NCBI GenBank assembly: GCA_027067055.1
Contig: JAMOMK010000114.1
Location: 62,001 to 126,000, forward strand
Length of the DNA stretch: 64,000 nucleotides
Direction of reading: 5' to 3'
Origin: Lysobacterales bacterium
GTDB taxonomy: Bacteria; Pseudomonadota; Gammaproteobacteria; Xanthomonadales; Marinicellaceae
A model generated the notes under the pieces. It did no database searches. It was not told the origin of the DNA and saw only the letters and a list, made by a program, of their open reading frames with translations. Made by a program: the position numbers and the translations under genes. Below are positions 1 through 64,000 of the stretch, piece by piece; position 1 is the first letter of the stretch, and every line of letters starts with the position of its first letter.

Positions 1-1039
1 TACTACCAGCATCTTGCTCACCATTTAAGATGGTTCCTTCGGCAACAATAATGGCGATTTTATTAGGTTTTGGCAAAGATTTTTCTTGGTCAATAACGGT
101 TAAATAATCAATTAATCCGATATTTCTAAAGCCATTGTCATCTTCGCCTTTGGCACTTAAATCTGCAATGTATTTTTCTTTAAAATGTTGGTTTTTGATT
201 TGGTCTATTAAGCCAGCTTTTTTGTACATACTTGCCATATCACCACTGGAATCTTTCAGTAATGTTGCTTGGTCTTCGATGATTTTATTAAAATCGTCAA
301 TGCTGATATTTCTTTTGTCAACAATGCCTTGGGTATACGTTTTCCATAAATCATTCATGTAGTGTAAAGAAGCTTCTTTGGCTTCGATTGACATGTCATT
401 ACGAATATAGGGTTCGGCAGCTGATTTGTATTCGCCTACACGAAATAAATGCACATCGACTCCAAGTTTGTCTAGACCATCTTTAAAGTAATTACGGTAA
501 CTGCCATAGCCCTGGAAAAACATAAAGGCTTGTGGGTCAAGTATTATCTCATCAGCTAAATTAGCAAAATAGTATTGGTTTTGGCTCATGTTTTCGGCTA
601 ATGCGATAATAGGTTTTTTGGAAACCTTGCGAAATTTAGCAATGGCATTTTCCAATTCTTTTAAATCAGCTAAACCAATACCCCACATAAAGTCAGGGCT
701 TAGTACTAAAACTGAAATTCGTTCATCAGTAGCGGCTTTTTCGATGGCTTTAACTAAGTCCCGTAATTGCGTTTCAGGTACATCCGAGCCCTGTAGTTGT
801 TGGATAAACTTTTCCGATGGCGTGCCACTGAATTGATTAACTACCATACCAGCTGGCGCAATCACTAAAGCGGTGTTTCTTTTGAGTTCAACCTTATCAT
901 TAAAGAAAAGTATTTTCACAAGGAAAAAGAGAATAATTAAGAGGATAAAATGTCTAGTGAAATTTGCCAACTTAACTAAAGTATTGGGAATAAACTCGAT
1001 GAGTTTTCTTAAAAATGATTTTTGTGTTTGTGTATTCAT
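1..1039 (-). CDS. sppA: Signal peptide peptidase SppA, 67 kDa type (3' end outside window)
   Basis: Membrane-anchored serine protease thought to degrade cleaved signal peptides in the inner membrane. Translated by hand from the minus strand, the first ~346 residues are present. They show a short basic N-terminus, one hydrophobic segment around residues 26-44, then the first S49 peptidase domain. The motif EYKSAAEP carries the lysine that acts as general base in this family. The second domain, with the nucleophilic serine, lies beyond the left edge, so completeness cannot be judged. The ATG at 1039 precedes the membrane anchor. It sits 32 bp downstream of the dehydrogenase gene on the same strand, so the two are probably cotranscribed. 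E. coli sohB and yciK are also neighbours, a similar pairing. Confidence 0.9.
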   Translation of the reverse strand, partial: MNTQTQKSFLRKLIEFIPNTLVKLANFTRHFILLIILFFLVKILFFNDKVELKRNTALVIAPAGMVVNQFSGTPSEKFIQQLQGSDVPETQLRDLVKAIEKAATDERISVLVLSPDFMWGIGLADLKELENAIAKFRKVSKKPIIALAENMSQNQYYFANLADEIILDPQAFMFFQGYGSYRNYFKDGLDKLGVDVHLFRVGEYKSAAEPYIRNDMSIEAKEASLHYMNDLWKTYTQGIVDKRNISIDDFNKIIEDQATLLKDSSGDMASMYKKAGLIDQIKNQHFKEKYIADLSAKGEDDNGFRNIGLIDYLTVIDQEKSLPKPNKIAIIVAEGTILNGEQDAGS

Positions 1040-1071
1040 GGGTTTGATTATAAGTCCTTTAAAAATTTTTA

Positions 1072-1758
1072 CTACCTGTCAATAGTCATATTTAATAGTT
1101 CTATGTATTGTTTGACAACTATTTCAGGTTGCACTAAGCCTTTGTCTGTTTCTGCAGGCCAAGCTTTGGCACGTAGTTGGGTTTTCATGGGAGCTGGTAC
1201 CAATGAGTTGACGCTTACTTTAAAGTCTTCCATTTCTTCTTTGAGAACAGAAGCAAAATGGTTAATACCCGCTTTGGTTGTGCCATAAGCACCCCAATAA
1301 GCTTTGGCAACAGTGTCTAAGTTTTCAGTGGTGAAAATAATTGAACCTTGGCTTTTTTTCAATAATGGCAATAAAGATTGGGTCAGAAAAATCGGAGAAT
1401 TAAGATTTATCTGCATTTCTTGCAACCAGCGAGTGGCTTCATAGTGGGTAAACTCTGTTAAACCACTGAATTCAGCAGCTGTATGCACCAAAGCATCAAG
1501 TGAGCCAATATTCTTGTCAATAGTCAGGGCTAGTTGGTAAAAATCATTCGGTGTGGCACCAACCAAGTCCATGGGATAAGCCATCGGTTCTTTGCCACCC
1601 TGTTCAATAATTTTATCACACATGATATTTAAGGAACGCGGATTTTTATCTGAAATAATTACATCGGCTTGTTGCTGGCATAATTCTAAGGCAAGAGCAG
1701 AGCCAAGTCCGCCACAAGCACCTGTGAGGAATATGGTTTTGTTTTTCAAATTGTTCAT
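1072..1758 (-). CDS. Short-chain dehydrogenase/reductase (YciK-like)
   Basis: NAD(P)-dependent oxidoreductase of the classical SDR fold, 228 residues. The N-terminal Rossmann motif TGACGGLGSALA (about residues 12-23) binds the cofactor, and the catalytic YxxxK is visible as YGTTK in the second half. The length is normal for a minimal SDR. Sequence character and its place just upstream of sppA suggest the YciK group, whose substrate is not established. The ATG at 1758 puts the glycine motif at the expected distance. It is the first gene of a two-gene unit with sppA and is divergent from the Fic gene. Substrate unknown. Confidence 0.8.
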   Translation of the reverse strand: MNNLKNKTIFLTGACGGLGSALALELCQQQADVIISDKNPRSLNIMCDKIIEQGGKEPMAYPMDLVGATPNDFYQLALTIDKNIGSLDALVHTAAEFSGLTEFTHYEATRWLQEMQINLNSPIFLTQSLLPLLKKSQGSIIFTTENLDTVAKAYWGAYGTTKAGINHFASVLKEEMEDFKVSVNSLVPAPMKTQLRAKAWPAETDKGLVQPEIVVKQYIELLNMTIDR

Positions 1759-1837
1759 GGGCTTATTTTGCCATGAAAAGTTTAAAAATTAATGATAATA
1801 TTAAAAATAACGTGAAAAATATGATTATATTGTTAAT

Positions 1838-1860
1838 TATTCACGTATATATTGTGAATA
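1838..1860. promoter_or_regulatory. Candidate operator upstream of the Fic gene
   Basis: TATTCAC and GTGAATA form a perfect 7-bp inverted repeat around a 9-bp AT spacer. CGTGAA recurs at 1811-1816 and 1862-1867, and TTCACG lies at 1840-1845, so the same hexamer occurs three times in two orientations within 57 bp. The repeats end about 20 bp before the Fic start codon and lie in the divergent intergenic region. This fits an autoregulatory or repressor site. The protein that binds is inferred, not shown. Confidence 0.45.
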
Positions 1861-1886
1861 TCGTGAACACATGACATTATGAAGAA

Positions 1887-2738
1887 ATGGAACAAATACA
1901 CAAATTACGTAACCGTTACCTTAAAGTTGTTGATGGTAAAGCCTCGCTATTGAAAATGATAGGCGAGAGTGAAATATCAGAACAAGTCTATAACTCCAAT
2001 GCTATTGAAAACAGTACCTTGAGTTTGGATGAGACCGAAAAAATATTGATGCAAATTGATTTGGACAGGTATATTAATGAAAGAGAGTTGTTTGAAGCCA
2101 AAAACCTTGCCCGTGTTGTTGAGTATATTAACAGCAAAGCCTTAGAAAAAAGAATCTCAATAGACTTGATATTATTGCTGCATAAAATGCTTATGAGTAA
2201 TATTCGCGATGAAATAGCTGGTAGGTTCAGAAATAAAAATGAATGGGTGCGAGTTGCCAATTATATCGCTCCTAATCCAAAAGACATTGTTGATTTGGTT
2301 CATGCCATGTTGGTTGAATACCATGTGCGTGATGATTTGCCCATGGTGAAGCGTATTGCTAAGTTTCACTTAACTTTTGAACATATCCATCCTTTTGTTG
2401 ATGGCAATGGACGTATTGGTCGTTTATTGAATAATTATCTGCTTATTCGAGATAACTATGTGCCGATTAACATCAGGTTTATAGACCGCTCAACTTATTA
2501 CCAAGCCTTTGGTGAGTTTGATAAAAAAGGCAGCAGTAAAATTATGGAAAAAATAGTCAAACACGCCTTGTGTGCTAGTTACCATAAGCGATTAGCCTAC
2601 ATGGAAGACAAAAAAACTATCAAACTTGCCGAATTTGCCAAGACATCAAAATATTCTCATTCAAACCTGCTCAATAAAGCCAACCGCCAAAGCATAGAAG
2701 CTTTTATGGAAAAAGGGGTTTGGATGATTGGTGTTTAG
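1887..2738 (+). CDS. Fic family protein (AMP-transferase), class II with N-terminal inhibitory motif
   Basis: Fic proteins transfer AMP from ATP to hydroxyl side chains of target proteins. Residues 168-179 read HPFVDGNGRIGR, matching the full HPFx(D/E)GNGRxxR active-site motif including the catalytic histidine. Residues 37-42 read SNAIEN, the (S/T)xxxE(G/N) inhibitory helix motif, here N-terminal (class II). Its glutamate is known to block productive ATP binding. Residues ~230-283 resemble a small winged-helix-like tail often seen in stand-alone Fic proteins, which could bind the palindromes at 1811-1867. The 283-residue protein appears intact. Target unknown. It converges with the DUF302 gene, 4 bp apart. 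Confidence 0.88.
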   Translation: MEQIHKLRNRYLKVVDGKASLLKMIGESEISEQVYNSNAIENSTLSLDETEKILMQIDLDRYINERELFEAKNLARVVEYINSKALEKRISIDLILLLHKMLMSNIRDEIAGRFRNKNEWVRVANYIAPNPKDIVDLVHAMLVEYHVRDDLPMVKRIAKFHLTFEHIHPFVDGNGRIGRLLNNYLLIRDNYVPINIRFIDRSTYYQAFGEFDKKGSSKIMEKIVKHALCASYHKRLAYMEDKKTIKLAEFAKTSKYSHSNLLNKANRQSIEAFMEKGVWMIGV

Positions 2739-2742
2739 TGCT

Positions 2743-3126
2743 TTATTTAGCGTTGTCAATCATTTGAATCAATGACTGTTCAACACCTTGGGCAATTGCT
2801 ACTAAACCACTTTTATTCGATAAACTACTCAACATTTTTTCAGGCTTAATCATACCAATAAAAGTTTCATCGTTTTCTGTGTAAACTGAAATGCGGCAGG
2901 GTAACGCCATGTTTAACTGCATATCTTGTGACATAACCTGCGCTGCTATTTTTGGATTGCAGACTTCTAATACATTGCAGTTCTCAGCAAACTCGACACC
3001 TTTGCTGCGCAAAGTTTTGCCAATATTGTGAATATGTAAAACACCAAATCCTCCATCGGCGACACATTTTTCTAAATCGCTTGTTGCGGTAGTGAAATCT
3101 TTATTTGTTTTAACTTTGTAGTACAT
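2743..3126 (-). CDS. DUF302 family protein
   Basis: 127-residue protein without signal peptide, recognised as DUF302 from the pattern of a short alpha/beta domain. Typical segments are GFGVLHIHNIGKTL and an ALPCRISVYTE stretch followed by a glycine-methionine core strand. The family is small and cytoplasmic, of unknown function, and sometimes found beside heavy-metal or thiol genes. Two cysteines (in ENCNVLEVCNP) and the conserved LPCR cysteine are present. The start at 3126 directly abuts the peptidase relic, and the gene may use the relic's old promoter. Confidence 0.75.
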   Translation of the reverse strand: MYYKVKTNKDFTTATSDLEKCVADGGFGVLHIHNIGKTLRSKGVEFAENCNVLEVCNPKIAAQVMSQDMQLNMALPCRISVYTENDETFIGMIKPEKMLSSLSNKSGLVAIAQGVEQSLIQMIDNAK

Positions 3127-3353
3127 AAATGCCTCTTATTTGTTTTGTTTATTGTCATCTAATGTTGCTTCGATGACATATTGGGTACGCTGTTGCCAAT
3201 ACTTTGGTCCTGGAGCGCCAGATCATTGGGTGTTGGTAAATTTTCTTCAAGTTGGCGGAATTTATCGTTGGTGTCATACAAAGTTTCTGCATTGCTTATA
3301 AGTGAAATAAACAGGAAACAAGTGAAAAAAAGAGGTGGTGATTTTTTAAACAT
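3127..3353 (-). pseudogene. Frameshifted N-terminal relic of an M1-type metallopeptidase
   Basis: From ATG 3353 the minus strand encodes a signal peptide (MFKKSPPLFFTCFLFISLISNA) and then ...FRQLEENLPTPND. One frame over it continues as SGAPGPKYWQQRTQYVIEATLDDNKQ before a stop. The order LPTPN, SGAPGPKYWQQR and then a beta-strand with TLDD is how secreted M1-family aminopeptidases begin. The junction lies near 3220 and looks like a small deletion that changed frame. Families with this N-terminus are over 600 residues, and nothing further remains here. In its own frame the reading stops at 3159 as a 64-residue peptide. The signal peptide may still be translated. Family assignment rests on recognition, not on a search. 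Confidence 0.6.
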
Positions 3354-3463
3354 AATTAATCCAAAATATACCGTTCCAATATCAGAACATAAGAAAGTTA
3401 TGCTATGATAATACGCTTTATTTAAAAATCGAAGTAGAAAAGCTAAAAGAGGGTAATTTATAC

Positions 3464-5020
3464 ATGAGTACATCAACAAATGATTTAAACAACAAGCTAG
3501 GCGCAGGTGCAACGGGCACAGTCCTAGACCATCCAGCAGGATTATTTATCCTGTTTTTTACCGAAATGTGGGAGCGTTTTAGTTTTTATGGAATGCGGGC
3601 TTTATTGGTTTTATTTCTTGTCAGCGAAATGACAGCAGGTGGATGGGGGTGGTCTCGTGAAGAGGCATTAAAACTATATGGAATCTATACGGGTTTAGTC
3701 TATGGTACGCCAATTATTGGTGGTTGGTTGGCTGATAAATTTTTAGGTGCGAGGTTTTCAGTTGTTTTAGGTGCTTTAATAATGACTCTTGGGCATGCTT
3801 CTATGGCGATGGAAACTCATTTCTTTTTCTATCTAGGACTTGGTCTAATGGTGGTTGGTAATGGTTTCTTTAAGCCAAACATTTCAACAATTGTGGGTGG
3901 TTTATACGATAAAGGCAGTGATAAAAAAGATTCTGCTTACACCATTTTTTATATGGGTGTTAATTCTGGTGCCTTTTTAGGTATCATGCTTTGTGGTTAT
4001 ATTGGTGAAAAAGTGGGTTGGAACTGGGGTTTCGGTTTGGCTGGTATATTTATGTTTGTTGGTATGATGCAGTTTTATTTAGCACAAGGTATATTTGGTA
4101 ATATCGGTGTTAAACCTAAAGATGTTGTTGACGAAAAAGCGAATGATGATGAAGAAAAAGACCCTGTAATTATTCGTGATAGAATTTTAGTCATTAGTGT
4201 ACTTGCTTTTTTCACTATTTTCTTCTGGTTTGCCTTTGAGCAAGCAGGCGGTTCTATGACTATTTTTGCCAAAGATTACACGCAAAGATTATTAACAGGA
4301 ACTACAGCGACTATCTTTACAATTTCTAATTTAATATTAACAATTGGTCCATTGATTATAATTACTTGGGTATTGATTTTGTTATTTAAGCAAACTTTCA
4401 AAAAATATGCCTTATCAAATATCATTCTAGGTTCAGGTTTTGCTTTAATTTGGGCACTCACACTTTGGATGCTTTTTCGTGATTTCACCAGTGGTGATTC
4501 AGTAGAAGTACCTGCCTCATGGTTTGGAATATTGAATTCATTTTTCATTATTGCATTTGCTCCGTTATTTTCTAAAATGTGGGCATCTAAATATAACCCT
4601 TCAGGTCCTGTTAAATTTGCCATTGGTTTGGTATTAGTTGGTGTTGGTTTTGCCTTCCTTGCTTATGGAGCAAGCGGCATCACATCGGGTGCTCAAACGG
4701 CGGCTGTTTCTATGTGGTGGTTAATCATCGCATATTGGTTCCATACAATGGGTGAGTTATGTGTTTCTCCAGTTGGACTGTCGTATGTTAGTAAATTAGC
4801 GCCTGTGAAATTAATGAGCATGATGTTTGGCATTTGGTTCTTAGCAAATTTAGTTGCTAACTTACTTGCGGGTTACTCTGGTAGTTATATTGATAAAATT
4901 GCTGAAGAATACAGTTTATCGACTTTCTTCTTATTATTTACCGCAGTAACAGTTGGGGCAGGTATTGTGATGTTGATGCTCAATCCATTTTTGAAAAAAC
5001 GTATGCATGGCATACATTAA
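3464..5020 (+). CDS. Proton-dependent oligopeptide transporter (POT/PTR family), copy 1
   Basis: Inner-membrane symporter that takes up di- and tripeptides with protons. 518 residues with about 14 hydrophobic segments, the POT arrangement of 12 core helices plus two extra. The signature FTEMWERFSFYGM (ExxERFxxYG) is at about residues 28-42, and a second PTR2 signature with GNGFFKPNIST follows near residue 130. The divergent 110-bp gap from the peptidase relic must hold its promoter. Immediately followed by a second POT gene with an obvious Shine-Dalgarno and a 21-bp gap, so the two are one transcript. Peptide specificity cannot be read from sequence. Confidence 0.92.
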   Translation: MSTSTNDLNNKLGAGATGTVLDHPAGLFILFFTEMWERFSFYGMRALLVLFLVSEMTAGGWGWSREEALKLYGIYTGLVYGTPIIGGWLADKFLGARFSVVLGALIMTLGHASMAMETHFFFYLGLGLMVVGNGFFKPNISTIVGGLYDKGSDKKDSAYTIFYMGVNSGAFLGIMLCGYIGEKVGWNWGFGLAGIFMFVGMMQFYLAQGIFGNIGVKPKDVVDEKANDDEEKDPVIIRDRILVISVLAFFTIFFWFAFEQAGGSMTIFAKDYTQRLLTGTTATIFTISNLILTIGPLIIITWVLILLFKQTFKKYALSNIILGSGFALIWALTLWMLFRDFTSGDSVEVPASWFGILNSFFIIAFAPLFSKMWASKYNPSGPVKFAIGLVLVGVGFAFLAYGASGITSGAQTAAVSMWWLIIAYWFHTMGELCVSPVGLSYVSKLAPVKLMSMMFGIWFLANLVANLLAGYSGSYIDKIAEEYSLSTFFLLFTAVTVGAGIVMLMLNPFLKKRMHGIH

Positions 5021-5041
5021 TATATTTCTCAGGAGAAATTA

Positions 5042-6583
5042 ATGACAGATTCTGTTGCAAAACAAGGCGAACTTTGGGGTCATCCTAAGGGTTTGTATGT
5101 ATGCTTTTTTACTGAAATGTGGGAAAGGTTTTCTTTTTATGGAATGAAGTTTTTATTGGTTCTATACCTTACAAAGTATCATTTATTTACTGACAATATG
5201 GGCTTGGATACATTGGGAGCTTATGCGGGCTTGGTTTATTCTTTGCCTTTAATTGGTGGTATGTTGGCAGATAGGTATTTAGGCGAACGCAAGGCAGTTA
5301 TTTGGGGTGGCATATTATTGGTTTTGGGGCATTTACTGATGGCTTTTGAAGGCTCGGCAGCGACTATTGATGCAGCGGGTAATGTTGTGCGTGATACCAA
5401 TGCCTTGGATATCTTTTATTTGGCATTGTCACTAATTATTGTAGGGGTTGGTTTTTTAAAGCCTAACATTTCAACAGTTGTTGGCAAACTTTATGAAGAG
5501 GGTGACTCTCGCCGAGATTCTGGATTTACCATTTTCTATATGGGCATTAACATCGGTTCAGTTTTGGCAACATTAATATGTACATGGCTTGGTGAAACTT
5601 ATGGCTGGAAGTATGGGTTTGGTGCAGCAGGCATTGGTATGTTGCTTGGCTTAATTACTTTTATTTATGGACAAAAATATTTAGATGGCAAAGCCGATGC
5701 TAAAGATCCTTCAATTGCAAAGCAAACTTTTATTGGTCCAATTAATAAAGAATGGGCAATATATATTGGCTCAATTTTAACCTTAGGTTTTATTTGGGTT
5801 TTAGTGAAAAAAGAACCTTGGGTTCACCTAACTCAACAAGTTTTATTAACCGTTGCTATCGCTGGCATCATGTTTTATGCCTTCTTTAAAGTGGATAAAA
5901 TTAAGCGCGATAGACTTATTGCTTTAATGATATTAATTACATCTACCATCGTATTTTGGGCATTATTTGAACAAGCAGGTGCAAGTATGACTTTGTTTGC
6001 GGATCGTGTTGTGGATAGAAATATCATGGGTTTAAACCCAACAGCTGGTCAATTTGGCGCGTTAAATGCTGGGTTTATTGTATTACTTGCTCCTGTTTTT
6101 GCCTGGATGTGGGTCAAGCTAGATATGATGAACCTTAATCCAAATATTCCGTTGAAATTTGCCTTTGGTTTATTACAAGCAGGACTTGGTTTTGGTGTAT
6201 TGGTCTATGGTGCTGGACATCCAAATGAATTGGGTCAAGTCGCTGCCTTTTGGTTGGTGCTTGCCTATTTATTGCATACCACTGGCGAATTAGCTTTGTC
6301 CCCTGTTGGATTATCTGCAGTGACAAAACTCTCACCAAAAGAAATTGTTGGATTTTCAATGGGAACGTGGTTTTTAGCAACTGGGCTGTCTGAAACCTTA
6401 GCAACACGCTTATCAAAAATGGCATCTATTGATTTAAATGCTGGCGAAACCGCTACCATTGCTGAACAAGCGGCAAAATATACAGAGTTATTCTATTTCT
6501 TATTTAAACTTGGTGTTGGTGCTGGACTTGTTATGATTGTTTTATCATTTCCCTTGAAAAAGATGATGCATGGTGTCAAATAG
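5042..6583 (+). CDS. Proton-dependent oligopeptide transporter (POT/PTR family), copy 2
   Basis: 513 residues, same architecture as the preceding gene: FTEMWERFSFYGM near the N-terminus, GFLKPNISTVVG in helix 4-5, and FEQAGASMTLF in the second half, equivalent to the FEQAGGSMTIF of copy 1. An AGGAG lies 8-9 bases before the ATG. It is clearly a tandem paralogue, but the two differ in the loop after TM3, where copy 2 has a ~12-residue insertion rich in small residues. This suggests old duplication with different substrate range. It ends in front of a strong terminator at 6608. Confidence 0.92.
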   Translation: MTDSVAKQGELWGHPKGLYVCFFTEMWERFSFYGMKFLLVLYLTKYHLFTDNMGLDTLGAYAGLVYSLPLIGGMLADRYLGERKAVIWGGILLVLGHLLMAFEGSAATIDAAGNVVRDTNALDIFYLALSLIIVGVGFLKPNISTVVGKLYEEGDSRRDSGFTIFYMGINIGSVLATLICTWLGETYGWKYGFGAAGIGMLLGLITFIYGQKYLDGKADAKDPSIAKQTFIGPINKEWAIYIGSILTLGFIWVLVKKEPWVHLTQQVLLTVAIAGIMFYAFFKVDKIKRDRLIALMILITSTIVFWALFEQAGASMTLFADRVVDRNIMGLNPTAGQFGALNAGFIVLLAPVFAWMWVKLDMMNLNPNIPLKFAFGLLQAGLGFGVLVYGAGHPNELGQVAAFWLVLAYLLHTTGELALSPVGLSAVTKLSPKEIVGFSMGTWFLATGLSETLATRLSKMASIDLNAGETATIAEQAAKYTELFYFLFKLGVGAGLVMIVLSFPLKKMMHGVK

Positions 6584-6607
6584 GGATTAACAATTAATGA
6601 TTAACAT

Positions 6608-6642
6608 GCCTGTTAGGATAGTTGTTCTAACAGGCTTTTTTT
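6608..6642 (+). terminator. Rho-independent terminator after the POT pair
   Basis: GCCTGTTAG and CTAACAGGC form a perfect 9-bp stem with a 10-base loop, followed by a run of seven T. It lies 25 bp after the second POT stop codon. Confidence 0.85.
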
Positions 6643-6653
6643 ATGAACATCAT

Positions 6654-6750
6654 CGTCATTCCTGCGAAGGCAGGAATCTCATGAATAGCAAAAAAGCTAT
6701 TCTGAGAGTACGATTATAATTTGGAGATTCCTGCCTTCGCAGGAATGACG
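6654..6750. repeat. Palindromic repeat element, intergenic copy (27-bp perfect arms)
   Basis: Left arm 6654-6680 and right arm 6724-6750 are exact reverse complements over 27 bases (the CGTCATTCCTGCGAAGGCAGG type). Each arm contains an inner palindrome (CCTGCGAAGGCAGG). The 43-base middle is AT-rich with its own small hairpin. Related copies lie inside aceF (60905-61000) and lpd (62299-62357), with a degenerate single arm at 33866. Such dispersed palindromic elements are common in proteobacteria. Confidence 0.9.
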
Positions 6751-6761
6751 GTTTGTTTCTT

Positions 6762-7046
6762 ATGCCTTTTTACACCTACCAATGTGCTACCAAAGAATAT
6801 TGTGAATACTGTCAAGTGGGTTTTGATATATTGCAACGCATGAATGCTGAACCAGTTGAGCGTTGCCCGCTGTGTGGAAACTTAGTTAAAAAAGTGATTT
6901 CAGCACCCAATGTGGTAGCGGGCAAAGCACATTTGACCACCGATAAAGCAGCCCAAAAGGGAGGTTTCACTAAGTATAAACGTGCGGGTAAAGGGGTTTA
7001 TGAGAAAGTCACTGGTTCTGGGCCTAAGTATATTTCGGGCGATTGA
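6762..7046 (+). CDS. FmdB-family zinc ribbon protein
   Basis: 94-residue protein beginning MPFYTYQC, the usual start of FmdB-type putative regulatory zinc ribbons. Cysteines at residue 8 and in CEYC, then CPLC, give the four-cysteine zinc site. The C-terminal half is basic and glycine-rich (FTKYKRAGKGVYEK). A TTG nine bases upstream was not chosen because family members start at MPxYxY. The start lies only 11 bp after the palindromic element, so the 5' leader must come from or pass through that repeat. Function unknown; family names refer to formamidase operon regulation. Confidence 0.75.
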   Translation: MPFYTYQCATKEYCEYCQVGFDILQRMNAEPVERCPLCGNLVKKVISAPNVVAGKAHLTTDKAAQKGGFTKYKRAGKGVYEKVTGSGPKYISGD

Positions 7047-7061
7047 CTTATGAGGTTCGTT

Positions 7062-7826
7062 TTAAAGATTTAATGTGTTTGTTAAGTTGACGTAGTCTTT
7101 TACAGTCAAGGTTTCTGGTCGGGCTTTTGGGTCTATCCCCAAATCTAATAATTGTTGTTCTTCGACTATTTTCTTTAAGTTGTTTTTGATGGTTTTGCGC
7201 CTTTGTGCGAAGGCTTGTTTGACCAATGCTTCAAGAGAAGGTAAGTCTACTTTTAATGGGTTACTTCTAGTTGTAAGGCGGATGATTTGTGAATCTACTT
7301 TGGGTCTAGGGATAAAGGCTTCAGGTGGAACAACAAAGAGTTCTTCACATTCAAAAGCGTATTGCAACATCACGCTCAATCGACCATAAGCTTTAACTCC
7401 AGCGGGGGCACATATTCTTTTGACCACTTCTTTTTGTAGCATAAACACCATGTTTTTGATGTGGTTTGCTTGGTAGAGAAAGCTTATTAATAACGGTGTG
7501 GAAATATTGTAGGGTAGGTTGCCTATGACACGTGTATTTGTATTAGAAAACTTTAATTCTAAGGCATCTTGGTGATGAATAGTAACATTTTTGTTGCTTG
7601 CAAATTTTGCTTGCAGTTTGGGTACTAGGTCGTTGTCAATTTCTACAAGGTTTAAATTATTGGTGTATTCAACCAAATGATCGGTTAATGCCGCTTGACC
7701 TGGTCCTATTTCCCATACTTCATCACCTTTCTGTGGGTTAAAGGCATTAATAATACGTTCTATTACTGATTGATCTTGCAAAAAGTTTTGCCCAAATTTT
7801 TTCTTAGCACGTATTTTAGTTGACAT
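7062..7826 (-). CDS. rsmA: 16S rRNA dimethyladenosine transferase RsmA (KsgA)
   Basis: Dimethylates two adjacent adenosines in the 3'-terminal helix of 16S rRNA during late 30S assembly. The 254-residue protein has FGQNFL at the N-terminus, the SAM-binding motif IGPGQAALT (about residues 41-49) and the adenine-binding NLPYNIST motif (about 98-105). The C-terminal domain FAQRRKTIKNNL is characteristic. The start overlaps the end of pdxA by 11 bp, the classical arrangement of the lptD-surA-pdxA-rsmA operon. No apaG follows here; the FmdB gene converges instead. Confidence 0.95.
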   Translation of the reverse strand: MSTKIRAKKKFGQNFLQDQSVIERIINAFNPQKGDEVWEIGPGQAALTDHLVEYTNNLNLVEIDNDLVPKLQAKFASNKNVTIHHQDALELKFSNTNTRVIGNLPYNISTPLLISFLYQANHIKNMVFMLQKEVVKRICAPAGVKAYGRLSVMLQYAFECEELFVVPPEAFIPRPKVDSQIIRLTTRSNPLKVDLPSLEALVKQAFAQRRKTIKNNLKKIVEEQQLLDLGIDPKARPETLTVKDYVNLTNTLNL

Positions 7827-8730
7827 TTTTTATCAGTTCTCTTGTGAGTTTTATCGCTTCGAGCAAACTATCACTTGATGCTAAATTTTGTCCTGCTATA
7901 TCAAGTGCGGTTCCATGATCCACGCTGGTGCGAATAAAGGGTAGTCCAAGAGTGATATTAACAGATCTACCAAACCCTGCGTATTTTAATGGTGCCAGAC
8001 CTTGGTCGTGGTACATGGCGAGTACTGCATCGATATTTTTGAGTTTTTCAGTGGTAAATAACGTGTCAGCAGGTATTGTACCAATAACATTGTGTCCTTT
8101 GTCTTGATAGGTTTTTATTAAAGGGTTAATGATTTCAATTTCTTCGGTACCTAAATGACCACCTTCCCCTGCATGAGGGTTTAGGCCGCACACAGCAATT
8201 TTTGGTTTAGCAATACCAAATTTACTTTGCATGTCGCTTATTAAAATATCCATGACTTCACGAATATTTTCTTGAGTGATGTTTTGTGCCACTTCTTTTA
8301 ATGGCATATGAGTTGTGACCAGTGCGACGCGCATGTACTGATTGAGCAACATCATCACGACTTTCTTAGTGTTACTTAATTCAGCTAAGTATTCCGTATG
8401 GCCTGTAAAAGTTAATCCTGAATCATTAATAATGCCTTTGTGTAATGGACATGTCACCATGGCAGAGTATTTTCCTTGCATACAACCATGAGCGGCAGTA
8501 TCTAGAAGTTTCAGTACGTAACTGGAATTTTTTACATTGAGTGTTCCAAGTTTTACTTTGGAAGGAGTTGAAATATGTTTTACCTGAATGCTATTTGGTA
8601 AGTGTTTTAATAATTTCGAATCACCAATAACTATACAATCATCCAATTGCCCCTGGTTGGCCAAATTGAAAACAAGCTCTGCTCCAATTCCTGCTGGTTC
8701 ACCAAGGGTTATTGCTATAGATTTTGTCAC
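7816..8730 (-). CDS. pdxA: 4-hydroxythreonine-4-phosphate dehydrogenase PdxA
   Basis: Oxidises 4-phosphohydroxy-L-threonine in the DXP-dependent pyridoxal phosphate pathway; NAD- and metal-dependent cytoplasmic dimer. 304 residues, slightly shorter than the usual ~330. It begins IALTLGEPAGIG-like (here ITLGEPAGIGAEL). Metal ligands appear in TGHTEYLAEL, in VCGLNPHAGEGG and in YHDQGLAPLK. It starts 3 bp after surA and overlaps rsmA, so translation is probably coupled. Confidence 0.95.
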   Translation of the reverse strand: MTKSIAITLGEPAGIGAELVFNLANQGQLDDCIVIGDSKLLKHLPNSIQVKHISTPSKVKLGTLNVKNSSYVLKLLDTAAHGCMQGKYSAMVTCPLHKGIINDSGLTFTGHTEYLAELSNTKKVVMMLLNQYMRVALVTTHMPLKEVAQNITQENIREVMDILISDMQSKFGIAKPKIAVCGLNPHAGEGGHLGTEEIEIINPLIKTYQDKGHNVIGTIPADTLFTTEKLKNIDAVLAMYHDQGLAPLKYAGFGRSVNITLGLPFIRTSVDHGTALDIAGQNLASSDSLLEAIKLTRELIKNVN

Positions 8731-8733
8731 TGT

Positions 8734-10005
8734 TTAGATGCGAATATCAACAAATGCTTCGCCACGAATCTCGGTTAACCAACTTTCAATTTGTTCATTC
8801 ATCTTACGCGTATGAATAGCTCGCCGAGCTTGAGTGCGTTTAATTTTATCAGAGATGTCATTTTTACGCTCGCCTAATTTTTGTACGATATGCCATCCAG
8901 CCTGAGTCTGGAATGGGCTTGAAATTTCTTGATCATCCAGTTTGTTAACGATGTCACCAAATCTTGGTCCAAACTCATTGGGTTGAAACCAACCCAATTC
9001 TCCACCAAGGGCTGCTGAATTAACATCATCCGATTTTTCTTCTGCTAATTTTGCAAAATCTTCACCATCTTGAATACGTTTATAAACTTCATTGATGATT
9101 TCCATTCCTTGTGCAGGAGTAACTAACTCTGAATTTTGAATAAGAATGTGGCGGGCTTCAACCTGGTCAATCATTTGAGTTTCTTGCTCTCGCTTGTCGG
9201 TCAATTTGAGTATATGTAGACCGCTTTGACTGCGTACAGGGTGGGTAAATTCGCCCACTTTCATGGACTTAATTTGATCAGAAAACAGTGTTGGAAGCTC
9301 ACTACTGGGTCTCCATCCAAGGTCGCCGCCTTCGAGTGCTTTTTGTCCTGCAGAGTACTTGGTTGCAAGCTGTGCAAAGTCAGTGCCATTTTCTAATTCC
9401 TTGTAAATTTTATCAACTTTGGTTTTGGCTTGCGCAAGTTCTTCTTGTTTTGCATCAGGAGATAATTGGATTAAGATGTGTCCTAGACGAACTTCAAATT
9501 GAGATAATTGGTTGTCAGCAAGAAATAAATCAATCTCTTGTTCACTGACTTTAACTTCCTGATTAGCTAATCCATTGCGAATTTTTTCAGTTTTCAATTC
9601 TTTGCGCATGTCATTACGAAAGTCTGCAAAACTCATGCCATCATTTTCGATAGCCATTTGCATTTGTTGCAAATTTAAATTGTTTTTTGAAGCCACTTCA
9701 GAAAGAGCTGCATCGATTTCGGCCTCAGATATACGAACACCTGCTAAATCAGCTTGCTGTAGTTGTATTTCTTCCGTAATCAAACGTTCTAAAACTTGTT
9801 GGTCAAGGATGGATTTAGGTGGTAATTGTGTGCCACTGGCTTTGAGTTGATTGGTGATGTTAGAAACAGCTCTGTCAAGTTCGCTTCGTAATATAACGCC
9901 TTCTTCAACAACAGCGACAATTTCATCTAATAACTCTTCTTCTGCATAACTCACAGTTGAAAAGTGAGCCATAAATAATGTGGTGATTAATACTATTTTT
10001 TTCAT
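8734..10005 (-). CDS. surA: Periplasmic chaperone/peptidyl-prolyl isomerase SurA
   Basis: Escorts outer-membrane proteins, including LptD, through the periplasm. 423 residues: signal peptide (cleavage near SYA-EE), SurA N-terminal chaperone domain (about 25-170), and two parvulin domains starting at EVRLGHILIQ (about 172) and VEARHILIQ (about 283). The C-terminal helix completes the chaperone module. Parvulin landmarks GGDLGWRP and GGELGWFQP are both intact. It lies 3 bp downstream of its main client gene lptD. Confidence 0.95.
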   Translation of the reverse strand: MKKIVLITTLFMAHFSTVSYAEEELLDEIVAVVEEGVILRSELDRAVSNITNQLKASGTQLPPKSILDQQVLERLITEEIQLQQADLAGVRISEAEIDAALSEVASKNNLNLQQMQMAIENDGMSFADFRNDMRKELKTEKIRNGLANQEVKVSEQEIDLFLADNQLSQFEVRLGHILIQLSPDAKQEELAQAKTKVDKIYKELENGTDFAQLATKYSAGQKALEGGDLGWRPSSELPTLFSDQIKSMKVGEFTHPVRSQSGLHILKLTDKREQETQMIDQVEARHILIQNSELVTPAQGMEIINEVYKRIQDGEDFAKLAEEKSDDVNSAALGGELGWFQPNEFGPRFGDIVNKLDDQEISSPFQTQAGWHIVQKLGERKNDISDKIKRTQARRAIHTRKMNEQIESWLTEIRGEAFVDIRI

Positions 10006-10008
10006 GTT

Positions 10009-12177
10009 TTAAAATTCCTCTGAATAACCCAAAATTGATTGTTTGAGTAACCGTCTTGGGTTGCGGCCGATGGCTCCAAGGCCATCTAGTTGTAATTCAA
10101 AATAAATGCCATTGGTTGAGTCGCCATCTTCATTAAAAATATGGCGTCTTCCGATAATTCGTGCCGCCCAGCAGCAGTTTTTAAACTCAAAACCAGCAAT
10201 TGCTTCAATTGTTTTATTGGCATCAAGTGAATAATTCCACCGTGAAATAAAACGTTTATTTTTACCAATAGGTAAGACAACTGAAGTGTCTAATTGTTCA
10301 ATTTTACCTTGTCTAAAGCGATAGGCGAAGTTAAAAAGTGAATTATTGTTGCCTTTATGTTGAATTTTAAACAGTGCACGTTCTGATTTATTGACTTGTG
10401 TGTCCCAATGTACGCTCATAGTGGCTTTCCAATTGCGGTAAAAATAGTTGAATTCTGTAATAATTGGTGAGGTGCTACGCGTCTCAATTGTATTGTCTGT
10501 TTGCACTTTACGGTCGTTAAAATAGGCAATTTGCCCTAAAGTAAAATTCCAGCTTTCCTTACCCTGATTATCAAAATGCCGTTGTGAGATGGCAACTGAT
10601 AGTTGATTGGCATCACTTTGTCGGTCAGCTCCTGAAAAGGCGTTGGGTAAAAACAACAAGCTATTGCCGAATGTTAAGTTACGGCTGTCAAATAAGGGGA
10701 TGTCTTGTTGATTTCGGTAGGGGGCGTAAAGATAATATAAATGTGGTTCAATAGTACTAAAACTACCATCATCAAACGATTTTTCAAAATTTAAAGTATA
10801 ATCTAATGATGCAATAGGTAAAGAGCGGGAGGAAGTCAAATTTGATTGGGTTGAAAACTCAGTATTAGAATAGTCCCAGTTAGTTGTACGATAAGCTAAT
10901 CGCGGTGTTAAACTAGAATAGTTGTTTTGAAATGATTTTTCAATATATGGCATCAAATCTAGACGTGTCGCCGTGATTGATTTTTCTTTATAAAAGTTGA
11001 CCCATTGGCTATTAAATCCATAGCGTAATAGTGAATTGTTATCAATAAAATAATTATAAGATAATTTAGGCAGGGTTTGGTAAGGTTGGCTGACAAGACC
11101 TATCGTATCGCTTATGATTTGGTAATCATTGAGTTTTCCGTTAAAATTCCAATGATCACCATATCCGTTAATGGTTAGGTAAGAATAGACAAAGGCCTGG
11201 GCGGTGGTGTTGACGTTATTGCCAAAGTCTTCAAAATATTGGTTGTCTGAAACATGTCTTAGTCGTGCATTTAAAAACCATTGACTCGATAGACGTTGCT
11301 TGTGTTTGTAGTCCACTAGGCCTCTGTCAACCTTATCTAGACGATCGTTTGGTAAATACTCTGCATTTATTTCACCATTAAAGCTTTTACCCAAATACCT
11401 GAATTGAGTGCCTATCATAACGCCTCTTTTAGATAAATACCGTGGAGTTATTGTTGCATCCATGTTTTCGGTAATGTTGAAATAGTAAGGTAATGCGATA
11501 TCAAGTCCATTTGTCGATGAATTACTGATTTCGGGTACGAGTAAACCAGATTGTCTTTTGTTTGTTAATGGCATTTTAGCATAAGGTAAATAAAGAATAG
11601 GTATGCCTTTAAAGCGCAAAGTCATTTTTCGAAACGTGCCAGTTTCAGACTCCTCATCTAAATCAGCTGATTGCGCTTTAATATACCATTGTTGGTTATC
11701 AATTGGGCAGGTGGAATAGCTCAAATCATCGAGATGGCTTGTTGATTCTTGAGTGGTCAAAAGTTTTGCAGCACCGTTAGCATTACTTGCTTGGAATTGG
11801 TAGGTAACATTGGAAAGTTCGGCACGGTTGTTAGCGAGATTGATTTTGGCAGATTGTGCATAAATTTTTTGGGTTTTATCTTGGTATTTTAATTTATTAT
11901 CAATGGTGATTTTCTGGCTATTATTATCGTAAATCAATTCTTGAGTTGAGATGGATTGTTCAGATGTAGAAATACATACATTTCCTCCGATCTTAAGTGT
12001 TTTATTATCTTGTGGGATAAAAGATTGAGCATCAATAAAAATCAATTCCTTATCAGGAGATTTGACACAAGCCTCCTCTTGCGAGTTTGCAAGTAGACTT
12101 TGAGTTGCCAAAAGAGATGACAACAAGGTAATACTAAGTAAAAACAATGAAATTTTCACTGAAATTGTTTTATTCAT
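10009..12177 (-). CDS. lptD: LPS assembly outer-membrane protein LptD
   Basis: With LptE inserts lipopolysaccharide into the outer leaflet of the outer membrane. 722 residues: signal peptide (1-31), periplasmic OstA-type beta-jellyroll (about 45-170), then a 26-strand barrel domain. Cysteines at 37 and 157 plus the Cys-Cys pair in FKNCCWAARI near the C-terminus match the four-cysteine pattern used for the two interdomain disulfides in E. coli LptD; an extra cysteine is at 68. It is first in the lptD-surA-pdxA-rsmA operon. Its promoter should lie in 12178-12336, shared with the divergent yegP. Confidence 0.95.
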   Translation of the reverse strand: MNKTISVKISLFLLSITLLSSLLATQSLLANSQEEACVKSPDKELIFIDAQSFIPQDNKTLKIGGNVCISTSEQSISTQELIYDNNSQKITIDNKLKYQDKTQKIYAQSAKINLANNRAELSNVTYQFQASNANGAAKLLTTQESTSHLDDLSYSTCPIDNQQWYIKAQSADLDEESETGTFRKMTLRFKGIPILYLPYAKMPLTNKRQSGLLVPEISNSSTNGLDIALPYYFNITENMDATITPRYLSKRGVMIGTQFRYLGKSFNGEINAEYLPNDRLDKVDRGLVDYKHKQRLSSQWFLNARLRHVSDNQYFEDFGNNVNTTAQAFVYSYLTINGYGDHWNFNGKLNDYQIISDTIGLVSQPYQTLPKLSYNYFIDNNSLLRYGFNSQWVNFYKEKSITATRLDLMPYIEKSFQNNYSSLTPRLAYRTTNWDYSNTEFSTQSNLTSSRSLPIASLDYTLNFEKSFDDGSFSTIEPHLYYLYAPYRNQQDIPLFDSRNLTFGNSLLFLPNAFSGADRQSDANQLSVAISQRHFDNQGKESWNFTLGQIAYFNDRKVQTDNTIETRSTSPIITEFNYFYRNWKATMSVHWDTQVNKSERALFKIQHKGNNNSLFNFAYRFRQGKIEQLDTSVVLPIGKNKRFISRWNYSLDANKTIEAIAGFEFKNCCWAARIIGRRHIFNEDGDSTNGIYFELQLDGLGAIGRNPRRLLKQSILGYSEEF

Positions 12178-12276
12178 ATAAACTTTTGTTAAATTTTAGG
12201 TTTTCCATTTTACAACGGAGGAGACTTATTTTAATATGTGTAGTGAAGAATGTCTGTGGATATTACTGATTTTTTT

Positions 12277-12305
12277 CTTAAAACCTGTTTTAAACAAGTT
12301 TTAAG
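12277..12305. promoter_or_regulatory. Near-perfect 29-bp palindrome upstream of yegP
   Basis: CTTAAAAC-c-TGTTT-t-AAACA-a-GTTTTAAG is symmetrical except for the central base and one position per arm. It ends 31 bp before the yegP start and lies in the lptD/yegP divergent region. It could be an operator or a 5'-UTR hairpin; there is no T-run directly after it to make it a terminator. Confidence 0.4.
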
Positions 12306-12336
12306 ATATTTATTTTAATTTAAGAGGATTTTAATT

Positions 12337-12669
12337 ATGGCTGGTAAATTTGTAGTAAGTAAAGGTAAAGACGGTAAAGATTATTTTGTTTTGAAAGCTG
12401 GTAATGGAGAAGTCATCATGTCATCTCAAGGTTACAAGTCTGCATCAGGATGTGAGAACGGTATTGAGTCAGTACGAGAGAACTCACAAGATGAGTCTAA
12501 ATTTGAAGTCAGAACTGCAAAAAATGGTCGCGACTACTGGGTATTAAAAGCAAATAATGGTCAAGAAATTGGTCGTAGTCAAATGTATAAGACTAAAAGC
12601 GGTTGTGCTAATGGCATGAAGTCAGTGGTTAAAAATGCACCTGATGCTAAACTTGTTGATGAAAGATAA
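12337..12669 (+). CDS. yegP: YegP family protein (two DUF1508 repeats)
   Basis: 110-residue cytoplasmic protein made of two tandem ~50-residue repeats, starting about residues 3 and 56. Each has a beta-hairpin pattern: F-V-(K/R)-GKDGKDYFVLKAGNGEVI, then a YKSASGCENGIESV-type helix (second copy YKTKSGCANGMKSV). The family is small and widespread, of unknown biochemical function. RBS AAGAGG precedes the ATG. It is followed by its own terminator at 12693, so it appears monocistronic. Confidence 0.88.
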   Translation: MAGKFVVSKGKDGKDYFVLKAGNGEVIMSSQGYKSASGCENGIESVRENSQDESKFEVRTAKNGRDYWVLKANNGQEIGRSQMYKTKSGCANGMKSVVKNAPDAKLVDER

Positions 12670-12692
12670 ATTTTAGCGAATTAAATTTTTTA

Positions 12693-12719
12693 AAAGAGCA
12701 CTTTTGGTGCTCTTTTTTT
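12693..12719 (+). terminator. Terminator after yegP
   Basis: AAGAGCAC, a TTTT loop and GGTGCTCTT, followed by a T-run. It lies 24 bp after the yegP stop. It also shows that the in-frame GTG-type start at 12704 for the next gene is wrong, because that would begin inside the hairpin. Confidence 0.85.
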
Positions 12720-12733
12720 ATGCGGGAAAAAAT

Positions 12734-13471
12734 ATGAGTTGGTATGAAGACGATAAATTGTGGGAAATGTTTTACGAATGTATGTTTGATGAGGAAAGTT
12801 TTGTCCAAGCACAAGAGCAAGTTCCTGATCTCTTATCGTTGATTGCCACAGATGTGAATAGTGTATTAGATTTAGGGTGTGGACCTGGTCGTCATTGTTT
12901 GGCTCTTGCTAAAATGGGCTATGATGTAACTGGTGTTGATACCAGTGAGTTTTTATTGTCTCGTGCTAAAGAAAAGGCTCATAAGTCTAATCTGTCAGTA
13001 AAGTTTATTCGGGCTAATATGCTTGATTACAGCTCTAATAATAAGTTTGATTTAATTGTCAATATGTTCAATTCATTTGGTTATTTTGATACACAGGAGG
13101 ATAATCAAATGGTGTTAACTAAATCTTATGAAAACCTATCTGACAATGGAACATTGCTGATAGATACAGTGGGCAAAGAAACGCTAGCTCGAACCATACA
13201 ACCCGTGCATTTATCAGAATACGAAAATGGAGATATTCGTATTGAGAGGCCTTTGTTGATTGATAATATGCAAATATTTTCAAATCAATGGATGCTTATT
13301 CGTGGTGAAAAAGTTTTTAAACGAGACTACCAACATTTTGTCTACACGCCAATGGAGTTATCACAGATGTGTTATAAAGCAGGGTTCAAACAGGTCGTTT
13401 GTTATGGTTCTTTGCAAGCAGATGATTATGACTTAGCCTCTGATCGATTGGTTGTGGTGGCACAAAAATGA
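12734..13471 (+). CDS. Class I SAM-dependent methyltransferase
   Basis: 245-residue cytoplasmic methyltransferase. The SAM-binding motif I LDLGCGPGRHCLALA is at about residues 46-60, followed by GVDTSEFLL with the acidic residue of motif II, and NMFNSFGYF in the position of motif IV. Overall type is the Methyltransf_25 or ubiE/tellurite-resistance-like small-molecule group; the substrate cannot be read. The ATG at 12734 was chosen because the upstream alternative lies in the yegP terminator. The stop codon overlaps the start of a 58-residue ORF (ATGA). Confidence 0.82.
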   Translation: MSWYEDDKLWEMFYECMFDEESFVQAQEQVPDLLSLIATDVNSVLDLGCGPGRHCLALAKMGYDVTGVDTSEFLLSRAKEKAHKSNLSVKFIRANMLDYSSNNKFDLIVNMFNSFGYFDTQEDNQMVLTKSYENLSDNGTLLIDTVGKETLARTIQPVHLSEYENGDIRIERPLLIDNMQIFSNQWMLIRGEKVFKRDYQHFVYTPMELSQMCYKAGFKQVVCYGSLQADDYDLASDRLVVVAQK

Positions 13472-13644
13472 AGAATATGAAAAACAAACCACACATTGTA
13501 ATAAAGGCCGTATCAGTCTTGATTATACTTTATGCCATCGGATTAAAAACAATGCCAGAAAGTATGCCATTTAGCCAAACTAAATCTACTGATGATTTTT
13601 ATGCCCCACATGCAGGTCAGTGTGTTCCAGAATTAGAGTTCTAA
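13468..13644 (+). CDS. 58-residue single-pass membrane peptide, translationally coupled
   Basis: Small ORF starting in an ATGA overlap with the methyltransferase stop codon. The peptide has a basic N-terminus (MKNMKNKPHIVIK), one hydrophobic helix (about residues 11-27) and an acidic, aromatic C-terminal tail containing HAGQCVPELEF. Its stop codon overlaps that of the convergent flavin oxidoreductase by 4 bp, so the gene fills the space exactly. It has no family I recognise. The helix orientation (positive inside) places the single cysteine on the periplasmic side. Confidence 0.5.
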   Translation: MKNMKNKPHIVIKAVSVLIILYAIGLKTMPESMPFSQTKSTDDFYAPHAGQCVPELEF

Positions 13645-14678
13645 ATAAGTTTGGACAACATTAACATGTCGTACTCAACCAAATCTTGATTGTTTTTAAT
13701 TTTTTCCATGTAATCTGGATTTGCAATGAGAGGACGACCAATTGCAATTAAATCTGCTTTGCTTCCGTCAATTGCCTCATTTGCAGTGTTTATATTATAA
13801 CCTCCACATGAAATGAAGTTGCCTTTATAATATTTTCTAATAAACTCACTGGCTTTGCCTTTATCCAAATAATCAAAAGTGTAATGGTCACTAAAGGCAC
13901 CTAAGTGGACATAAGCAATATTCAGCTTGTTTAGTTTTTTTAATAAGTGTTGATAGGTTTTTTCATCGCCTTTCGTGTACTCCAGGTGTACATAGGCTTG
14001 TGGTGATAATCGAATTGCTGTTTTATCAGCGCCAATTGCTTGCGAAACTGCCTTAACTATTTTTAAAGCAAAGCGGCTACGTCGTTTTTTGTTACCACCA
14101 AATTTATCTTGTCTTTTATTGGTGTCTTGACGTAAAAATTGATCAATAAGATAGCCGTTGGCTCCATGAATTTCTACGCCATCGAAGCCAGCTTCTATGG
14201 CGTTTTTTGCAGCTTTGGCGTATTTCTTAACCAGTTTTTTAACTTTTTTAATTGAAAGTTCTTTTGCCATTTCATATTCTAGGTTCTCTGTTCGTGGAAC
14301 TTTGCCATGCCATGATGTAACAGATGCTGAGACAGGTTGTTTTTGGGTATAACATGAATGAGCAACTCTGCCACAATGCCATAATTGGCAAAATATTTTA
14401 CCACCTTTTTCATGGACTGCCTGAGTGACTTTTTTCCAGCCTTCGATTTGTTTATTTGTATAGATGCCAGGTGTGTTTGGATACCCTTGGCCAAGTGGGT
14501 CAATAATTGTTGCTTCAGATACGATTAAACCTACCTTTGCTCGTCTAGCATAATACTCTGCAATTAATTGCGTAGGTACTAAATCATTATCAGCAAAGCA
14601 TCGTGTTAATGGAGCCATAATAATTCGGTTGGCAAGAGTGATTGTTTTATTGAGTTGATAGGGTGTAAAAATTGTCAT
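13641..14678 (-). CDS. Old yellow enzyme family NADH:flavin oxidoreductase
   Basis: 345-residue FMN-dependent ene-reductase of the OYE (NemA/XenB-like) class, a cytoplasmic TIM barrel that reduces activated alkenes or nitro compounds using NAD(P)H. Visible landmarks are NRIIMAPLTRC (FMN contact), QLWHCGRVAHS and IHGANGYLIDQFLR (active-site and FMN region). SCGGYN and IAIGRPLIANPD bind the phosphate of FMN near the C-terminus. The usual substrate His-Asn/His-His pair falls in the EIHGANG region. Physiological substrate unknown. It stands alone, upstream of a lipoprotein terminator. Confidence 0.88.
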   Translation of the reverse strand: MTIFTPYQLNKTITLANRIIMAPLTRCFADNDLVPTQLIAEYYARRAKVGLIVSEATIIDPLGQGYPNTPGIYTNKQIEGWKKVTQAVHEKGGKIFCQLWHCGRVAHSCYTQKQPVSASVTSWHGKVPRTENLEYEMAKELSIKKVKKLVKKYAKAAKNAIEAGFDGVEIHGANGYLIDQFLRQDTNKRQDKFGGNKKRRSRFALKIVKAVSQAIGADKTAIRLSPQAYVHLEYTKGDEKTYQHLLKKLNKLNIAYVHLGAFSDHYTFDYLDKGKASEFIRKYYKGNFISCGGYNINTANEAIDGSKADLIAIGRPLIANPDYMEKIKNNQDLVEYDMLMLSKLI

Positions 14679-14740
14679 GTTAATTGGCTCGATTTCTTAA
14701 ATCTATTATCATTAATTTCGCAGGGATAATTGTTTATAAT

Positions 14741-14770
14741 AAAAAAGGGCTACCTAAGTAACCCTTTTTT
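14741..14770 (-). terminator. Terminator after the repeat lipoprotein
   Basis: AAAAAAGGG-TAC and GTA-CCCTTTTTT make a hairpin with A- and T-runs on both sides. It lies 30 bp after the stop codon of the lipoprotein gene, reading on the minus strand. Confidence 0.8.
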
Positions 14771-14799
14771 GATTTTTGAAATGTTATTATAATTAATTT

Positions 14800-15885
14800 T
14801 TATAAAACACCAAGCTTTTTAAGAGCTTCCATTGTCAATTGACCTGCAGCCAAGCCATTGTCTTTTTGGAATGAACTTAGTGCTGACATTGTTGCGCTAC
14901 CCATAACGCCATCGATGCTACCAGGATTGTATCCTGCTTTATCTAAGGCTTGTTGAATACGTAAAATAATGCCAGAATTTGTGTTAGTTTCACAAAGAAT
15001 AGGCTGCCATTTCATTTCGGCACTTGTTACCTTTTCTTGCTGAACAACAGTGTCATAAACAGCTGGAATTTCAATCACATTCTCTTGTGGAGGAGTCGCA
15101 ACTTTCTTAACTGTAATAGTCTTATATTCTGCAGGAATTGGGTTTCTAACCACTTGAGGTGGCTTAACCATAACTTTTTTCTTCACTGTTTTGTATACAG
15201 CTGGAATAACGATAGTTTCAGTCCGAGCAGGTTGAGTTACAACACGTGTAGTGACAGTTCTATATTCAGCAGGAACTTCAACCAAACACATGATTTCGCC
15301 CGTGCCATTATCTAATTTTTCAATTGGACCACGGCCTTTTTTCCAAGTTGTGTAAGCAGGTTTAACTAAAATTTGCTCACTTTCTGTACCATACTCAGCA
15401 GGATGGCTGACTAACTTAGTTGATTCAGCAGACACTAATACTTGACCTTCAACCCAGTCGTATACTGCAGGAATTGTAGAAAGTGTTTCGCCAGCTTCTT
15501 TAACTAATATATCTTCAGTAACCGTTGTATAAGTAGCAGGGACAACTTCTATTCTCTTAGATGCTTTTTTCTTGATGACATCTTTACTAACAGTTCTATA
15601 GGTTGCAGGAGTTAAAACTCGTGCATAACATTCACCCGCTTTTGCATTAGGTGGTAATAATGAATTATTTTGAGCAACCATTGGTGCATCACTGCCTGTA
15701 TTGGCATTTGCTAGAGCATTTCTTACACGGTTTAATTCAGCATCTTGTGAAGCAATTTTAGCTTCAAGTTGCTTCACTTGCCCTGAGTGATCACTCGTCG
15801 CAGTTGTATTTTGAGATGTACTTTTACATCCGCCTAAACCTAGTGCTAATGCTACCACACTAATTGTTAATAATTTTTTCTTCAT
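14800..15885 (-). CDS. Lipoprotein with ~8 PAxYxTV repeats and a peptidoglycan-binding domain
   Basis: 361 residues from the ATG at 15885, which has GGAGAG upstream; an earlier in-frame ATG at 15897 overlaps that RBS and was rejected. Signal peptide II with lipobox LGGC. Residues ~35-60 form a short coiled coil. From ~90 to ~300 a ~26-residue unit recurs about eight times: Pro-Ala/Val-x-Tyr-x-Thr-Val, then a Val-rich strand and a Pro. The C-terminal ~60 residues form a peptidoglycan-binding domain type 1 (IQQALDKAGYNPGSIDGVMG). It probably links the outer membrane to the cell wall. It lies downstream of the RR/kinase pair on the same strand, 195 bp away. Confidence 0.75.
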   Translation of the reverse strand: MKKKLLTISVVALALGLGGCKSTSQNTTATSDHSGQVKQLEAKIASQDAELNRVRNALANANTGSDAPMVAQNNSLLPPNAKAGECYARVLTPATYRTVSKDVIKKKASKRIEVVPATYTTVTEDILVKEAGETLSTIPAVYDWVEGQVLVSAESTKLVSHPAEYGTESEQILVKPAYTTWKKGRGPIEKLDNGTGEIMCLVEVPAEYRTVTTRVVTQPARTETIVIPAVYKTVKKKVMVKPPQVVRNPIPAEYKTITVKKVATPPQENVIEIPAVYDTVVQQEKVTSAEMKWQPILCETNTNSGIILRIQQALDKAGYNPGSIDGVMGSATMSALSSFQKDNGLAAGQLTMEALKKLGVL

Positions 15886-16080
15886 GCTACTCTCCATTTA
15901 TATTAATTTGATAAGATTCGCCATACATTATAAACAAAATGAAATATTAAACAAATTTTTTGTTAGATTGATAATGTAAAGTCAATTCTTGGTATGTGCC
16001 GTAACAGTATAAAGTTAAATGATATTTAATATTAAAGTTGGCTCTTCACTCACAATTTTAGAATGTAAATAATTATGAAC

Positions 16081-17976
16081 TTATCGAATTAATTTAATTT
16101 TTACATGAAATTCAACCGCTTTTTGTAAAACTTGATTTTTTGCATGAAGTTCTCCTCCGTGAAATCGAGCAATTAATTGAGCTAAATAAAGCCCCAATCC
16201 TAAGTGAATTGAGTTTTTATTTTTTTCTTTGCGAATAGAGTGCATTGACGCAAATACATTGATGTCTTTTGGCAGTTGAGAGCCTGTGTTAAGTATCGAT
16301 AAATAGACGCATTGTTCTTTTTGATGGAGCTTTAGAATTATTTCACCATCACTTGGTGTAAAGTCAATAGCATTGTCGATAAGCTTGTCGATGAGTTGAG
16401 CAACTAATTCACTGGATCCATTAATGTATAAATTGTCTTGGGTAATATCAAGTTTTAATTGAGGTATATAACTTTGGTAAGCCTGTCCTAACTGAGTACA
16501 TAAATTGGTTAAATTAATTTTTTGTTTTGGGCTTGTTTCTAAACTGTGTTTTAGCTGGCTGAGTTGACTTAATTGACTGAGTATAAACTTGAGGCGATGT
16601 AAACCATCGTGAGCTCTTGTTAAAAACACTCTATCCTCATCTGATATAGAATGATCAAGGTTGTCCAGTGAAGATTGAACAATAGCAAGCGGTGTCTTCA
16701 TTTCGTGAGATAGTCGAGAACCGAGCTCTTTTAAATAAGAAGTGTACTCCTGCATTTCAGATAACATAGATTCAATACCACGTGCTAATTGTCCTATTTC
16801 ATCGTGTGCTTTACTGGATGGCATATCGGTAGTCAAATGTCCAGATTCATCCAATACTTTATAAAGAGCATTGTTTAATCGACGAATTCTCCATGCCAGC
16901 CACAAAGAATACATCAAGTAAGCAAGCACAAGCAGTAAAACGGCAGAAATCATGGCTAATGCCGCTTTTAATAAAGTCTGAATCATGTTTTGTTGACCTT
17001 GCGGCATCATGCTCTTGAGTTGGTATGTGATTCCATTACTCTCATTGGTTGCAACAACACCAGCCAAGCCATCTGATTGTCGGTAGAACCATTGCTGTGA
17101 TTGTGCTGTTTTACGACCAAATAACCAACGATATAGAGGGGTAATGAGCCATTGTCGTGGTGAAGCTGTTTGATTGTCTGGCAATTTATTGCTTTGGTAG
17201 ATAATGCGATTATCTTTATCACTAATAATAAAATGATTATTGGCAGGTGTAATACTGTCAATAAATAGTTGCATCTTATTACGGTGTGAAGAAATGGGCA
17301 GAAGGTTGAGAGAAGAGTGGTTTTTTTCTTCTAAAGTTCCAGTGATTGTTTTTTGAAAACCTTTAGAATCATTCCAAATATCAATAGATGCTATGCCAAT
17401 ATGGCTGATGTTTGAACGGCTAATAAGTAGTTCCAAAACATAACCGTTTGAATTTTCGTGCCAGTTTGCCACTATGTTAGAGTTACTCTTGGAGTTCGTT
17501 ATTGGTGTGATGTTCCCTTCTGCTTGCCGATAAAATTTATACTGGTGCATGCCTTTTTCATCAACAATACCTAGTAATACGTAATCATTTTGCTCATAAT
17601 TGGTTGGATTGATTTTGATACTTTTATCATTGCTTTGCAGTAATAGAGCCAATTGTTCATGTTGGTAGGCTGTTTTTATAGACAATTGATGGCTGTTTTT
17701 TGAAAAAAGATAGGGCTTTATATTGTGCCATTCATTGGCATAACCATTGATTGTTAGTTCATCTAACTCCGATAAAACAAGCCCTGAAAGGTTAAGTGCT
17801 TCATCATTGGCTACAATTTGAGAAACAGAAGCCTGTAGAGACGTTAAGTTATTAGTGGTGGCATTTATCAAGCCGTGGCGAAATTCATTATCAACACTCT
17901 TTAAAGCATACCAACCCGTGATGGGAAAAATTAGACTAAGTAATCCCAAGAGAAGTAGTTGGTATTTTAATTTCAT
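16081..17976 (-). CDS. Membrane sensor histidine kinase with CBM9/DOMON-like periplasmic domain
   Basis: 631 residues: TM1 (about 8-26), periplasmic sensor (about 30-335), TM2 (about 338-362), HAMP, HisKA with SHEMKTPLAIV (phosphoacceptor His), and HATPase with NAIDF (N box) and GLGLYLAQLIA (G2 box). The sensor begins with INGYANEW, the pattern that starts CBM9-like domains. Layout and partner resemble the kinases annotated as part of the proteobacterial dedicated sortase system, but no sortase gene is visible here. Its 5' end adjoins the regulator gene with no gap. The neighbouring outer-membrane protein (18804-20996) has its own CBM9-like N-terminus. Confidence 0.85.
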   Translation of the reverse strand: MKLKYQLLLLGLLSLIFPITGWYALKSVDNEFRHGLINATTNNLTSLQASVSQIVANDEALNLSGLVLSELDELTINGYANEWHNIKPYLFSKNSHQLSIKTAYQHEQLALLLQSNDKSIKINPTNYEQNDYVLLGIVDEKGMHQYKFYRQAEGNITPITNSKSNSNIVANWHENSNGYVLELLISRSNISHIGIASIDIWNDSKGFQKTITGTLEEKNHSSLNLLPISSHRNKMQLFIDSITPANNHFIISDKDNRIIYQSNKLPDNQTASPRQWLITPLYRWLFGRKTAQSQQWFYRQSDGLAGVVATNESNGITYQLKSMMPQGQQNMIQTLLKAALAMISAVLLLVLAYLMYSLWLAWRIRRLNNALYKVLDESGHLTTDMPSSKAHDEIGQLARGIESMLSEMQEYTSYLKELGSRLSHEMKTPLAIVQSSLDNLDHSISDEDRVFLTRAHDGLHRLKFILSQLSQLSQLKHSLETSPKQKINLTNLCTQLGQAYQSYIPQLKLDITQDNLYINGSSELVAQLIDKLIDNAIDFTPSDGEIILKLHQKEQCVYLSILNTGSQLPKDINVFASMHSIRKEKNKNSIHLGLGLYLAQLIARFHGGELHAKNQVLQKAVEFHVKIKLIR

Positions 17977-18666
17977 TTAGGTTTTCCAGCGATAGCCCAT
18001 ACCATGAACGGTATCTATGCACTCAAAATTGTCATCCACTACTTGAAACTTTTGTCGAATGCGCTTGATGTGAGAAGTGATGGTTGACTCATCGACATAA
18101 ACATTGGCATCATTCATGAGTTGGTCACGGGTTTTGACGTGTCCTTTATGGCGAGCTAAAGAAACAATCATCCAAAATTCAGTCACTGTTAAATCAACCA
18201 CTTTATTTTTCCAAAGGATTTGTAAATTGTCGGTTAAGATAGTTAAATCCCCCTGTTTGATGGTGTTTTTTTTAGCAGATTTTGCACTTAAATCTTGTCG
18301 TCTAAATAGAGCAGCCACTCGTGCCAGTAGGTGTGGAATAGAAATATCTTTGCTTAGGTAGTCATCAGCTCCTAATCGTAAGCCAGAAACCATATCAAAC
18401 TCATTATCACGTGCCGTTAAAAATAAAATTGGTAAAGAATCAGATTGTGTTCGCAAAAATTGGCACAGCTCAAAGCCACCATCAGGTTCATCCCCTAAAC
18501 CAACATCAATAATAACTAAGTCTGGTAAAGAGTGTGCTAAAGCTTTTTTTGCTTGATGTAATTCGTTATAGCCTTGCGTGCTATATCCTTGTCTTTCAAG
18601 AGCTGTAAGGTAGTTTGCTAAGATGCTTGGCTCATCTTCAACAATAACAATGTGTTTTTTTGGCAT
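17977..18666 (-). CDS. OmpR-family response regulator
   Basis: 229 residues. Receiver domain (1-~120) with VEDEP acidic pair, phosphoacceptor Asp in VIIDVGLGDEPDGGF, switch Thr in LTARD and Lys in YLSKD. The C-terminal winged helix (about 135-229) ends with GMGYRW, as in OmpR/PhoB types. The extended GDEPDGGFELC loop after the phosphorylation site and the ALFRR linker match the regulator paired with sortase-system kinases. It is the first gene of the RR-kinase unit and is divergent from the CBM9-like outer-membrane protein, which is its most likely target. Confidence 0.88.
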   Translation of the reverse strand: MPKKHIVIVEDEPSILANYLTALERQGYSTQGYNELHQAKKALAHSLPDLVIIDVGLGDEPDGGFELCQFLRTQSDSLPILFLTARDNEFDMVSGLRLGADDYLSKDISIPHLLARVAALFRRQDLSAKSAKKNTIKQGDLTILTDNLQILWKNKVVDLTVTEFWMIVSLARHKGHVKTRDQLMNDANVYVDESTITSHIKRIRQKFQVVDDNFECIDTVHGMGYRWKT

Positions 18667-18803
18667 CTTTACGTTGTTTTTAATAAGGGCGTGATTATCT
18701 CAGTATTGTTTGCTTCAAGTCAAACAATCGTTGTGTTGATTTTGAAATTAAATTGTTACTTTTGGCAGGTGTTTTCGTTTAATAAGAAAAATAAAATGAA
18801 GCC

Positions 18804-20996
18804 ATGAAAAAAATATTTCTTACCTTATTACTACCATTACTGCTCAATGCAGAAAATTATCAAGTGCCCTTAATCAACGAAGAAGTTATCATTGATGGAG
18901 TGCTGGATGAATCAATCTATCAAAATGCTTTAAAAATTGACTTAACTTATGAAGTGGATCCTGGATATAACATTGATCCTGGAGTGAAAACCACGGCTTA
19001 TATTATTGATAGAGGAAACTCTATTGTTTTTGCTTTTAAAGCCAGCGACCCAGACCCTAAAAAAATCCGTGCTTTTTTACGCGATAGAGATTCGGCTTAT
19101 CAAGATGATTTTGTCGGTGTCATGCTGGATACTTATAATGATGAAAGGCGAGCTTTAGAGTTTTTCGTTAATCCATTGGGTGTACAAATGGATTTAATCC
19201 GAGATGAATCAGGCGGCGGCGGGAATGAAGATGATTCTTGGGATGCTATTTGGGATTCAGCTGGAAAGATTACCGATGATGGTTACGTAGTGGAAATGGA
19301 AATCCCATATAACGAATTGCAAATGCCGAGTACCCAAGGGCAAAAAACATGGGGAATTAGTTTATTTCGTTCTTATCCTCGTAGTGTTAGAAAGCAGATT
19401 CAGCACGATAAACTTGATCGTGACATCAGTTGTTTTTTGTGTCAATTAAGTAAATACACTGGATTTGCTAATGCCAAACGAGGTATGGATCTAGAAATCA
19501 CCCCAAGTGTAACCATTATTGCTAATCAATTGCGCCCTTCAGTCTCTAGTGATTATTCGCCAGTAGATTATAATGTTGAACCTTCTTTAGATGTGAATTG
19601 GGGGATTAATTCGAATTTAACTTTAACTGCTACGTTAAATCCTGATTTTTCGCAAGTGGAATCAGATTCAGCACAGTTAGATGTGAATCAAACATTTGCT
19701 TTGTTTTTTCCTGAGCAACGCCCTTTTTTCTTAGAAAATTCTGATTATTTTAACACCCATATGAATTTAATCCATACCCGTAATGTCGCTAATCCTGATT
19801 ATGGAGTGCGTTTGGTTGGCAAAAGTGATAAAAATGCATATGGCTTCTTTTTTACCGATGATACATTGACCAATATTTTACTGCCAGGAGTGTTTGGTTC
19901 TGATTTAGCAAGCTTAAATCAAAGCAGTCAAAATTTAGTCGGGCGCTACCGTCGAGACTTTGGAAATTCTTCAACAGTTGGTGGACTTGTTACTCGTAGA
20001 AGTGCAGGCGATTATGATAATACGGTGTCCTCTGTTGATGGGACTTATCGAATAACGGATAAAAATTCGGTTCAATTTCAATACGCAAACTCCTCGACAC
20101 AAAACTCACAAGAGTTGATGGATGATTTTAGTTTAGAACAAAAAACATCGGGTGATGCTTATTCTTTACGTTTCATTCACTCGGATGAAAACTGGTTTTA
20201 CCATTTAAGACAAGTAGATTATAGTGATGATTTTCGTGCTGATTTAGGTTTTATTAGTCAGGTTGGCTATCGAAAATCACTTATCGGTTCGCAATACACA
20301 TGGCGACCTGAAAAGACTTCATGGTGGAACCGTTTTAGTATTTATTCGGATTGGGATATTACCCATGATCAGCAAGGTCGATTGATAGAGAAAGAGTTAG
20401 AGGCGAGTATTAACCTTAATGCCAAGAAGCAGTCATTTATTGGTCTAAATGGTTATACGCGAGTGGCACTATGGAATGATGTTATGTATGATGAGAATAA
20501 AATCGGCATGGATTTTGCATTTCAGCCTAGGTCGGGTTTGACCTTGGGTGGAGGGGCCTCGATTGGAGATGCGATTGATTTTTCAAATGACAAGATTGCT
20601 GTTCGTACGGGTGCATATGTTTTTTCAAGAATCAATTTAGGGCAGCATTTAAGTATGAATTTACAGCACGTTTATCGAAAATATGCACGTGACGGCGGTA
20701 ATGTTTTTATTGCCAATCAATCAGATTTGCGTTTTTCTTATCAGTTTAATATCCGTCAGAGATTGCGTTTGGCAATAATCAACACAAATGTCAATCGCGA
20801 CACCAGTCTTTATTCTTCATCTGTCGATAGCCACACAAAACGTTTGAGTAATCAACTGATTTATTCGTATAAGGTCAACCCTAAGACATTGTTATTTTTA
20901 GGTTATTCTGATTCAGGTCGAGAGGCTCAAGATTATGATTTAACCACAATAAATAGAACGCTCTTTATGAAATTTAGTTACGCATGGAGGCGTTAA
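18804..20996 (+). CDS. Outer-membrane protein with CBM9-like domain and beta-barrel (DUF5916 type)
   Basis: 730 residues. Signal peptide (1-16), then a CBM9/DOMON-like domain from about 22 to 215: IIDGVLDESIY at its start, PEIPY-like strand VVEMEIPYNELQM, WGISLFR. This is followed by a long DUF5916-type barrel: PDFSQVESD and FFPEQRPFFLEN are landmark motifs of the family. The protein ends FMKFSYAWRR with alternating aromatic residues like an outer-membrane barrel. The family is thought to bind or import carbohydrate-like ligands, but no function is proven. It is divergent from the RR/kinase operon. Confidence 0.8.
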   Translation: MKKIFLTLLLPLLLNAENYQVPLINEEVIIDGVLDESIYQNALKIDLTYEVDPGYNIDPGVKTTAYIIDRGNSIVFAFKASDPDPKKIRAFLRDRDSAYQDDFVGVMLDTYNDERRALEFFVNPLGVQMDLIRDESGGGGNEDDSWDAIWDSAGKITDDGYVVEMEIPYNELQMPSTQGQKTWGISLFRSYPRSVRKQIQHDKLDRDISCFLCQLSKYTGFANAKRGMDLEITPSVTIIANQLRPSVSSDYSPVDYNVEPSLDVNWGINSNLTLTATLNPDFSQVESDSAQLDVNQTFALFFPEQRPFFLENSDYFNTHMNLIHTRNVANPDYGVRLVGKSDKNAYGFFFTDDTLTNILLPGVFGSDLASLNQSSQNLVGRYRRDFGNSSTVGGLVTRRSAGDYDNTVSSVDGTYRITDKNSVQFQYANSSTQNSQELMDDFSLEQKTSGDAYSLRFIHSDENWFYHLRQVDYSDDFRADLGFISQVGYRKSLIGSQYTWRPEKTSWWNRFSIYSDWDITHDQQGRLIEKELEASINLNAKKQSFIGLNGYTRVALWNDVMYDENKIGMDFAFQPRSGLTLGGGASIGDAIDFSNDKIAVRTGAYVFSRINLGQHLSMNLQHVYRKYARDGGNVFIANQSDLRFSYQFNIRQRLRLAIINTNVNRDTSLYSSSVDSHTKRLSNQLIYSYKVNPKTLLFLGYSDSGREAQDYDLTTINRTLFMKFSYAWRR

Positions 20997-21739
20997 TTTG
21001 GTGAAAGAAAGTCTGTATAAATGCCACTAACTGAGTAATTATTGACCAATTTATTCATTTTCACCTCCTTATTGATGGTGTAAACAAACAAGGCTACACC
21101 TTTTTTTTGTATACCCTGCATGGATTTTTTCTTGACTTGTGATGCACGCATGCTCAGTGCCAATAAGTCCATTGATTCAACATGGTTGGCAACCGACTTT
21201 AAACTGCCTTTATATTGATAAAGAATCCAAATGAGTTGTTTAAAGCCCATTTTTTTGAGGATAGGGTATTCTTCTGGTTGGTAAAACTGCACAATTAATT
21301 GATTTTGTAATTTTGGATACGTGCCAATTATTTTCTTAATGGCTTTGATGTTTAGGTATTTGACATCTGTGACTATATTGACATCGGGATTGTCAATAAC
21401 CCAGTTGCTAAGTGTTTCCACAGTACAGGGATGCAGGTCGTTAGAATTGTATAAAGCCATCTGAAATTCGTGATAACTCAAAGGCTGTTTGATGGAATAA
21501 CCAAAGACCTTTTTGAAGCGCTTCTTCCAGTCGTGTAAACAGACGAGTTGGTCATCAGAGGTCCATGAAAAATCAATTTCAAATGTCCGAAATCCTTTAT
21601 TGTAATTGTATTCAAGTGCTTCTAACGAGTTGCTATAATTGTGCCCATTAATACCACCACCTGCGTGGGCAATCATTAAAGGTTGTGCTTGTGACAGTGT
21701 TGTTATTGCCATGAAAAATAGTGTTTTATAAAAAAGCAT
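20993..21739 (-). CDS. Secreted glycerophosphodiester phosphodiesterase-like protein
   Basis: 248 residues from ATG 21739, giving a clean signal peptide (MLFYKTLFFMAITTLSQA). Longer in-frame starts run into the patatin gene's promoter and have no signal peptide. The first core strand MIAHAGGG, the metal-site FEIDFSW and the catalytic CLHDW follow the GDPD pattern H...E-x-D...HD; the last strand with GIYTDF is also typical. The Gly-rich HAGGG replaces the usual HRG. Probably releases alcohol from glycerophosphodiesters in the periplasm. Divergent from a patatin-type phospholipase, which could supply its substrate. Its stop overlaps the DUF5916 stop by 4 bp. Confidence 0.75.
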   Translation of the reverse strand: MLFYKTLFFMAITTLSQAQPLMIAHAGGGINGHNYSNSLEALEYNYNKGFRTFEIDFSWTSDDQLVCLHDWKKRFKKVFGYSIKQPLSYHEFQMALYNSNDLHPCTVETLSNWVIDNPDVNIVTDVKYLNIKAIKKIIGTYPKLQNQLIVQFYQPEEYPILKKMGFKQLIWILYQYKGSLKSVANHVESMDLLALSMRASQVKKKSMQGIQKKGVALFVYTINKEVKMNKLVNNYSVSGIYTDFLSPN

Positions 21740-21797
21740 AAGTCGATTATAATGTAAAGTTCTGTCAGCAGCTAGATAAATATAAGGTCTAAAATAT

Positions 21798-22925
21798 ATG
21801 AATAACCATAAATCTAAAATTGCATTAATGTTGCCCGGTGGTGGAGCGCGTGGTTCATACCAAGTGGGTGTGATGAAAGGTATTATGGAATTATTGCCTG
21901 AAAATAAAGCACCTTTTCCTATCATAACAGGGACTTCTGCCGGTGCGATTAATGCGGTTGTCTTGGCTTGCTATGCAGATGATATAAAATACGGTACGCA
22001 CCGACTCGAAAAATTTTGGACTACTTTACAGTGCTCTGATGTTTATCGAACCGATGGCTGGATGATAGCTAAAACCATGGCAAAAGTCTTTGGTTCCATG
22101 TTTTTTGGTAAATTGGGGGTTAAGGCTCCACGTTCTTTGTTGGATAATGAGCCACTGTTTCATTACTTATCAAAAACAATGCATTTACCACAAATACAAA
22201 AGTGTATAGAGAAAGGGAGTTTAGATGGCTTAGCCATTACTGCATCTTCTTATGATACCTCAGTTGCCAAAAGTTTTTTTCAAGCTAAAGAATTTATTCA
22301 TGCATGGAATCGTACCCGCAGGATTGGAATTCCACAAAAAATAGCTGTTGAACATATTTTGGCATCTGCGGCATTGCCTTTTCTGTTTCCTGCTCAACTC
22401 ATTGGCAAAGAATATTATGGAGATGGAGGATTGCGCATGAGTGCGCCTTTGTCACCAGCTATTCATTTGGGAGCAGAAAAAATTCTAGTCATAGGTACGC
22501 GTGATGAAAGTCCGATACCTACGCCGACAGAAGTTCCCGAATACCCTTCAATGGGCGAGTTGGGTGGTTATATGTTGGATACTATATTTATGGATACCTT
22601 AATGGCGGATTTGTCTCGGTTAAGGCGAATTAATCGAACTCTTGAATTAATTAGTGATGAAAATAAAACTAAAACGGATTTACAAAAACTAGATACACTA
22701 ATTATCAAGCCCAGTGTTGATGTGAGAGATATAACAAAAGAACACGCAAAGGATATTCCGGCTCCTGTTCGTCGTTTACTCAAAGCAATAGGAGGTTGGG
22801 GAAAAGAGTGGCGAATGCCCAGTTACCTGCTTTTTGAGCCTGGATATACCAAGGCATTGATTGAGTTGGGTTATCAAGACGCACTTAACCAAGAGGAAAA
22901 AATTAAAAATTTTATGCAAGGGTGA
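21798..22925 (+). CDS. Patatin-like phospholipase
   Basis: 375-residue cytoplasmic or membrane-associated lipid acyl hydrolase with a Ser-Asp dyad. The oxyanion loop PGGGARGSYQVGV is near residues 13-25, the nucleophile serine in GTSAGAINA near 48-56, and the catalytic aspartate in YGDGGLRMSAP near 210. Full length with no signal peptide. Divergent from the GDPD-like gene by only ~58 bp, suggesting shared phospholipid turnover. The gene ends at the left border of the DnaA-box cluster. Confidence 0.88.
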   Translation: MNNHKSKIALMLPGGGARGSYQVGVMKGIMELLPENKAPFPIITGTSAGAINAVVLACYADDIKYGTHRLEKFWTTLQCSDVYRTDGWMIAKTMAKVFGSMFFGKLGVKAPRSLLDNEPLFHYLSKTMHLPQIQKCIEKGSLDGLAITASSYDTSVAKSFFQAKEFIHAWNRTRRIGIPQKIAVEHILASAALPFLFPAQLIGKEYYGDGGLRMSAPLSPAIHLGAEKILVIGTRDESPIPTPTEVPEYPSMGELGGYMLDTIFMDTLMADLSRLRRINRTLELISDENKTKTDLQKLDTLIIKPSVDVRDITKEHAKDIPAPVRRLLKAIGGWGKEWRMPSYLLFEPGYTKALIELGYQDALNQEEKIKNFMQG

Positions 22926-23664
22926 GTGGTAAATGTAAAATACAAGACCTTAGCCCTAACTCTTGATGAAAAGTTTATCAAATTGGTGTAAGTCATTGTT
23001 TTATAAAAGCTATGCGACTTATCCACAGAGCCTGTGGATAAGTCTGTGCATAACTCTATTTGTTTCATGGTTAGGGCGAGTAAATACAAGGCTTATTATC
23101 ATATTGGTTAATTATTGACCAATATAATAATAGTTATTTAAATCAATGGGTTGCATGAAAAGAAGAGTTCTTTATACACAGAACCTATGAAAAATAACTA
23201 AAAAAAGTTCTTGACACGCTCTAGTGTGTATAAATCAATAACATAGCGGAATTATCTTATGTTTTAAATGAATATATATGGCTATGTTAAAATTAAAACC
23301 ACTCGAAAAAGGAAAATTAAAAAACCTTACAATTACTCAATAAATTATGGATAATAGAGTTATGAGTAATGAAATTAGTAATGCAATAAAAAATAAAATC
23401 CCCATTCTAGTTGATTTAACACCAGTAAGAGGCGTGGTTTGCGTGAAGATATAGTCAATAAAAATGGTGGTTGGAAAGGGGGGAGCAGAAAAATTGCAAA
23501 TATTAAAATCCTTTGTGGAATTTGTTATGATAAAGCAAAGCTTCTAAATTTCCCCACAAGGAAATCATGGTGGAAATTTTGGTAATAAGAAAAACTTCGT
23601 GTAACTCTGCGCCTCCTTTGCGAACCTTGTACGGTTAAAACCATCACAAATTCAAAAGCAATGG
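22926..23664. other. 739-bp non-coding region: candidate replication origin (DnaA-box cluster)
   Basis: No gene longer than a 35-codon ORF (23347-23454) is supported. Five perfect TTATNCACA boxes occur: 23019-23027 (+), 23033-23041 (-), 23045-23053 (-), 23172-23180 (+), 23225-23233 (-). Boxes 1 and 2 form a perfect 13-bp inverted repeat around AGC. An AT-rich stretch (23091-23150) contains ATATTGGT/ACCAATAT arms at 23101-23125. Beyond 23240 the sequence is A-rich, and residues readable in two frames after 23400 look like a decayed short ORF. Flanked by patatin and opp genes, not by dnaA or mnmG. It could instead be a DnaA-titration or DnaA-regulated site. Confidence 0.6.
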
Positions 23665-25395
23665 CTACAAAACCAAATCTTTGGGTATGCCTTTAGGAAT
23701 CGCATCAAGTAGGCGTTTGGTGTATTCTCTTTGTGGGTTTTTGTAGATATTTTCGGCGGTATCTAACTCGACTATTTTGCCTTGGTTCATGACACCAACT
23801 CGATCAGATATGTAGTTTACCACCGATAAATCATGCGAGATAAAAATGTAAGTAAGGTGCATGTCTTGTTGCAAGTCTTGCAGGAGATTTAATACTTGGG
23901 CTTGTACTGACACATCTAGGGCAGAAACCGATTCATCACAGATGATAAAATCAGGCTCAACTCCGATAGCACGGGCGATACAAATTCTTTGGCGTTGCCC
24001 GCCTGAAAACTCGTGTGGATAGCGGTTAAGGTGTTGAGGTTTTAAATCAACCTTTTGCATCAACTCTTGGGCGCGAGCAAAGCGATCTTTCTTGTGTTCT
24101 CCAATCTTGTGTATTGCCATCGGTTCGGTAATTATATCGCCAATCGTCATACGTGGATTTAAAGATGAGTAAGGATCTTGGAAGATGATTTGCATGCGTG
24201 AACGCATCTTTCGCATGGCTTCTTTATTCAAATCCATTAGGTTGACACCATCATAAATGACATCACCACTGGTGGCTTTTTGTAAGCGTAAGATGGTACG
24301 GCCCAATGTGGTTTTACCACAACCTGATTCGCCAACTAGTCCCAAGGTTTCGCCTTTGTGTACGACAAAACTGACATCATCAACGGCTTTGACATGACGT
24401 TGAACCCGCCCAAACAATCCGCCTTTAACTGGAAACCATGTTTTTAAATTTTTAACTTCTAATAAAACAGGGTGAGAATCTATATCGGATTTATCAGGTT
24501 TAACCATGGGTTCAAATTTTTCAGGAGGTACTTGTTTTTCGGTACCGTCTTCTTGCATATAATCTGAAACGGTTAATAAGCGTTTTGGGTTGCCATGCAG
24601 CATCGGGCGACATGCCATTAGCCCCTTGGTGTAAGGGTGTTTGGCATTTTTAAATATTGTATTAACATGGTTTTGTTCGACGATGTTAGAACGGTACATC
24701 ACCACCACATCATCGGCTAAATCGGCAATAACACCCAAATCATGGGTGATAAACAACATGCCCATGTCGTATTTTTGTTGCAAATCTAGCATTAATTCCA
24801 GCACTTGTTTTTGAATGGTTACATCAAGTGCTGTTGTTGGTTCGTCACAAATCAATAAATCTGGCTCACAAGCAATTGCCATAGCAATCATAACGCGTTG
24901 TTTTTGCCCGCCAGACATTTCGTGAGGGTATGCGCGAATTTTGCTTTTTGGGTCGGGAATGCCTACTTGATCAAGCAAGTCGATGGAATAATTCCATGCT
25001 TGCTTTCTGGTCATGCCTTTGTGCAGGCGTAAAACTTCGGAAATTTGCGAACCAATTCTAAACACAGGATTAAGTGCGGTCATTGGTTCTTGGAAAATCA
25101 TTGATATGCGATTACCACGAATTTTACGCATTTCTTTTTCGGATTTTGTTAGTAAATCATCGCCATTAAATAAAATCTTACCACTGGTAATCATACCTGG
25201 GGGCATAGGGATTAATCCCATAGTCGCCAAAGAAGTCACTGATTTACCCGAACCAGATTCTCCCACCAAGCCAACAGTCTTGCCTTTTGGAATATCAAAA
25301 GAGACCTTATTCACCGCTGTGATAAGCTCTTCTTGGGTCTTAAATTTGACCGTTAGGTCTTGGATGCTTAGTAAAGGTGTATTTTTTTCATTCAT
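23665..25395 (-). CDS. Oligopeptide ABC transporter ATPase, fused OppD-OppF
   Basis: 576 residues holding two complete ABC ATPase domains. The first (about 8-265) has Walker A GESGSGKS, signature LSGG-type MSGGQKQR and Walker [13 protein letters not shown]. The second (about 305-576) has [16 protein letters not shown] and [12 protein letters not shown]. The D-to-S change after the second Walker B glutamate is common in OppF/DppF-type subunits. Opp/Dpp systems usually use two separate ATPases; this fusion is the YejF-like form. It is the last gene of the operon, 17 bp after the OppC-like permease. Confidence 0.92.
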
Positions 25396-25412
25396 ATTAT
25401 TTAATGTTTTAG

Positions 25413-26270
25413 TTATTTTTCTTTTGGATCGAGTGCATCGCGCAAGCCATCACCGATAAAATTAAAGCAGAACAGGGTGGTAGCTAAGAATCCTGCTGGG
25501 AACAACAATGACCACGGAGCTATCTCCATATCCTGCGCCCCTTCATTGACCAGTGCGCCCCAAGAGGTTAATGGTTCTTGAACGCCTAAGCCTAAAAAGC
25601 TCAGGAATGATTCTACCAAAATTACTTGTGGAATGGTAAGAGTAATGTAAACAATTACAATTCCAAATAAATTTGGCACGATATGTTTGAAAATTATGGC
25701 TTTATTGCTAGCCCCTATTGCAAAAGCAGCTTCAACAAACTCTTGATTTTTTAAGCTTATGGTTTGTCCTCGAACAATTCTTGCCATATCCAGCCAGATA
25801 TAACCACCAATGGCTGCAAAAATTAGGTATAAATGTTGACCAAATAACACCATCAAGACGATAACAATAAACATAAAGGGGAGGGCATAAAGAATATCCA
25901 CAATACGCATCATGATACTGTCTATTTTCCCTCCATAAAAGCCTGCGATTGCTCCGTAGCTCACGCCAATAATCAAACTGACAAAAGTAGCTACAAATCC
26001 AACGAGTAAAGAAACTCTCCCGCCTTGTAAGGTGCGAACAAATAAATCACGTCCCATCATATCCGTACCGAAATAATGTGCTGTGGCAAAATTAGGAGGA
26101 ATTGACATGTTTTCCCAATCAATAAATTCACTGTCATAGGGTGAAATAAAAGGTGCAAAAATTATTAAAAATATAACTGCAAGTAGTATGATGCCGCTGA
26201 TTAATGCAAGTTTGTTTTGTTTTAAACGCAACCACGCATGATGACGTAGACTCATGCCTCCTTTATTCAT
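25413..26270 (-). CDS. oppC: Oligopeptide ABC transporter permease OppC
   Basis: 285 residues from the ATG at 26270, which overlaps the oppB stop as ATGA; a longer upstream start would overlap oppB by 40 bp. Six hydrophobic segments; N-terminal cytoplasmic [14 protein letters not shown] typical of OppC/DppC. The EAA loop [21 protein letters not shown] contacts the ATPase. [14 protein letters not shown] is the signature of the family's periplasmic loop. Forms the translocation channel with the OppB-like protein. Confidence 0.92.
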
Positions 26271-27199
26271 GAGTCGTTCCCTAATCTGATTTTGGGATCT
26301 AACCATGCATAAAGCATATCAACAATAAGGTTGAATAGAGTTATTAGAACACCGACAAAAATGATGACCCCCATTACTAAGGTGTAATCTCGGTTCAATG
26401 CTCCTTGGACAAAATATTGTCCCAGCCCTGGGATGCCAAATATTTTTTCTATTACCACCGAGCCTGTTAAAATCCCAGCCGCCGCTGGTCCTAAATACGA
26501 TATGACTGGCATTAGTGCAGGTTTTATTGCATGTTTGCTAACGGTTTTGAATGTTGAAAGTCCTTTGGCTTTGGCGGTGCGAATATAGTCTTGTTTTAAA
26601 ATTTCTATCATCGAACCACGCATAATGCGCGCAATATAAGCAATATAATGTAAGGATAATGCGATAACTGGCAAAACCAAGTTTTGCCAATTGCCATTTG
26701 ACCAACCACCTGCTGGTAACCAGTTATTGTAAATAGCAAAAAACAAGATTAATAATGGTGCTATAACAAAACTAGGGATAGAAATCCCAGTCATGGCTGT
26801 TGACATGAGTGCGTAATCTAGCCAGCTATTTTGTTTCACCGCAGCAACTGTACCTAGTATGATGCCAGTTGATATTGCCAATAATAATGCCAAACCACCA
26901 ATAGTTAGTGATACAGGAAAGCCCTTGGCAATGAGTTCGGTAACGGTAAAATCCTTGTAGACAAAGGACGGTCCAAAATCGCCTTGTGCTATGTTTTTAA
27001 GGTAACGAAAATATTGCTGCGCTAAAGGTTCGTCCATGTGATACTTGGCTTGTATGCTTTTTAAAATTTCTGGTGGTAATTCTTTATCAGAATCAAAAGG
27101 TCCACCTGGTGCAATACGGATAAGAAAAAAAGCAATGGTGATTAAAATAAACAGCGTCGGGATTGTAGCAATAACCCGCTTAACTAGGTAGCTAAGCAT
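26267..27199 (-). CDS. oppB: Oligopeptide ABC transporter permease OppB
   Basis: 310 residues from ATG 27199. It starts MLSYLVKRVIATIPTLF and matches the E. coli OppB type closely: IRIAPGGPF, GDFGPSFVYKDFTV, the EAA loop RTAKAKGLSTFKTVSKHAIKP and a C-terminal DPKIRLG. Six transmembrane segments. Its start overlaps the APC permease stop by 8 bp, so translation is likely coupled. No OppA-type substrate-binding protein lies in this operon. Confidence 0.92.
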   Translation of the reverse strand: MLSYLVKRVIATIPTLFILITIAFFLIRIAPGGPFDSDKELPPEILKSIQAKYHMDEPLAQQYFRYLKNIAQGDFGPSFVYKDFTVTELIAKGFPVSLTIGGLALLLAISTGIILGTVAAVKQNSWLDYALMSTAMTGISIPSFVIAPLLILFFAIYNNWLPAGGWSNGNWQNLVLPVIALSLHYIAYIARIMRGSMIEILKQDYIRTAKAKGLSTFKTVSKHAIKPALMPVISYLGPAAAGILTGSVVIEKIFGIPGLGQYFVQGALNRDYTLVMGVIIFVGVLITLFNLIVDMLYAWLDPKIRLGNDS

Positions 27200-28514
27200 T
27201 GACTTTTTTAGGACGGGAATAAACCCAAGCAAAAAAGAACAATAAACAATACAGTACTAGTATAGCAATCATTTGTTGTGGTTTGTTTTGAAATTCATAA
27301 TACAAAATCAGGATGCCACCTAAAGCCAATCCAACAATCGAACTAATGGTTATAAAAACAGAAGAGTTGGTCTTATCTCTTATCTTGAAATTGGCAATTG
27401 CCATGAGCAAGGAGACTAATAAAAATGTAATGCTACCGAACTCTAAAATAAGTTGTAGACCTCCGATAGTGATTAAGATACAGGCAATAAATGACATGGT
27501 GATGATTGCTTGAACAGGTATGCTTTGTTTTCTTTTGGTTAAAAAATGTGGGAAATAACCGTCTGCGGCAATAACTGCCATTTGCCTAGAAGAGCCAAAT
27601 AATGTACCACTTATAGCACTACTGCTGGCTAAAAGTGCTCCAAAAATCACTAAGTTAGCTCCCATCGAGCCTAAAACATCTTGTGCTCCTGATGCTAATG
27701 CGTATTCTTGGTTTTTAATAATGTCATTTATTGGTATGGCGTACAATGCACCAATGGCAATGACAACATAAATCAAAACGGCTAAAAATATTGCACTATA
27801 AATGGCTCGTGGAATATTTTTTTCAGGTTGACTCATTTCATTAACTGCATTGATGACTAACTGGAAGCCTTCATATGCAACAAATGTAATAGAAGCAACA
27901 ATCAATATGCTAAGTGTTGATGAGTGTTCAATATCAGAGCCTAGTTGTTGGATAAAAGTAGTAAAATCACTTTGTCCATTTTGAATTAGTACAAATGAAA
28001 TAAAGCCAAGAATGAGTAATTTAGAATAAACCATTAAATCCTCTAGCTTGCCCATTCCCTTTACACTAGCGATATTAATAATGGCAAAAACTATGATAAT
28101 GCCTATTGCTATGAGTTTTCTAACCCATAAATTATTGGCAAATTCGAACGAGCTAATGGCATAGGATGCAAAAGTATAAGCATAGAGTGCCAAGGTGCTA
28201 ATATAGCCAAAAATCACAAACCATCCAATCGTAGAGGCAGCTAACTTAGAGTTTGGGTAAGTGAGTTTGTAAAAAGAATAGGTGGCACCTTCTTCTTGAT
28301 AAAAAACTCCTAGTTTAACGTAAGAGTAGGCAGCTAATGATGCAATAAACCCGCCGATTATTATAGCTACAGGAGTAAGGTAGCCTATTAGTGCAACAGA
28401 GATACCCAAAATAGTAAAAATCCCTCCGCCAACCATGCCACCTAAGGCAATGGCTATGAGTTCGAGCAATCCTAGATTTTTGTCTCTTTTTCGGTGGATA
28501 GACTTCATTGCCAA
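27192..28514 (-). CDS. APC superfamily amino acid permease
   Basis: 440 residues with 12 hydrophobic segments. TM1 has the substrate-binding GGMVGGGIFTILG motif, with unwound glycine stretch. Amino acid/polyamine/organocation (APC) secondary transporter of the inner membrane; substrate unknown. It is the first of the APC-oppB-oppC-oppDF run, overlapping oppB by 8 bp, and lies 8 bp downstream of an M48 protease. This is an unusual place for a secondary amino acid transporter and suggests uptake of peptides and their products is made together. Confidence 0.87.
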   Translation of the reverse strand: MAMKSIHRKRDKNLGLLELIAIALGGMVGGGIFTILGISVALIGYLTPVAIIIGGFIASLAAYSYVKLGVFYQEEGATYSFYKLTYPNSKLAASTIGWFVIFGYISTLALYAYTFASYAISSFEFANNLWVRKLIAIGIIIVFAIINIASVKGMGKLEDLMVYSKLLILGFISFVLIQNGQSDFTTFIQQLGSDIEHSSTLSILIVASITFVAYEGFQLVINAVNEMSQPEKNIPRAIYSAIFLAVLIYVVIAIGALYAIPINDIIKNQEYALASGAQDVLGSMGANLVIFGALLASSSAISGTLFGSSRQMAVIAADGYFPHFLTKRKQSIPVQAIITMSFIACILITIGGLQLILEFGSITFLLVSLLMAIANFKIRDKTNSSVFITISSIVGLALGGILILYYEFQNKPQQMIAILVLYCLLFFFAWVYSRPKKVNA

Positions 28515-28522
28515 TCCTTTTA

Positions 28523-29353
28523 TTATTGACAGCGTGGGTTTTTGCCATTGGCGTTAGCTTGTTTTTGTAACTCAAGGGCTTGTGGCATATGGTTTGTTAG
28601 TTTTCCGATACGTTTTTCGGGGTTTGGGTGAGTTGACATAAATTGTGGTTGACGTTTTTCACCACTAGCTTTTGCCATGTTTTGCCATAGGTTGACGCTT
28701 TGACGAGGATTGAAGCCTGCCTTTGCCATTAAATTTAAGCCAAATAAGTCTGCTTCACTTTCATGGGTGCGACTAAATGGTAGTAAAACACCAAACTGTG
28801 CACCCAGTCCAAGTGCTGACATCAGGGCTTTTTGAGAGCCCTGATTTTGCATTTTATTTCTGCTGATTGCCTCGGTGGTTTGCATAGCAATCTCTAACCC
28901 CATTTGTTGTGAGACGCGTTCTGCGCCATGTCGTGATAATACATGAGCCACTTCGTGCCCAATGACTGTTGCCAGCTGATCCTGGTTGGTTGCTACGTTT
29001 AGTAAGCCTGTATGTACACCAATTTTCCCACCAGGAAGAGCAAAAGCATTGGCAGAATTGTCTTCAAATACGACTACTTCCCATGCTTGTGTGCGCCATT
29101 TTTCTGGAAGTTCGTTGACGATGGCATTGGCAACACAGCTTACGTAGCTTTGTGCTTGGGGGTTGCTTGAGACTTTACTGGAGGTTTTCATTTTAGTAAA
29201 TGAAGCCATGCCCATTTTATTCATTTCATTATCACCAATAAGGATAAATTGTTTTCTGCCCATGGGAGAAGTGGCACAGGATGTGATGAAAATTGTAATG
29301 CAGAGCAATAAAGCAACATTTTTGGTGAGTGATAATCTATTAAATTTTTTCAT
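28523..29353 (-). CDS. M48 family zinc metalloprotease lipoprotein (LoiP/YggG-like)
   Basis: 276 residues from ATG 29353, seven codons inside a longer frame; this start gives a proper lipoprotein signal with lipobox ITSC near residue 26. Zinc site HEVAH near 135 and the distal glutamate in HESEADLFG. The following THPNPEKRI is also typical of M48 periplasmic quality-control proteases (LoiP/BepA). It cleaves misfolded envelope proteins in the family. It leads into the APC permease with an 8-bp gap. Confidence 0.87.
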   Translation of the reverse strand: MKKFNRLSLTKNVALLLCITIFITSCATSPMGRKQFILIGDNEMNKMGMASFTKMKTSSKVSSNPQAQSYVSCVANAIVNELPEKWRTQAWEVVVFEDNSANAFALPGGKIGVHTGLLNVATNQDQLATVIGHEVAHVLSRHGAERVSQQMGLEIAMQTTEAISRNKMQNQGSQKALMSALGLGAQFGVLLPFSRTHESEADLFGLNLMAKAGFNPRQSVNLWQNMAKASGEKRQPQFMSTHPNPEKRIGKLTNHMPQALELQKQANANGKNPRCQ

Positions 29354-29536
29354 GTTAGTATCTATCTGTATCAAAGCTTAATAGTTTAGTATTGTAGCTC
29401 AACGAGGCTCTGATAAATAGAAAAATTTTAGGCTTTTACTTTTTAGGGTATTCTGAAAAATAGAGACAGCCCAGTAAGACTTAAAGCGTGTAGCTACGAG
29501 ATGAAATTGAAAATGCTATTCGAGATAAATAAAAAT

Positions 29537-29812
29537 TTATTGTGCACTTGAGAGTAATTGCATGAGTTGATTTATGGCTCTTTCTATGTCATTGGTAGTA
29601 GTGTTTTTTGATTCGTGGAGTTGAGATAGAATATTTTTGCATTGACGAGAAATTTCATCAAAGCCATAGCCACCACTAGATCCAGCTAGCTTGTGAACTA
29701 AGTCGTGCAAGAGTTTCATGTCATGTTTTTCCCATGCATCTTCAACCCCTTCTAGCTTTGCTGGAAAGCTAGAAAGGTATTTTTTTCGCAGTGCTGCAAA
29801 TTTGTCAGGCAT
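29537..29812 (-). CDS. HPt (histidine phosphotransfer) domain protein
   Basis: 91-residue four-helix HPt protein. The phosphorylatable histidine is His40 in LVHKLAGSSGGYGF, the canonical HxLxGSS pattern. Stand-alone HPt proteins relay phosphate between hybrid kinases and response regulators in the cytoplasm. It is 4 bp downstream of the OmpA/cadherin-like gene, clearly the same operon. No hybrid kinase is nearby; the local kinase (16081) lacks a receiver. Confidence 0.82.
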   Translation of the reverse strand: MPDKFAALRKKYLSSFPAKLEGVEDAWEKHDMKLLHDLVHKLAGSSGGYGFDEISRQCKNILSQLHESKNTTTNDIERAINQLMQLLSSAQ

Positions 29813-29816
29813 TCAT

Positions 29817-32096
29817 TTAATCTTCAACACACATAATTACCCTAGCAGTTGACGTGTTACCGTGACTGTCTGTAATTGTGTAGGTAAAAGGGTCTTCGCC
29901 ACGAAATAGAAGCGGTGCTTGATAGTGCATAGTTCCATCTTCATTAACGCTTAGTGTTCCCCTTAGGTTGGTTGTGTCAACTGAGACAACAGAAATTACA
30001 TCACCATCAATATCAGAATCATTTTCTAATGGATTAAGGTCAAAAGAACCATTTAATGGCACAAAATATAAGTCATCGACCGCAGTTGGCGCGCTATTGG
30101 CTGGTTCTTGAACGGCAACAGTAACTACTGCAGTGCTTTGGGCACCTTCTTCATCTTCGATTGTGTAGGTGAATGTGTCTGTTCCCATGAAGCCCAGGTT
30201 TGCTTGATAGGTAACGGTACCACCTGAGTTTATAATAACTGAGCCGTTTTGACCTTGAGTAACAGAAACAATCGATAAAACAGAGCCGTCACTATCAGAG
30301 TCATTATTAATAACATTAATAGTAAGAGGTTCCGTTCCTGTGGCAATGACAGAATCGTCGGTTGCAACTGGGGCATTGTTTTCTACAGTGATTGTTACCT
30401 GTGCCTGTGCTTGGTCGCCGTGCCCATCATCAACAGTATATTGGATAATATCTTCGCCTATAAATCCAGTGTTTGGTGTATAGGTAATAGAAGTACCGTT
30501 GTTGACAACTGTTCCATTACTTGGTTGACTGACATTTGTAATAGATAAGTCGTCGTTTTCAGGGTCAGAATCATTGGTTAAAACATCAATTAAAGTCGCG
30601 TCTGAATTTCTTAAAACAGTGAGAGCATCACTGTTTGCAACTGGAGCAGTATTTAATACCACTACAGCTCCTAAAGTTGTGATTGACTCTTTTTCTTCAA
30701 ATTTATATACATCAACGGTTCTTTTATGTTTGGCTGGGTTGCGAAGAGCACGGGCCAACCATGAAGGTGCTATTTTAATAGGTTGTTTAACCCACTTAAC
30801 AGGCACTTCATCTGCAGCTACAACGCCTTGCTTGAAGTCTTCTTCTATTGATAAGAAGCTAATTGCAACTCTTCTGTTCTTGGCAATATCTGGTCCATTG
30901 TTGTCAAAGGCAGGCTCACTTTCTCCTTTGCCTGAAGATTGAATTTCACTAATGCTAATTCCTTGAGAGGCAAAGAAGTCCTGAGCTGCCTTGGCTCTTT
31001 TTTCAGAAAGCTTTTGATTGTACTGGTCTGTTCCTAGCCAACAGGTGTGACCAACAATATTTATTTTAGAGCCTAATTTGAGAGATTTGATTTGGTTAGT
31101 AACATCAATTAACATAGCTTTAGTATCTTCTCGCAAAACAGCCGAGTCAAGATTGAAAAAAGCCATTGAAGATAAATCAATTTTATTTTGTACAACTGTA
31201 CGGCGTTGTTCTTTTAGTTGTGCTAGTGCAACCTCATCAACAACTTTCACTTCTTCATAGCGTTCCGTTGGTTGGAAAGTCTTGCCAAAGTCATAGCGGT
31301 ACATTAAAAATGCACGCGTGTCGCTTTTATCGGTTACAAAATCACCGTCTTTGGAGAGGGATTCAACGTGTAAAGCAATAGAGTGACCAGTGTTGGCAAA
31401 GTATTTTTCAACATCAATACTTGCGGTAAATTGGTTAGAGTTGAAATCGCCAGTTTCATAATCTAAGCCGCCAGTAAGACGCACTAAGTTGCTATCAAAG
31501 TATTTGCCCAATCTTCCACCTAGACCCCAGTCATATGGCTGCTCATAAATTCGTGTAATGTCTTCAATAGTACGGGCCTGGTTGGTAATATGATTGCCAG
31601 AGGTTCCGACAATAATATCATCGGTAAAAACTGAGAGATCATTAATTAGTCTGCGCCCAGTTGTGGCTTTGCTGCCATAAGCGTTCCAAAACAAGTCTTC
31701 GGACTCGCGTCCGCCACCGATGGAAAACTTCCTGTCATCAAAAGTATTTTGGTCGAGGGCAAAAAAGAATTTGTTTACTTTGTAGTCTTGAGCGTTATCA
31801 ATCAAGGCTTGTTCGCTTTGTGCTGAAATCCAGTGGTAATCTAGCTCAATGCCACCAGCACCATCAGAATACCACGCTTGCCCCATCCAGTTTGAACGGT
31901 AAGTCGTATTGAATGATTTTAGAAAATCGCCAATAAAATTTCCATTTTCAGTAATGCCAACTCCAAGACGTGTTTCATCACCAGAGTAAGCAAGGTTAAT
32001 TTGGTCAAGAGACTGAAGTTCGTTAGAGTTTTGTGCGCTTGCTGTAAAAGTAGCAAGAATTGCGGTCAAGAGTGCGTTTTTTTTAGCCGTTTTCAT
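29817..32096 (-). CDS. Outer-membrane barrel + OmpA domain + three cadherin-like repeats
   Basis: 759 residues from ATG 32096 (signal MKTAKKNALLTAILATFTASA). Residues ~30-285 look like an outer-membrane beta-barrel (inverse-autotransporter-like: aromatic alternating strands, SIGGGRESEDLFW). Residues ~315-425 are an OmpA C-terminal domain with VGHT and SEKRAKAAQDFF, the peptidoglycan-binding site. After a 60-residue basic linker come three ~90-residue Ig/cadherin-like (Big_9 or VCBS-type) repeats. Each starts NxAPVAxxD and contains ND-SDP/DSDGD and Y-TIxDxxG. The order is unusual because repeats follow a periplasmic domain. Cotranscribed with the HPt gene. Confidence 0.75.
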   Translation of the reverse strand: MKTAKKNALLTAILATFTASAQNSNELQSLDQINLAYSGDETRLGVGITENGNFIGDFLKSFNTTYRSNWMGQAWYSDGAGGIELDYHWISAQSEQALIDNAQDYKVNKFFFALDQNTFDDRKFSIGGGRESEDLFWNAYGSKATTGRRLINDLSVFTDDIIVGTSGNHITNQARTIEDITRIYEQPYDWGLGGRLGKYFDSNLVRLTGGLDYETGDFNSNQFTASIDVEKYFANTGHSIALHVESLSKDGDFVTDKSDTRAFLMYRYDFGKTFQPTERYEEVKVVDEVALAQLKEQRRTVVQNKIDLSSMAFFNLDSAVLREDTKAMLIDVTNQIKSLKLGSKINIVGHTCWLGTDQYNQKLSEKRAKAAQDFFASQGISISEIQSSGKGESEPAFDNNGPDIAKNRRVAISFLSIEEDFKQGVVAADEVPVKWVKQPIKIAPSWLARALRNPAKHKRTVDVYKFEEKESITTLGAVVVLNTAPVANSDALTVLRNSDATLIDVLTNDSDPENDDLSITNVSQPSNGTVVNNGTSITYTPNTGFIGEDIIQYTVDDGHGDQAQAQVTITVENNAPVATDDSVIATGTEPLTINVINNDSDSDGSVLSIVSVTQGQNGSVIINSGGTVTYQANLGFMGTDTFTYTIEDEEGAQSTAVVTVAVQEPANSAPTAVDDLYFVPLNGSFDLNPLENDSDIDGDVISVVSVDTTNLRGTLSVNEDGTMHYQAPLLFRGEDPFTYTITDSHGNTSTARVIMCVED

Positions 32097-32422
32097 AAGT
32101 AACTGGTGCATTGATAGGTTGAATTAACAGCATTTTAACAAATTAATGGCTTAATTCATACAGTTTAATAGGGTGTTGAAGATAAATGTAAGGTTATTAG
32201 AGCAAGATTTAGTTTGCAGGCCATGTTTTATCATGTTCGGCAGAAAGGAGGTGGTTAGATGCAAAAGTGGTTAATGTGATGGATTGGTTTTATTCAAAAA
32301 CTTCCGTACCTAATGGAGATGCGAATAATTTGCATGAGATGAGGTTATTGTAATAATTTCTTATTCATTTAAGCAGATAAACAGTATAATGGTGGTTGAT
32401 TTCACAACAGATAAGAAAAAAT
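32097..32422. other. 326-bp intergenic region with a perfect Shine-Dalgarno and two tiny ORFs
   Basis: Divergent region between the OmpA-like gene and the isocitrate dehydrogenase. AGGAGGT at 32246-32252 is an exact anti-16S match, 6 bp before ATG 32259. It would translate a six-codon peptide (MQKWLM) whose TGA overlaps the ATG of a 24-codon ORF (32279-32353). No other gene is seen. This may be a leader, a small-protein gene or a remnant. Confidence 0.4.
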
Positions 32423-33427
32423 ATGAGTAATAAAATAACTATTATTAATGGGGACGGAATCGGACCTGAAATTATGGAAGCCACTTTGCGTGTTTTAGAT
32501 GCTGTTGGAGCAGAGCTGGAATACGAACATGTGGATGCTGGCTTGATGGCATTAGAAAAGCATGGAAATTTATTGCCAGAAGATACTTTGGCAGCAATTG
32601 CAAAGAACAAAGTGTGTTTAAAAGGTCCATTAACAACGCCAATTGGAAAGGGGTTTAGTTCAATAAATGTGGCTTTACGCAGACATTTTAAATTGTATGC
32701 TAATATTCGTCCAGCCATTACCTTTCCTGGAACAAAGTCAAAGTTTGATGACATTGATATTATAACAGTAAGAGAAAATACCGAAGGGGCTTACCGCCAA
32801 GAAGGCCAATTTATTAATGAAGAACGAACAGTAGCAAAAGCGGAAATTGTTATTACTCGTGAAGCGTGTGAAAACATTATACGCTACGCATTTGATATTG
32901 CGGTAAAAGCTGATCGTAAAAAAGTCACGGCAGTGCACAAAGCCAATATAATGAAAACGGTATCAGGATTGTTTTTAGAAGTGGCAGAAGAAGTGGCAAA
33001 AGAATACCCGCAAATTGAATTCAACACATTAATCGTTGATAACACTTGTATGCAGTTGGTAATGAATCCTCAGCAATTTGACATTATAGTAACAACCAAC
33101 CTTTTTGGAGACATAATTTCTGACTTATGTGCTGGATTGATTGGCGGATTAGGAATGGCACCAGGTGCTAATATTGGAACAGATTCTGCGATATTTGAAG
33201 CGGTGCATGGTTCAGCTCCAGATATTGCTGGAAAGAAAATTGCTAATCCAACAGCGTTGGTGTTGGCAGCAGCGCTTATGTTGGAACATATGGGTATGCA
33301 TGATAAAGCCATAAAAATCCGTCAAGCTATTCGTGGCGTTTTAAGTGATAAGGATCGCTTAACTGGTGATTTAGGTGGTGCGTCTAAGACAGCAGATTTT
33401 ACTGATGCAATAATTGAACGACTCTAG
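32423..33427 (+). CDS. NAD-dependent isocitrate dehydrogenase (IDH/IPMDH family)
   Basis: 334 residues from ATG 32423; the longer upstream start lacks an RBS. Oxidative decarboxylation of isocitrate to 2-oxoglutarate in the TCA cycle. NGDGIGPEI at residues 8-16 and SINVALRRHFKLYANIRP form the substrate loop. RENTEGAY is the family signature. HGSAPDIAGK has Asp-Ile in the cofactor pocket, the NAD-type choice; NADP enzymes have Lys-Tyr there. Length fits NAD-IDH of gammaproteobacteria. Isopropylmalate or homoisocitrate dehydrogenases remain possible, but no leu genes are near. Confidence 0.85.
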   Translation: MSNKITIINGDGIGPEIMEATLRVLDAVGAELEYEHVDAGLMALEKHGNLLPEDTLAAIAKNKVCLKGPLTTPIGKGFSSINVALRRHFKLYANIRPAITFPGTKSKFDDIDIITVRENTEGAYRQEGQFINEERTVAKAEIVITREACENIIRYAFDIAVKADRKKVTAVHKANIMKTVSGLFLEVAEEVAKEYPQIEFNTLIVDNTCMQLVMNPQQFDIIVTTNLFGDIISDLCAGLIGGLGMAPGANIGTDSAIFEAVHGSAPDIAGKKIANPTALVLAAALMLEHMGMHDKAIKIRQAIRGVLSDKDRLTGDLGGASKTADFTDAIIERL

Positions 33428-33493
33428 AGTTAAATGAAATACTGGGAGTTTGTTCGAGAATGGGAAACCTACTGCGACAAAGCTAAATTTGGA

Positions 33494-33820
33494 CATCTTT
33501 TCGTCCTGAATTACGGTATTATACCGCAGGGTTAATATGTCAATCAACGTCAAGTACTGTCTTTACCCGAAGCTGTACGAAAAATGACTTCACAATCAGC
33601 TCAAATATTAGGTATAAATGATTAGAGGAGTTCTTCAAGTCGGTAAAAAGGCAGATATTATTATCATTTTGACTCTAACAAGGTTAAGGCCATGGTCAGT
33701 CATCCAAAACCTCATCAGCTAGCCCAAGGCTTTGATACTATTATAGTCAATGGTAAAGTTGCCAGGCGCGAAGGAAAAATGTCTGAAAGTTATTTTGGTA
33801 AGGTGCTTAAGCCAAATTAA
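33494..33820 (+). pseudogene. Decayed amidohydrolase (N-acyl-D-amino-acid deacylase type), C-terminal part
   Basis: Pieces in two frames on the plus strand read, in order, NYGIIPQG-stop-YVNQRQVLSLPEAVRKMTSQSAQILGIND (stop), RGVLQVGKKADIIII, then DSNKVKAMVSHPKPHQLAQGFDTIIVNGKVARREGKM to a stop at 33820. These correspond to the C-terminal region of D-aminoacylase-like amidohydrolases: LPEAVRKMTS, GVLxxGKKADI and FDxxIVNGKxxxxxGK. At least one internal stop and two frameshifts are visible; the upstream catalytic half is gone. It lies beside an MFS transporter that could once have been its partner. Confidence 0.6.
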
Positions 33821-33865
33821 TATCTAAACTTACTTCTACAAATTTCGTAACTGCTCACACCCTGC

Positions 33866-33911
33866 CGTCATTACCACGAAGGCACTAATCTCATACATAA
33901 TTATGTATGAG
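33866..33911. repeat. Degenerate palindromic-element arm and 22-bp perfect palindrome
   Basis: 33866-33892 resembles the left arm of the 6654 element (CGTCATT, CGAAGGCA, AATCTC kept, several changes). It runs into CTCATACATAATTATGTATGAG at 33890-33911, a perfect palindrome. Likely a decayed copy with later changes. Confidence 0.45.
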
Positions 33912-33972
33912 GTGCATGTTGCCTATACGCCCACATGGGTGTGGGGAAGTATCATGGATGATACGCATAATT

Positions 33973-34015
33973 AGTGCTTGACCGATAAAGAAGTAATCTA
34001 CTGCGGGAAAGCACT
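33973..34015. repeat. Short repeat copy bracketing the MFS/metallophosphoesterase pair (left)
   Basis: 43 bp from AGTGCTTGACCGA to AAAGCACT; with flanking bases, TTAGTGCTT and AAGCACTAA form 9-bp inverted ends. Its first 40 bases match 36354-36393 at 37 of 40 positions in the same orientation. It appears to be an end-only derivative of the longer copy. Confidence 0.6.
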
Positions 34016-34070
34016 AAATAGCCAGCAGCCGGGACACTGCTTTTTTGTTTAGGAATTTAAAAGCAGGTTT

Positions 34071-35378
34071 CTAGCTTTCTTTTTTTAGTGAGGATTTGGT
34101 ATACTCAAGGTAAAGAAAACTAACCATTATCACAGTAGAAACAATAGAAGTTACAATTAAAATTAATATGAAATTTTGCCAGCCGCCGTCTTTGTTTGCC
34201 ACTTCACCACCAACAAAATCAAATATCATTGCACCAAAGTATGCAAGAGCATCAATTAGACCCACCAAAAGCCCGCAATGCTTGCCGCCAAAATTAATCG
34301 AAAAAACACTCATCGGTATATAATAGGAGGGTGAAATGGCTAAACCAAATAAAAATATCAATACAATAGTCAATACTAATTCTAAATCAGCATTCCATTC
34401 AATAGTGCCTAAAAAATAAAGGCTTAACAAGCAAAGAATGGCAACCACAAGTGTTGCACCAAAAACGAAGATAACATTCTTGCTAGATAAGCGGTCATAA
34501 ATAAATCCAGCAGAAAATACCGCTACTAGACAACCTAAAGGAAATGCTGCTGAGGCCATGCCAGCCTGAGCTGGCGCTAGGCTAAATGTCTGGCTAAGAT
34601 AAATAGGTATAAATACCTGAAATTCAAACAAAACTGCTAGCGATGAAATGCCAAGGCTAATCAGCCAAAAACGTGGACTTTTAATAAACACCAGAATAGC
34701 ACCTAGAGCACCAACACCATTGAGCGGATGGCTTTTAAACCAAGCTGATAATTCGTCTACCGTTTGTTCTGATTCATCGGATAGCTCACCAGTTTCTTGC
34801 CAAGATTTTTTTAAATATCTTGGTAGTATAATCGCGCTTAAAAGAGCAATGGCACCGGCGATAAAAAACAAGCCACGCCACGTCATTACTAATAATAGGC
34901 TACTCAATAATAATGTAGTTGCAACCGAACTGATTCTTGAGCTGGTGGCAATAAATCCCCACACTCTTCCATGTTTGGCATGAGTAAACCAAACACGAAT
35001 AATATTGGCCATCGAAGGCCAACCTGCGGACTTTGCAAATATGGTTAAAAAGTAAAGTGCAAAAAAAGCGGTATTACTTGAAAGTGTACCAAAGACTATA
35101 GTGGTTATTGCTGCCATGGCGATAGCGGCAATGAAAATTTTTGTACCCCCGATTTTATCGGCCAAAACACCATTGGTGAGTTTGCCAGTCAGATTACCTG
35201 CCGTCCCCCAACCTAATATTGCGCCAAAAGAAGCCGTATCTAATGCTAATTCAGGGTCGAGTAACATCGCTGGACCGGCAACTCCAACAACGGTACGACA
35301 AAGCATTAGCATCGCATAACCCATACACATGCTAACGACAATCTGAAATTCCCAACGCATATTCGCGGTATTTTTCAT
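34071..35378 (-). CDS. MFS transporter (UhpC/GlpT-like or organic anion type)
   Basis: 435 residues with 12 hydrophobic segments in two halves around a charged central loop (KKSWQETGELSDESEQ). The TM2-3 loop DKIGG is the MFS signature, and the TM4-5 region GWPSMANIIRVWF resembles organophosphate/sugar-phosphate and hexuronate MFS families. Substrate unknown. It overlaps the metallophosphoesterase upstream by 4 bp (ATGA). The decayed deacylase lies downstream. Confidence 0.82.
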   Translation of the reverse strand: MKNTANMRWEFQIVVSMCMGYAMLMLCRTVVGVAGPAMLLDPELALDTASFGAILGWGTAGNLTGKLTNGVLADKIGGTKIFIAAIAMAAITTIVFGTLSSNTAFFALYFLTIFAKSAGWPSMANIIRVWFTHAKHGRVWGFIATSSRISSVATTLLLSSLLLVMTWRGLFFIAGAIALLSAIILPRYLKKSWQETGELSDESEQTVDELSAWFKSHPLNGVGALGAILVFIKSPRFWLISLGISSLAVLFEFQVFIPIYLSQTFSLAPAQAGMASAAFPLGCLVAVFSAGFIYDRLSSKNVIFVFGATLVVAILCLLSLYFLGTIEWNADLELVLTIVLIFLFGLAISPSYYIPMSVFSINFGGKHCGLLVGLIDALAYFGAMIFDFVGGEVANKDGGWQNFILILIVTSIVSTVIMVSFLYLEYTKSSLKKES

Positions 35379-36241
35379 AAATTCAATCCTTGTTTATTAG
35401 AGATAATTTCTTTTTTGAAACTCAATTTACCATCATTATGATAAATCCTTATAATATGGATTTTCATATTTTCTTCCGCAAAATTCTCAAAGAATAAAAA
35501 CATATTTGAATCATTAGGTGAGTTAAAAGAGGTCAGTGAACCATTCTTGTATTGAAAGAAAGAGTGTCCGTTATATAAGTCAGTATATTGCGATAATTCT
35601 AATTTATGGGTATGTCCACAGAACACATGTTTAATATTATGTTTTTTAACAAAATCAATCACTCTACCTGAGTTAAAGAGAGGGTCATAATCGGTATCCA
35701 ATATTGAATGGTGGTTGAGTAGTATGATTTTGTCATAAGAATAGTTTATGATTTTATTCGATACCGCATCTAAAATTTGTTTATCAACATAACCATTATC
35801 CTTATAAACCACATTGGTATCTAAACACACCACTAATAACGATTGTCCATCTATGGTCAGATTTTTGATAAAGTTTATGTCGGTACATTTTTCTTTGATG
35901 CCTTGAGTGTAATCATCTAGAAACATTTTACTCTTTTTACATTTCTCAGGGTTTGAAGGAAAAATAATATCGGCATTATCTATATACATTCTGAAGAAAT
36001 CTTGAGATAACATGTTTCTTTTATCATGGTTTCCAGGAATAGAAATGATATTTTTACAGTTGATAGACGATAAAAACTGTCCCGCAGCGATGTATTCATT
36101 TTCCAAAGCATCGGTCGTATTATCACCAGTATTAATCACTAGATCGGCAGCGTAAGAATTGATTTCATCCAAAAGCTGTTGATTATTGCCAGTCCAGTGA
36201 CGAGTACCGAAATGTATGTCTGAAATATGTAATAAGTTCAT
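35375..36241 (-). CDS. Calcineurin-like metallophosphoesterase
   Basis: 288 residues without signal peptide. All five signature blocks are present: HISDIHFG (D-x-H), INTGDNTTD (GDxx), IPGNHDKR (GNHD), LLNHHSI and CGHTHKLE (GHxH). This gives a dinuclear metal site. General class of CpdA-type cyclic nucleotide or small phosphodiester hydrolases; substrate unknown. It is first in the two-gene unit with the MFS transporter, consistent with hydrolysis linked to uptake. Confidence 0.85.
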   Translation of the reverse strand: MNLLHISDIHFGTRHWTGNNQQLLDEINSYAADLVINTGDNTTDALENEYIAAGQFLSSINCKNIISIPGNHDKRNMLSQDFFRMYIDNADIIFPSNPEKCKKSKMFLDDYTQGIKEKCTDINFIKNLTIDGQSLLVVCLDTNVVYKDNGYVDKQILDAVSNKIINYSYDKIILLNHHSILDTDYDPLFNSGRVIDFVKKHNIKHVFCGHTHKLELSQYTDLYNGHSFFQYKNGSLTSFNSPNDSNMFLFFENFAEENMKIHIIRIYHNDGKLSFKKEIISNKQGLNL

Positions 36242-36353
36242 ATTGTTTCTCTATTAAATTAGTTTCATTCTAAAATTATAAGCTTGGTCTATCACTCTTA
36301 TTTAACGTAACAGATGAGTCAAATAAGTAAACATTAAGGGGGCTTTAGTAAAT

Positions 36354-36515
36354 AGTGCCTGACCGAGAAAGAAGTAATCTACTGCGGAAAAGCTGGATTT
36401 GACCAAAATTTTCCATTATTCTCATCAAATAGCGAGCTATTCTCTTCAAATCAATGAAATATTTTGCTTCAAACCAGGCTTTTCCTCTCTACGATTCCTT
36501 TCTCGGTCAAGCACT
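36354..36515. repeat. 162-bp foldback repeat element (MITE-like), right-hand copy
   Basis: Ends AGTGCCTGACCGAGAAAGAA and its inverted counterpart TTCCTTTCTCGGTCAAGCACT are terminal inverted repeats. The inner arms are also complementary (CTGGATTTGACCAAAATTTT with CAAAATATTTCATT-type sequence) around GAGCTATT/AATAGC, so almost the whole element can fold. No transposase is inside. Its left 40 bp recur at 33973. No clear target-site duplication was seen. Confidence 0.6.
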
Positions 36516-36857
36516 AAGAAGACAGTTTTTGATTTGTCGCATTTTCATGCCTACCTACAATATTTCCATAATACACCGATGTTAGCTTTGTTACTTTTAT
36601 TTTGCGACCTTCCATCTTGCCTGAGCCAGAATGCATTCGGACATCAGCATAACCTATACCCAGAAGACTCAATAGACATATTTATTAAAAAAGAGTATAA
36701 AATCTGGATTTGGGTATAAGCTAATGTGTAACTTTAACTCTAAGAATGATGTATAAGAAAATTGCCAAATGACTTAATAGAATTGTTGATAGAGTTTGAT
36801 TTTGAAATTTATGCTCAGATTAAAGAATGTTATTGTTCGCAATAATTTAATTGATGC

Positions 36858-36885
36858 TTGACTTGTGTTTTGAGCCTGTTATATT
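36858..36885 (+). promoter_or_regulatory. Sigma-70-like promoter of the first TonB-dependent receptor
   Basis: TTGACT (36858-36863), 16-bp spacer, TATATT (36880-36885); ~78 bp before the ATG at 36963. Each hexamer has five of six consensus bases. Prediction by eye only. Confidence 0.45.
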
Positions 36886-36962
36886 ATGCGATACGAATAT
36901 ATGTTATTCGTCAAAATTTATAACTTAACTTAATTTAGAACAAGTCTGGGAGACTAAAAACA

Positions 36963-39635
36963 ATGAAAACAAAATTTAACAAACGAACGGCTTTATTTTT
37001 AAGCATGTTTGCCCCGTTAACAATTGGTTTTTCATCACAAACTTTTGCTCAAGATGGTACGGATGATGTTGAAGAAGTAGTAGTATTAGGTTCACGCCGT
37101 GCTGCTCGTTCTGCATCTGATTCTGCTGTACCTGTTGATGTGATTGGTGGTGAAGACTTTATAAACCAAGGTTCAACGGACCTTAGTACATTATTGAAAA
37201 ATATAGTACCATCTTACCAAGTAATGACACAGCCTATTAGTGATGCGGCAACTTTGGTTCGTCCTGCAAATTTACGCGGACTAGCACCTGACCATACTTT
37301 GGTATTGGTTAACGGCAAACGTCGTCACCGCTCGGCAGTTATTTCGTGGCTTGGTAACGGTGTTGCTGATGGGGCTCAAGGTCCAGATATCTCACAAATC
37401 CCTGCCATCGCATTAAAGCAAGTGGCAGTACTACGTGATGGCGCTGCTGCTCAATACGGATCAGATGCCATTGCTGGTGTAATGAATTTTACGCTAAAAG
37501 ATGCATCAGATGGCGCTACTTTCGAAGCACGTTATGGTCAATACTATGAAGGTGATGGTGCGACTTATAATGTAGCTGGAAATATTGGTTTGCCTTTTAC
37601 TGACAACGGTTTTGTAAACTTGTCATTTGAATACGGCGAATCTGATGATACGGATCGTTCAGTTCAACGTCGTGATGCTGCTGCATTAATTGCGGCGGGC
37701 AATACAGCTGTTGCCGACCCTGCGCAAATTTGGGGCCAGCCAATAATCAATGATGATTTAAAGCTTGTTTATAACATGGGCGTAGAATTAAGCGGTAATA
37801 AAGAGTTTTATGCTTTTGGTAACTATGGCTCCAAAGAAGTGGATGGTGGATTTTTCTTCCGTAACCCTGTAACTAGAGGCGGGATATATAAAGGCCCAAG
37901 AGATATTGGAGATGGTTCAGGTTATATATCAAGACCGGGAAAGTCCGATCCAACTAGAAGGGCTTTGTGGGATAATGCAACTCCAACAATATTAACGGCT
38001 GACCTAACTCCTGGTGCAACAAATAATTCAAACTGCCCAAGAGTAAATGTGGTAAACAATGCCGTTGATCCTGCTGATTTGGCAGCATTGGAAGCAGCGG
38101 GTTGTTTTTCGTTTTTGGGTATGTTTCCTGGTGGTTTCACTCCGAGATTCGGTGGTACAGTTGAAGATTTTGCAACAACCGTTGGTTTAAGAGGAGAAAT
38201 GGACAATGGTTGGGCATACGATGTGAGCGGTTCATTTGGACGCAGTTTTGTTGATTTTACCATTCGTAACACAATTAACGCCTCATTAGGTCCAGATACA
38301 CCTACTGTATTTGATCCAGGTGCTTATGAGCAAGTGGAAAAAAATGTTAACATTGATTTATCTAAAGAATTTGAAGTGGCTAGTTTTTATTCTGGTTTAA
38401 ATGTTGCAGTTGGTGCTGAATGGCGTCAAGAAGCTTTCACTGTTAAAGTAGGCGATCAGGCTTCATTCCAAATTGGACCTTTAGCTGCACAAGGCTTTAG
38501 TTCTGCTTCAAATGGATTTCCTGGATTTTCAAACTTAGCAGGTGGTACATTTAAACGTTCAAACTATGCAGCTTATGTTGATTTAGAAGCAGATGTAACA
38601 GAAAGTTGGTTAGTCGGTGTTGCTTTGAGATTTGAAGATTTCCAGGATTTTGGTACAACAACTAACGGAAAAATTGTTTCTCGTTATGAGTTTACCGATG
38701 ATTTTGCAATACGTGGTGCGTACAGTACTGGCTTTAGAGCACCAACTCCAGGCCAATCTAATACATTTAATGTATCAACACAGTTCAGTGCAACTGGTGA
38801 ATTAGTTAATAACGGAACCATTCCAGCAACTAACCCAGTGGCTGTTTCTCGTGGTGGTCAACCACTAGATGCGGAAAAGTCTCAAAACTTCACTTTTGGT
38901 GTTGTGACAAACATTGGTCCAGTTGAATTAACAGTTGATTATTTCGCTATTAATTTAGATGATCGTATTACCTTGTCTCAAGACAATGCTTTGTCTCAAG
39001 AGGAAGTTGATGTTTTGTTGGCATCAGGTATTACCAGTGCAGCTAACTTAAGAAACTTCCGTTTCTTTACCAATGGTTTTGATACAGAAACAAGAGGTCT
39101 TGATGTTGTAGCTACTTATTCAACTGAAATTGGTAATGGCAATACTGATTTTGTACTGTCATTCAATCGCACTGAAACAGAAGTAGTTAGAGTTGATACT
39201 TTTACTCTTCCTGATGGAACAACTGGTACATTACTTGGTGGCGAGAGAATTACTGAACAAGAAAGAGGCTTGCCTCAGACTCGTTGGAATTTCTCTGCTA
39301 ATCACACGGTTGGTGACTGGAGATTCTTAGGTCGCTTAACTCATAACAGTGGTTATTATGGAACAGATAATAATATATTTGTAGGCGACAACTTGAGTTT
39401 GGATCTTGAAATGGCATATGCTATCAATGATAATATGACAATTACTCTTGGTGCGCAAAATGTAACTGATGAGTATCCAGATGAAATTTTTGCTTTGCAG
39501 GATAATGGTGAACTTGCTTTGGATGCTAATGGACTGCCTCAACCAGGTAGTGGTTCTGGAAGTAGATATGACCAAAACTCACCATTGGGCTTTGGTGGTG
39601 GATTCTATTACCTCAGGTTCCGTTACGACCTATAA
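36963..39635 (+). CDS. TonB-dependent outer-membrane receptor 1
   Basis: 890 residues. Signal peptide (1-29, cleavage at FAQ-DG), TonB box-like DDVEEVVVLGS, plug domain (about 40-170) with NLRGLAPDHTLVLVNGKRRH and AVLRDGAAAQYGSDAIAGVMN, then a 22-strand barrel with terminal FYYLRFRYDL. Imports large or scarce substrates using the TonB-ExbBD energy coupled in the next operon. Substrate not readable; plug with NGKRRHRSA is common in receptors beside DUF3450/TtpC operons. The transcript may continue into 39752, but a hairpin lies between. Confidence 0.88.
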   Translation: MKTKFNKRTALFLSMFAPLTIGFSSQTFAQDGTDDVEEVVVLGSRRAARSASDSAVPVDVIGGEDFINQGSTDLSTLLKNIVPSYQVMTQPISDAATLVRPANLRGLAPDHTLVLVNGKRRHRSAVISWLGNGVADGAQGPDISQIPAIALKQVAVLRDGAAAQYGSDAIAGVMNFTLKDASDGATFEARYGQYYEGDGATYNVAGNIGLPFTDNGFVNLSFEYGESDDTDRSVQRRDAAALIAAGNTAVADPAQIWGQPIINDDLKLVYNMGVELSGNKEFYAFGNYGSKEVDGGFFFRNPVTRGGIYKGPRDIGDGSGYISRPGKSDPTRRALWDNATPTILTADLTPGATNNSNCPRVNVVNNAVDPADLAALEAAGCFSFLGMFPGGFTPRFGGTVEDFATTVGLRGEMDNGWAYDVSGSFGRSFVDFTIRNTINASLGPDTPTVFDPGAYEQVEKNVNIDLSKEFEVASFYSGLNVAVGAEWRQEAFTVKVGDQASFQIGPLAAQGFSSASNGFPGFSNLAGGTFKRSNYAAYVDLEADVTESWLVGVALRFEDFQDFGTTTNGKIVSRYEFTDDFAIRGAYSTGFRAPTPGQSNTFNVSTQFSATGELVNNGTIPATNPVAVSRGGQPLDAEKSQNFTFGVVTNIGPVELTVDYFAINLDDRITLSQDNALSQEEVDVLLASGITSAANLRNFRFFTNGFDTETRGLDVVATYSTEIGNGNTDFVLSFNRTETEVVRVDTFTLPDGTTGTLLGGERITEQERGLPQTRWNFSANHTVGDWRFLGRLTHNSGYYGTDNNIFVGDNLSLDLEMAYAINDNMTITLGAQNVTDEYPDEIFALQDNGELALDANGLPQPGSGSGSRYDQNSPLGFGGGFYYLRFRYDL

Positions 39636-39680
39636 GTTATATAAATATGTTTAAAGACATGAGAGTATAACGATAAGACA

Positions 39681-39719
39681 AAATACCTGCTGTAACTATT
39701 TTATAGTGGGTATTTTTTT
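39681..39719 (+). terminator. Hairpin terminator after TonB-dependent receptor 1
   Basis: AAATACC and GGTATTT outer stem, ACTAT/ATAGT inner stem, then a T-run. It separates the receptor from the DUF3450-TonB2-like operon and may be partial (attenuating). Confidence 0.6.
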
Positions 39720-39751
39720 ATAAAGAAATTTAAAAAAGAGAATTAAACAAA

Positions 39752-40525
39752 ATGGGCACAAAAATGATTAAATCAAAAAAATATCTGGCTCTAGTGCTAG
39801 CTATAAGTGCAACTGCAAGCTTTGCGCAGCTAAATGAAGTTGTTAAGACAGGAGCTGCAAAGGTTAAAGACGCACAAAAATCACAAGCACAAGTGGACAA
39901 AATTGTCGACTCATCACAGGCACGATTAGTAGAATACCGTAGTTTACTTAAACAAGTTGATGGTTTGAAAGTCTATAACGATCAGTTAGATACACAAATA
40001 AAAAGTCAAATGGCTTTGATTGAAAAGTTTGAAAATTCAACAGCTCAGGTGGCATTAATTGAACGTCAAATGCTGCCACTTATTATTAAGATGGTTGGAA
40101 GCTTAAGAGATTTTGTTGATTTGGATTTACCCTTTCATGAGCAAGAACGTGCTGAGCGTATATTGTTCCTTGAAGAAAATATTGAAAAATCAGAAGTGGA
40201 TATTTCTGAAAAATTCCGTCAAGTTCTAGAAGTTTACAAGATAGAAAATGAATATGGAAGAAAAATGGATTCTTATTCTGCCATTATTAAAGTTAATGGA
40301 CAAGAACAGGATGTAAATATACTTAGAGTTGGTCGTATTGCTTTAGTTGCACAAACTAAAGATACAAAGTTAAGTGCTGTCTATGATAAAGCAACTAAAT
40401 CATGGGTTGAATTGGATAATACTACTTACAGAAACTCTATTAAAAATGGCATTAAGATGGCAAATAAACAGGCATCAATTGGTGTCATGAGTTTACCAAT
40501 TTCAGCACCAGTAGGAGCTAAATAA
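39752..40525 (+). CDS. DUF3450 family periplasmic protein
   Basis: 257 residues with signal peptide (MIKSKKYLALVLAISATASFA; the ATG at 39752 or at 39764 both fit). The rest is mainly helical with a coiled coil (about 35-110) and a C-terminal beta-rich part (IIKVNGQEQDVNILRVGRIALVAQT). DUF3450 proteins almost always lead TtpC-ExbB-ExbD-TonB operons and are thought to be periplasmic partners of TtpC. Its stop overlaps the ttpC-like start (TAATG). Confidence 0.85.
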   Translation: MGTKMIKSKKYLALVLAISATASFAQLNEVVKTGAAKVKDAQKSQAQVDKIVDSSQARLVEYRSLLKQVDGLKVYNDQLDTQIKSQMALIEKFENSTAQVALIERQMLPLIIKMVGSLRDFVDLDLPFHEQERAERILFLEENIEKSEVDISEKFRQVLEVYKIENEYGRKMDSYSAIIKVNGQEQDVNILRVGRIALVAQTKDTKLSAVYDKATKSWVELDNTTYRNSIKNGIKMANKQASIGVMSLPISAPVGAK

Positions 40526-41880
40526 TGAAGACTTTAAAAATTACAACACTTCTAACCACTCTAGTATTAATATTTTCAGTGAGTAGCATGAGCTATGCAG
40601 CTGATTTATCGATGAGTGATTTATTACGTAAAGTAAAAGCAGGTCGATCTGCTGATCGTGCTGACAACGCTAGACGTTTGCAAGAGTTCAAAAAACAGAA
40701 ACAACAACAAGAACAAAAAATCCGTAATGTTAAAGGTCAAATAGCATCCTTAGAAAAAAAGGCAGCAGAGATGGAAGTTCAGTTTAATGAAAATGAACTA
40801 ATTGTTGAAGAAAAAAGAAAGCAGCGAGATGAAAGGCTAGGCTCACTAAAAGAGCTTTTTGGTCACTTAACTTCATCAGCTGCTGATTTACGTGTAAATT
40901 TCGAGAACTCTATTACCAGTACTCAGTTTCCAAATCGAATTGAATTTTTAAGTGAACTTATTAAAAAAATGAATTCATCAACAGACTTGCCTTCGATGGA
41001 AGATATAGAAAGAGTTTGGTTTGAAATGCACCGTGAAATTACCGAATCAGGAAGCGTTGTAAAATACCAAGCTAAAGTTGGTGTTGAAGGGCAGCAAGAA
41101 GTGGTTCGAATTGGTGTCTTCAATATGGTTTCAGATGGCAACTATCTAGAGTATAAGCCTAATAACGGGACTTTGAGTATTTTGGCAAGACAACCTTCTG
41201 ATTACCAAGCAGGTGCTCAAGAGTTACAAAATTCTTCATCTGGTTTTACACCAGTTGGAATTGATCCAACAGGTCCATCTGGTGGTGGTTATTTAACTGC
41301 ATTAATTAATACTCCTACTTTGATTGAAAAATGGCACGAAGGTAAACTGGTTGGTTATATCATTTCTGCTGTAGCTGTTTTTGGGATTTTGTTGTCTCTC
41401 TGGAGATTCTTGGTGTTAGGTGGTGTTTCAGCTAAAGTTAAGAAACAAATTAAGTCAGATACATTATCTGACAAAAATCCTCTTGGACGTGTGTTGTTAG
41501 CCGCAGAAGCTAATGGAAATGCAGATGTTGAAACATTAGAGTTGAGGTTGGGTGAAGCAATTTTAAAAGAACGAACAGCTATCAACAAATCACTTCCTTT
41601 GCTTAAGATTATTTCAATGGTAGCTCCATTGTTAGGATTGCTAGGTACTGTAACAGGTATGATTTTAGTGTTCCAGGCAATTACTATATTTGGTGCAGGT
41701 GATCCAAAACGTATGGCTGGTGGCATATCAGGTGCGTTAGTAACAACCGTACTAGGATTAGTTGCAGCAATCCCTATTTTATTGTTACACACTTTCTTAA
41801 GTGGCAAGGCAAAAGGCATTATGCATGTCTTAGAAGAACAAAGTGCAGGTATCCTAGCAGAACGCGCAGAGCGCAAATAA
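40525..41880 (+). CDS. TtpC-like MotA/TolQ/ExbB family protein with long periplasmic coiled coil
   Basis: 451 residues: signal peptide (1-25), extended coiled coil (about 35-110, rich in K/E/Q), a globular periplasmic part, then a three-helix ExbB/TolQ-type proton channel domain (about 275-450; LLKIISMVAPLLGLLGTVTGMI). TtpC of the Vibrio TonB2 system has this shape and is needed for TonB2 activity. The fusion is full length. It is followed by exbB 12 bp later, with GGAG before it. Confidence 0.85.
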   Translation: MKTLKITTLLTTLVLIFSVSSMSYAADLSMSDLLRKVKAGRSADRADNARRLQEFKKQKQQQEQKIRNVKGQIASLEKKAAEMEVQFNENELIVEEKRKQRDERLGSLKELFGHLTSSAADLRVNFENSITSTQFPNRIEFLSELIKKMNSSTDLPSMEDIERVWFEMHREITESGSVVKYQAKVGVEGQQEVVRIGVFNMVSDGNYLEYKPNNGTLSILARQPSDYQAGAQELQNSSSGFTPVGIDPTGPSGGGYLTALINTPTLIEKWHEGKLVGYIISAVAVFGILLSLWRFLVLGGVSAKVKKQIKSDTLSDKNPLGRVLLAAEANGNADVETLELRLGEAILKERTAINKSLPLLKIISMVAPLLGLLGTVTGMILVFQAITIFGAGDPKRMAGGISGALVTTVLGLVAAIPILLLHTFLSGKAKGIMHVLEEQSAGILAERAERK

Positions 41881-41892
41881 GGAGAGCGCAAA

Positions 41893-42423
41893 ATGCTAAT
41901 ATATTTATTAGATATATTTGAAGCTATTGATAATTTTTTTAATAAAGGTGGACCTGTACTTTATATAATTGCAGGAACAACCTTTATTATGTGGGCAATG
42001 ATTTTAGATAAATATTTATACCTAAAATTTAGTTTTAAACATGATTTTTCCAAAGCTCAGAAAGTTTGGACATCACGAAATGAACATAAATCATGGAACG
42101 CTCATGCAATTAGAGAAAAATTGATTTCAGAAGTGCAAGAAAAAATCAACCACAATATTCCAGTGATTAAAACATTAATAGCCTTGTTACCATTGTTGGG
42201 TTTATTAGGTACAGTTACAGGAATGATTGAGGTGTTTTCTACACTTGCAGCTACCGGCGGTGGCGATGCAAAATCAATGGCAAGCGGAGTTTCAAAATCA
42301 ACTATTCCAACAATGGCTGGGATGGTTGTCGCACTTTCGGGTGTATTTGCAAACACGTTTGTTACTCAATTAGCCGATAAAGAAAGTAATGAAATAGAGG
42401 AACGCTTAACCTTTGAAGACTAA
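41893..42423 (+). CDS. exbB: ExbB/TolQ-type proton channel protein
   Basis: 176 residues, a short ExbB. Three membrane segments: N-terminal (about 20-37), then ALLPLLGLLGTVTGMIEVF (about 98-116) and AGMVVALSGVFANTF. SLAVEIG-type polar faces (GDAKSMASGVSKSTIPTMAG) are as in ExbB/TolQ. Forms the inner-membrane pentamer that powers TonB. Good RBS (GGAG at 41881). A large hairpin follows before exbD. Confidence 0.88.
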   Translation: MLIYLLDIFEAIDNFFNKGGPVLYIIAGTTFIMWAMILDKYLYLKFSFKHDFSKAQKVWTSRNEHKSWNAHAIREKLISEVQEKINHNIPVIKTLIALLPLLGLLGTVTGMIEVFSTLAATGGGDAKSMASGVSKSTIPTMAGMVVALSGVFANTFVTQLADKESNEIEERLTFED

Positions 42424-42544
42424 TTGTTAAACATATTGCCCCATGGGATTGCCATTTCGGCAGTTTAAAAAACTCATTGACTTCCGTCAAATCGTTTTTT
42501 AAACTTTGAACTGACAAACCCATGGAACAATCTGAGTTAACAAT
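42423..42544 (+). promoter_or_regulatory. Long multi-stem hairpin between exbB and exbD
   Basis: Nested complementary arms: ATTGTTAA (42423-42430)/TTAACAAT (42537-42544), CCATGGG (42441-42447)/CCCATGG (42519-42525), GTTTAAAAAAC (42463-42473)/GTTTTTTAAAC (42494-42504), TTGAC (42477-42481)/GTCAA (42486-42490). The outermost stem begins within the exbB stop codon. The 174-bp gap is much longer than any other in this operon. It probably stabilises or processes the mRNA, or is a repeat insertion. Confidence 0.6.
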
Positions 42545-42597
42545 CGTTTTTAAAAGTTAAGTTTTACTATAAATAAACAAATTAAAAGAGAAGAACT

Positions 42598-43005
42598 ATG
42601 CGTAGAAGTTTTCTATCAGAATCAGCAGGTGAAGAAGAAGGAGCCATTGATTTGACTCCAATGTTGGACGTGGTATTTATCATGTTAATATTTTTCATTG
42701 TAACCGCTACATTTATTAAAGAAACCGGTGTGGAAATCAATCGCCCACCAGCTAGTACATCAAATAAGAAAGATGACACAACAGTATTAATTGCAATTAG
42801 TGCAGATAACTCCATTTGGATGGATAAGCGTAGAATAGATGTACGTTCGGTTAAAGCGAATATTCAGCGTTTACATGCAGAAAATCCAGAAGGTGGGGTT
42901 GTCATTCAAGCAGATGAATTAGCGTCTGTTAAGACATTTACTGCAGTACTTGATGCTGCCAGAGAGATAGTTGACCCTGGTAAAATATCTTTATCAACCC
43001 AATAG
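42598..43005 (+). CDS. exbD: ExbD/TolR-type biopolymer transport protein
   Basis: 135 residues. Cytoplasmic N-terminus, then one TM segment (about 25-45) with the conserved DLTPMLDVVFIML; Asp24 is the protonatable residue, equal to Asp25 of E. coli ExbD. A periplasmic C-terminal domain follows. Subunit of the proton-driven motor. An AGAGAAG RBS lies 5 bp before the ATG. Its stop is 14 bp before the TonB start. Confidence 0.9.
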   Translation: MRRSFLSESAGEEEGAIDLTPMLDVVFIMLIFFIVTATFIKETGVEINRPPASTSNKKDDTTVLIAISADNSIWMDKRRIDVRSVKANIQRLHAENPEGGVVIQADELASVKTFTAVLDAAREIVDPGKISLSTQ

Positions 43006-43018
43006 AGGAGTAAAACAT

Positions 43019-43633
43019 ATGGTTATTAAAAGAGCCATCATTACTGTGCCATTGGCATTTGTAGTAACAGCAGCATTAATAATGCTGATGGTTGCACTAA
43101 TTGAGATGGGTGATTTAAATTTAGATAAATCAAAAAGCATAAAAATGCCAAATATTTTTATGCCAGAAGTTGAACTAATGGCGAATAGAGAAGTTCAAAA
43201 ACCTGAGAAACCTCAGGTGGACGAGCAACCACCACCAGATATTCCACAACAAGACTTTGATCAAATTGATGCAGATTCAAATATTGGAGCAATAAACGCA
43301 CCTGATAGTATGAGTGCTGATTTAGATTTGAGTATAGGAACTGGTTTATCAGCATCAGATGGTGAGTTTCTACCTATCGTAAAGGTGGCACCACAATACC
43401 CATCAAGAGCCTCCTCTCGTGGTATTGAAGGCTATGTGATATTATCGTATACAGTGACTAAGCAAGGTACTGTATTGAATCCAGTGGTGATTGAAGCAAA
43501 ACCTGAAAATATATTTAATCGTGCAGCTATTAAATCAGCTCTACGTTATAAATATAAACCTCGTGTTGTCGATGGTGTGCCTCAAGATGTACCAGGTGTA
43601 AGAACAAGAATTACCTTTAAGTTGGCGGATTAG
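43019..43633 (+). CDS. tonB: TonB-like energy transducer
   Basis: 204 residues from ATG 43019 (GAGGAG upstream); an upstream frame start inside exbD was rejected. N-terminal signal anchor (about 8-27), short Pro/Glu-rich linker with QPPPDIPQQD, and C-terminal TonB domain (VAPQYPSRASSRGIEGYVILSYTV, then AIKSALRYKYKP). The short linker is typical of TonB2 rather than TonB1. Couples the motor to the TonB-dependent receptors in this window. Confidence 0.88.
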   Translation: MVIKRAIITVPLAFVVTAALIMLMVALIEMGDLNLDKSKSIKMPNIFMPEVELMANREVQKPEKPQVDEQPPPDIPQQDFDQIDADSNIGAINAPDSMSADLDLSIGTGLSASDGEFLPIVKVAPQYPSRASSRGIEGYVILSYTVTKQGTVLNPVVIEAKPENIFNRAAIKSALRYKYKPRVVDGVPQDVPGVRTRITFKLAD

Positions 43634-43637
43634 AATT

Positions 43638-44954
43638 ATGAAAAATTTAAAATTATTAGTTATAATCATTAGTTTAGTATTTTCCGTTTTTGTTCAAGCT
43701 GGTCGACATGATAAAAAAGAACAGGCTACTGGTGCAATTGATGCGAAAACATTTGAAAAATTAATGAAAGCACAAGAGCTTACTGAAGCAGGCAACCATG
43801 AAGCAGCATTAGCTGAACTAGATGTACTAAAAGCGCGTGGTAAAGTCAGTGGTTATGGTAAGTCTCAGATGTACAACTTTTATGCTTTTATCTATGCATC
43901 AAAGGAGGATTATCAGCAAGCTATTAATGCGTATCTGGAAGTAATTAAAATACCAGAAACGACACCAGCTCTTGCTTTGCAAGCAAAATATACGGTAGCT
44001 CAGCTGTATTTCCAATTAGAAAAGTTTCCACTTTGTATTAAGTACATGAATGAGTGGCTAAAAGAAGTACCAAAGCCAACACCAACATCTCATATTATGT
44101 TGGCTCAAGCCTATTACCAATTAGAAAAATATGATTCCGCTTTAATTAATGTTGATAAAGCAGTAACACTTGAGACAAAAGCAGGAAGAAAGGTAAAAGA
44201 AAATTGGTTACGCTTAAAATCAGCTCTTTATTATGACAAAGGTGATTATAAAAAAACTGCAGAGACTTATGAGCAATTGGTGAAACTTTATCCAAAATCG
44301 ACTTATTTAAAGCAGTTAGCTGGTATGTATGGAGAATTGGGCCAAGACATGAAGCGTTTGACCGTATTTGATTCGCTGTATTTGCATGGAGATTTAAACA
44401 AAGGCAAGGACATGTTAAATCTTGCATATATGTTTCTAGGTCAAGATGTGCCATATAAAGCGGCTAAGATAATTGAAAAAGGTATGAAAAGCGGTGCTAT
44501 TGAAAAAAACCAGAAGAATATTGAAACACTGGGCAATACATGGGCGCAAGCTAATCAGCATGATAAGGCAATTCCAGTACTGGAACAAGCTGCAAAATTA
44601 TCGGACAAAGGTTTGTTGTTTGCTCGACTTGCAGGTGTTTATTTCGATGCGGGCAACTATAAGAAAGCTGCTAATGCAACAAAGAAAGCTGCAGAAAAAG
44701 GAGGCTTAAGTAACCCTGGCAATAATTACTTATTGATGGGAATGGCTTATTCAAACCTGAAGCAATATGAAAGTGCCTTGCAAGCCTTTAGACAGGCAAA
44801 GAAAACTAAAAAAGTGTTAAAAGATGCAAGAGCATGGGAAAAACATACATTAAAAGAAATTAAACTTATTGAGGATTTGAAAAAAGGTCAATTAGAGTTA
44901 GAAGAAAAAACCAAGAAAACTTTAGAATCAGATGAAAACAACAAAGATGTTTAA
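43638..44954 (+). CDS. Periplasmic tetratricopeptide (TPR) protein of the TonB2-like operon
   Basis: 438 residues. Signal peptide (1-21), then eight or more degenerate TPR units; e.g. A-YYQLEKYDSAL, DKGDYKKTAETYEQLVKLYP, DAGNYKKAANATKKA. The C-terminus is a charged helix. TPR proteins follow tonB in Vibrio TonB2 operons and are thought to act as periplasmic scaffolds. It starts 5 bp after the tonB stop and is the last gene before a bidirectional terminator. Confidence 0.82.
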   Translation: MKNLKLLVIIISLVFSVFVQAGRHDKKEQATGAIDAKTFEKLMKAQELTEAGNHEAALAELDVLKARGKVSGYGKSQMYNFYAFIYASKEDYQQAINAYLEVIKIPETTPALALQAKYTVAQLYFQLEKFPLCIKYMNEWLKEVPKPTPTSHIMLAQAYYQLEKYDSALINVDKAVTLETKAGRKVKENWLRLKSALYYDKGDYKKTAETYEQLVKLYPKSTYLKQLAGMYGELGQDMKRLTVFDSLYLHGDLNKGKDMLNLAYMFLGQDVPYKAAKIIEKGMKSGAIEKNQKNIETLGNTWAQANQHDKAIPVLEQAAKLSDKGLLFARLAGVYFDAGNYKKAANATKKAAEKGGLSNPGNNYLLMGMAYSNLKQYESALQAFRQAKKTKKVLKDARAWEKHTLKEIKLIEDLKKGQLELEEKTKKTLESDENNKDV

Positions 44955-44970
44955 AATATTAATGTTTTAA

Positions 44971-45000
44971 AAAAAGCCCTATTTTGTAGGGCTTTTTTTT
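44971..45000. terminator. Bidirectional terminator between TPR gene and pxpC
   Basis: AAAAAGCCCTA and TAGGGCTTTTT stem with a TTTTG loop and T-run. It serves two convergent operons. Confidence 0.85.
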
Positions 45001-45003
45001 TGC

Positions 45004-45849
45004 CTAATCTTCAAGACTAAACTTAATTTTTTTGTTAAATGGCAGTTGTGCCAACTGTGAAATAGACTGTTCAGGAAGTTGTAAAACCCGAGCATATCCA
45101 CCAGTGGTTTGCGCATCACGCATAAGAATAATAATTTTCCCAGATGGTGTAAGTTGTACAGTGCCGGCTTGCACTGAAGAAGTAATAATATCATTTATTC
45201 CATAGGGTATGTCTTGTTTAAATAAGTAGGCCATTCTATTTGATTGGGAAGTGAGGTTGAAATTACTTGAAAAAATCTTATGTTTTAGCTCATCAGTTAG
45301 CAAACAGAATTCCGGTCCTTTAAATGCGACAAGTTTTTCATGAGTAAAAAGATTTTGACTCAATTTAACAGTCGTTCGATTTTTGATTGTCCGACTAGTT
45401 TTATTGATGACAATAATTTGATTTTTTTGTAATGTTGAAGACTTTGTTAAACCATTATATTGTGATTGACTATCTAAAATAATTTCACAGTCAAAACCAT
45501 CGATAATTGATAAGTAGTTACGACAGCCATGAATTGTTTTACCAATTTGTAAAATGTCACCTTTACATATTTGTAGTACAGTATTAATTTGAATAGGTTT
45601 AGAGTTAAGTAATAAATGACATTGAGCACCTGTAATGGCGATATAAGTAGGGGATAAAAATTTAATAGTAGGTCCAATAAATGTGCTCTCAATAACCGAA
45701 CAATCAGATGAGTTGTTTAGTAATGCGTTTGCTAGGTTAAAACTATATAAATCCATACAACCACTCACAGGAACACCGAGATGGCGTGAGCCAAAACGTC
45801 CAGCATCTTGAATTGAAGAATAAAACCCTGTTGAAAGAATTTTAATCAT
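45004..45849 (-). CDS. pxpC: 5-oxoprolinase subunit PxpC (KipA-like)
   Basis: 281-residue biotin-dependent carboxylase-like domain protein. N-terminal STGFYSSIQDAGRFG and the GVPVSGCMD loop are the family signature. C-terminal IILMRDAQTTGGYARVLQL is typical. With PxpB and PxpA it opens 5-oxoproline (pyroglutamate) to glutamate using ATP. Follows pxpB by 3 bp in the order A-B-C. Confidence 0.9.
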   Translation of the reverse strand: MIKILSTGFYSSIQDAGRFGSRHLGVPVSGCMDLYSFNLANALLNNSSDCSVIESTFIGPTIKFLSPTYIAITGAQCHLLLNSKPIQINTVLQICKGDILQIGKTIHGCRNYLSIIDGFDCEIILDSQSQYNGLTKSSTLQKNQIIVINKTSRTIKNRTTVKLSQNLFTHEKLVAFKGPEFCLLTDELKHKIFSSNFNLTSQSNRMAYLFKQDIPYGINDIITSSVQAGTVQLTPSGKIIILMRDAQTTGGYARVLQLPEQSISQLAQLPFNKKIKFSLED

Positions 45850-45852
45850 TGG

Positions 45853-46521
45853 TTAAGCCGTGTTAAATTCAGAGAGAGTTATTGGTATGAATTGGAGTGT
45901 ATCCATTGGAGATATTGGACAAGGGTTAATATCTTTAGCATTAAACAACTCAAATCGTGTACGGCCAATAATATTCCAACCAGCTGGTGAGGTGTTAGCA
46001 TAAATACCAGTTTGTTTTCCTCCAATTGCAACAGATCCTTTTTTTACAAGAGGTCTTGGAGATGAAAGTCGTGGTGCATGAAGTTGTGTATCTAATCCAC
46101 TCAAATAAGGAAAGCCAGGCAGAAACCCAATAAAGTCAACCGTATATAAAGGAGTGCTGTGAAGTAGAATAATTTCGTCAATTGATAATTTGAGAGTACT
46201 TGATAGCGAAACTAAATCAATGCCTAATGATGGGTGATAACAAACTGGAATTTTCCAATGGTGAGAATTAATATCTGTTGAAAAATCAATCGTATGATAG
46301 ATATTGAAAAGTTGATTTTTTAATTTTATAAGTGACGTTGATTGCTTGAAGTAGAGTGTAAGACTGCAATAGGTAGGTACAGAATCTACTATCTCATTTT
46401 TAAAAACTTTGAGTATAACTTTATTAAAATGATAAATTTTGCGACTTGTCTTGGAGCTAATAATGTTTTCCCAAGAGATAAGCAGCCCAGATATGCCGAA
46501 TTGTAAAATGGTTATTGGCAT
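45853..46521 (-). CDS. pxpB: 5-oxoprolinase subunit PxpB (KipI-like)
   Basis: 222-residue protein of the allophanate-hydrolase subunit 1/KipI family. Landmarks are PVCYHPSLGIDL, FLPGFPYLSGLD and the GSVAIGGKQTGIYANTSPAGW segment. Overlaps pxpA by 10 bp. The N-terminus is divergent (GISGLLISWEN). Forms the ATP-dependent kinase-like part with PxpC. Confidence 0.9.
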   Translation of the reverse strand: MPITILQFGISGLLISWENIISSKTSRKIYHFNKVILKVFKNEIVDSVPTYCSLTLYFKQSTSLIKLKNQLFNIYHTIDFSTDINSHHWKIPVCYHPSLGIDLVSLSSTLKLSIDEIILLHSTPLYTVDFIGFLPGFPYLSGLDTQLHAPRLSSPRPLVKKGSVAIGGKQTGIYANTSPAGWNIIGRTRFELFNAKDINPCPISPMDTLQFIPITLSEFNTA

Positions 46522-47219
46522 TGTTTTTTTAAATAATGGATTAATTCCAAGGCAGTAGGGTTATCGCCATGTAAACAAAATGTATCGGCTCTAATCTTAA
46601 CTTTTTCACCATTTAAACTTGTGGCATAACCATTATTGATGATAGAACTAACTTGTCTACATGCTAGTATTGGGTTGTCAATAATGGCATTTTGGTGCAT
46701 TCGGTTTACTAAGCTAAGGTCGTTGTTGTAACGCCGATCAATAAAGGCTTCATAAGCAAGTAAAAATTTACTCTTTGCTAAGTCTGCAATAATAGAATGA
46801 TAAGGGACGAATAATATAAAATCAAAATTTAATCGCAAGTAAACATCTAAAACTAGTTGTGCTAACTTTAAATCGGTACAAGTTAAATTATACAAGGCAC
46901 CATGTAACTTTATATGATTCATTTTTATATTCAGTTGTGAACAAATTTTTAAAAAATGTGTTATTTGATTATAAAGAGAATCAGTAAGTTCATCAGAGGA
47001 AATAGATACAGCTTTTCTACCAAAATTTTCCTTATCAGGAAATGAAGGGTGTGCACCAACCAAAACATTGTGTTTAATTGCTAATTGTACTGTTTGAGTC
47101 ATTGAATCTGTAGTTCCATAATGACCTCCGCAAGCGATGCTACATTCATCAAGATATGGCATTAACTGGGCATCAGTTAACATGCCTTCGCCCAAGTCAC
47201 AGTTAATTTTAAATTTCAT
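46512..47219 (-). CDS. pxpA: 5-oxoprolinase subunit PxpA (LamB/YcsF family)
   Basis: 235 residues from ATG 47219 (MKFKINCDLGEG); a longer frame into the intergenic region lacks conservation. Landmarks: CSIACGGHYGT, GAHPSFPDKENFGRK, KLHGALYNL and CLHGDNPTALEL near the C-terminus. Hydrolase subunit of oxoprolinase. First of pxpABC. Its promoter is shared with TonB-dependent receptor 2. Confidence 0.92.
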   Translation of the reverse strand: MKFKINCDLGEGMLTDAQLMPYLDECSIACGGHYGTTDSMTQTVQLAIKHNVLVGAHPSFPDKENFGRKAVSISSDELTDSLYNQITHFLKICSQLNIKMNHIKLHGALYNLTCTDLKLAQLVLDVYLRLNFDFILFVPYHSIIADLAKSKFLLAYEAFIDRRYNNDLSLVNRMHQNAIIDNPILACRQVSSIINNGYATSLNGEKVKIRADTFCLHGDNPTALELIHYLKKQCQ

Positions 47220-47283
47220 AAAACAATTATACCGATATTGCAATTCAAAAACCATAGCCTGAGACTAAAAAAAATATGCGAGC

Positions 47284-47298
47284 TTAACTAAAAGTTAA
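47284..47298. promoter_or_regulatory. Candidate operator in the pxpA/TonB-receptor divergent region
   Basis: TTAACT-AAA-AGTTAA is a perfect 6-bp inverted repeat. GTTAA recurs at 47294-47298 and 47305-47309, followed by a TATACT (-10-like) at 47310. Placement between two divergent genes fits a regulator site; no regulator identity can be given. Confidence 0.35.
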
Positions 47299-47436
47299 CT
47301 TTATGTTAATATACTGTACTTGGAAAAACATAGGGGGCAAACAGTATCAACTTAACATAAATACTGCCTATATTTTATTGTCAAGGAAGAAAACTTACCT
47401 AATAAATAATGAGTAAATAACTCAGTAGGAGAAATT

Positions 47437-49884
47437 ATGAAATTTAGAAAGTCTATACTAACCGTTTGTATTAATGCCGCAATGGCATCAGCTATAATTG
47501 CACCAACAGTGATACTTGCACAGGATGATACTCCTGTTTTAGAAGAGGTTATTGTGACAGCACAGCAACGAGAGCAATCCTTAGCAGATGTGCCAATTTC
47601 GGTTGCAGTAGTTGATGGTCAATTACTAAAAGAGCAGAATATTGAAAAGATGGCGGATTTACAGTTTGCAGTTCCAAACTTTACCATGGCAGAAAGTGGT
47701 ATTGGTACAAATGTCTTTATTCGTGGAATAGGCTCGGGAAATAACCAGGGTTTTGAACAGTCTGTAGGTGTTTATGTTGATGGTATTCATCACGGGCGTG
47801 CACAACAGGCACGTGCTCCATTCTTTGACTTGCAAAGAATTGAAGTTTTGCGTGGACCTCAGTCCATTTTGTTCGGGAAAAACTCAATAGCTGGAGCGTT
47901 AAATATGACTACAGCACGACCAACCAATGAGTTTGAGGGTGAGGTAACGTTAAACCATGGGTTTACCTTTGGCGAAACAGAAGCATCGTTGGTATTATCA
48001 GGCCCAGTTAATGACAGGTTTCGTTATCGCATTGCAGGTCGATATCACGAACTTGACGGCTATGTAGAAAATCTAACACTAAATAGAGATGAGCCACAGC
48101 AGTCAGATTACACACTAAGAACAACGGTTGAATTTGATTTTACCGATACAATGATGGGTACATTAAAGCTCGAATCATCTAAGTTTGATGTGGTCGGCAG
48201 AAATATAGAAACCATAGGTGAGCAACCAGCAGCAGCTGGACCTTTTACTGGGTTAACTTATTCTGAAATTTTGACAGGTCCTCCTTCTGTTGGATTGTTT
48301 GGTCAAGATCCGTCAATTTTAAACAATATCCTTGATGGCAAACGTCATGCGAATGGAGACTTTAGTAACAATGATCAGTTTGAAGCTGTTTTGATATTGG
48401 ACTGGGACTTAGATGACCATTCACTACGCTCAACAACAGGGATTTCAAACTTTGAATTCACCGATAATTGTGATTGTGATTTTACAGGTGCAAATATATT
48501 TACTTTACCTCTTTCAGAACAGTTTGACCAAGTTTCACAAGAAATTCGTCTAACTTCAAACCTCGATGGCCCAGTAAATTATATAGTTGGTGGATATTAT
48601 CAAGACAGTAAGCATAGATTTAGTGATAGGCTAAGTGTTCCTGGCAATTCAATATTGGTACCATTGTTAAATAGTAATCCAGCTTTTCCTCCAGGTGCTA
48701 ATATCGGCAATTTATTTGCCAATACAGCAGCTCCACGTGAAGCGGCAGTTAATAGCTCTGTAGCATCAGTTTTTGGTCAAGTTGACTGGGACTTTAATGA
48801 TACCATGACATTGCAACTGGGTGGACGATTAACTCATGAAACTAAAAATGGTACAAAAAACTTAACAATAACAAGCATAGATGGCAGCCCATTATCTCCA
48901 CAACAAGCTATAGCCGCTGATTTTTATGGTTTGGTTTTTGATATTGGCTCCTCTAACGTGCTTAATTTAGTTGACCCAACTATTACAGATAGGTTGGGAG
49001 GTCATCCAATTGCTGGTCGCATTTCAGATACGGCATTTACTCCAGATATAAAGCTTTACTGGGATGTTTCCGATGATACTATGCTATATATTAGTGCGGT
49101 TCAAGGCAACAAGTCAGGAGGCTTTGACTTTAGAGGAAACAACAAAGGAGCATCAGCCACCTCAGAAGAAGCTTTTGAGTTTGCTAGTGAAAAAGCCACA
49201 AGCTTTGAGTTTGGTGGAAAGCTTAGTCTATTAGATGGTGCGGCAGAACTAAACTTTGCAGCCTACTATACCCAGTTTAGAGACTTACAAGTTTCAATAT
49301 TTGACGGAACTTTAGGTTTTAATGTTGGTAATGCTGCTAAGGCAGATGTTAAAGGTTTGGAGCTTGATGGTAGATGGCAAGCCACTAACAGTTTGACTTT
49401 GACTGGCTCATTGGCATTTACAGATTTTGAATTTAATGATTACACCAATGGCCGTTGTAACTTTGATCAAACACCAAACGGACCTCAGGCGGCGGATGGA
49501 TTTTGTGACTACTCTGGTCAAACAAATCAGCTAGTATCAGATTATCAAGGCACATTTAGTGCCAACCATAATATGGAGTTATCAGGTGGAATGGAGCTTA
49601 ATACAACCTTTAATGTCTTTTTTACCGATGAATATCATGCATCAGCAAGTTTAGATCCAGCTTTGGTGCAGCCAGCATATCAAATGTTAAACTTACGCAT
49701 TGGTTTATCAAACCCAAATAAAGGCTGGGATGTAGCTATTATGGGTGAGAATCTAACAAATGAAGATATTATTCTTTTTGGTGGTGATGCACCGCTATCA
49801 GGCTCACCGATTGGTGCAATATCTAAGTATGTTTTTGTTAATCAAGGCAGAAGAGTTGCAGTACAATTAACAAAGAGATTTTAA
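47437..49884 (+). CDS. TonB-dependent outer-membrane receptor 2
   Basis: 815 residues. Signal peptide (1-27), TonB box LEEVIVTAQQREQSLADVPISV, plug (about 40-165) with NVFIRGIGSG, YVDGIHHGR, LRGPQSILFGKNSIAGALN, then barrel ending AVQLTKRF. The type is the large iron/carbohydrate receptor group common in marine gammaproteobacteria; substrate not readable. Divergent from pxpABC. Strong GAG-rich RBS (AGGAG). Confidence 0.9.
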   Translation: MKFRKSILTVCINAAMASAIIAPTVILAQDDTPVLEEVIVTAQQREQSLADVPISVAVVDGQLLKEQNIEKMADLQFAVPNFTMAESGIGTNVFIRGIGSGNNQGFEQSVGVYVDGIHHGRAQQARAPFFDLQRIEVLRGPQSILFGKNSIAGALNMTTARPTNEFEGEVTLNHGFTFGETEASLVLSGPVNDRFRYRIAGRYHELDGYVENLTLNRDEPQQSDYTLRTTVEFDFTDTMMGTLKLESSKFDVVGRNIETIGEQPAAAGPFTGLTYSEILTGPPSVGLFGQDPSILNNILDGKRHANGDFSNNDQFEAVLILDWDLDDHSLRSTTGISNFEFTDNCDCDFTGANIFTLPLSEQFDQVSQEIRLTSNLDGPVNYIVGGYYQDSKHRFSDRLSVPGNSILVPLLNSNPAFPPGANIGNLFANTAAPREAAVNSSVASVFGQVDWDFNDTMTLQLGGRLTHETKNGTKNLTITSIDGSPLSPQQAIAADFYGLVFDIGSSNVLNLVDPTITDRLGGHPIAGRISDTAFTPDIKLYWDVSDDTMLYISAVQGNKSGGFDFRGNNKGASATSEEAFEFASEKATSFEFGGKLSLLDGAAELNFAAYYTQFRDLQVSIFDGTLGFNVGNAAKADVKGLELDGRWQATNSLTLTGSLAFTDFEFNDYTNGRCNFDQTPNGPQAADGFCDYSGQTNQLVSDYQGTFSANHNMELSGGMELNTTFNVFFTDEYHASASLDPALVQPAYQMLNLRIGLSNPNKGWDVAIMGENLTNEDIILFGGDAPLSGSPIGAISKYVFVNQGRRVAVQLTKRF

Positions 49885-49940
49885 AGTAAGCTAAAGAAGT
49901 TTTTCAACTTCAGAAATATATTGAAAGAAAACAGAGAAAG

Positions 49941-49967
49941 TCCCTGCAATAGTAGGGATTTTTTTGG
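49941..49967. terminator. Terminator between receptor 2 and the NRAMP-like gene
   Basis: TCCCT and AGGGA arms with a short loop, then a T-run, between two convergent genes. Confidence 0.75.
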
Positions 49968-51191
49968 TTAGAAAAAATTAAACGCTTTCCCAAGAGACTT
50001 TAGGGTCAGACCAAAAGTAATGATAAGGATGAAAAAGCCCAATATGTTTTGTAACAAAGAGTTGGTATAATTACCTAAAAGAGAGCTTTTATTCATAACC
50101 CAAATTAAGAACAAGGCAACCAAGGGTAATAATAAACCATTAGCAACTTGAGCAAACTTAATTATCTCAATGGATTTAAAGCCAGTTGATGAAAAAACAA
50201 CTCCTATGCTGAGGATAAAGATCCAAATTACTCTAAATTTAAATGACCTAAGGTTTGTTTGCCAATTAAAACAACCAGAGGCGACGTAGGCTGCAGCCAT
50301 CGGTGCAGTAATGGCAGAGGTAATACCAGCAGAAAACAAACCGATAGCTAATAAATATTTGGCGTAACTACCAAATAAAGGCTCTAAACCTTGAGCTAAA
50401 TCAGCAGCATTGCGAACATCACTTCCGTTAATGGCAGCAGCACTAACCATAATTGCAATAGACACTATGCCGCCACCAATGATTGAGATTAATGTATCAC
50501 GTTTTGCCATAGCTAAATCTTTTTCTCCTGACCATTTTTCTTGTACCAACGAAGCATGAAGAAACAAATTGTAAGGCACAACTGTCGTACCAATTAAGCC
50601 GATAATAACAAATAAGCTACCTTCTGGAAAAGAAGGAATTAACAAACCTTTAGTAACAGCTAATAAATTAGGAGCTGTCATGATAGCGGTAACCACAAAA
50701 GCCAATGACATCAATATGACCAATATGACTAAAGCTTTTTCGATAAACTTGTAACTACCAATCCAGAGTACAGTAAAAGCGACTAACCCAATAACTAAAC
50801 TAAAGAGGTTAATCGTCAAATTCCCCATTGAAAAAGAAGAGTGTTGGAATAAAGTCTCTAGCCCCAAAACACCACCACTAATATTGCCTGCCTCATAGGC
50901 AGCATTGCCCACCAAAATTGCAGACATTATCAGTAACATTGCAGCCCATTTAGTGCCAGGGTTTGGCAATTGTTCACGTACAGCTTGAGCCAATCCTTTT
51001 TGACTAATCAAGCCAAGTCGAACAGACATTTCTTGCAAAACAATGGTTGCAACAATAGAGAACACCATTGCCCAGAGTAAAACGAAATGATATTTAGCAC
51101 CTGCAATCGTACAAATGGTAACTGTTCCTGGTCCAATAAATGCAGCAGCTATGAGTACACCAGGACCTAAGTTATTAAATAGGTTTTTCAT
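49968..51191 (-). CDS. NRAMP-family transporter with altered metal-binding motifs
   Basis: 407 residues, ~11 hydrophobic segments, NRAMP fold. TM1 reads FIGPGTVTICTIAG where metal transporters have DPGN; the metal-coordinating Asp and Asn are Gly and Thr. TM6 reads VVPYNLFLHASLVQ where they have MPHN; Met and His are Val and Tyr. These motifs are typical of a divergent NRAMP-like clade whose substrates are uncertain, so Mn/Fe uptake should not be assumed. First base of ATG at 51191, 8 bp after the DUF2891 gene. Confidence 0.82.
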   Translation of the reverse strand: MKNLFNNLGPGVLIAAAFIGPGTVTICTIAGAKYHFVLLWAMVFSIVATIVLQEMSVRLGLISQKGLAQAVREQLPNPGTKWAAMLLIMSAILVGNAAYEAGNISGGVLGLETLFQHSSFSMGNLTINLFSLVIGLVAFTVLWIGSYKFIEKALVILVILMSLAFVVTAIMTAPNLLAVTKGLLIPSFPEGSLFVIIGLIGTTVVPYNLFLHASLVQEKWSGEKDLAMAKRDTLISIIGGGIVSIAIMVSAAAINGSDVRNAADLAQGLEPLFGSYAKYLLAIGLFSAGITSAITAPMAAAYVASGCFNWQTNLRSFKFRVIWIFILSIGVVFSSTGFKSIEIIKFAQVANGLLLPLVALFLIWVMNKSSLLGNYTNSLLQNILGFFILIITFGLTLKSLGKAFNFF

Positions 51192-51199
51192 TGTATAAA

Positions 51200-52285
51200 T
51201 TACTCTTGTATTTGATTAAGTGCATAAATTGCAAAGCTACCAAGCCAATGTCCGCCTTCATAGCTGTCTGAAACTAGGTTGGGTAAGGAATATTGCATGT
51301 GTTTATTGGCAATATTTTTTAAATGAGAATACCGAGGATATTGATTGGCTAAGCCATAAAGCACCCAAGCGCGAGTAAAGTTTAAACCATCTAAATGCAC
51401 GAGTTTCCCATCGTTTCTATCAGAGACCACACCAACTTTGAGGTCAAATTTCTTTTTACGTATTTTGGGTAAAAAATGCCGTAACCACGAGTGGAATTCT
51501 TTCTCCTTTAAGACTCTTCGCATAATATCCACCTCTTCTAGGCAAGGAGATAAAAAATCAAAGCCCCCTGGCTCCCACTTAATTGGGCAATTTCTATCAT
51601 TAAGGTAAAAATGTTTAGCTCTTAGAGTAATAGTTTCGACGAGTTTATCATCGCCAAGTGCTTTAGCATAATCAAATGCAAAAGCCATGCCAAAAGCAGT
51701 GTTGGGATGTTCGCCAACACGAACATTGTAATAAAGTTTAGGTAGAAATTTAATGAATTTTTTAGCCAGTAAATCAGACAAAGGTTTGAGGTTGCTCTCT
51801 AGTTCTCGTGCTAAAGGATCATCCCATGTGTGTAATTCTTGTGCTAATTTTAACAGCCAAGCCCAGCCGTAAGTGCGTTCCCAAGATTTATTATACTTAC
51901 CATGAAAATACTCGACTTCTTTGGCAATGTTTGCGCGTGTTAGGTGGTTTTTCAGCAGCGAACGTAACTGTGGCGCAGATTCTATGCTTGGGTGGCTTTT
52001 TAATAAAGAAACCATTGACCAGTGTCCATGAACAGCTGAGTGCCAATCAAAACAGCCATAAAAAGCGGGGTGCATTTCTTTTGGCGTTTTTAAGTCTTTT
52101 TCACTGCCTAAGGTTTGACCTAATTTATAAGGATACTGAGTTTCTACACAATCAATAGGCAATTGCGCTAAGCGTTGTGCTTGGGAAATCCCTAACTGAG
52201 GTGTTTCATAGTATTTTTTTGTTTTGGTGAAGCCATAAGTCGATATAAATAGTAAGAAAAGGATAAAAAAGAAAGAGTTTTTCAT
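51200..52285 (-). CDS. DUF2891 family secreted protein
   Basis: 361 residues with signal peptide (1-20). HPAFYGCFDWHSAVHGHWSM is the family signature, and the later WEPGGFDFLSPCLEEVDIM is well conserved. The fold is probably an alpha/alpha toroid like that of glycosidases or terpenoid-type enzymes; the His/Trp/Glu-rich motifs suggest a catalytic role, but none is established. It is upstream of the NRAMP-like gene on the same strand, 8 bp apart, and divergent from the FG-GAP gene. Confidence 0.8.
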   Translation of the reverse strand: MKNSFFFILFLLFISTYGFTKTKKYYETPQLGISQAQRLAQLPIDCVETQYPYKLGQTLGSEKDLKTPKEMHPAFYGCFDWHSAVHGHWSMVSLLKSHPSIESAPQLRSLLKNHLTRANIAKEVEYFHGKYNKSWERTYGWAWLLKLAQELHTWDDPLARELESNLKPLSDLLAKKFIKFLPKLYYNVRVGEHPNTAFGMAFAFDYAKALGDDKLVETITLRAKHFYLNDRNCPIKWEPGGFDFLSPCLEEVDIMRRVLKEKEFHSWLRHFLPKIRKKKFDLKVGVVSDRNDGKLVHLDGLNFTRAWVLYGLANQYPRYSHLKNIANKHMQYSLPNLVSDSYEGGHWLGSFAIYALNQIQE

Positions 52286-52381
52286 GTTTTCAGATGTGTT
52301 TGAATTATCACTAGTTTAACTTAAAATTAACGTCAGTGAATGTATAATAGTAAACAACTATAAAGAAAAAAAGGTAATCTC

Positions 52382-55300
52382 ATGAAAATACTGTTCAAAC
52401 TAGTAGGCCTTAGTGCGGTTTTACTTTCTTGCTCTGTCAACTCACTTACATTTGAATCCAAAATTTTGCAAGACAATTCAGGGTCAAATTACCTTCAGTT
52501 CTCCAATCCAAATAGCAGCCTAAGTAATTCTTTTGAAAAAGTAGTTGCAGATTTTAATGGCGATGGGATAGATGATGTCCTATCCTTAGGTGGTGATATT
52601 TATATGATTGAAGGAGGATTTCCTGTGCCGATTGCCCCAATCCCAGGCTCCGTCATGTCAATGATGTTATCAGGAGAAAATGGATTGCTATTTCATGATT
52701 TAGGCATCGGTTATTCAAGTCCTGTTAGTGTTGTTGTTGATATTGATCAAGATGGAGATTTGGATATTGTTATGCAATCATGTCAAATTGCACTAAATGA
52801 TGGTAATGCCAATTTTAATCTTGTAGGGTTTTCAGATTTATGCTCTATTCCAAAGCAATTATATGTTGTAGATATAGATGCAGATAGTGATTTGGATATT
52901 CTTACCCAAGACAGTTTTTTTATTAATCAAGGGGGCTTAAATTTTTCAAAAATTGACAGCATTATAGACACAACAGCTCAAGTTCATAGCTTCAGTGACA
53001 TTAATAGTGACAACAAGCTAGACCTGCTTCAAGTTGTCAATAACGAACTGCAATCATGGATAAATGATGGTCAAGGAAATTTTGAATTGCTAAGCAGTGT
53101 TGAGTTGCCATTAAATGCTTTTCTTTTGCATCAAATGCCTTTGAGAACTAACGAACCACAAAATTTAATGTTAGCCTTTCATGGCGAAACAGGTGATTTT
53201 TTAAAGTTGTTAACTAATGATGGAGTGGGTCACTTTGCTATTAATGACTTTAATTTAGCAACTGAAGACTTTGCCATTAATGATTTTAAAATAGGTAAAT
53301 TATATAACAAAGATGCCGATAATAACGGCACAGAAGATTTATGGATAGCATCTGTTTATAGGAACAACAGCTCGTGTAGTTTAAATAATCAAAATTTATT
53401 GTTTTTATACAAGCAGCAAGAAGGCATATGGCAAAAGCAGGTCACTTTACATTCAGAAGGGTTGCACAAAGGCAGTTTTATGTTTGGAAATAAATATACG
53501 GTAGATAGTTTGCCGACAATAATAGACTTAAATAGTGATGGTTTGCCTGATGTGGTTTTTACAGGAATAAAACAACAAACTTGGATTAATTCTTATTATG
53601 CTGTTGGTGAAAGTCAATACTTTAGCTTATCAAATATATCCCAAAATCAATTTAGTCAAACCATTGATACGGCAGATTACAATAATGACGGGTTTCTTGA
53701 TATTTTTAGCTCGGCTAATTTCAATGGAGTTTGTGAAAGTCACGAACTCCAACCCGATTTCTTCACAGCATCTCATTTTGTTCGCAGTGTTCTGTGGATG
53801 GGTGATGGACAAGGACAATTTGAAGCCTTTAGCTCGCAATTTGGAGGCGGCAATGGTTTTTTAAGGTCTTATGAGTATGCTATATTTGCAGATTTGGAAG
53901 GAGATGGAGAACAAAATCTTATTGTGACAACACCAACAATGGATAACGTGCCAAGAAATAGTTATTATGTTTATCCTCGCTTAGTCGACCCAGGGTTAGC
54001 CTTAGCATTACCTGAAGTGACCTTCAATGCAAAAGTAGCACAATTGAACTCATCGAGCAATAATCGCCAGATTGTGATGGTGGCAGATACTACAGATGCT
54101 CCAATAATCATTAGCCAACTTGGTGGCTCTGCTGGGCTGGTCGAGATAGGGCGGTTGGAGTTTGGTGCAAGAAATGGAGAATTTAAACTAGCTGATATGG
54201 ATGGAGATGGTGCGATTGATATTGTGGCAAGCAATCGAGCTGCTAACAATTCAATTAAAATTTGGTATAACGATGGACTGATGAATTTCACTGCAACAGA
54301 ACCATTTGCTGAATCTGTGATTAGCTTTACCTTTATGGATGTTAATAATGATGGAAAGTTAGATATAATGACATCAAATGAAAGTCATGACATATGGCTT
54401 AATCAGGGTCAAAGAAGTTTTGTCAAGCATCAATACGATGATTCGTTTTGGTTTCATAGGCGTGGGTTGCATGACCTTATTAATCAAATACCAGCGCAAT
54501 TACAAACCGTTGACTGGAATCAAGATGGAAAAGATGACTTGTTAGCATACCAAAACAATAATTATGATGTGTATATAAATGGTAGTACAGAAACAGAAAT
54601 ATCGTTTTATAGAGTTTTTCGCAGTAGTGCTTATGTAGTTTCAGGGCTAAAAAATTCTGCAGAAGTTGTAAATTTTAATAGCGATTTAAAAAATGATTTT
54701 ATTATTTCTTATGGTGGAATAATTAAAATTAATACTCAAATAGAAGAAGGTGTGGCAACTGGACTTTATTTTGATTCTCAATACAATGGGCATGGCTTTT
54801 CAATCGATGAAATAGGTAGAGACAACCTTTATTATTCTGTTTTCTATACATATGATGATGAAGGTAATCCAGAATGGTTTTCGGCATTGCAGCGATACCT
54901 AGGTTATCAGAACAGATTCTCATTAATTCAAGCAAATAATTCAAGAAGTATATATTACCGTTATAATTACGATACTAAAATTGCACAAATAGACAATTCA
55001 GTGCAAAGAAGAGGGCGTCTTTCTTTTAGTAGTCACTTCTTAAATAGTGAAAATATTTCAAGAGCATTTTTTGAGATATTTGACCAACCATCAGTTGGAT
55101 GGGGTATCCAAGAAATCATTCCCTTTTCTCAACGCCCTGAAAATGATTTATCAGGTCATTGGTGGGCAGGAGAAAATGACTCTGGCTGGGGAATTTCACT
55201 TAATTTTCAAGAGACAGATGACGTACAATTAGTGGTAGCAACGATGTATTTTTATGATGAAACAGGTCAACCTGTTTGGGTGATTGGTACGCAAGAAGGC

Positions 55301-55549
55301 TTTGAGTTGAATCAAGACATTACAATTAATATGGAGAAAGTTAACGGTTATGGACGTTCACAAAACTCTGTGGAATTAACGCGTTTGCCAGCAGGAACAA
55401 TTACCATTAATTTGAATCAAGCATCGCAAAATTTAACCGAAGCTGGAGTTTTGACTATGGATGTCCATTATCCTGATGATGGTCAAAATAATAATTGGGT
55501 TCGCCAAACTATTCCAATCGCTATGTTGTCAAAACCTAGAGAGCCATAA
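52382..55549 (+). CDS. Secreted FG-GAP/VCBS repeat protein with duplicated C-terminal domain
   Basis: 1055 residues. Signal peptide (1-22); then ten or more Ca-binding repeats, e.g. DFNGDGIDDVL, DIDQDGDLDIV, DINSDNKLDLL, DLNSDGLPDVV, DYNNDGFLDIF, DMDGDGAIDIV, DVNNDGKLDIM, DWNQDGKDDLL. They should form one or more seven-bladed integrin-like propellers. The last ~260 residues hold two related domains, each with a GxxF/GxWW start, an SGWGI or GHGFSI motif, then YFYDETGQPVWV or YTYDDEGNPEWF. This C-terminal module is known to me from marine secreted proteins only by impression. Probably surface or extracellular. Confidence 0.75.
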   Translation: MKILFKLVGLSAVLLSCSVNSLTFESKILQDNSGSNYLQFSNPNSSLSNSFEKVVADFNGDGIDDVLSLGGDIYMIEGGFPVPIAPIPGSVMSMMLSGENGLLFHDLGIGYSSPVSVVVDIDQDGDLDIVMQSCQIALNDGNANFNLVGFSDLCSIPKQLYVVDIDADSDLDILTQDSFFINQGGLNFSKIDSIIDTTAQVHSFSDINSDNKLDLLQVVNNELQSWINDGQGNFELLSSVELPLNAFLLHQMPLRTNEPQNLMLAFHGETGDFLKLLTNDGVGHFAINDFNLATEDFAINDFKIGKLYNKDADNNGTEDLWIASVYRNNSSCSLNNQNLLFLYKQQEGIWQKQVTLHSEGLHKGSFMFGNKYTVDSLPTIIDLNSDGLPDVVFTGIKQQTWINSYYAVGESQYFSLSNISQNQFSQTIDTADYNNDGFLDIFSSANFNGVCESHELQPDFFTASHFVRSVLWMGDGQGQFEAFSSQFGGGNGFLRSYEYAIFADLEGDGEQNLIVTTPTMDNVPRNSYYVYPRLVDPGLALALPEVTFNAKVAQLNSSSNNRQIVMVADTTDAPIIISQLGGSAGLVEIGRLEFGARNGEFKLADMDGDGAIDIVASNRAANNSIKIWYNDGLMNFTATEPFAESVISFTFMDVNNDGKLDIMTSNESHDIWLNQGQRSFVKHQYDDSFWFHRRGLHDLINQIPAQLQTVDWNQDGKDDLLAYQNNNYDVYINGSTETEISFYRVFRSSAYVVSGLKNSAEVVNFNSDLKNDFIISYGGIIKINTQIEEGVATGLYFDSQYNGHGFSIDEIGRDNLYYSVFYTYDDEGNPEWFSALQRYLGYQNRFSLIQANNSRSIYYRYNYDTKIAQIDNSVQRRGRLSFSSHFLNSENISRAFFEIFDQPSVGWGIQEIIPFSQRPENDLSGHWWAGENDSGWGISLNFQETDDVQLVVATMYFYDETGQPVWVIGTQEGFELNQDITINMEKVNGYGRSQNSVELTRLPAGTITINLNQASQNLTEAGVLTMDVHYPDDGQNNNWVRQTIPIAMLSKPREP

Positions 55550-55638
55550 AACCATAAAAAAATATTAATGAGTCTTAAAAGTTTCAATTCTCATGGTGTA
55601 ATGTGTTGAAATAACTTAAAATGGTCAGTCCGAAAAAC

Positions 55639-55657
55639 GTGAGTTATAAACACTCAC
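55639..55657. promoter_or_regulatory. Inverted repeat upstream of maeB
   Basis: GTGAGT-TATAAAC-ACTCAC, a 6-bp inverted repeat 23 bp before the maeB ATG. Could be an operator or a leader hairpin. The RBS AAAGGGG lies between it and the start. It does not match the PdhR consensus of E. coli. Confidence 0.35.
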
Positions 55658-55679
55658 TACTTACTCAAAGGGGACAACA

Positions 55680-57983
55680 ATGGGTTTAAGAGAAGACATT
55701 AAAAAAGCGGCTTTAGAGTACCACCAAGATTTTCCTCCTGGAAAAATTAAGATTGTGGCAACTAAGGCGTTAACCACAGCCAAAGATTTAGCTTTAGCTT
55801 ATTCTCCAGGTGTCGCTGCACCATGCGAGGAAATCCAAAGGGATCCATCCACAGCATCTCTGTATACTGCTCGTGGTAATATGGTGGCAGTCATCACCAA
55901 TGGAACAGCAGTTCTTGGATTGGGAGATATAGGACCATTGGCAGCAAAACCTGTTATGGAAGGCAAGGCAGTCTTGTTTAAAAAATTTGCAGGCGTGGAT
56001 GTTTTTGATATAGAAATTGATGAAAAGGATCCCGATAAGCTGATTGATATTATTGCATCACTTGAGCCGACATTTGGCGGCATAAACTTAGAGGATATAA
56101 AATCCCCTGAATGTTTTTATGTGGAAGAAAAGTTAAAGAGCCGTTTAAAAATCCCAGTTTTTCATGATGACCAACACGGAACGGCAATTATTACAGGTGC
56201 AGCAGTTATTAATGGATTAAAAATAATTGAAAAAGACATCACAACAGTTAAATTGGTAACATCAGGAGCAGGCGCGGCAGGAATGGCATGTTTGGATTTG
56301 TTAGTTGATTTAGGCGTAAAAAAAGAAAATATCATTGTTTCTGACTCGAAGGGGGTTTTATATGAATCACGAGAAGACATCGCAACAGGTCCATCAGAAC
56401 GAAGACGTTCTTATGCCAAAGGCGTACAAAAACAAAGCCTGAGTGAAGCTTTGGTTGATGCTGATATATTTTTAGGGGTTTCGGCTGGTGGTATCTTAAA
56501 GCCTGAGATGATAATGCCAATGGCAAAAGACCCTATTATTTTAGCTTTAGCAAACCCCATTCCAGAAATAATGCCTGATGTGGCACTCAAAGCACGTCCA
56601 GATGCAATTTTAGCAACAGGTCGGTCTGATTTTCCAAACCAAGTTAATAATGTTTTGTGTTTTCCTTACATTTTCAGGGGTACATTAGATGTGCGCGCTC
56701 CAGTTATTAATGACGAAATGAAAAAGGCTTGTGTTTATGCATTGGCAGAACTGGCACAAAAAGAATCCTCCGATGTCGGTGCAGAGGCATTTGATGGAGA
56801 GGCTAAAGGTTTTGGTCGAGATTACCTGATTCCGCAACCATTTGACCCGCGTATTTTATTGTATGTAGCACCTGCTGTAGCACAAGCGGCAATGGACTCT
56901 GGTGTGGCAACTCGGCCGATTGAAAACATGCAAGAATATAAAGATATTTTAAGTTATTTTGTGTTCAAAAGTGGGTTGATGATGAAGCCGATATTCGATA
57001 AAGCCAGAAGCAATCCAAAAAAAGTAGTCTTTGCAGAAGGTGAGGATGAACGAGTATTACGCGCTGTTCGCACTATTTTGGACGATAAAATGGCAACCCC
57101 GATATTGATAGGTCGCCCAAAAGTTGTTAGGGCTCGTATAGAAAAAATTGGAATCAATCTAAAAATAGGTCGCGATTTTGAATTGGTAAATCCTCAAAAA
57201 GATACCCGATTTAAAGAGTATTGGATGCTCTACCATAAAATTATGCAACGCAAAGGTGTAACACCGGAAATAGCCAAAGCTATAGTTCGAACACGTTCAT
57301 CACTCATCGCAGCACTAATGGTTAAGCGTGGAGAGGCAGATGCCATGTTAGCCGGTTTAACCGGTCGATTCACTACTGTTTTGGGGTATGTTCAAGAAGT
57401 TATTGGCTGTCAAAAAGGTGTCCATAGCGCAGCTACCTTAAGTGGGATTGCAACTGAATATGGTAATTTCTTCTTCTGTGATACCTATGTCAACCCAAAT
57501 CCTACGGCAGAACAAATTGCTGATTCAGCGATTTTAGCCGCTGAAAAATTACGCGATTTTGGTAAAACACCGCGTATTGCCTTGTTATCATATTCTAGCT
57601 TTGGTTCTCGTGAAGGGGAAAGTCCTAAAAAAATGCGTAAAGCTTTACAAATTTTGCAAGAGAAAGCGCCTGATTTGGAAGTGGAAGGTGAAATGGAAGC
57701 AGATATTGCATTAATTCCGGAGTTGCGTGAGAGCATGTTCCCCAACTCAAAGCTTCAAGGTCGAGCTAATTTGTTTATGATGCCTAATCTGGATTCTGCC
57801 AATATGGCAATTAATTTATTAAGAAACTTCACCAAAGGAGTGACCGTTGGACCCATTTTGCTCGGTTCAAAAGAATCCGCCCATGTTTTAATTCCAACAT
57901 CTTCGGTGCGTCGCATTATTAATATGACAGCCATCGCTGTTGTCGATGCTCAAAATAAGCAGAGTAAAAGAGAAAACAAATGA
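55680..57983 (+). CDS. maeB: NADP-dependent malic enzyme with PTA-like C-terminal domain (MaeB)
   Basis: 767 residues. N-terminal malic enzyme domains (about 1-420) with [22 protein letters not shown] and the cofactor site [14 protein letters not shown]-terminal phosphotransacetylase-like domain (about 430-760), beginning [12 protein letters not shown], which in the family is regulatory. Converts malate to pyruvate with NADPH. Its ATGA overlap with aceE makes the product the direct feed of the encoded pyruvate dehydrogenase complex. Confidence 0.93.
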
Positions 57984-60664
57984 CAGAAATAATAAACAAT
58001 AACAGTAAAGTGGGTTTAGATTCACAAGACATTGATAAACAAGAGACGCAAGAATGGTTGGATGCATTAACTGCCGTTATTCAACAAGAGGGCCCTGAGC
58101 GGGCACACTTTTTGATTGAGCAGTTAATTGATTTAAATCGACGTTCTGGAGGCCATCTGCCGTATGAAGCCACAACAGCTTATTTAAATACCATCCCGAC
58201 TGCACAAGAACAAAAATCTCCAGGTAATACCGAAATTGAATGGAAGATTCGAGCCATTATTCGTTGGAATGCTATGGCAATGGTAGTACGAGCCAATCGT
58301 CGCCCTGGTTCTCTTGGTGGGCATATTGCCTCATTTGCATCTGCTGCCACCATTTACGATGTAGGTTTTAATCACTTCTTCCGAGGCCCTGAGCATGAGT
58401 GTGGCGGAGATTTAATGTATGTACAAGGGCATTGTGCTCCTGGTTTTTATGCTCGTTCGTTCTTGGAAGGACGTATAGATGAAGAGCAAATGGATAACTT
58501 TAGGCGTGAAGTCGATGGCGAGGGTTTGTCCTCTTATCCACATCCATGGTTGATGCCTGATTATTGGCAGTTTGCAACAGTTTCCATGGGATTGGGTCCT
58601 ATTCAAGCGATTTACCAAGCTCGTTTTATGAAGTATATGCAAAACCGCGATATGATTAATAAGACAGACAAAAAAGTCTATGCTTTCTTAGGTGATGGCG
58701 AAACGGATGAGCCAGAATCTCTCGGCGCTATCTCAATGGCAGGACGAGAAAAACTCGATAACCTCGTATTTGTAGTTAATTGTAACTTACAGCGACTCGA
58801 TGGACCGGTACGCGGTAATGGTAAAATCATTCAAGAACTCGAAGGTGTTTTCCGTGGCGCGGGTTGGAATGTCATAAAGGTTATTTGGGGCGGTTATTGG
58901 GACCCCTTACTTGCTAGAGACAGCAATGGATTGTTGAAAAAACGCATGGAAGAAGCTGTCGATGGTGATTACCAAAATTATAAATCTAAAGATGGTGCTT
59001 ATGTGCGCGAACATTTCTTCGGCAAATACCCAGAGCTCAAAGAAATGGTTGCTAATATGACTGATAAAGACATTTGGCGTTTAAATCGTGGCGGACATGA
59101 CCCACATAAAATGTATGCCGCTTATGCCGCAGCAAATGAACACAAAGGTCAGCCGACGGTGATATTGGCCAAAACAGTAAAAGGTTATGGCATGGGTGAT
59201 GCTGGTCAAGGTTTAAATACCACGCATCAACAAAAGAAGATGAAAACCTCGGCTGTTGAGCATTTTCGAGACCAATTTAATGTCCCTATCGCTGATGAAG
59301 ATTTGGATGATGTGCCTTATTACAAGCCAAGTGAAGATTCTGAAGAGGTTCAGTACCTCAAACAACGCCGTGCAGAATTAGGGGGGCATTTGCCACAACG
59401 CAAAGTTAACTATGACACTCTACCAATTCCTGATTTGGATAAATTTGCCAGCATTATGAAGGCCTCTGGCGAGCGCGAGTTTTCCACCACTATGAGTTTT
59501 GTGCGTATGTTGTCAATATTGCTACGTGATAAGAAGTTGGCACCACATATTGTGCCGATTGTTGCTGACGAAGCGCGAACATTTGGTATGGAAGGATTAT
59601 TTCGCCAGTTAGGTATTTATTCGCACCAAGGGCAAAAATATACCCCTGAAGATGCTGATCAGTTGATGTTTTATAAAGAAAGCAAAGATGGACAGGTCTT
59701 GCAAGAAGGTATCTCTGAGGCTGGTGCTATGTCCTCATGGATAGCCGCAGGAACTTCTTATGCCAACTACGGTGTAGCAATGATTCCATTCTTTATTTAC
59801 TATTCCATGTTTGGATTTCAGCGCATTGGTGACTTGTGTTATGCGGCTGGTGATATGCGAACTAAAGGTTTCTTACTGGGTGGAACATCGGGTCGAACCA
59901 CATTAAATGGTGAAGGTCTTCAACACGAAGATGGTCATTCACATCAAATTTCCGCAACTGTTCCTAACTGTATTTCTTATGATCCAACCTTCTCTTATGA
60001 AGTGGCAGTGATTATTCACAGCGGTTTAGAGCGCATGTATGCTAATCATGAAGACGTGTATTTCTACATCACCTTGTTGAACGAAAACTACACGCACCCA
60101 GAAATGCCAAAAGGCAGTGAAGCTGATATTCTCAAAGGTATGTATGCTCTGGAGCAAACAAAAGGAAAGATTAAAGCACAATTGTTGGGCTCTGGATCTA
60201 TCTTGCGTGAAGCTATTGCCGCAAGTGAGATGCTGAAAAAAGACTTCAAAGTTGATTGTGATATTTGGTCTTGCCCAAGTTTTACCGAACTTAAACGCGA
60301 TGGTCAAAGTGTCGAACGCTTTAACCGATTAAACCCAACGAAAAAAGCCAAAGTATCTCATGTTGAAAAATGTTTAGATAAAGCCAAAGGCCCAATCATT
60401 GCTGCCAGTGACTACGTGCATGATTTTGTCGAACAAATCCGACCGTGGATTAAGGGTGAATATTACACACTTGGTACCGATGGTTTTGGTCGCTCAGATA
60501 CGCGCGAACAACTGCGCTCATTCTTTGAAGTGGATAAATTTCATATCGCTTACACCACTGTTTTGGCTTTGGTTAATTCAGGTGATTTACCCAAAACAGC
60601 GATTGCCAAAGCCCTTAAGCTTTATAACATCGATGCAACGCGACCTGATCCAGTAGGGGTGTAA
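57980..60664 (+). CDS. aceE: Pyruvate dehydrogenase E1 component, homodimeric type (AceE)
   Basis: 894 residues. Thiamine diphosphate enzyme that decarboxylates pyruvate and acetylates the lipoyl arm of AceF. Family landmarks are GGHIASFASAATIYDVGFNHF, GDGETDEPESLG (ThDP/Mg site) with NCNLQRLDGPVRGNGK, and ILAKTVKGYGMGDAGQG. Length equals the E. coli enzyme. Starts 4 bp inside the maeB end. Confidence 0.96.
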   Translation: MTEIINNNSKVGLDSQDIDKQETQEWLDALTAVIQQEGPERAHFLIEQLIDLNRRSGGHLPYEATTAYLNTIPTAQEQKSPGNTEIEWKIRAIIRWNAMAMVVRANRRPGSLGGHIASFASAATIYDVGFNHFFRGPEHECGGDLMYVQGHCAPGFYARSFLEGRIDEEQMDNFRREVDGEGLSSYPHPWLMPDYWQFATVSMGLGPIQAIYQARFMKYMQNRDMINKTDKKVYAFLGDGETDEPESLGAISMAGREKLDNLVFVVNCNLQRLDGPVRGNGKIIQELEGVFRGAGWNVIKVIWGGYWDPLLARDSNGLLKKRMEEAVDGDYQNYKSKDGAYVREHFFGKYPELKEMVANMTDKDIWRLNRGGHDPHKMYAAYAAANEHKGQPTVILAKTVKGYGMGDAGQGLNTTHQQKKMKTSAVEHFRDQFNVPIADEDLDDVPYYKPSEDSEEVQYLKQRRAELGGHLPQRKVNYDTLPIPDLDKFASIMKASGEREFSTTMSFVRMLSILLRDKKLAPHIVPIVADEARTFGMEGLFRQLGIYSHQGQKYTPEDADQLMFYKESKDGQVLQEGISEAGAMSSWIAAGTSYANYGVAMIPFFIYYSMFGFQRIGDLCYAAGDMRTKGFLLGGTSGRTTLNGEGLQHEDGHSHQISATVPNCISYDPTFSYEVAVIIHSGLERMYANHEDVYFYITLLNENYTHPEMPKGSEADILKGMYALEQTKGKIKAQLLGSGSILREAIAASEMLKKDFKVDCDIWSCPSFTELKRDGQSVERFNRLNPTKKAKVSHVEKCLDKAKGPIIAASDYVHDFVEQIRPWIKGEYYTLGTDGFGRSDTREQLRSFFEVDKFHIAYTTVLALVNSGDLPKTAIAKALKLYNIDATRPDPVGV

Positions 60665-60666
60665 TT

Positions 60667-62004
60667 ATGAGTAATGAAATAATAAAAGTACCAGATATTG
60701 GTGATGTAGGTGCGGTTGAAATTATCGAAGTATTGGTTGCTGTGGGTGATACTATCGCAAAAGATGATTTAATTGTCACACTCGAATCGGACAAAGCCAC
60801 CATGGAAGTGCCATCAGAAACGGCAGGTGTCGTGACAAAAGTGATGGTTAGTGTCGGTGATGAAGTCTCTGAAGGTACTGATTTAATTGAAATTGAAGTT
60901 GACTCGTCATTCCTGCGCAGGCAGGAATCTCAGCAAGCAAGTGACGATTCAAAAAAGAACGCGGCAGATTCAGGAGATTCCCGCCTTCGCGAGAATGACG
61001 CTGTTATTGCACCTAAAAAAGTGGTTGAAAAACCCATGCCCAAACAAGTCAAAAAGGCAGCACCACCTGTGGTTGACGCCAAAACACTTTCAGGCAAAAA
61101 AGCCCATGCATCTCCAGCGATAAGAAAATACGCACGAGAGCTTGGAGCAGATATTAATGTCATTTCTGGCACAGGTCGTAAAGGTCGCATCACTAAAGCA
61201 GATGTGACAGCCTTTATCAAACAAGCCATGCAATCAGGTGGAACTGTCAACAGCACGCCAACTTTTGAAGTGTTACCACCACCGAATGAGGATTTTAGTA
61301 AATACGGCGAAATTGAAACCATAGCTTTATCACGTATTCAAAAAATATCAGGCAAATATTTGCACCGTAACTGGGTACGTATTCCACATGTAACCCAATT
61401 TGACGAATCTGATATCACCGACATGGAAGCATTCCGACAAGCCAACAAAGCCGATGCTAAAGCACAAGGGTTCAGCTTGTCACCCTTGGCGTTTATCATC
61501 AAAGCGGTAGCGGTAGCCCTGAAAAAATTCCCTAGATTTAATTCCTCACTAGATGCAGGTGGCGAAAATTTAGTGATGAAAAAATACTACCACATTGGCA
61601 TTGCTGTGGATACACCAAACGGTTTGGTTGTGCCGGTGCTGCGTGATGTATTAAGCAAAACAGTCATGGATATTGCCAAAGAAATGGGTGAAATATCCTT
61701 AAAAGCCCGCGAAGGCAAACTCACACCTGCGGATATGAAAGGCGGTTGTTTTTCTGTTTCGTCTCTTGGTGGGATAGGTGGAACAGCCTTTACCCCGATT
61801 ATCAACGCACCAGAGGTGGCAATTTTAGGCGTAAGTCGCTCTAAGATAAAACCTGAATACAACAAAAAAGGCGAAGTCGAACCTCGTTTGATGCTGCCAT
61901 TATCCCTATCTTATGACCACCGTGTCATTGATGGCGCTGATGCTGCCCGTTTTATTGTGTATTTATCGGCTGTATTATCTGATTTAAAGAAGATGTTATT
62001 ATGA
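60667..62004 (+). CDS. aceF: Dihydrolipoamide acetyltransferase (AceF), with palindromic-element insertion in the linker
   Basis: 445 residues. One lipoyl domain (1-79) with Lys43 in LESDKATME; residues 80-111 are the translation of a palindromic repeat element (60905-61000); linker; peripheral-subunit-binding domain (about 145-185, HASPAIRKYARELG); catalytic acetyltransferase domain (about 210-445) with His418 in DHRVIDG. Forms the core of the PDH complex. A single lipoyl domain is fewer than the three of E. coli. Starts 3 bp after aceE. Confidence 0.95.
   Translation: MSNEIIKVPDIGDVGAVEIIEVLVAVGDTIAKDDLIVTLESDKATMEVPSETAGVVTKVMVSVGDEVSEGTDLIEIEVDSSFLRRQESQQASDDSKKNAADSGDSRLRENDAVIAPKKVVEKPMPKQVKKAAPPVVDAKTLSGKKAHASPAIRKYARELGADINVISGTGRKGRITKADVTAFIKQAMQSGGTVNSTPTFEVLPPPNEDFSKYGEIETIALSRIQKISGKYLHRNWVRIPHVTQFDESDITDMEAFRQANKADAKAQGFSLSPLAFIIKAVAVALKKFPRFNSSLDAGGENLVMKKYYHIGIAVDTPNGLVVPVLRDVLSKTVMDIAKEMGEISLKAREGKLTPADMKGGCFSVSSLGGIGGTAFTPIINAPEVAILGVSRSKIKPEYNKKGEVEPRLMLPLSLSYDHRVIDGADAARFIVYLSAVLSDLKKMLL
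60905..61000. repeat. Palindromic element inserted in frame in aceF
   Basis: Left arm 60905-60931 (CGTCATTCCTGCGCAGGCAGG type) and right arm 60974-61000 (CCGCCTTCGCGAGAATGACG type) are inverted. Length 96 bp, 32 codons, so the frame is kept. It encodes SFLRRQES...ADSGDSRLREND, in the flexible linker after the lipoyl domain. It matches the arms of the intergenic copy at 6654. Confidence 0.8.
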
Positions 62005-62014
62005 GGACTTTAAA

Positions 62015-63772
62015 ATGAGTACTAAAGTTATAGAAATAAAAGTCCCAGATATGGGTGATTTTGATGGAGTTCCGGTTATCGAAATATTAGTTAGTGAAGG
62101 TCAAACTATAGAAACAGATGATGCCTTAATCACATTGGAAAGCGAAAAAGCCACCATGGAAATTCCTTCCCCTCATGCAGGAAAAATTACTGAAATCTTA
62201 GTTGCCATTGATGAAATCGTGCAACAAGGAACGGTTATTGCCAAGATGGAGGTCAGGGATGAGGTATCAGGTGACAGGAATCAGGTAAAAGAAGAATTGT
62301 CATCCTCGCAAAAGAACACGGCAGATTCAGGAGATTCCCGCCTTCGCGAGAATGACGGAGGTGTTACGGAGAATGACAATAAAGATTACGACACAGAACT
62401 CCTAGTCCTCGGCGGTGGCCCAGGTGGCTATACTGCAGCCTTTCGTGCGGCAGATTTAGGTATGCAAGTGACATTGGTCGAACGCTATGAAACACTGGGT
62501 GGTGTTTGTTTAAATGTCGGTTGTATTCCATCTAAAGCCTTGCTGCATTCAGCTCAAGTCATTCGCGAAGCCGCACACATGAACCAACACGGTTTGGATT
62601 TTGGTAAGCCAAAAATAGACAAAGATAAATTGCTTGGCTGGAAAGATTCAATCACCCAAAAATTAACTGGTGGTTTGGCACAAATGGCAAAACAACGCAA
62701 AGTTAATGTTGTCAACGGCACAGGCAAATTTGTTGATGACCACACCTTGGCTGTTGACGGTAAAAATATAAGCTTTGCTCAATGCATTATTGCCGCAGGT
62801 TCACAAGTCTTTAAATTGCCCAATATCCCATGGGATGATAAACGCGTAATGGACTCTACCGATGCTTTAGAAATGAGTGATATTCCAAAAAGCATGTTGA
62901 TTTTAGGTGGCGGTATAATCGGACTCGAAATGGCAACGGTTTATTCGGCACTTGGTACAGAAATAACCATTGTCGAAATGATGCCACAAATTATTCCTGG
63001 AGCAGACAAAGATTTAGTTCGTCCATTGATGATGTTATCGAAAAAGCGTTACAAAGCCATCAAACTCAAAACCAAAGTAACCAATGTTACCGCCAAAAAG
63101 AATGGCTTGGAAGTTGAATTTGATGAAAAAGACACAGAAACTTATGATAAAGTTTTAGTGGCAGTTGGACGTGTGCCCAACGGCAATAAGCTCGATGCCG
63201 ACAAAGCAGGTGTGCAAGTGACCGACCGTGGCTTTATCGAAGTGGATAAACAACAACGCACGAATGTAAACCATATCTTTGCCATCGGCGATATCGTCGG
63301 ACAACCGATGCTAGCACACAAAGCCACACACGAAGCCAAAGTGGCAGCCGAAGTGGCAAATGGCGAAAAAGTATTCTTCGATGCTCTTGTTATTCCATCC
63401 GTGGCCTACACCGATCCCGAAGTGGCATGGGTAGGCGAAACCGAAATCACAGCCAAAGAAAAAGGCATTAACTATGGCTTAGGCAAATTCCCCTGGGCAG
63501 CCAGTGGACGTGCCTTAGGCTTAGATAGAACCGAAGGTTTCACCAAGCTAATATTCGACAAAGACACCGACCTAGTCATAGGTGCAGGCATCACAGGGCC
63601 CAATGCGGGTGAGTTAATTTCCGAATTATCATTAGCCATAGAAATGGGCTGCGAAGCCGCCGATATAGGTTTAACCATTCATCCACATCCAACCCTTGCC
63701 GAAAGCGTAGCCATGAGTGCCGAAGTGTTTGAAGGAACAATTACGGATTTGTATATACCAAAGAAAAATTAA
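62015..63772 (+). CDS. lpd: Dihydrolipoamide dehydrogenase (E3) with N-terminal lipoyl domain
   Basis: 585 residues: lipoyl domain (1-80; Lys45 in LESEKATME), linker (81-125) containing an element remnant (~95-114), then FAD/NAD disulfide oxidoreductase (126-585) with GGGPGGYTAAF (FAD), redox cysteines 165 and 170 in GGVCLNVGCIPSK, GGGIIGLEMATVYSALG (NAD), FAIGDIVGQPMLAHKA, and C-terminal HPHPTLAES with the catalytic His. E3 with its own lipoyl domain is known from Neisseria and some other proteobacteria. Last gene of the maeB-aceEF-lpd unit. Confidence 0.95.
   Translation: MSTKVIEIKVPDMGDFDGVPVIEILVSEGQTIETDDALITLESEKATMEIPSPHAGKITEILVAIDEIVQQGTVIAKMEVRDEVSGDRNQVKEELSSSQKNTADSGDSRLRENDGGVTENDNKDYDTELLVLGGGPGGYTAAFRAADLGMQVTLVERYETLGGVCLNVGCIPSKALLHSAQVIREAAHMNQHGLDFGKPKIDKDKLLGWKDSITQKLTGGLAQMAKQRKVNVVNGTGKFVDDHTLAVDGKNISFAQCIIAAGSQVFKLPNIPWDDKRVMDSTDALEMSDIPKSMLILGGGIIGLEMATVYSALGTEITIVEMMPQIIPGADKDLVRPLMMLSKKRYKAIKLKTKVTNVTAKKNGLEVEFDEKDTETYDKVLVAVGRVPNGNKLDADKAGVQVTDRGFIEVDKQQRTNVNHIFAIGDIVGQPMLAHKATHEAKVAAEVANGEKVFFDALVIPSVAYTDPEVAWVGETEITAKEKGINYGLGKFPWAASGRALGLDRTEGFTKLIFDKDTDLVIGAGITGPNAGELISELSLAIEMGCEAADIGLTIHPHPTLAESVAMSAEVFEGTITDLYIPKKN
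62299..62357. repeat. Partial palindromic element in lpd linker
   Basis: The right arm 62331-62357 and the 20 bases before it are almost identical to the aceF copy (AAGAACaCGGCAGATTCAGGAGATTCCC type). The left arm is reduced to GTCATCCTCGC at 62299. It is read in the same frame as in aceF, giving ADSGDSRLREND. Confidence 0.75.
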
Positions 63773-63795
63773 ATATAACTGTGATAAAAAAAGAC

Positions 63796-64000
63796 ATGAA
63801 AGAGTTACAAGGAATAGTTAAGGAAATTCTTGAAAGTACTAATTCGATCGGGAATAGTTGTCTATATTTGAGTGCATTCTTGGTTGCTATGATAAATGAT
63901 CACACAACTTTATCAGCAAAATTCATAACGGGTTCTTTAAAACTTAATGAATTAGTTGTTTATAATCACAGCCCTGTTAAATTATTATTGGAAGGTCAAG
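63796..64000 (+). CDS. Unidentified protein, N-terminal 68 residues (cut by window end)
   Basis: Open frame from ATG 63796 (a GTG at 63781 is also possible) running off the right edge. MKELQGIVKEILESTN is followed by GNSCLYLSAFLVAMINDHTTLSAKFITGSL. The pattern of a cysteine at the start of a helix, then a strand with GS, recalls papain- or transglutaminase-like folds, but this is weak. Starts ~24 bp after lpd on the same strand. Confidence 0.35.
   Translation, partial: MKELQGIVKEILESTNSIGNSCLYLSAFLVAMINDHTTLSAKFITGSLKLNELVVYNHSPVKLLLEGQ

Follow-up and report, generated by a model that had tools for sequence, protein, structure and literature searches.

What kind of site is a dense cluster of perfect DnaA boxes lying between genes that have no evident connection with replication: an origin, a sink for DnaA, or a sequence that acts on its nucleotide state? 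The question is raised by positions 23019-23233 of the 64-kb stretch of DNA analysed here (the window), which the original prediction proposed as a candidate chromosomal origin, with a datA-like or reactivation site as the alternative. We recovered all five of the perfect TTATNCACA boxes on which that proposal was built, with the same positions and strands (23019..23027, +; 23033..23041, -; 23045..23053, -; 23172..23180, +; 23225..23233, -). Both of the inverted repeats that had been described are likewise present, the 13-bp repeat GACTTATCCACAG / CTGTGGATAAGTC at 23016-23028 / 23032-23044 and, near AT-rich DNA, ATATTGGT / ACCAATAT at 23101-23108 / 23118-23125. The region was said to hold no genes, and listed ORFs of at least 80 aa are indeed absent between 22925 and 23665; an Rfam search of window positions 20-26 kb gave no match. 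The flanking genes are those originally named and converge on the cluster: to the left a patatin-like phospholipase gene (21798..22925, +; phospholipase-family matches are weak and below cut-off), and to the right a gene for an Opp/Dpp-type ABC transporter ATPase, a fused OppD-OppF (23665..25395, -). Between the cluster and the latter gene, window positions 23584-23630 hold a short interspersed repeat of ~38-44 bp, which recurs on contigs C43, C44 and C32 of this genome as well as in relatives.

The cluster had been judged far above chance, and this judgement stands. Across the whole genome (3.42 Mb), which belongs to a Marinicellaceae relative of the Xanthomonadales, there are 259 TTATNCACA boxes, as against 147 for the reversed pattern, which gives an expectation of 0.016 boxes per 215 bp where five are seen; under a Poisson model the probability of at least five boxes in 215 bp is ~1e-11 per position and ~3e-5 genome-wide. 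The density of one box per 33 kb assumed originally is too low for this genome, in which there is ~1 per 13 kb, and the correction leaves the conclusion unaffected. The 64-kb window as a whole contains 8 boxes versus 4.8 expected, a number reached in 9 of 100 shuffles; this is no significant enrichment, so that the signal is the cluster itself.

The first three boxes form a triad. Box I (TTATCCACA, 23019..23027) is followed after 5 bp by box II (23033..23041), inverted relative to it, and after a further 3 bp by box III (23045..23053), oriented as box II. All three are perfect, and their order, orientation and spacing match exactly those of the cores of E. coli DARS1 and DARS2 (MG1655 sequence). 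Reviews describe the DARS core as such a three-box arrangement, and ascribe ADP release to DnaA bound head to head on boxes I and II (PMC5742627, PMC8682772). When the whole genome was searched for this triad with up to 3 mismatches, exactly two instances were found, both perfect (reversed-pattern control, 0): the one in the window, and a second DARS-like element with the same gaps just upstream of priA (G000:C114:159805-160017), in the opposite orientation to the window copy. The priA-linked element is likely the older site, because priA is a frequent neighbour of the triad across the order.

Were the cluster the origin of the chromosome, or an additional active one, DnaA would be expected to open the adjacent AT-rich DNA there and load the helicase, a role for which five perfect boxes, 71% AT from the core to the next DnaA box and an IHF consensus are all suitable equipment. 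GC skew points elsewhere. Computed from separate contigs (C114 and C71) and one sampled relative, rather than as a whole-genome plot, it is positive (5-kb bins) over nearly all of 15-175 kb of C114, the 203-kb contig that includes the window, and therefore on either side of the cluster, which lies at ~85 kb and shows no switch. The original prediction had placed the cluster away from dnaA and mnmG, in agreement with our finding that dnaA is on a different contig, C71, where dnaN and gyrB follow it and an rpmH-like reading precedes it on the opposite strand (dnaN, gyrB and the rpmH-like gene being named from ORF sequence and position). Cumulative skew on C71 is lowest at ~57-65 kb, just before dnaA, and rises after it; the dnaA-dnaN gap is AT-rich and contains a perfect DnaA box and an IHF consensus. 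The genome's origin is most likely at this rpmH-dnaA-dnaN locus. In a relative, Marinicella G012, skew along a 1.49-Mb contig changes sign at dnaA (~246 kb), which has its own box cluster, and at neither of two triad elements located 83 kb and 86 kb either side of it.

The triad itself also sets the element apart from E. coli oriC. It is absent from E. coli oriC (best match 9 mismatches), from E. coli datA and from this genome's own dnaA-dnaN region (best 6-9 mismatches over the three), and at 30 class-level triad loci none of dnaA, dnaN, rpmH or mnmG occurs within 1.5 kb. DnaA boxes, AT-rich DNA and an IHF consensus are features shared with a dnaA- or mnmG-linked gammaproteobacterial oriC, but the window element is present in two copies, which is normal for the triad in this family, lies off the skew minimum and is beside neither gene; a conserved palindrome and IHF site explain its AT-rich inverted repeat (see below). 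On the strength of the skew and the location of the dnaA locus we reject the oriC reading. A replication origin at the box cluster is very unlikely, and we would be greatly surprised to see initiation there.

The triad is widespread. With up to 2 mismatches allowed, 254 of 298 genomes of the order carry it, as do 242 of 370 genomes of the class, with no reversed-pattern matches in either set. Since a general clustering of DnaA boxes would escape the reversed-pattern control, the gaps were freed as a test, each being allowed to vary from 0 to 15 bp (256 combinations): the 5/3 spacing was found in 147 of the 150 matches listed (counted by hand), the exceptions among these being in G465, G572 and G369. 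Copy number and position vary in some genomes. Five genomes carry 5-6 triads rather than 1-2 (G342, G468 and G631 of family f48; G523 and G667 of f162), and G011, a member of the same family as the window's genome (4.7 Mb, 2 contigs), lacks the triad even when 2 mismatches are allowed; its dnaA match is in two pieces in neighbouring frames, reflecting either a sequencing error or a real break. Triads in the Marinicella genomes G012, G018, G022 and G023 lie ~83-281 kb from dnaA, almost symmetrically in G012, and are thus much closer to it than E. coli DARS1 (~1.5 Mb) and DARS2 (~0.96 Mb) are to oriC.

The genes beside the triad are less constant. priA adjoins 6 of the 30 class-level loci; extra copies are found elsewhere, for example in Marinicella beside a TauE/SafE-like gene facing polA (named by eye from sequence), and patatin adjoins the element only in part of the window's genus, and not in Marinicella. 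Because the neighbours differ between genera, we rejected a link to neighbouring genes. The same variation bears on whether the element could be a DnaA-controlled promoter region for an adjacent gene, a role suggested by the position of the sister copy just upstream of priA and by E. coli, in which DARS1 and DARS2 occupy the promoter regions of uvrB and mutH (PMC5835720). The element stays constant while its neighbours change, and at the window copy there is no annotated promoter and both neighbours converge on the element, making it unlikely to serve an annotated gene as promoter, although a short transcript outside the gene list might arise there; as an account of the element, promoter control seems to us highly improbable.

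Beyond the core is a conserved downstream module, whose distances we count from the core start. A perfect Fis-consensus palindrome, GGTTAATTATTGACC (23106..23120, centre +95), sits within the ATATTGGT/ACCAATAT inverted repeat (23101-23125) and, judged by its match to consensus, would be bound by Fis. It is followed by a predicted IHF site at +123, AATCAATGGGTTG (23141..23153, +), a perfect match to the consensus WATCAANNNNTTR, and by a fourth conserved and perfect DnaA box, box IV (23225..23233, -), at +207. Consensus scanning also identified a second IHF-like site with 1 mismatch, AATCAATAACATA (23233..23245, +), at +215; a perfect IHF consensus is found at +214 to +216 in eight related loci (L004-L008, L010, L016 and L018). 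The remaining perfect box of the cluster (23172..23180, +), at +154, is found at the same distance in L004, L005 and L006 and is common to the closest relatives only.

Among 38 Marinicellaceae elements, which are related by descent and hence are not independent draws, 33 have a Fis consensus between +92 and +98 (0.4 expected from shuffled flanks), 34 have an IHF-like site with 0-1 mismatch at +119 to +126 (0.65 expected) and 35 have an inverted perfect box at +201 to +214 (0.01 expected). Subject to the same dependence by descent, 28 other gammaproteobacterial elements include 12 with the Fis consensus, 13 with the IHF site and 15 with the fourth box, versus 0.41, 0.24 and 0.01 expected. Much of the intervening sequence is unconserved (with an information content of ~0.1 bit from +58 to +70), a contrast that speaks for selection having acted on the parts. 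The priA copy has its palindrome at +94, its box at +205 and an IHF-like sequence (2 mismatches) at the same place as the window copy.

These fixed distances help to distinguish between the two alternatives that accompanied the original prediction. A datA-like site would titrate DnaA or, with IHF, stimulate DnaA to hydrolyse ATP, so that the ATP-DnaA level falls once initiation has occurred. E. coli datA has its boxes 7, 2 and 3 arranged around one IHF site. It resembles the window element in being intergenic and in combining several high-affinity boxes with IHF, and dense boxes of this kind with an IHF consensus would hold some DnaA; the position of the Marinicella triads fairly near dnaA (83-281 kb in G012, G018, G022 and G023) implies early duplication, which would suit a sink. 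The layout of boxes in E. coli datA is different, however, without the convergent triad (best match 6 mismatches), and plain titration needs neither a fixed 5/3 convergent spacing, as seen in 147 of the 150 matches listed, nor fixed distances to a palindrome, an IHF site and a fourth box. The triad geometry is not common to both, and on this comparison we set the datA reading aside; we regard a datA-like function as improbable. E. coli datA acts opposite to DARS (PMC5742627).

Of the two alternatives, then, it is reactivation that we favour, since the first three boxes are arranged exactly as in an E. coli DARS core, and a datA-like site leaves the box geometry unexplained. The window triad has the order, orientation and spacing of that core and is intergenic, between convergent genes and outside oriC. 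Taking together the exact core geometry, its class-wide fixed spacing, the downstream module, the paired copies and the lack of origin signals, we conclude by analogy with E. coli that the element at 23019-23233 is probably (with a probability of roughly 0.86) a DARS-type DnaA-reactivating sequence that would regenerate ATP-DnaA.

Comparison with the two E. coli sites indicates that a known DARS core design is present here in a new four-part layout. E. coli DARS2, in the rppH-mutH intergenic region, has a core identical to that of the window element in box order, in orientation and in its 5/3 gaps. In both, consensus sites for IHF and Fis lie beyond box III (for the window element the predicted IHF site at 23141-23153), and another box occurs ~210 bp after the start of the core. 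These parts are differently ordered, being core-IHF-Fis in DARS2 (IHF-like matches at +94 and +110, a Fis site centred at +153 and the fourth box at +212) but core-Fis-IHF in the window element (+95, +123). The fourth box is also oppositely oriented, being on the + strand in DARS2, and the core boxes of DARS2 are imperfect where the three in the window are perfect. Given that the Fis consensus lies between the core and the IHF site rather than distal to the latter, we do not file the window element as a DARS2 orthologue; its location is not rppH-mutH either, the neighbours being patatin and oppDF, and these differ from the neighbours of both E. coli sites. DARS1, in the bioD-uvrB intergenic region, has a core with identical spacing but spans 101 bp in all and carries little accessory DNA (PMC5742627), whereas the conserved module of the window element covers ~215 bp. 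As already noted for the origin reading, this triad geometry is what E. coli oriC lacks.

DARS sites help to time chromosome replication in E. coli, where DARS2 requires Fis, and by analogy with that species we infer how protein binding, looping and ADP release might proceed at the window element. ADP-DnaA would take up a head-to-head arrangement on boxes I and II, assisted by box III; with IHF at the AATCAATGGGTTG site and a Fis-like protein bound to the palindrome, the downstream DNA would bend and return the fourth box (+207) with its DnaA to the core. This assembly would free ADP, and the departing apo-DnaA could then rebind ATP, so that more ATP-DnaA is available when initiation next occurs at the oriC beside dnaA. 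The genome encodes DnaA, a Hda homologue and an HU-like protein, and DnaA, IHF alpha and IHF beta each score above one NCBIfam cut-off. A short Fis-like protein of 82 aa (82-89 aa; G000:C98:12101-12316) scores 53 bits versus the Fis NCBIfam cut-off of 99, and is possibly a divergent Fis in this family; its low score counts against the DARS reading, as do the reordered Fis and IHF sites and the different neighbours.

DARS sequences have been described as conserved in beta- and gammaproteobacteria close to E. coli (PMC4245941, PMC5742627). Our literature search found no paper joining DARS with Xanthomonas, and none linking priA with DnaA boxes in such a setting, although most subscription journals lay outside the search and this is weak evidence of novelty. 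A broader reading, to which we assign even odds, is that DARS is an ancient, class-wide, cis-acting system of the Gammaproteobacteria and not a device of the E. coli group. Its commonest form would be the four-part module of three-box core, Fis-type palindrome at ~+94, IHF site at ~+122 and inverted fourth box at ~+205. This module would frequently neighbour priA, additional copies having settled between other gene pairs, and the E. coli sites DARS1 and DARS2 would be modified forms of it. A core this rigid and countable, present in about two thirds of the sampled gammaproteobacterial genomes, together with a reordered module, would open the DnaA activation cycle to study across many species, and offers natural variants in which the roles of IHF, Fis and box spacing in ADP release may be tested.
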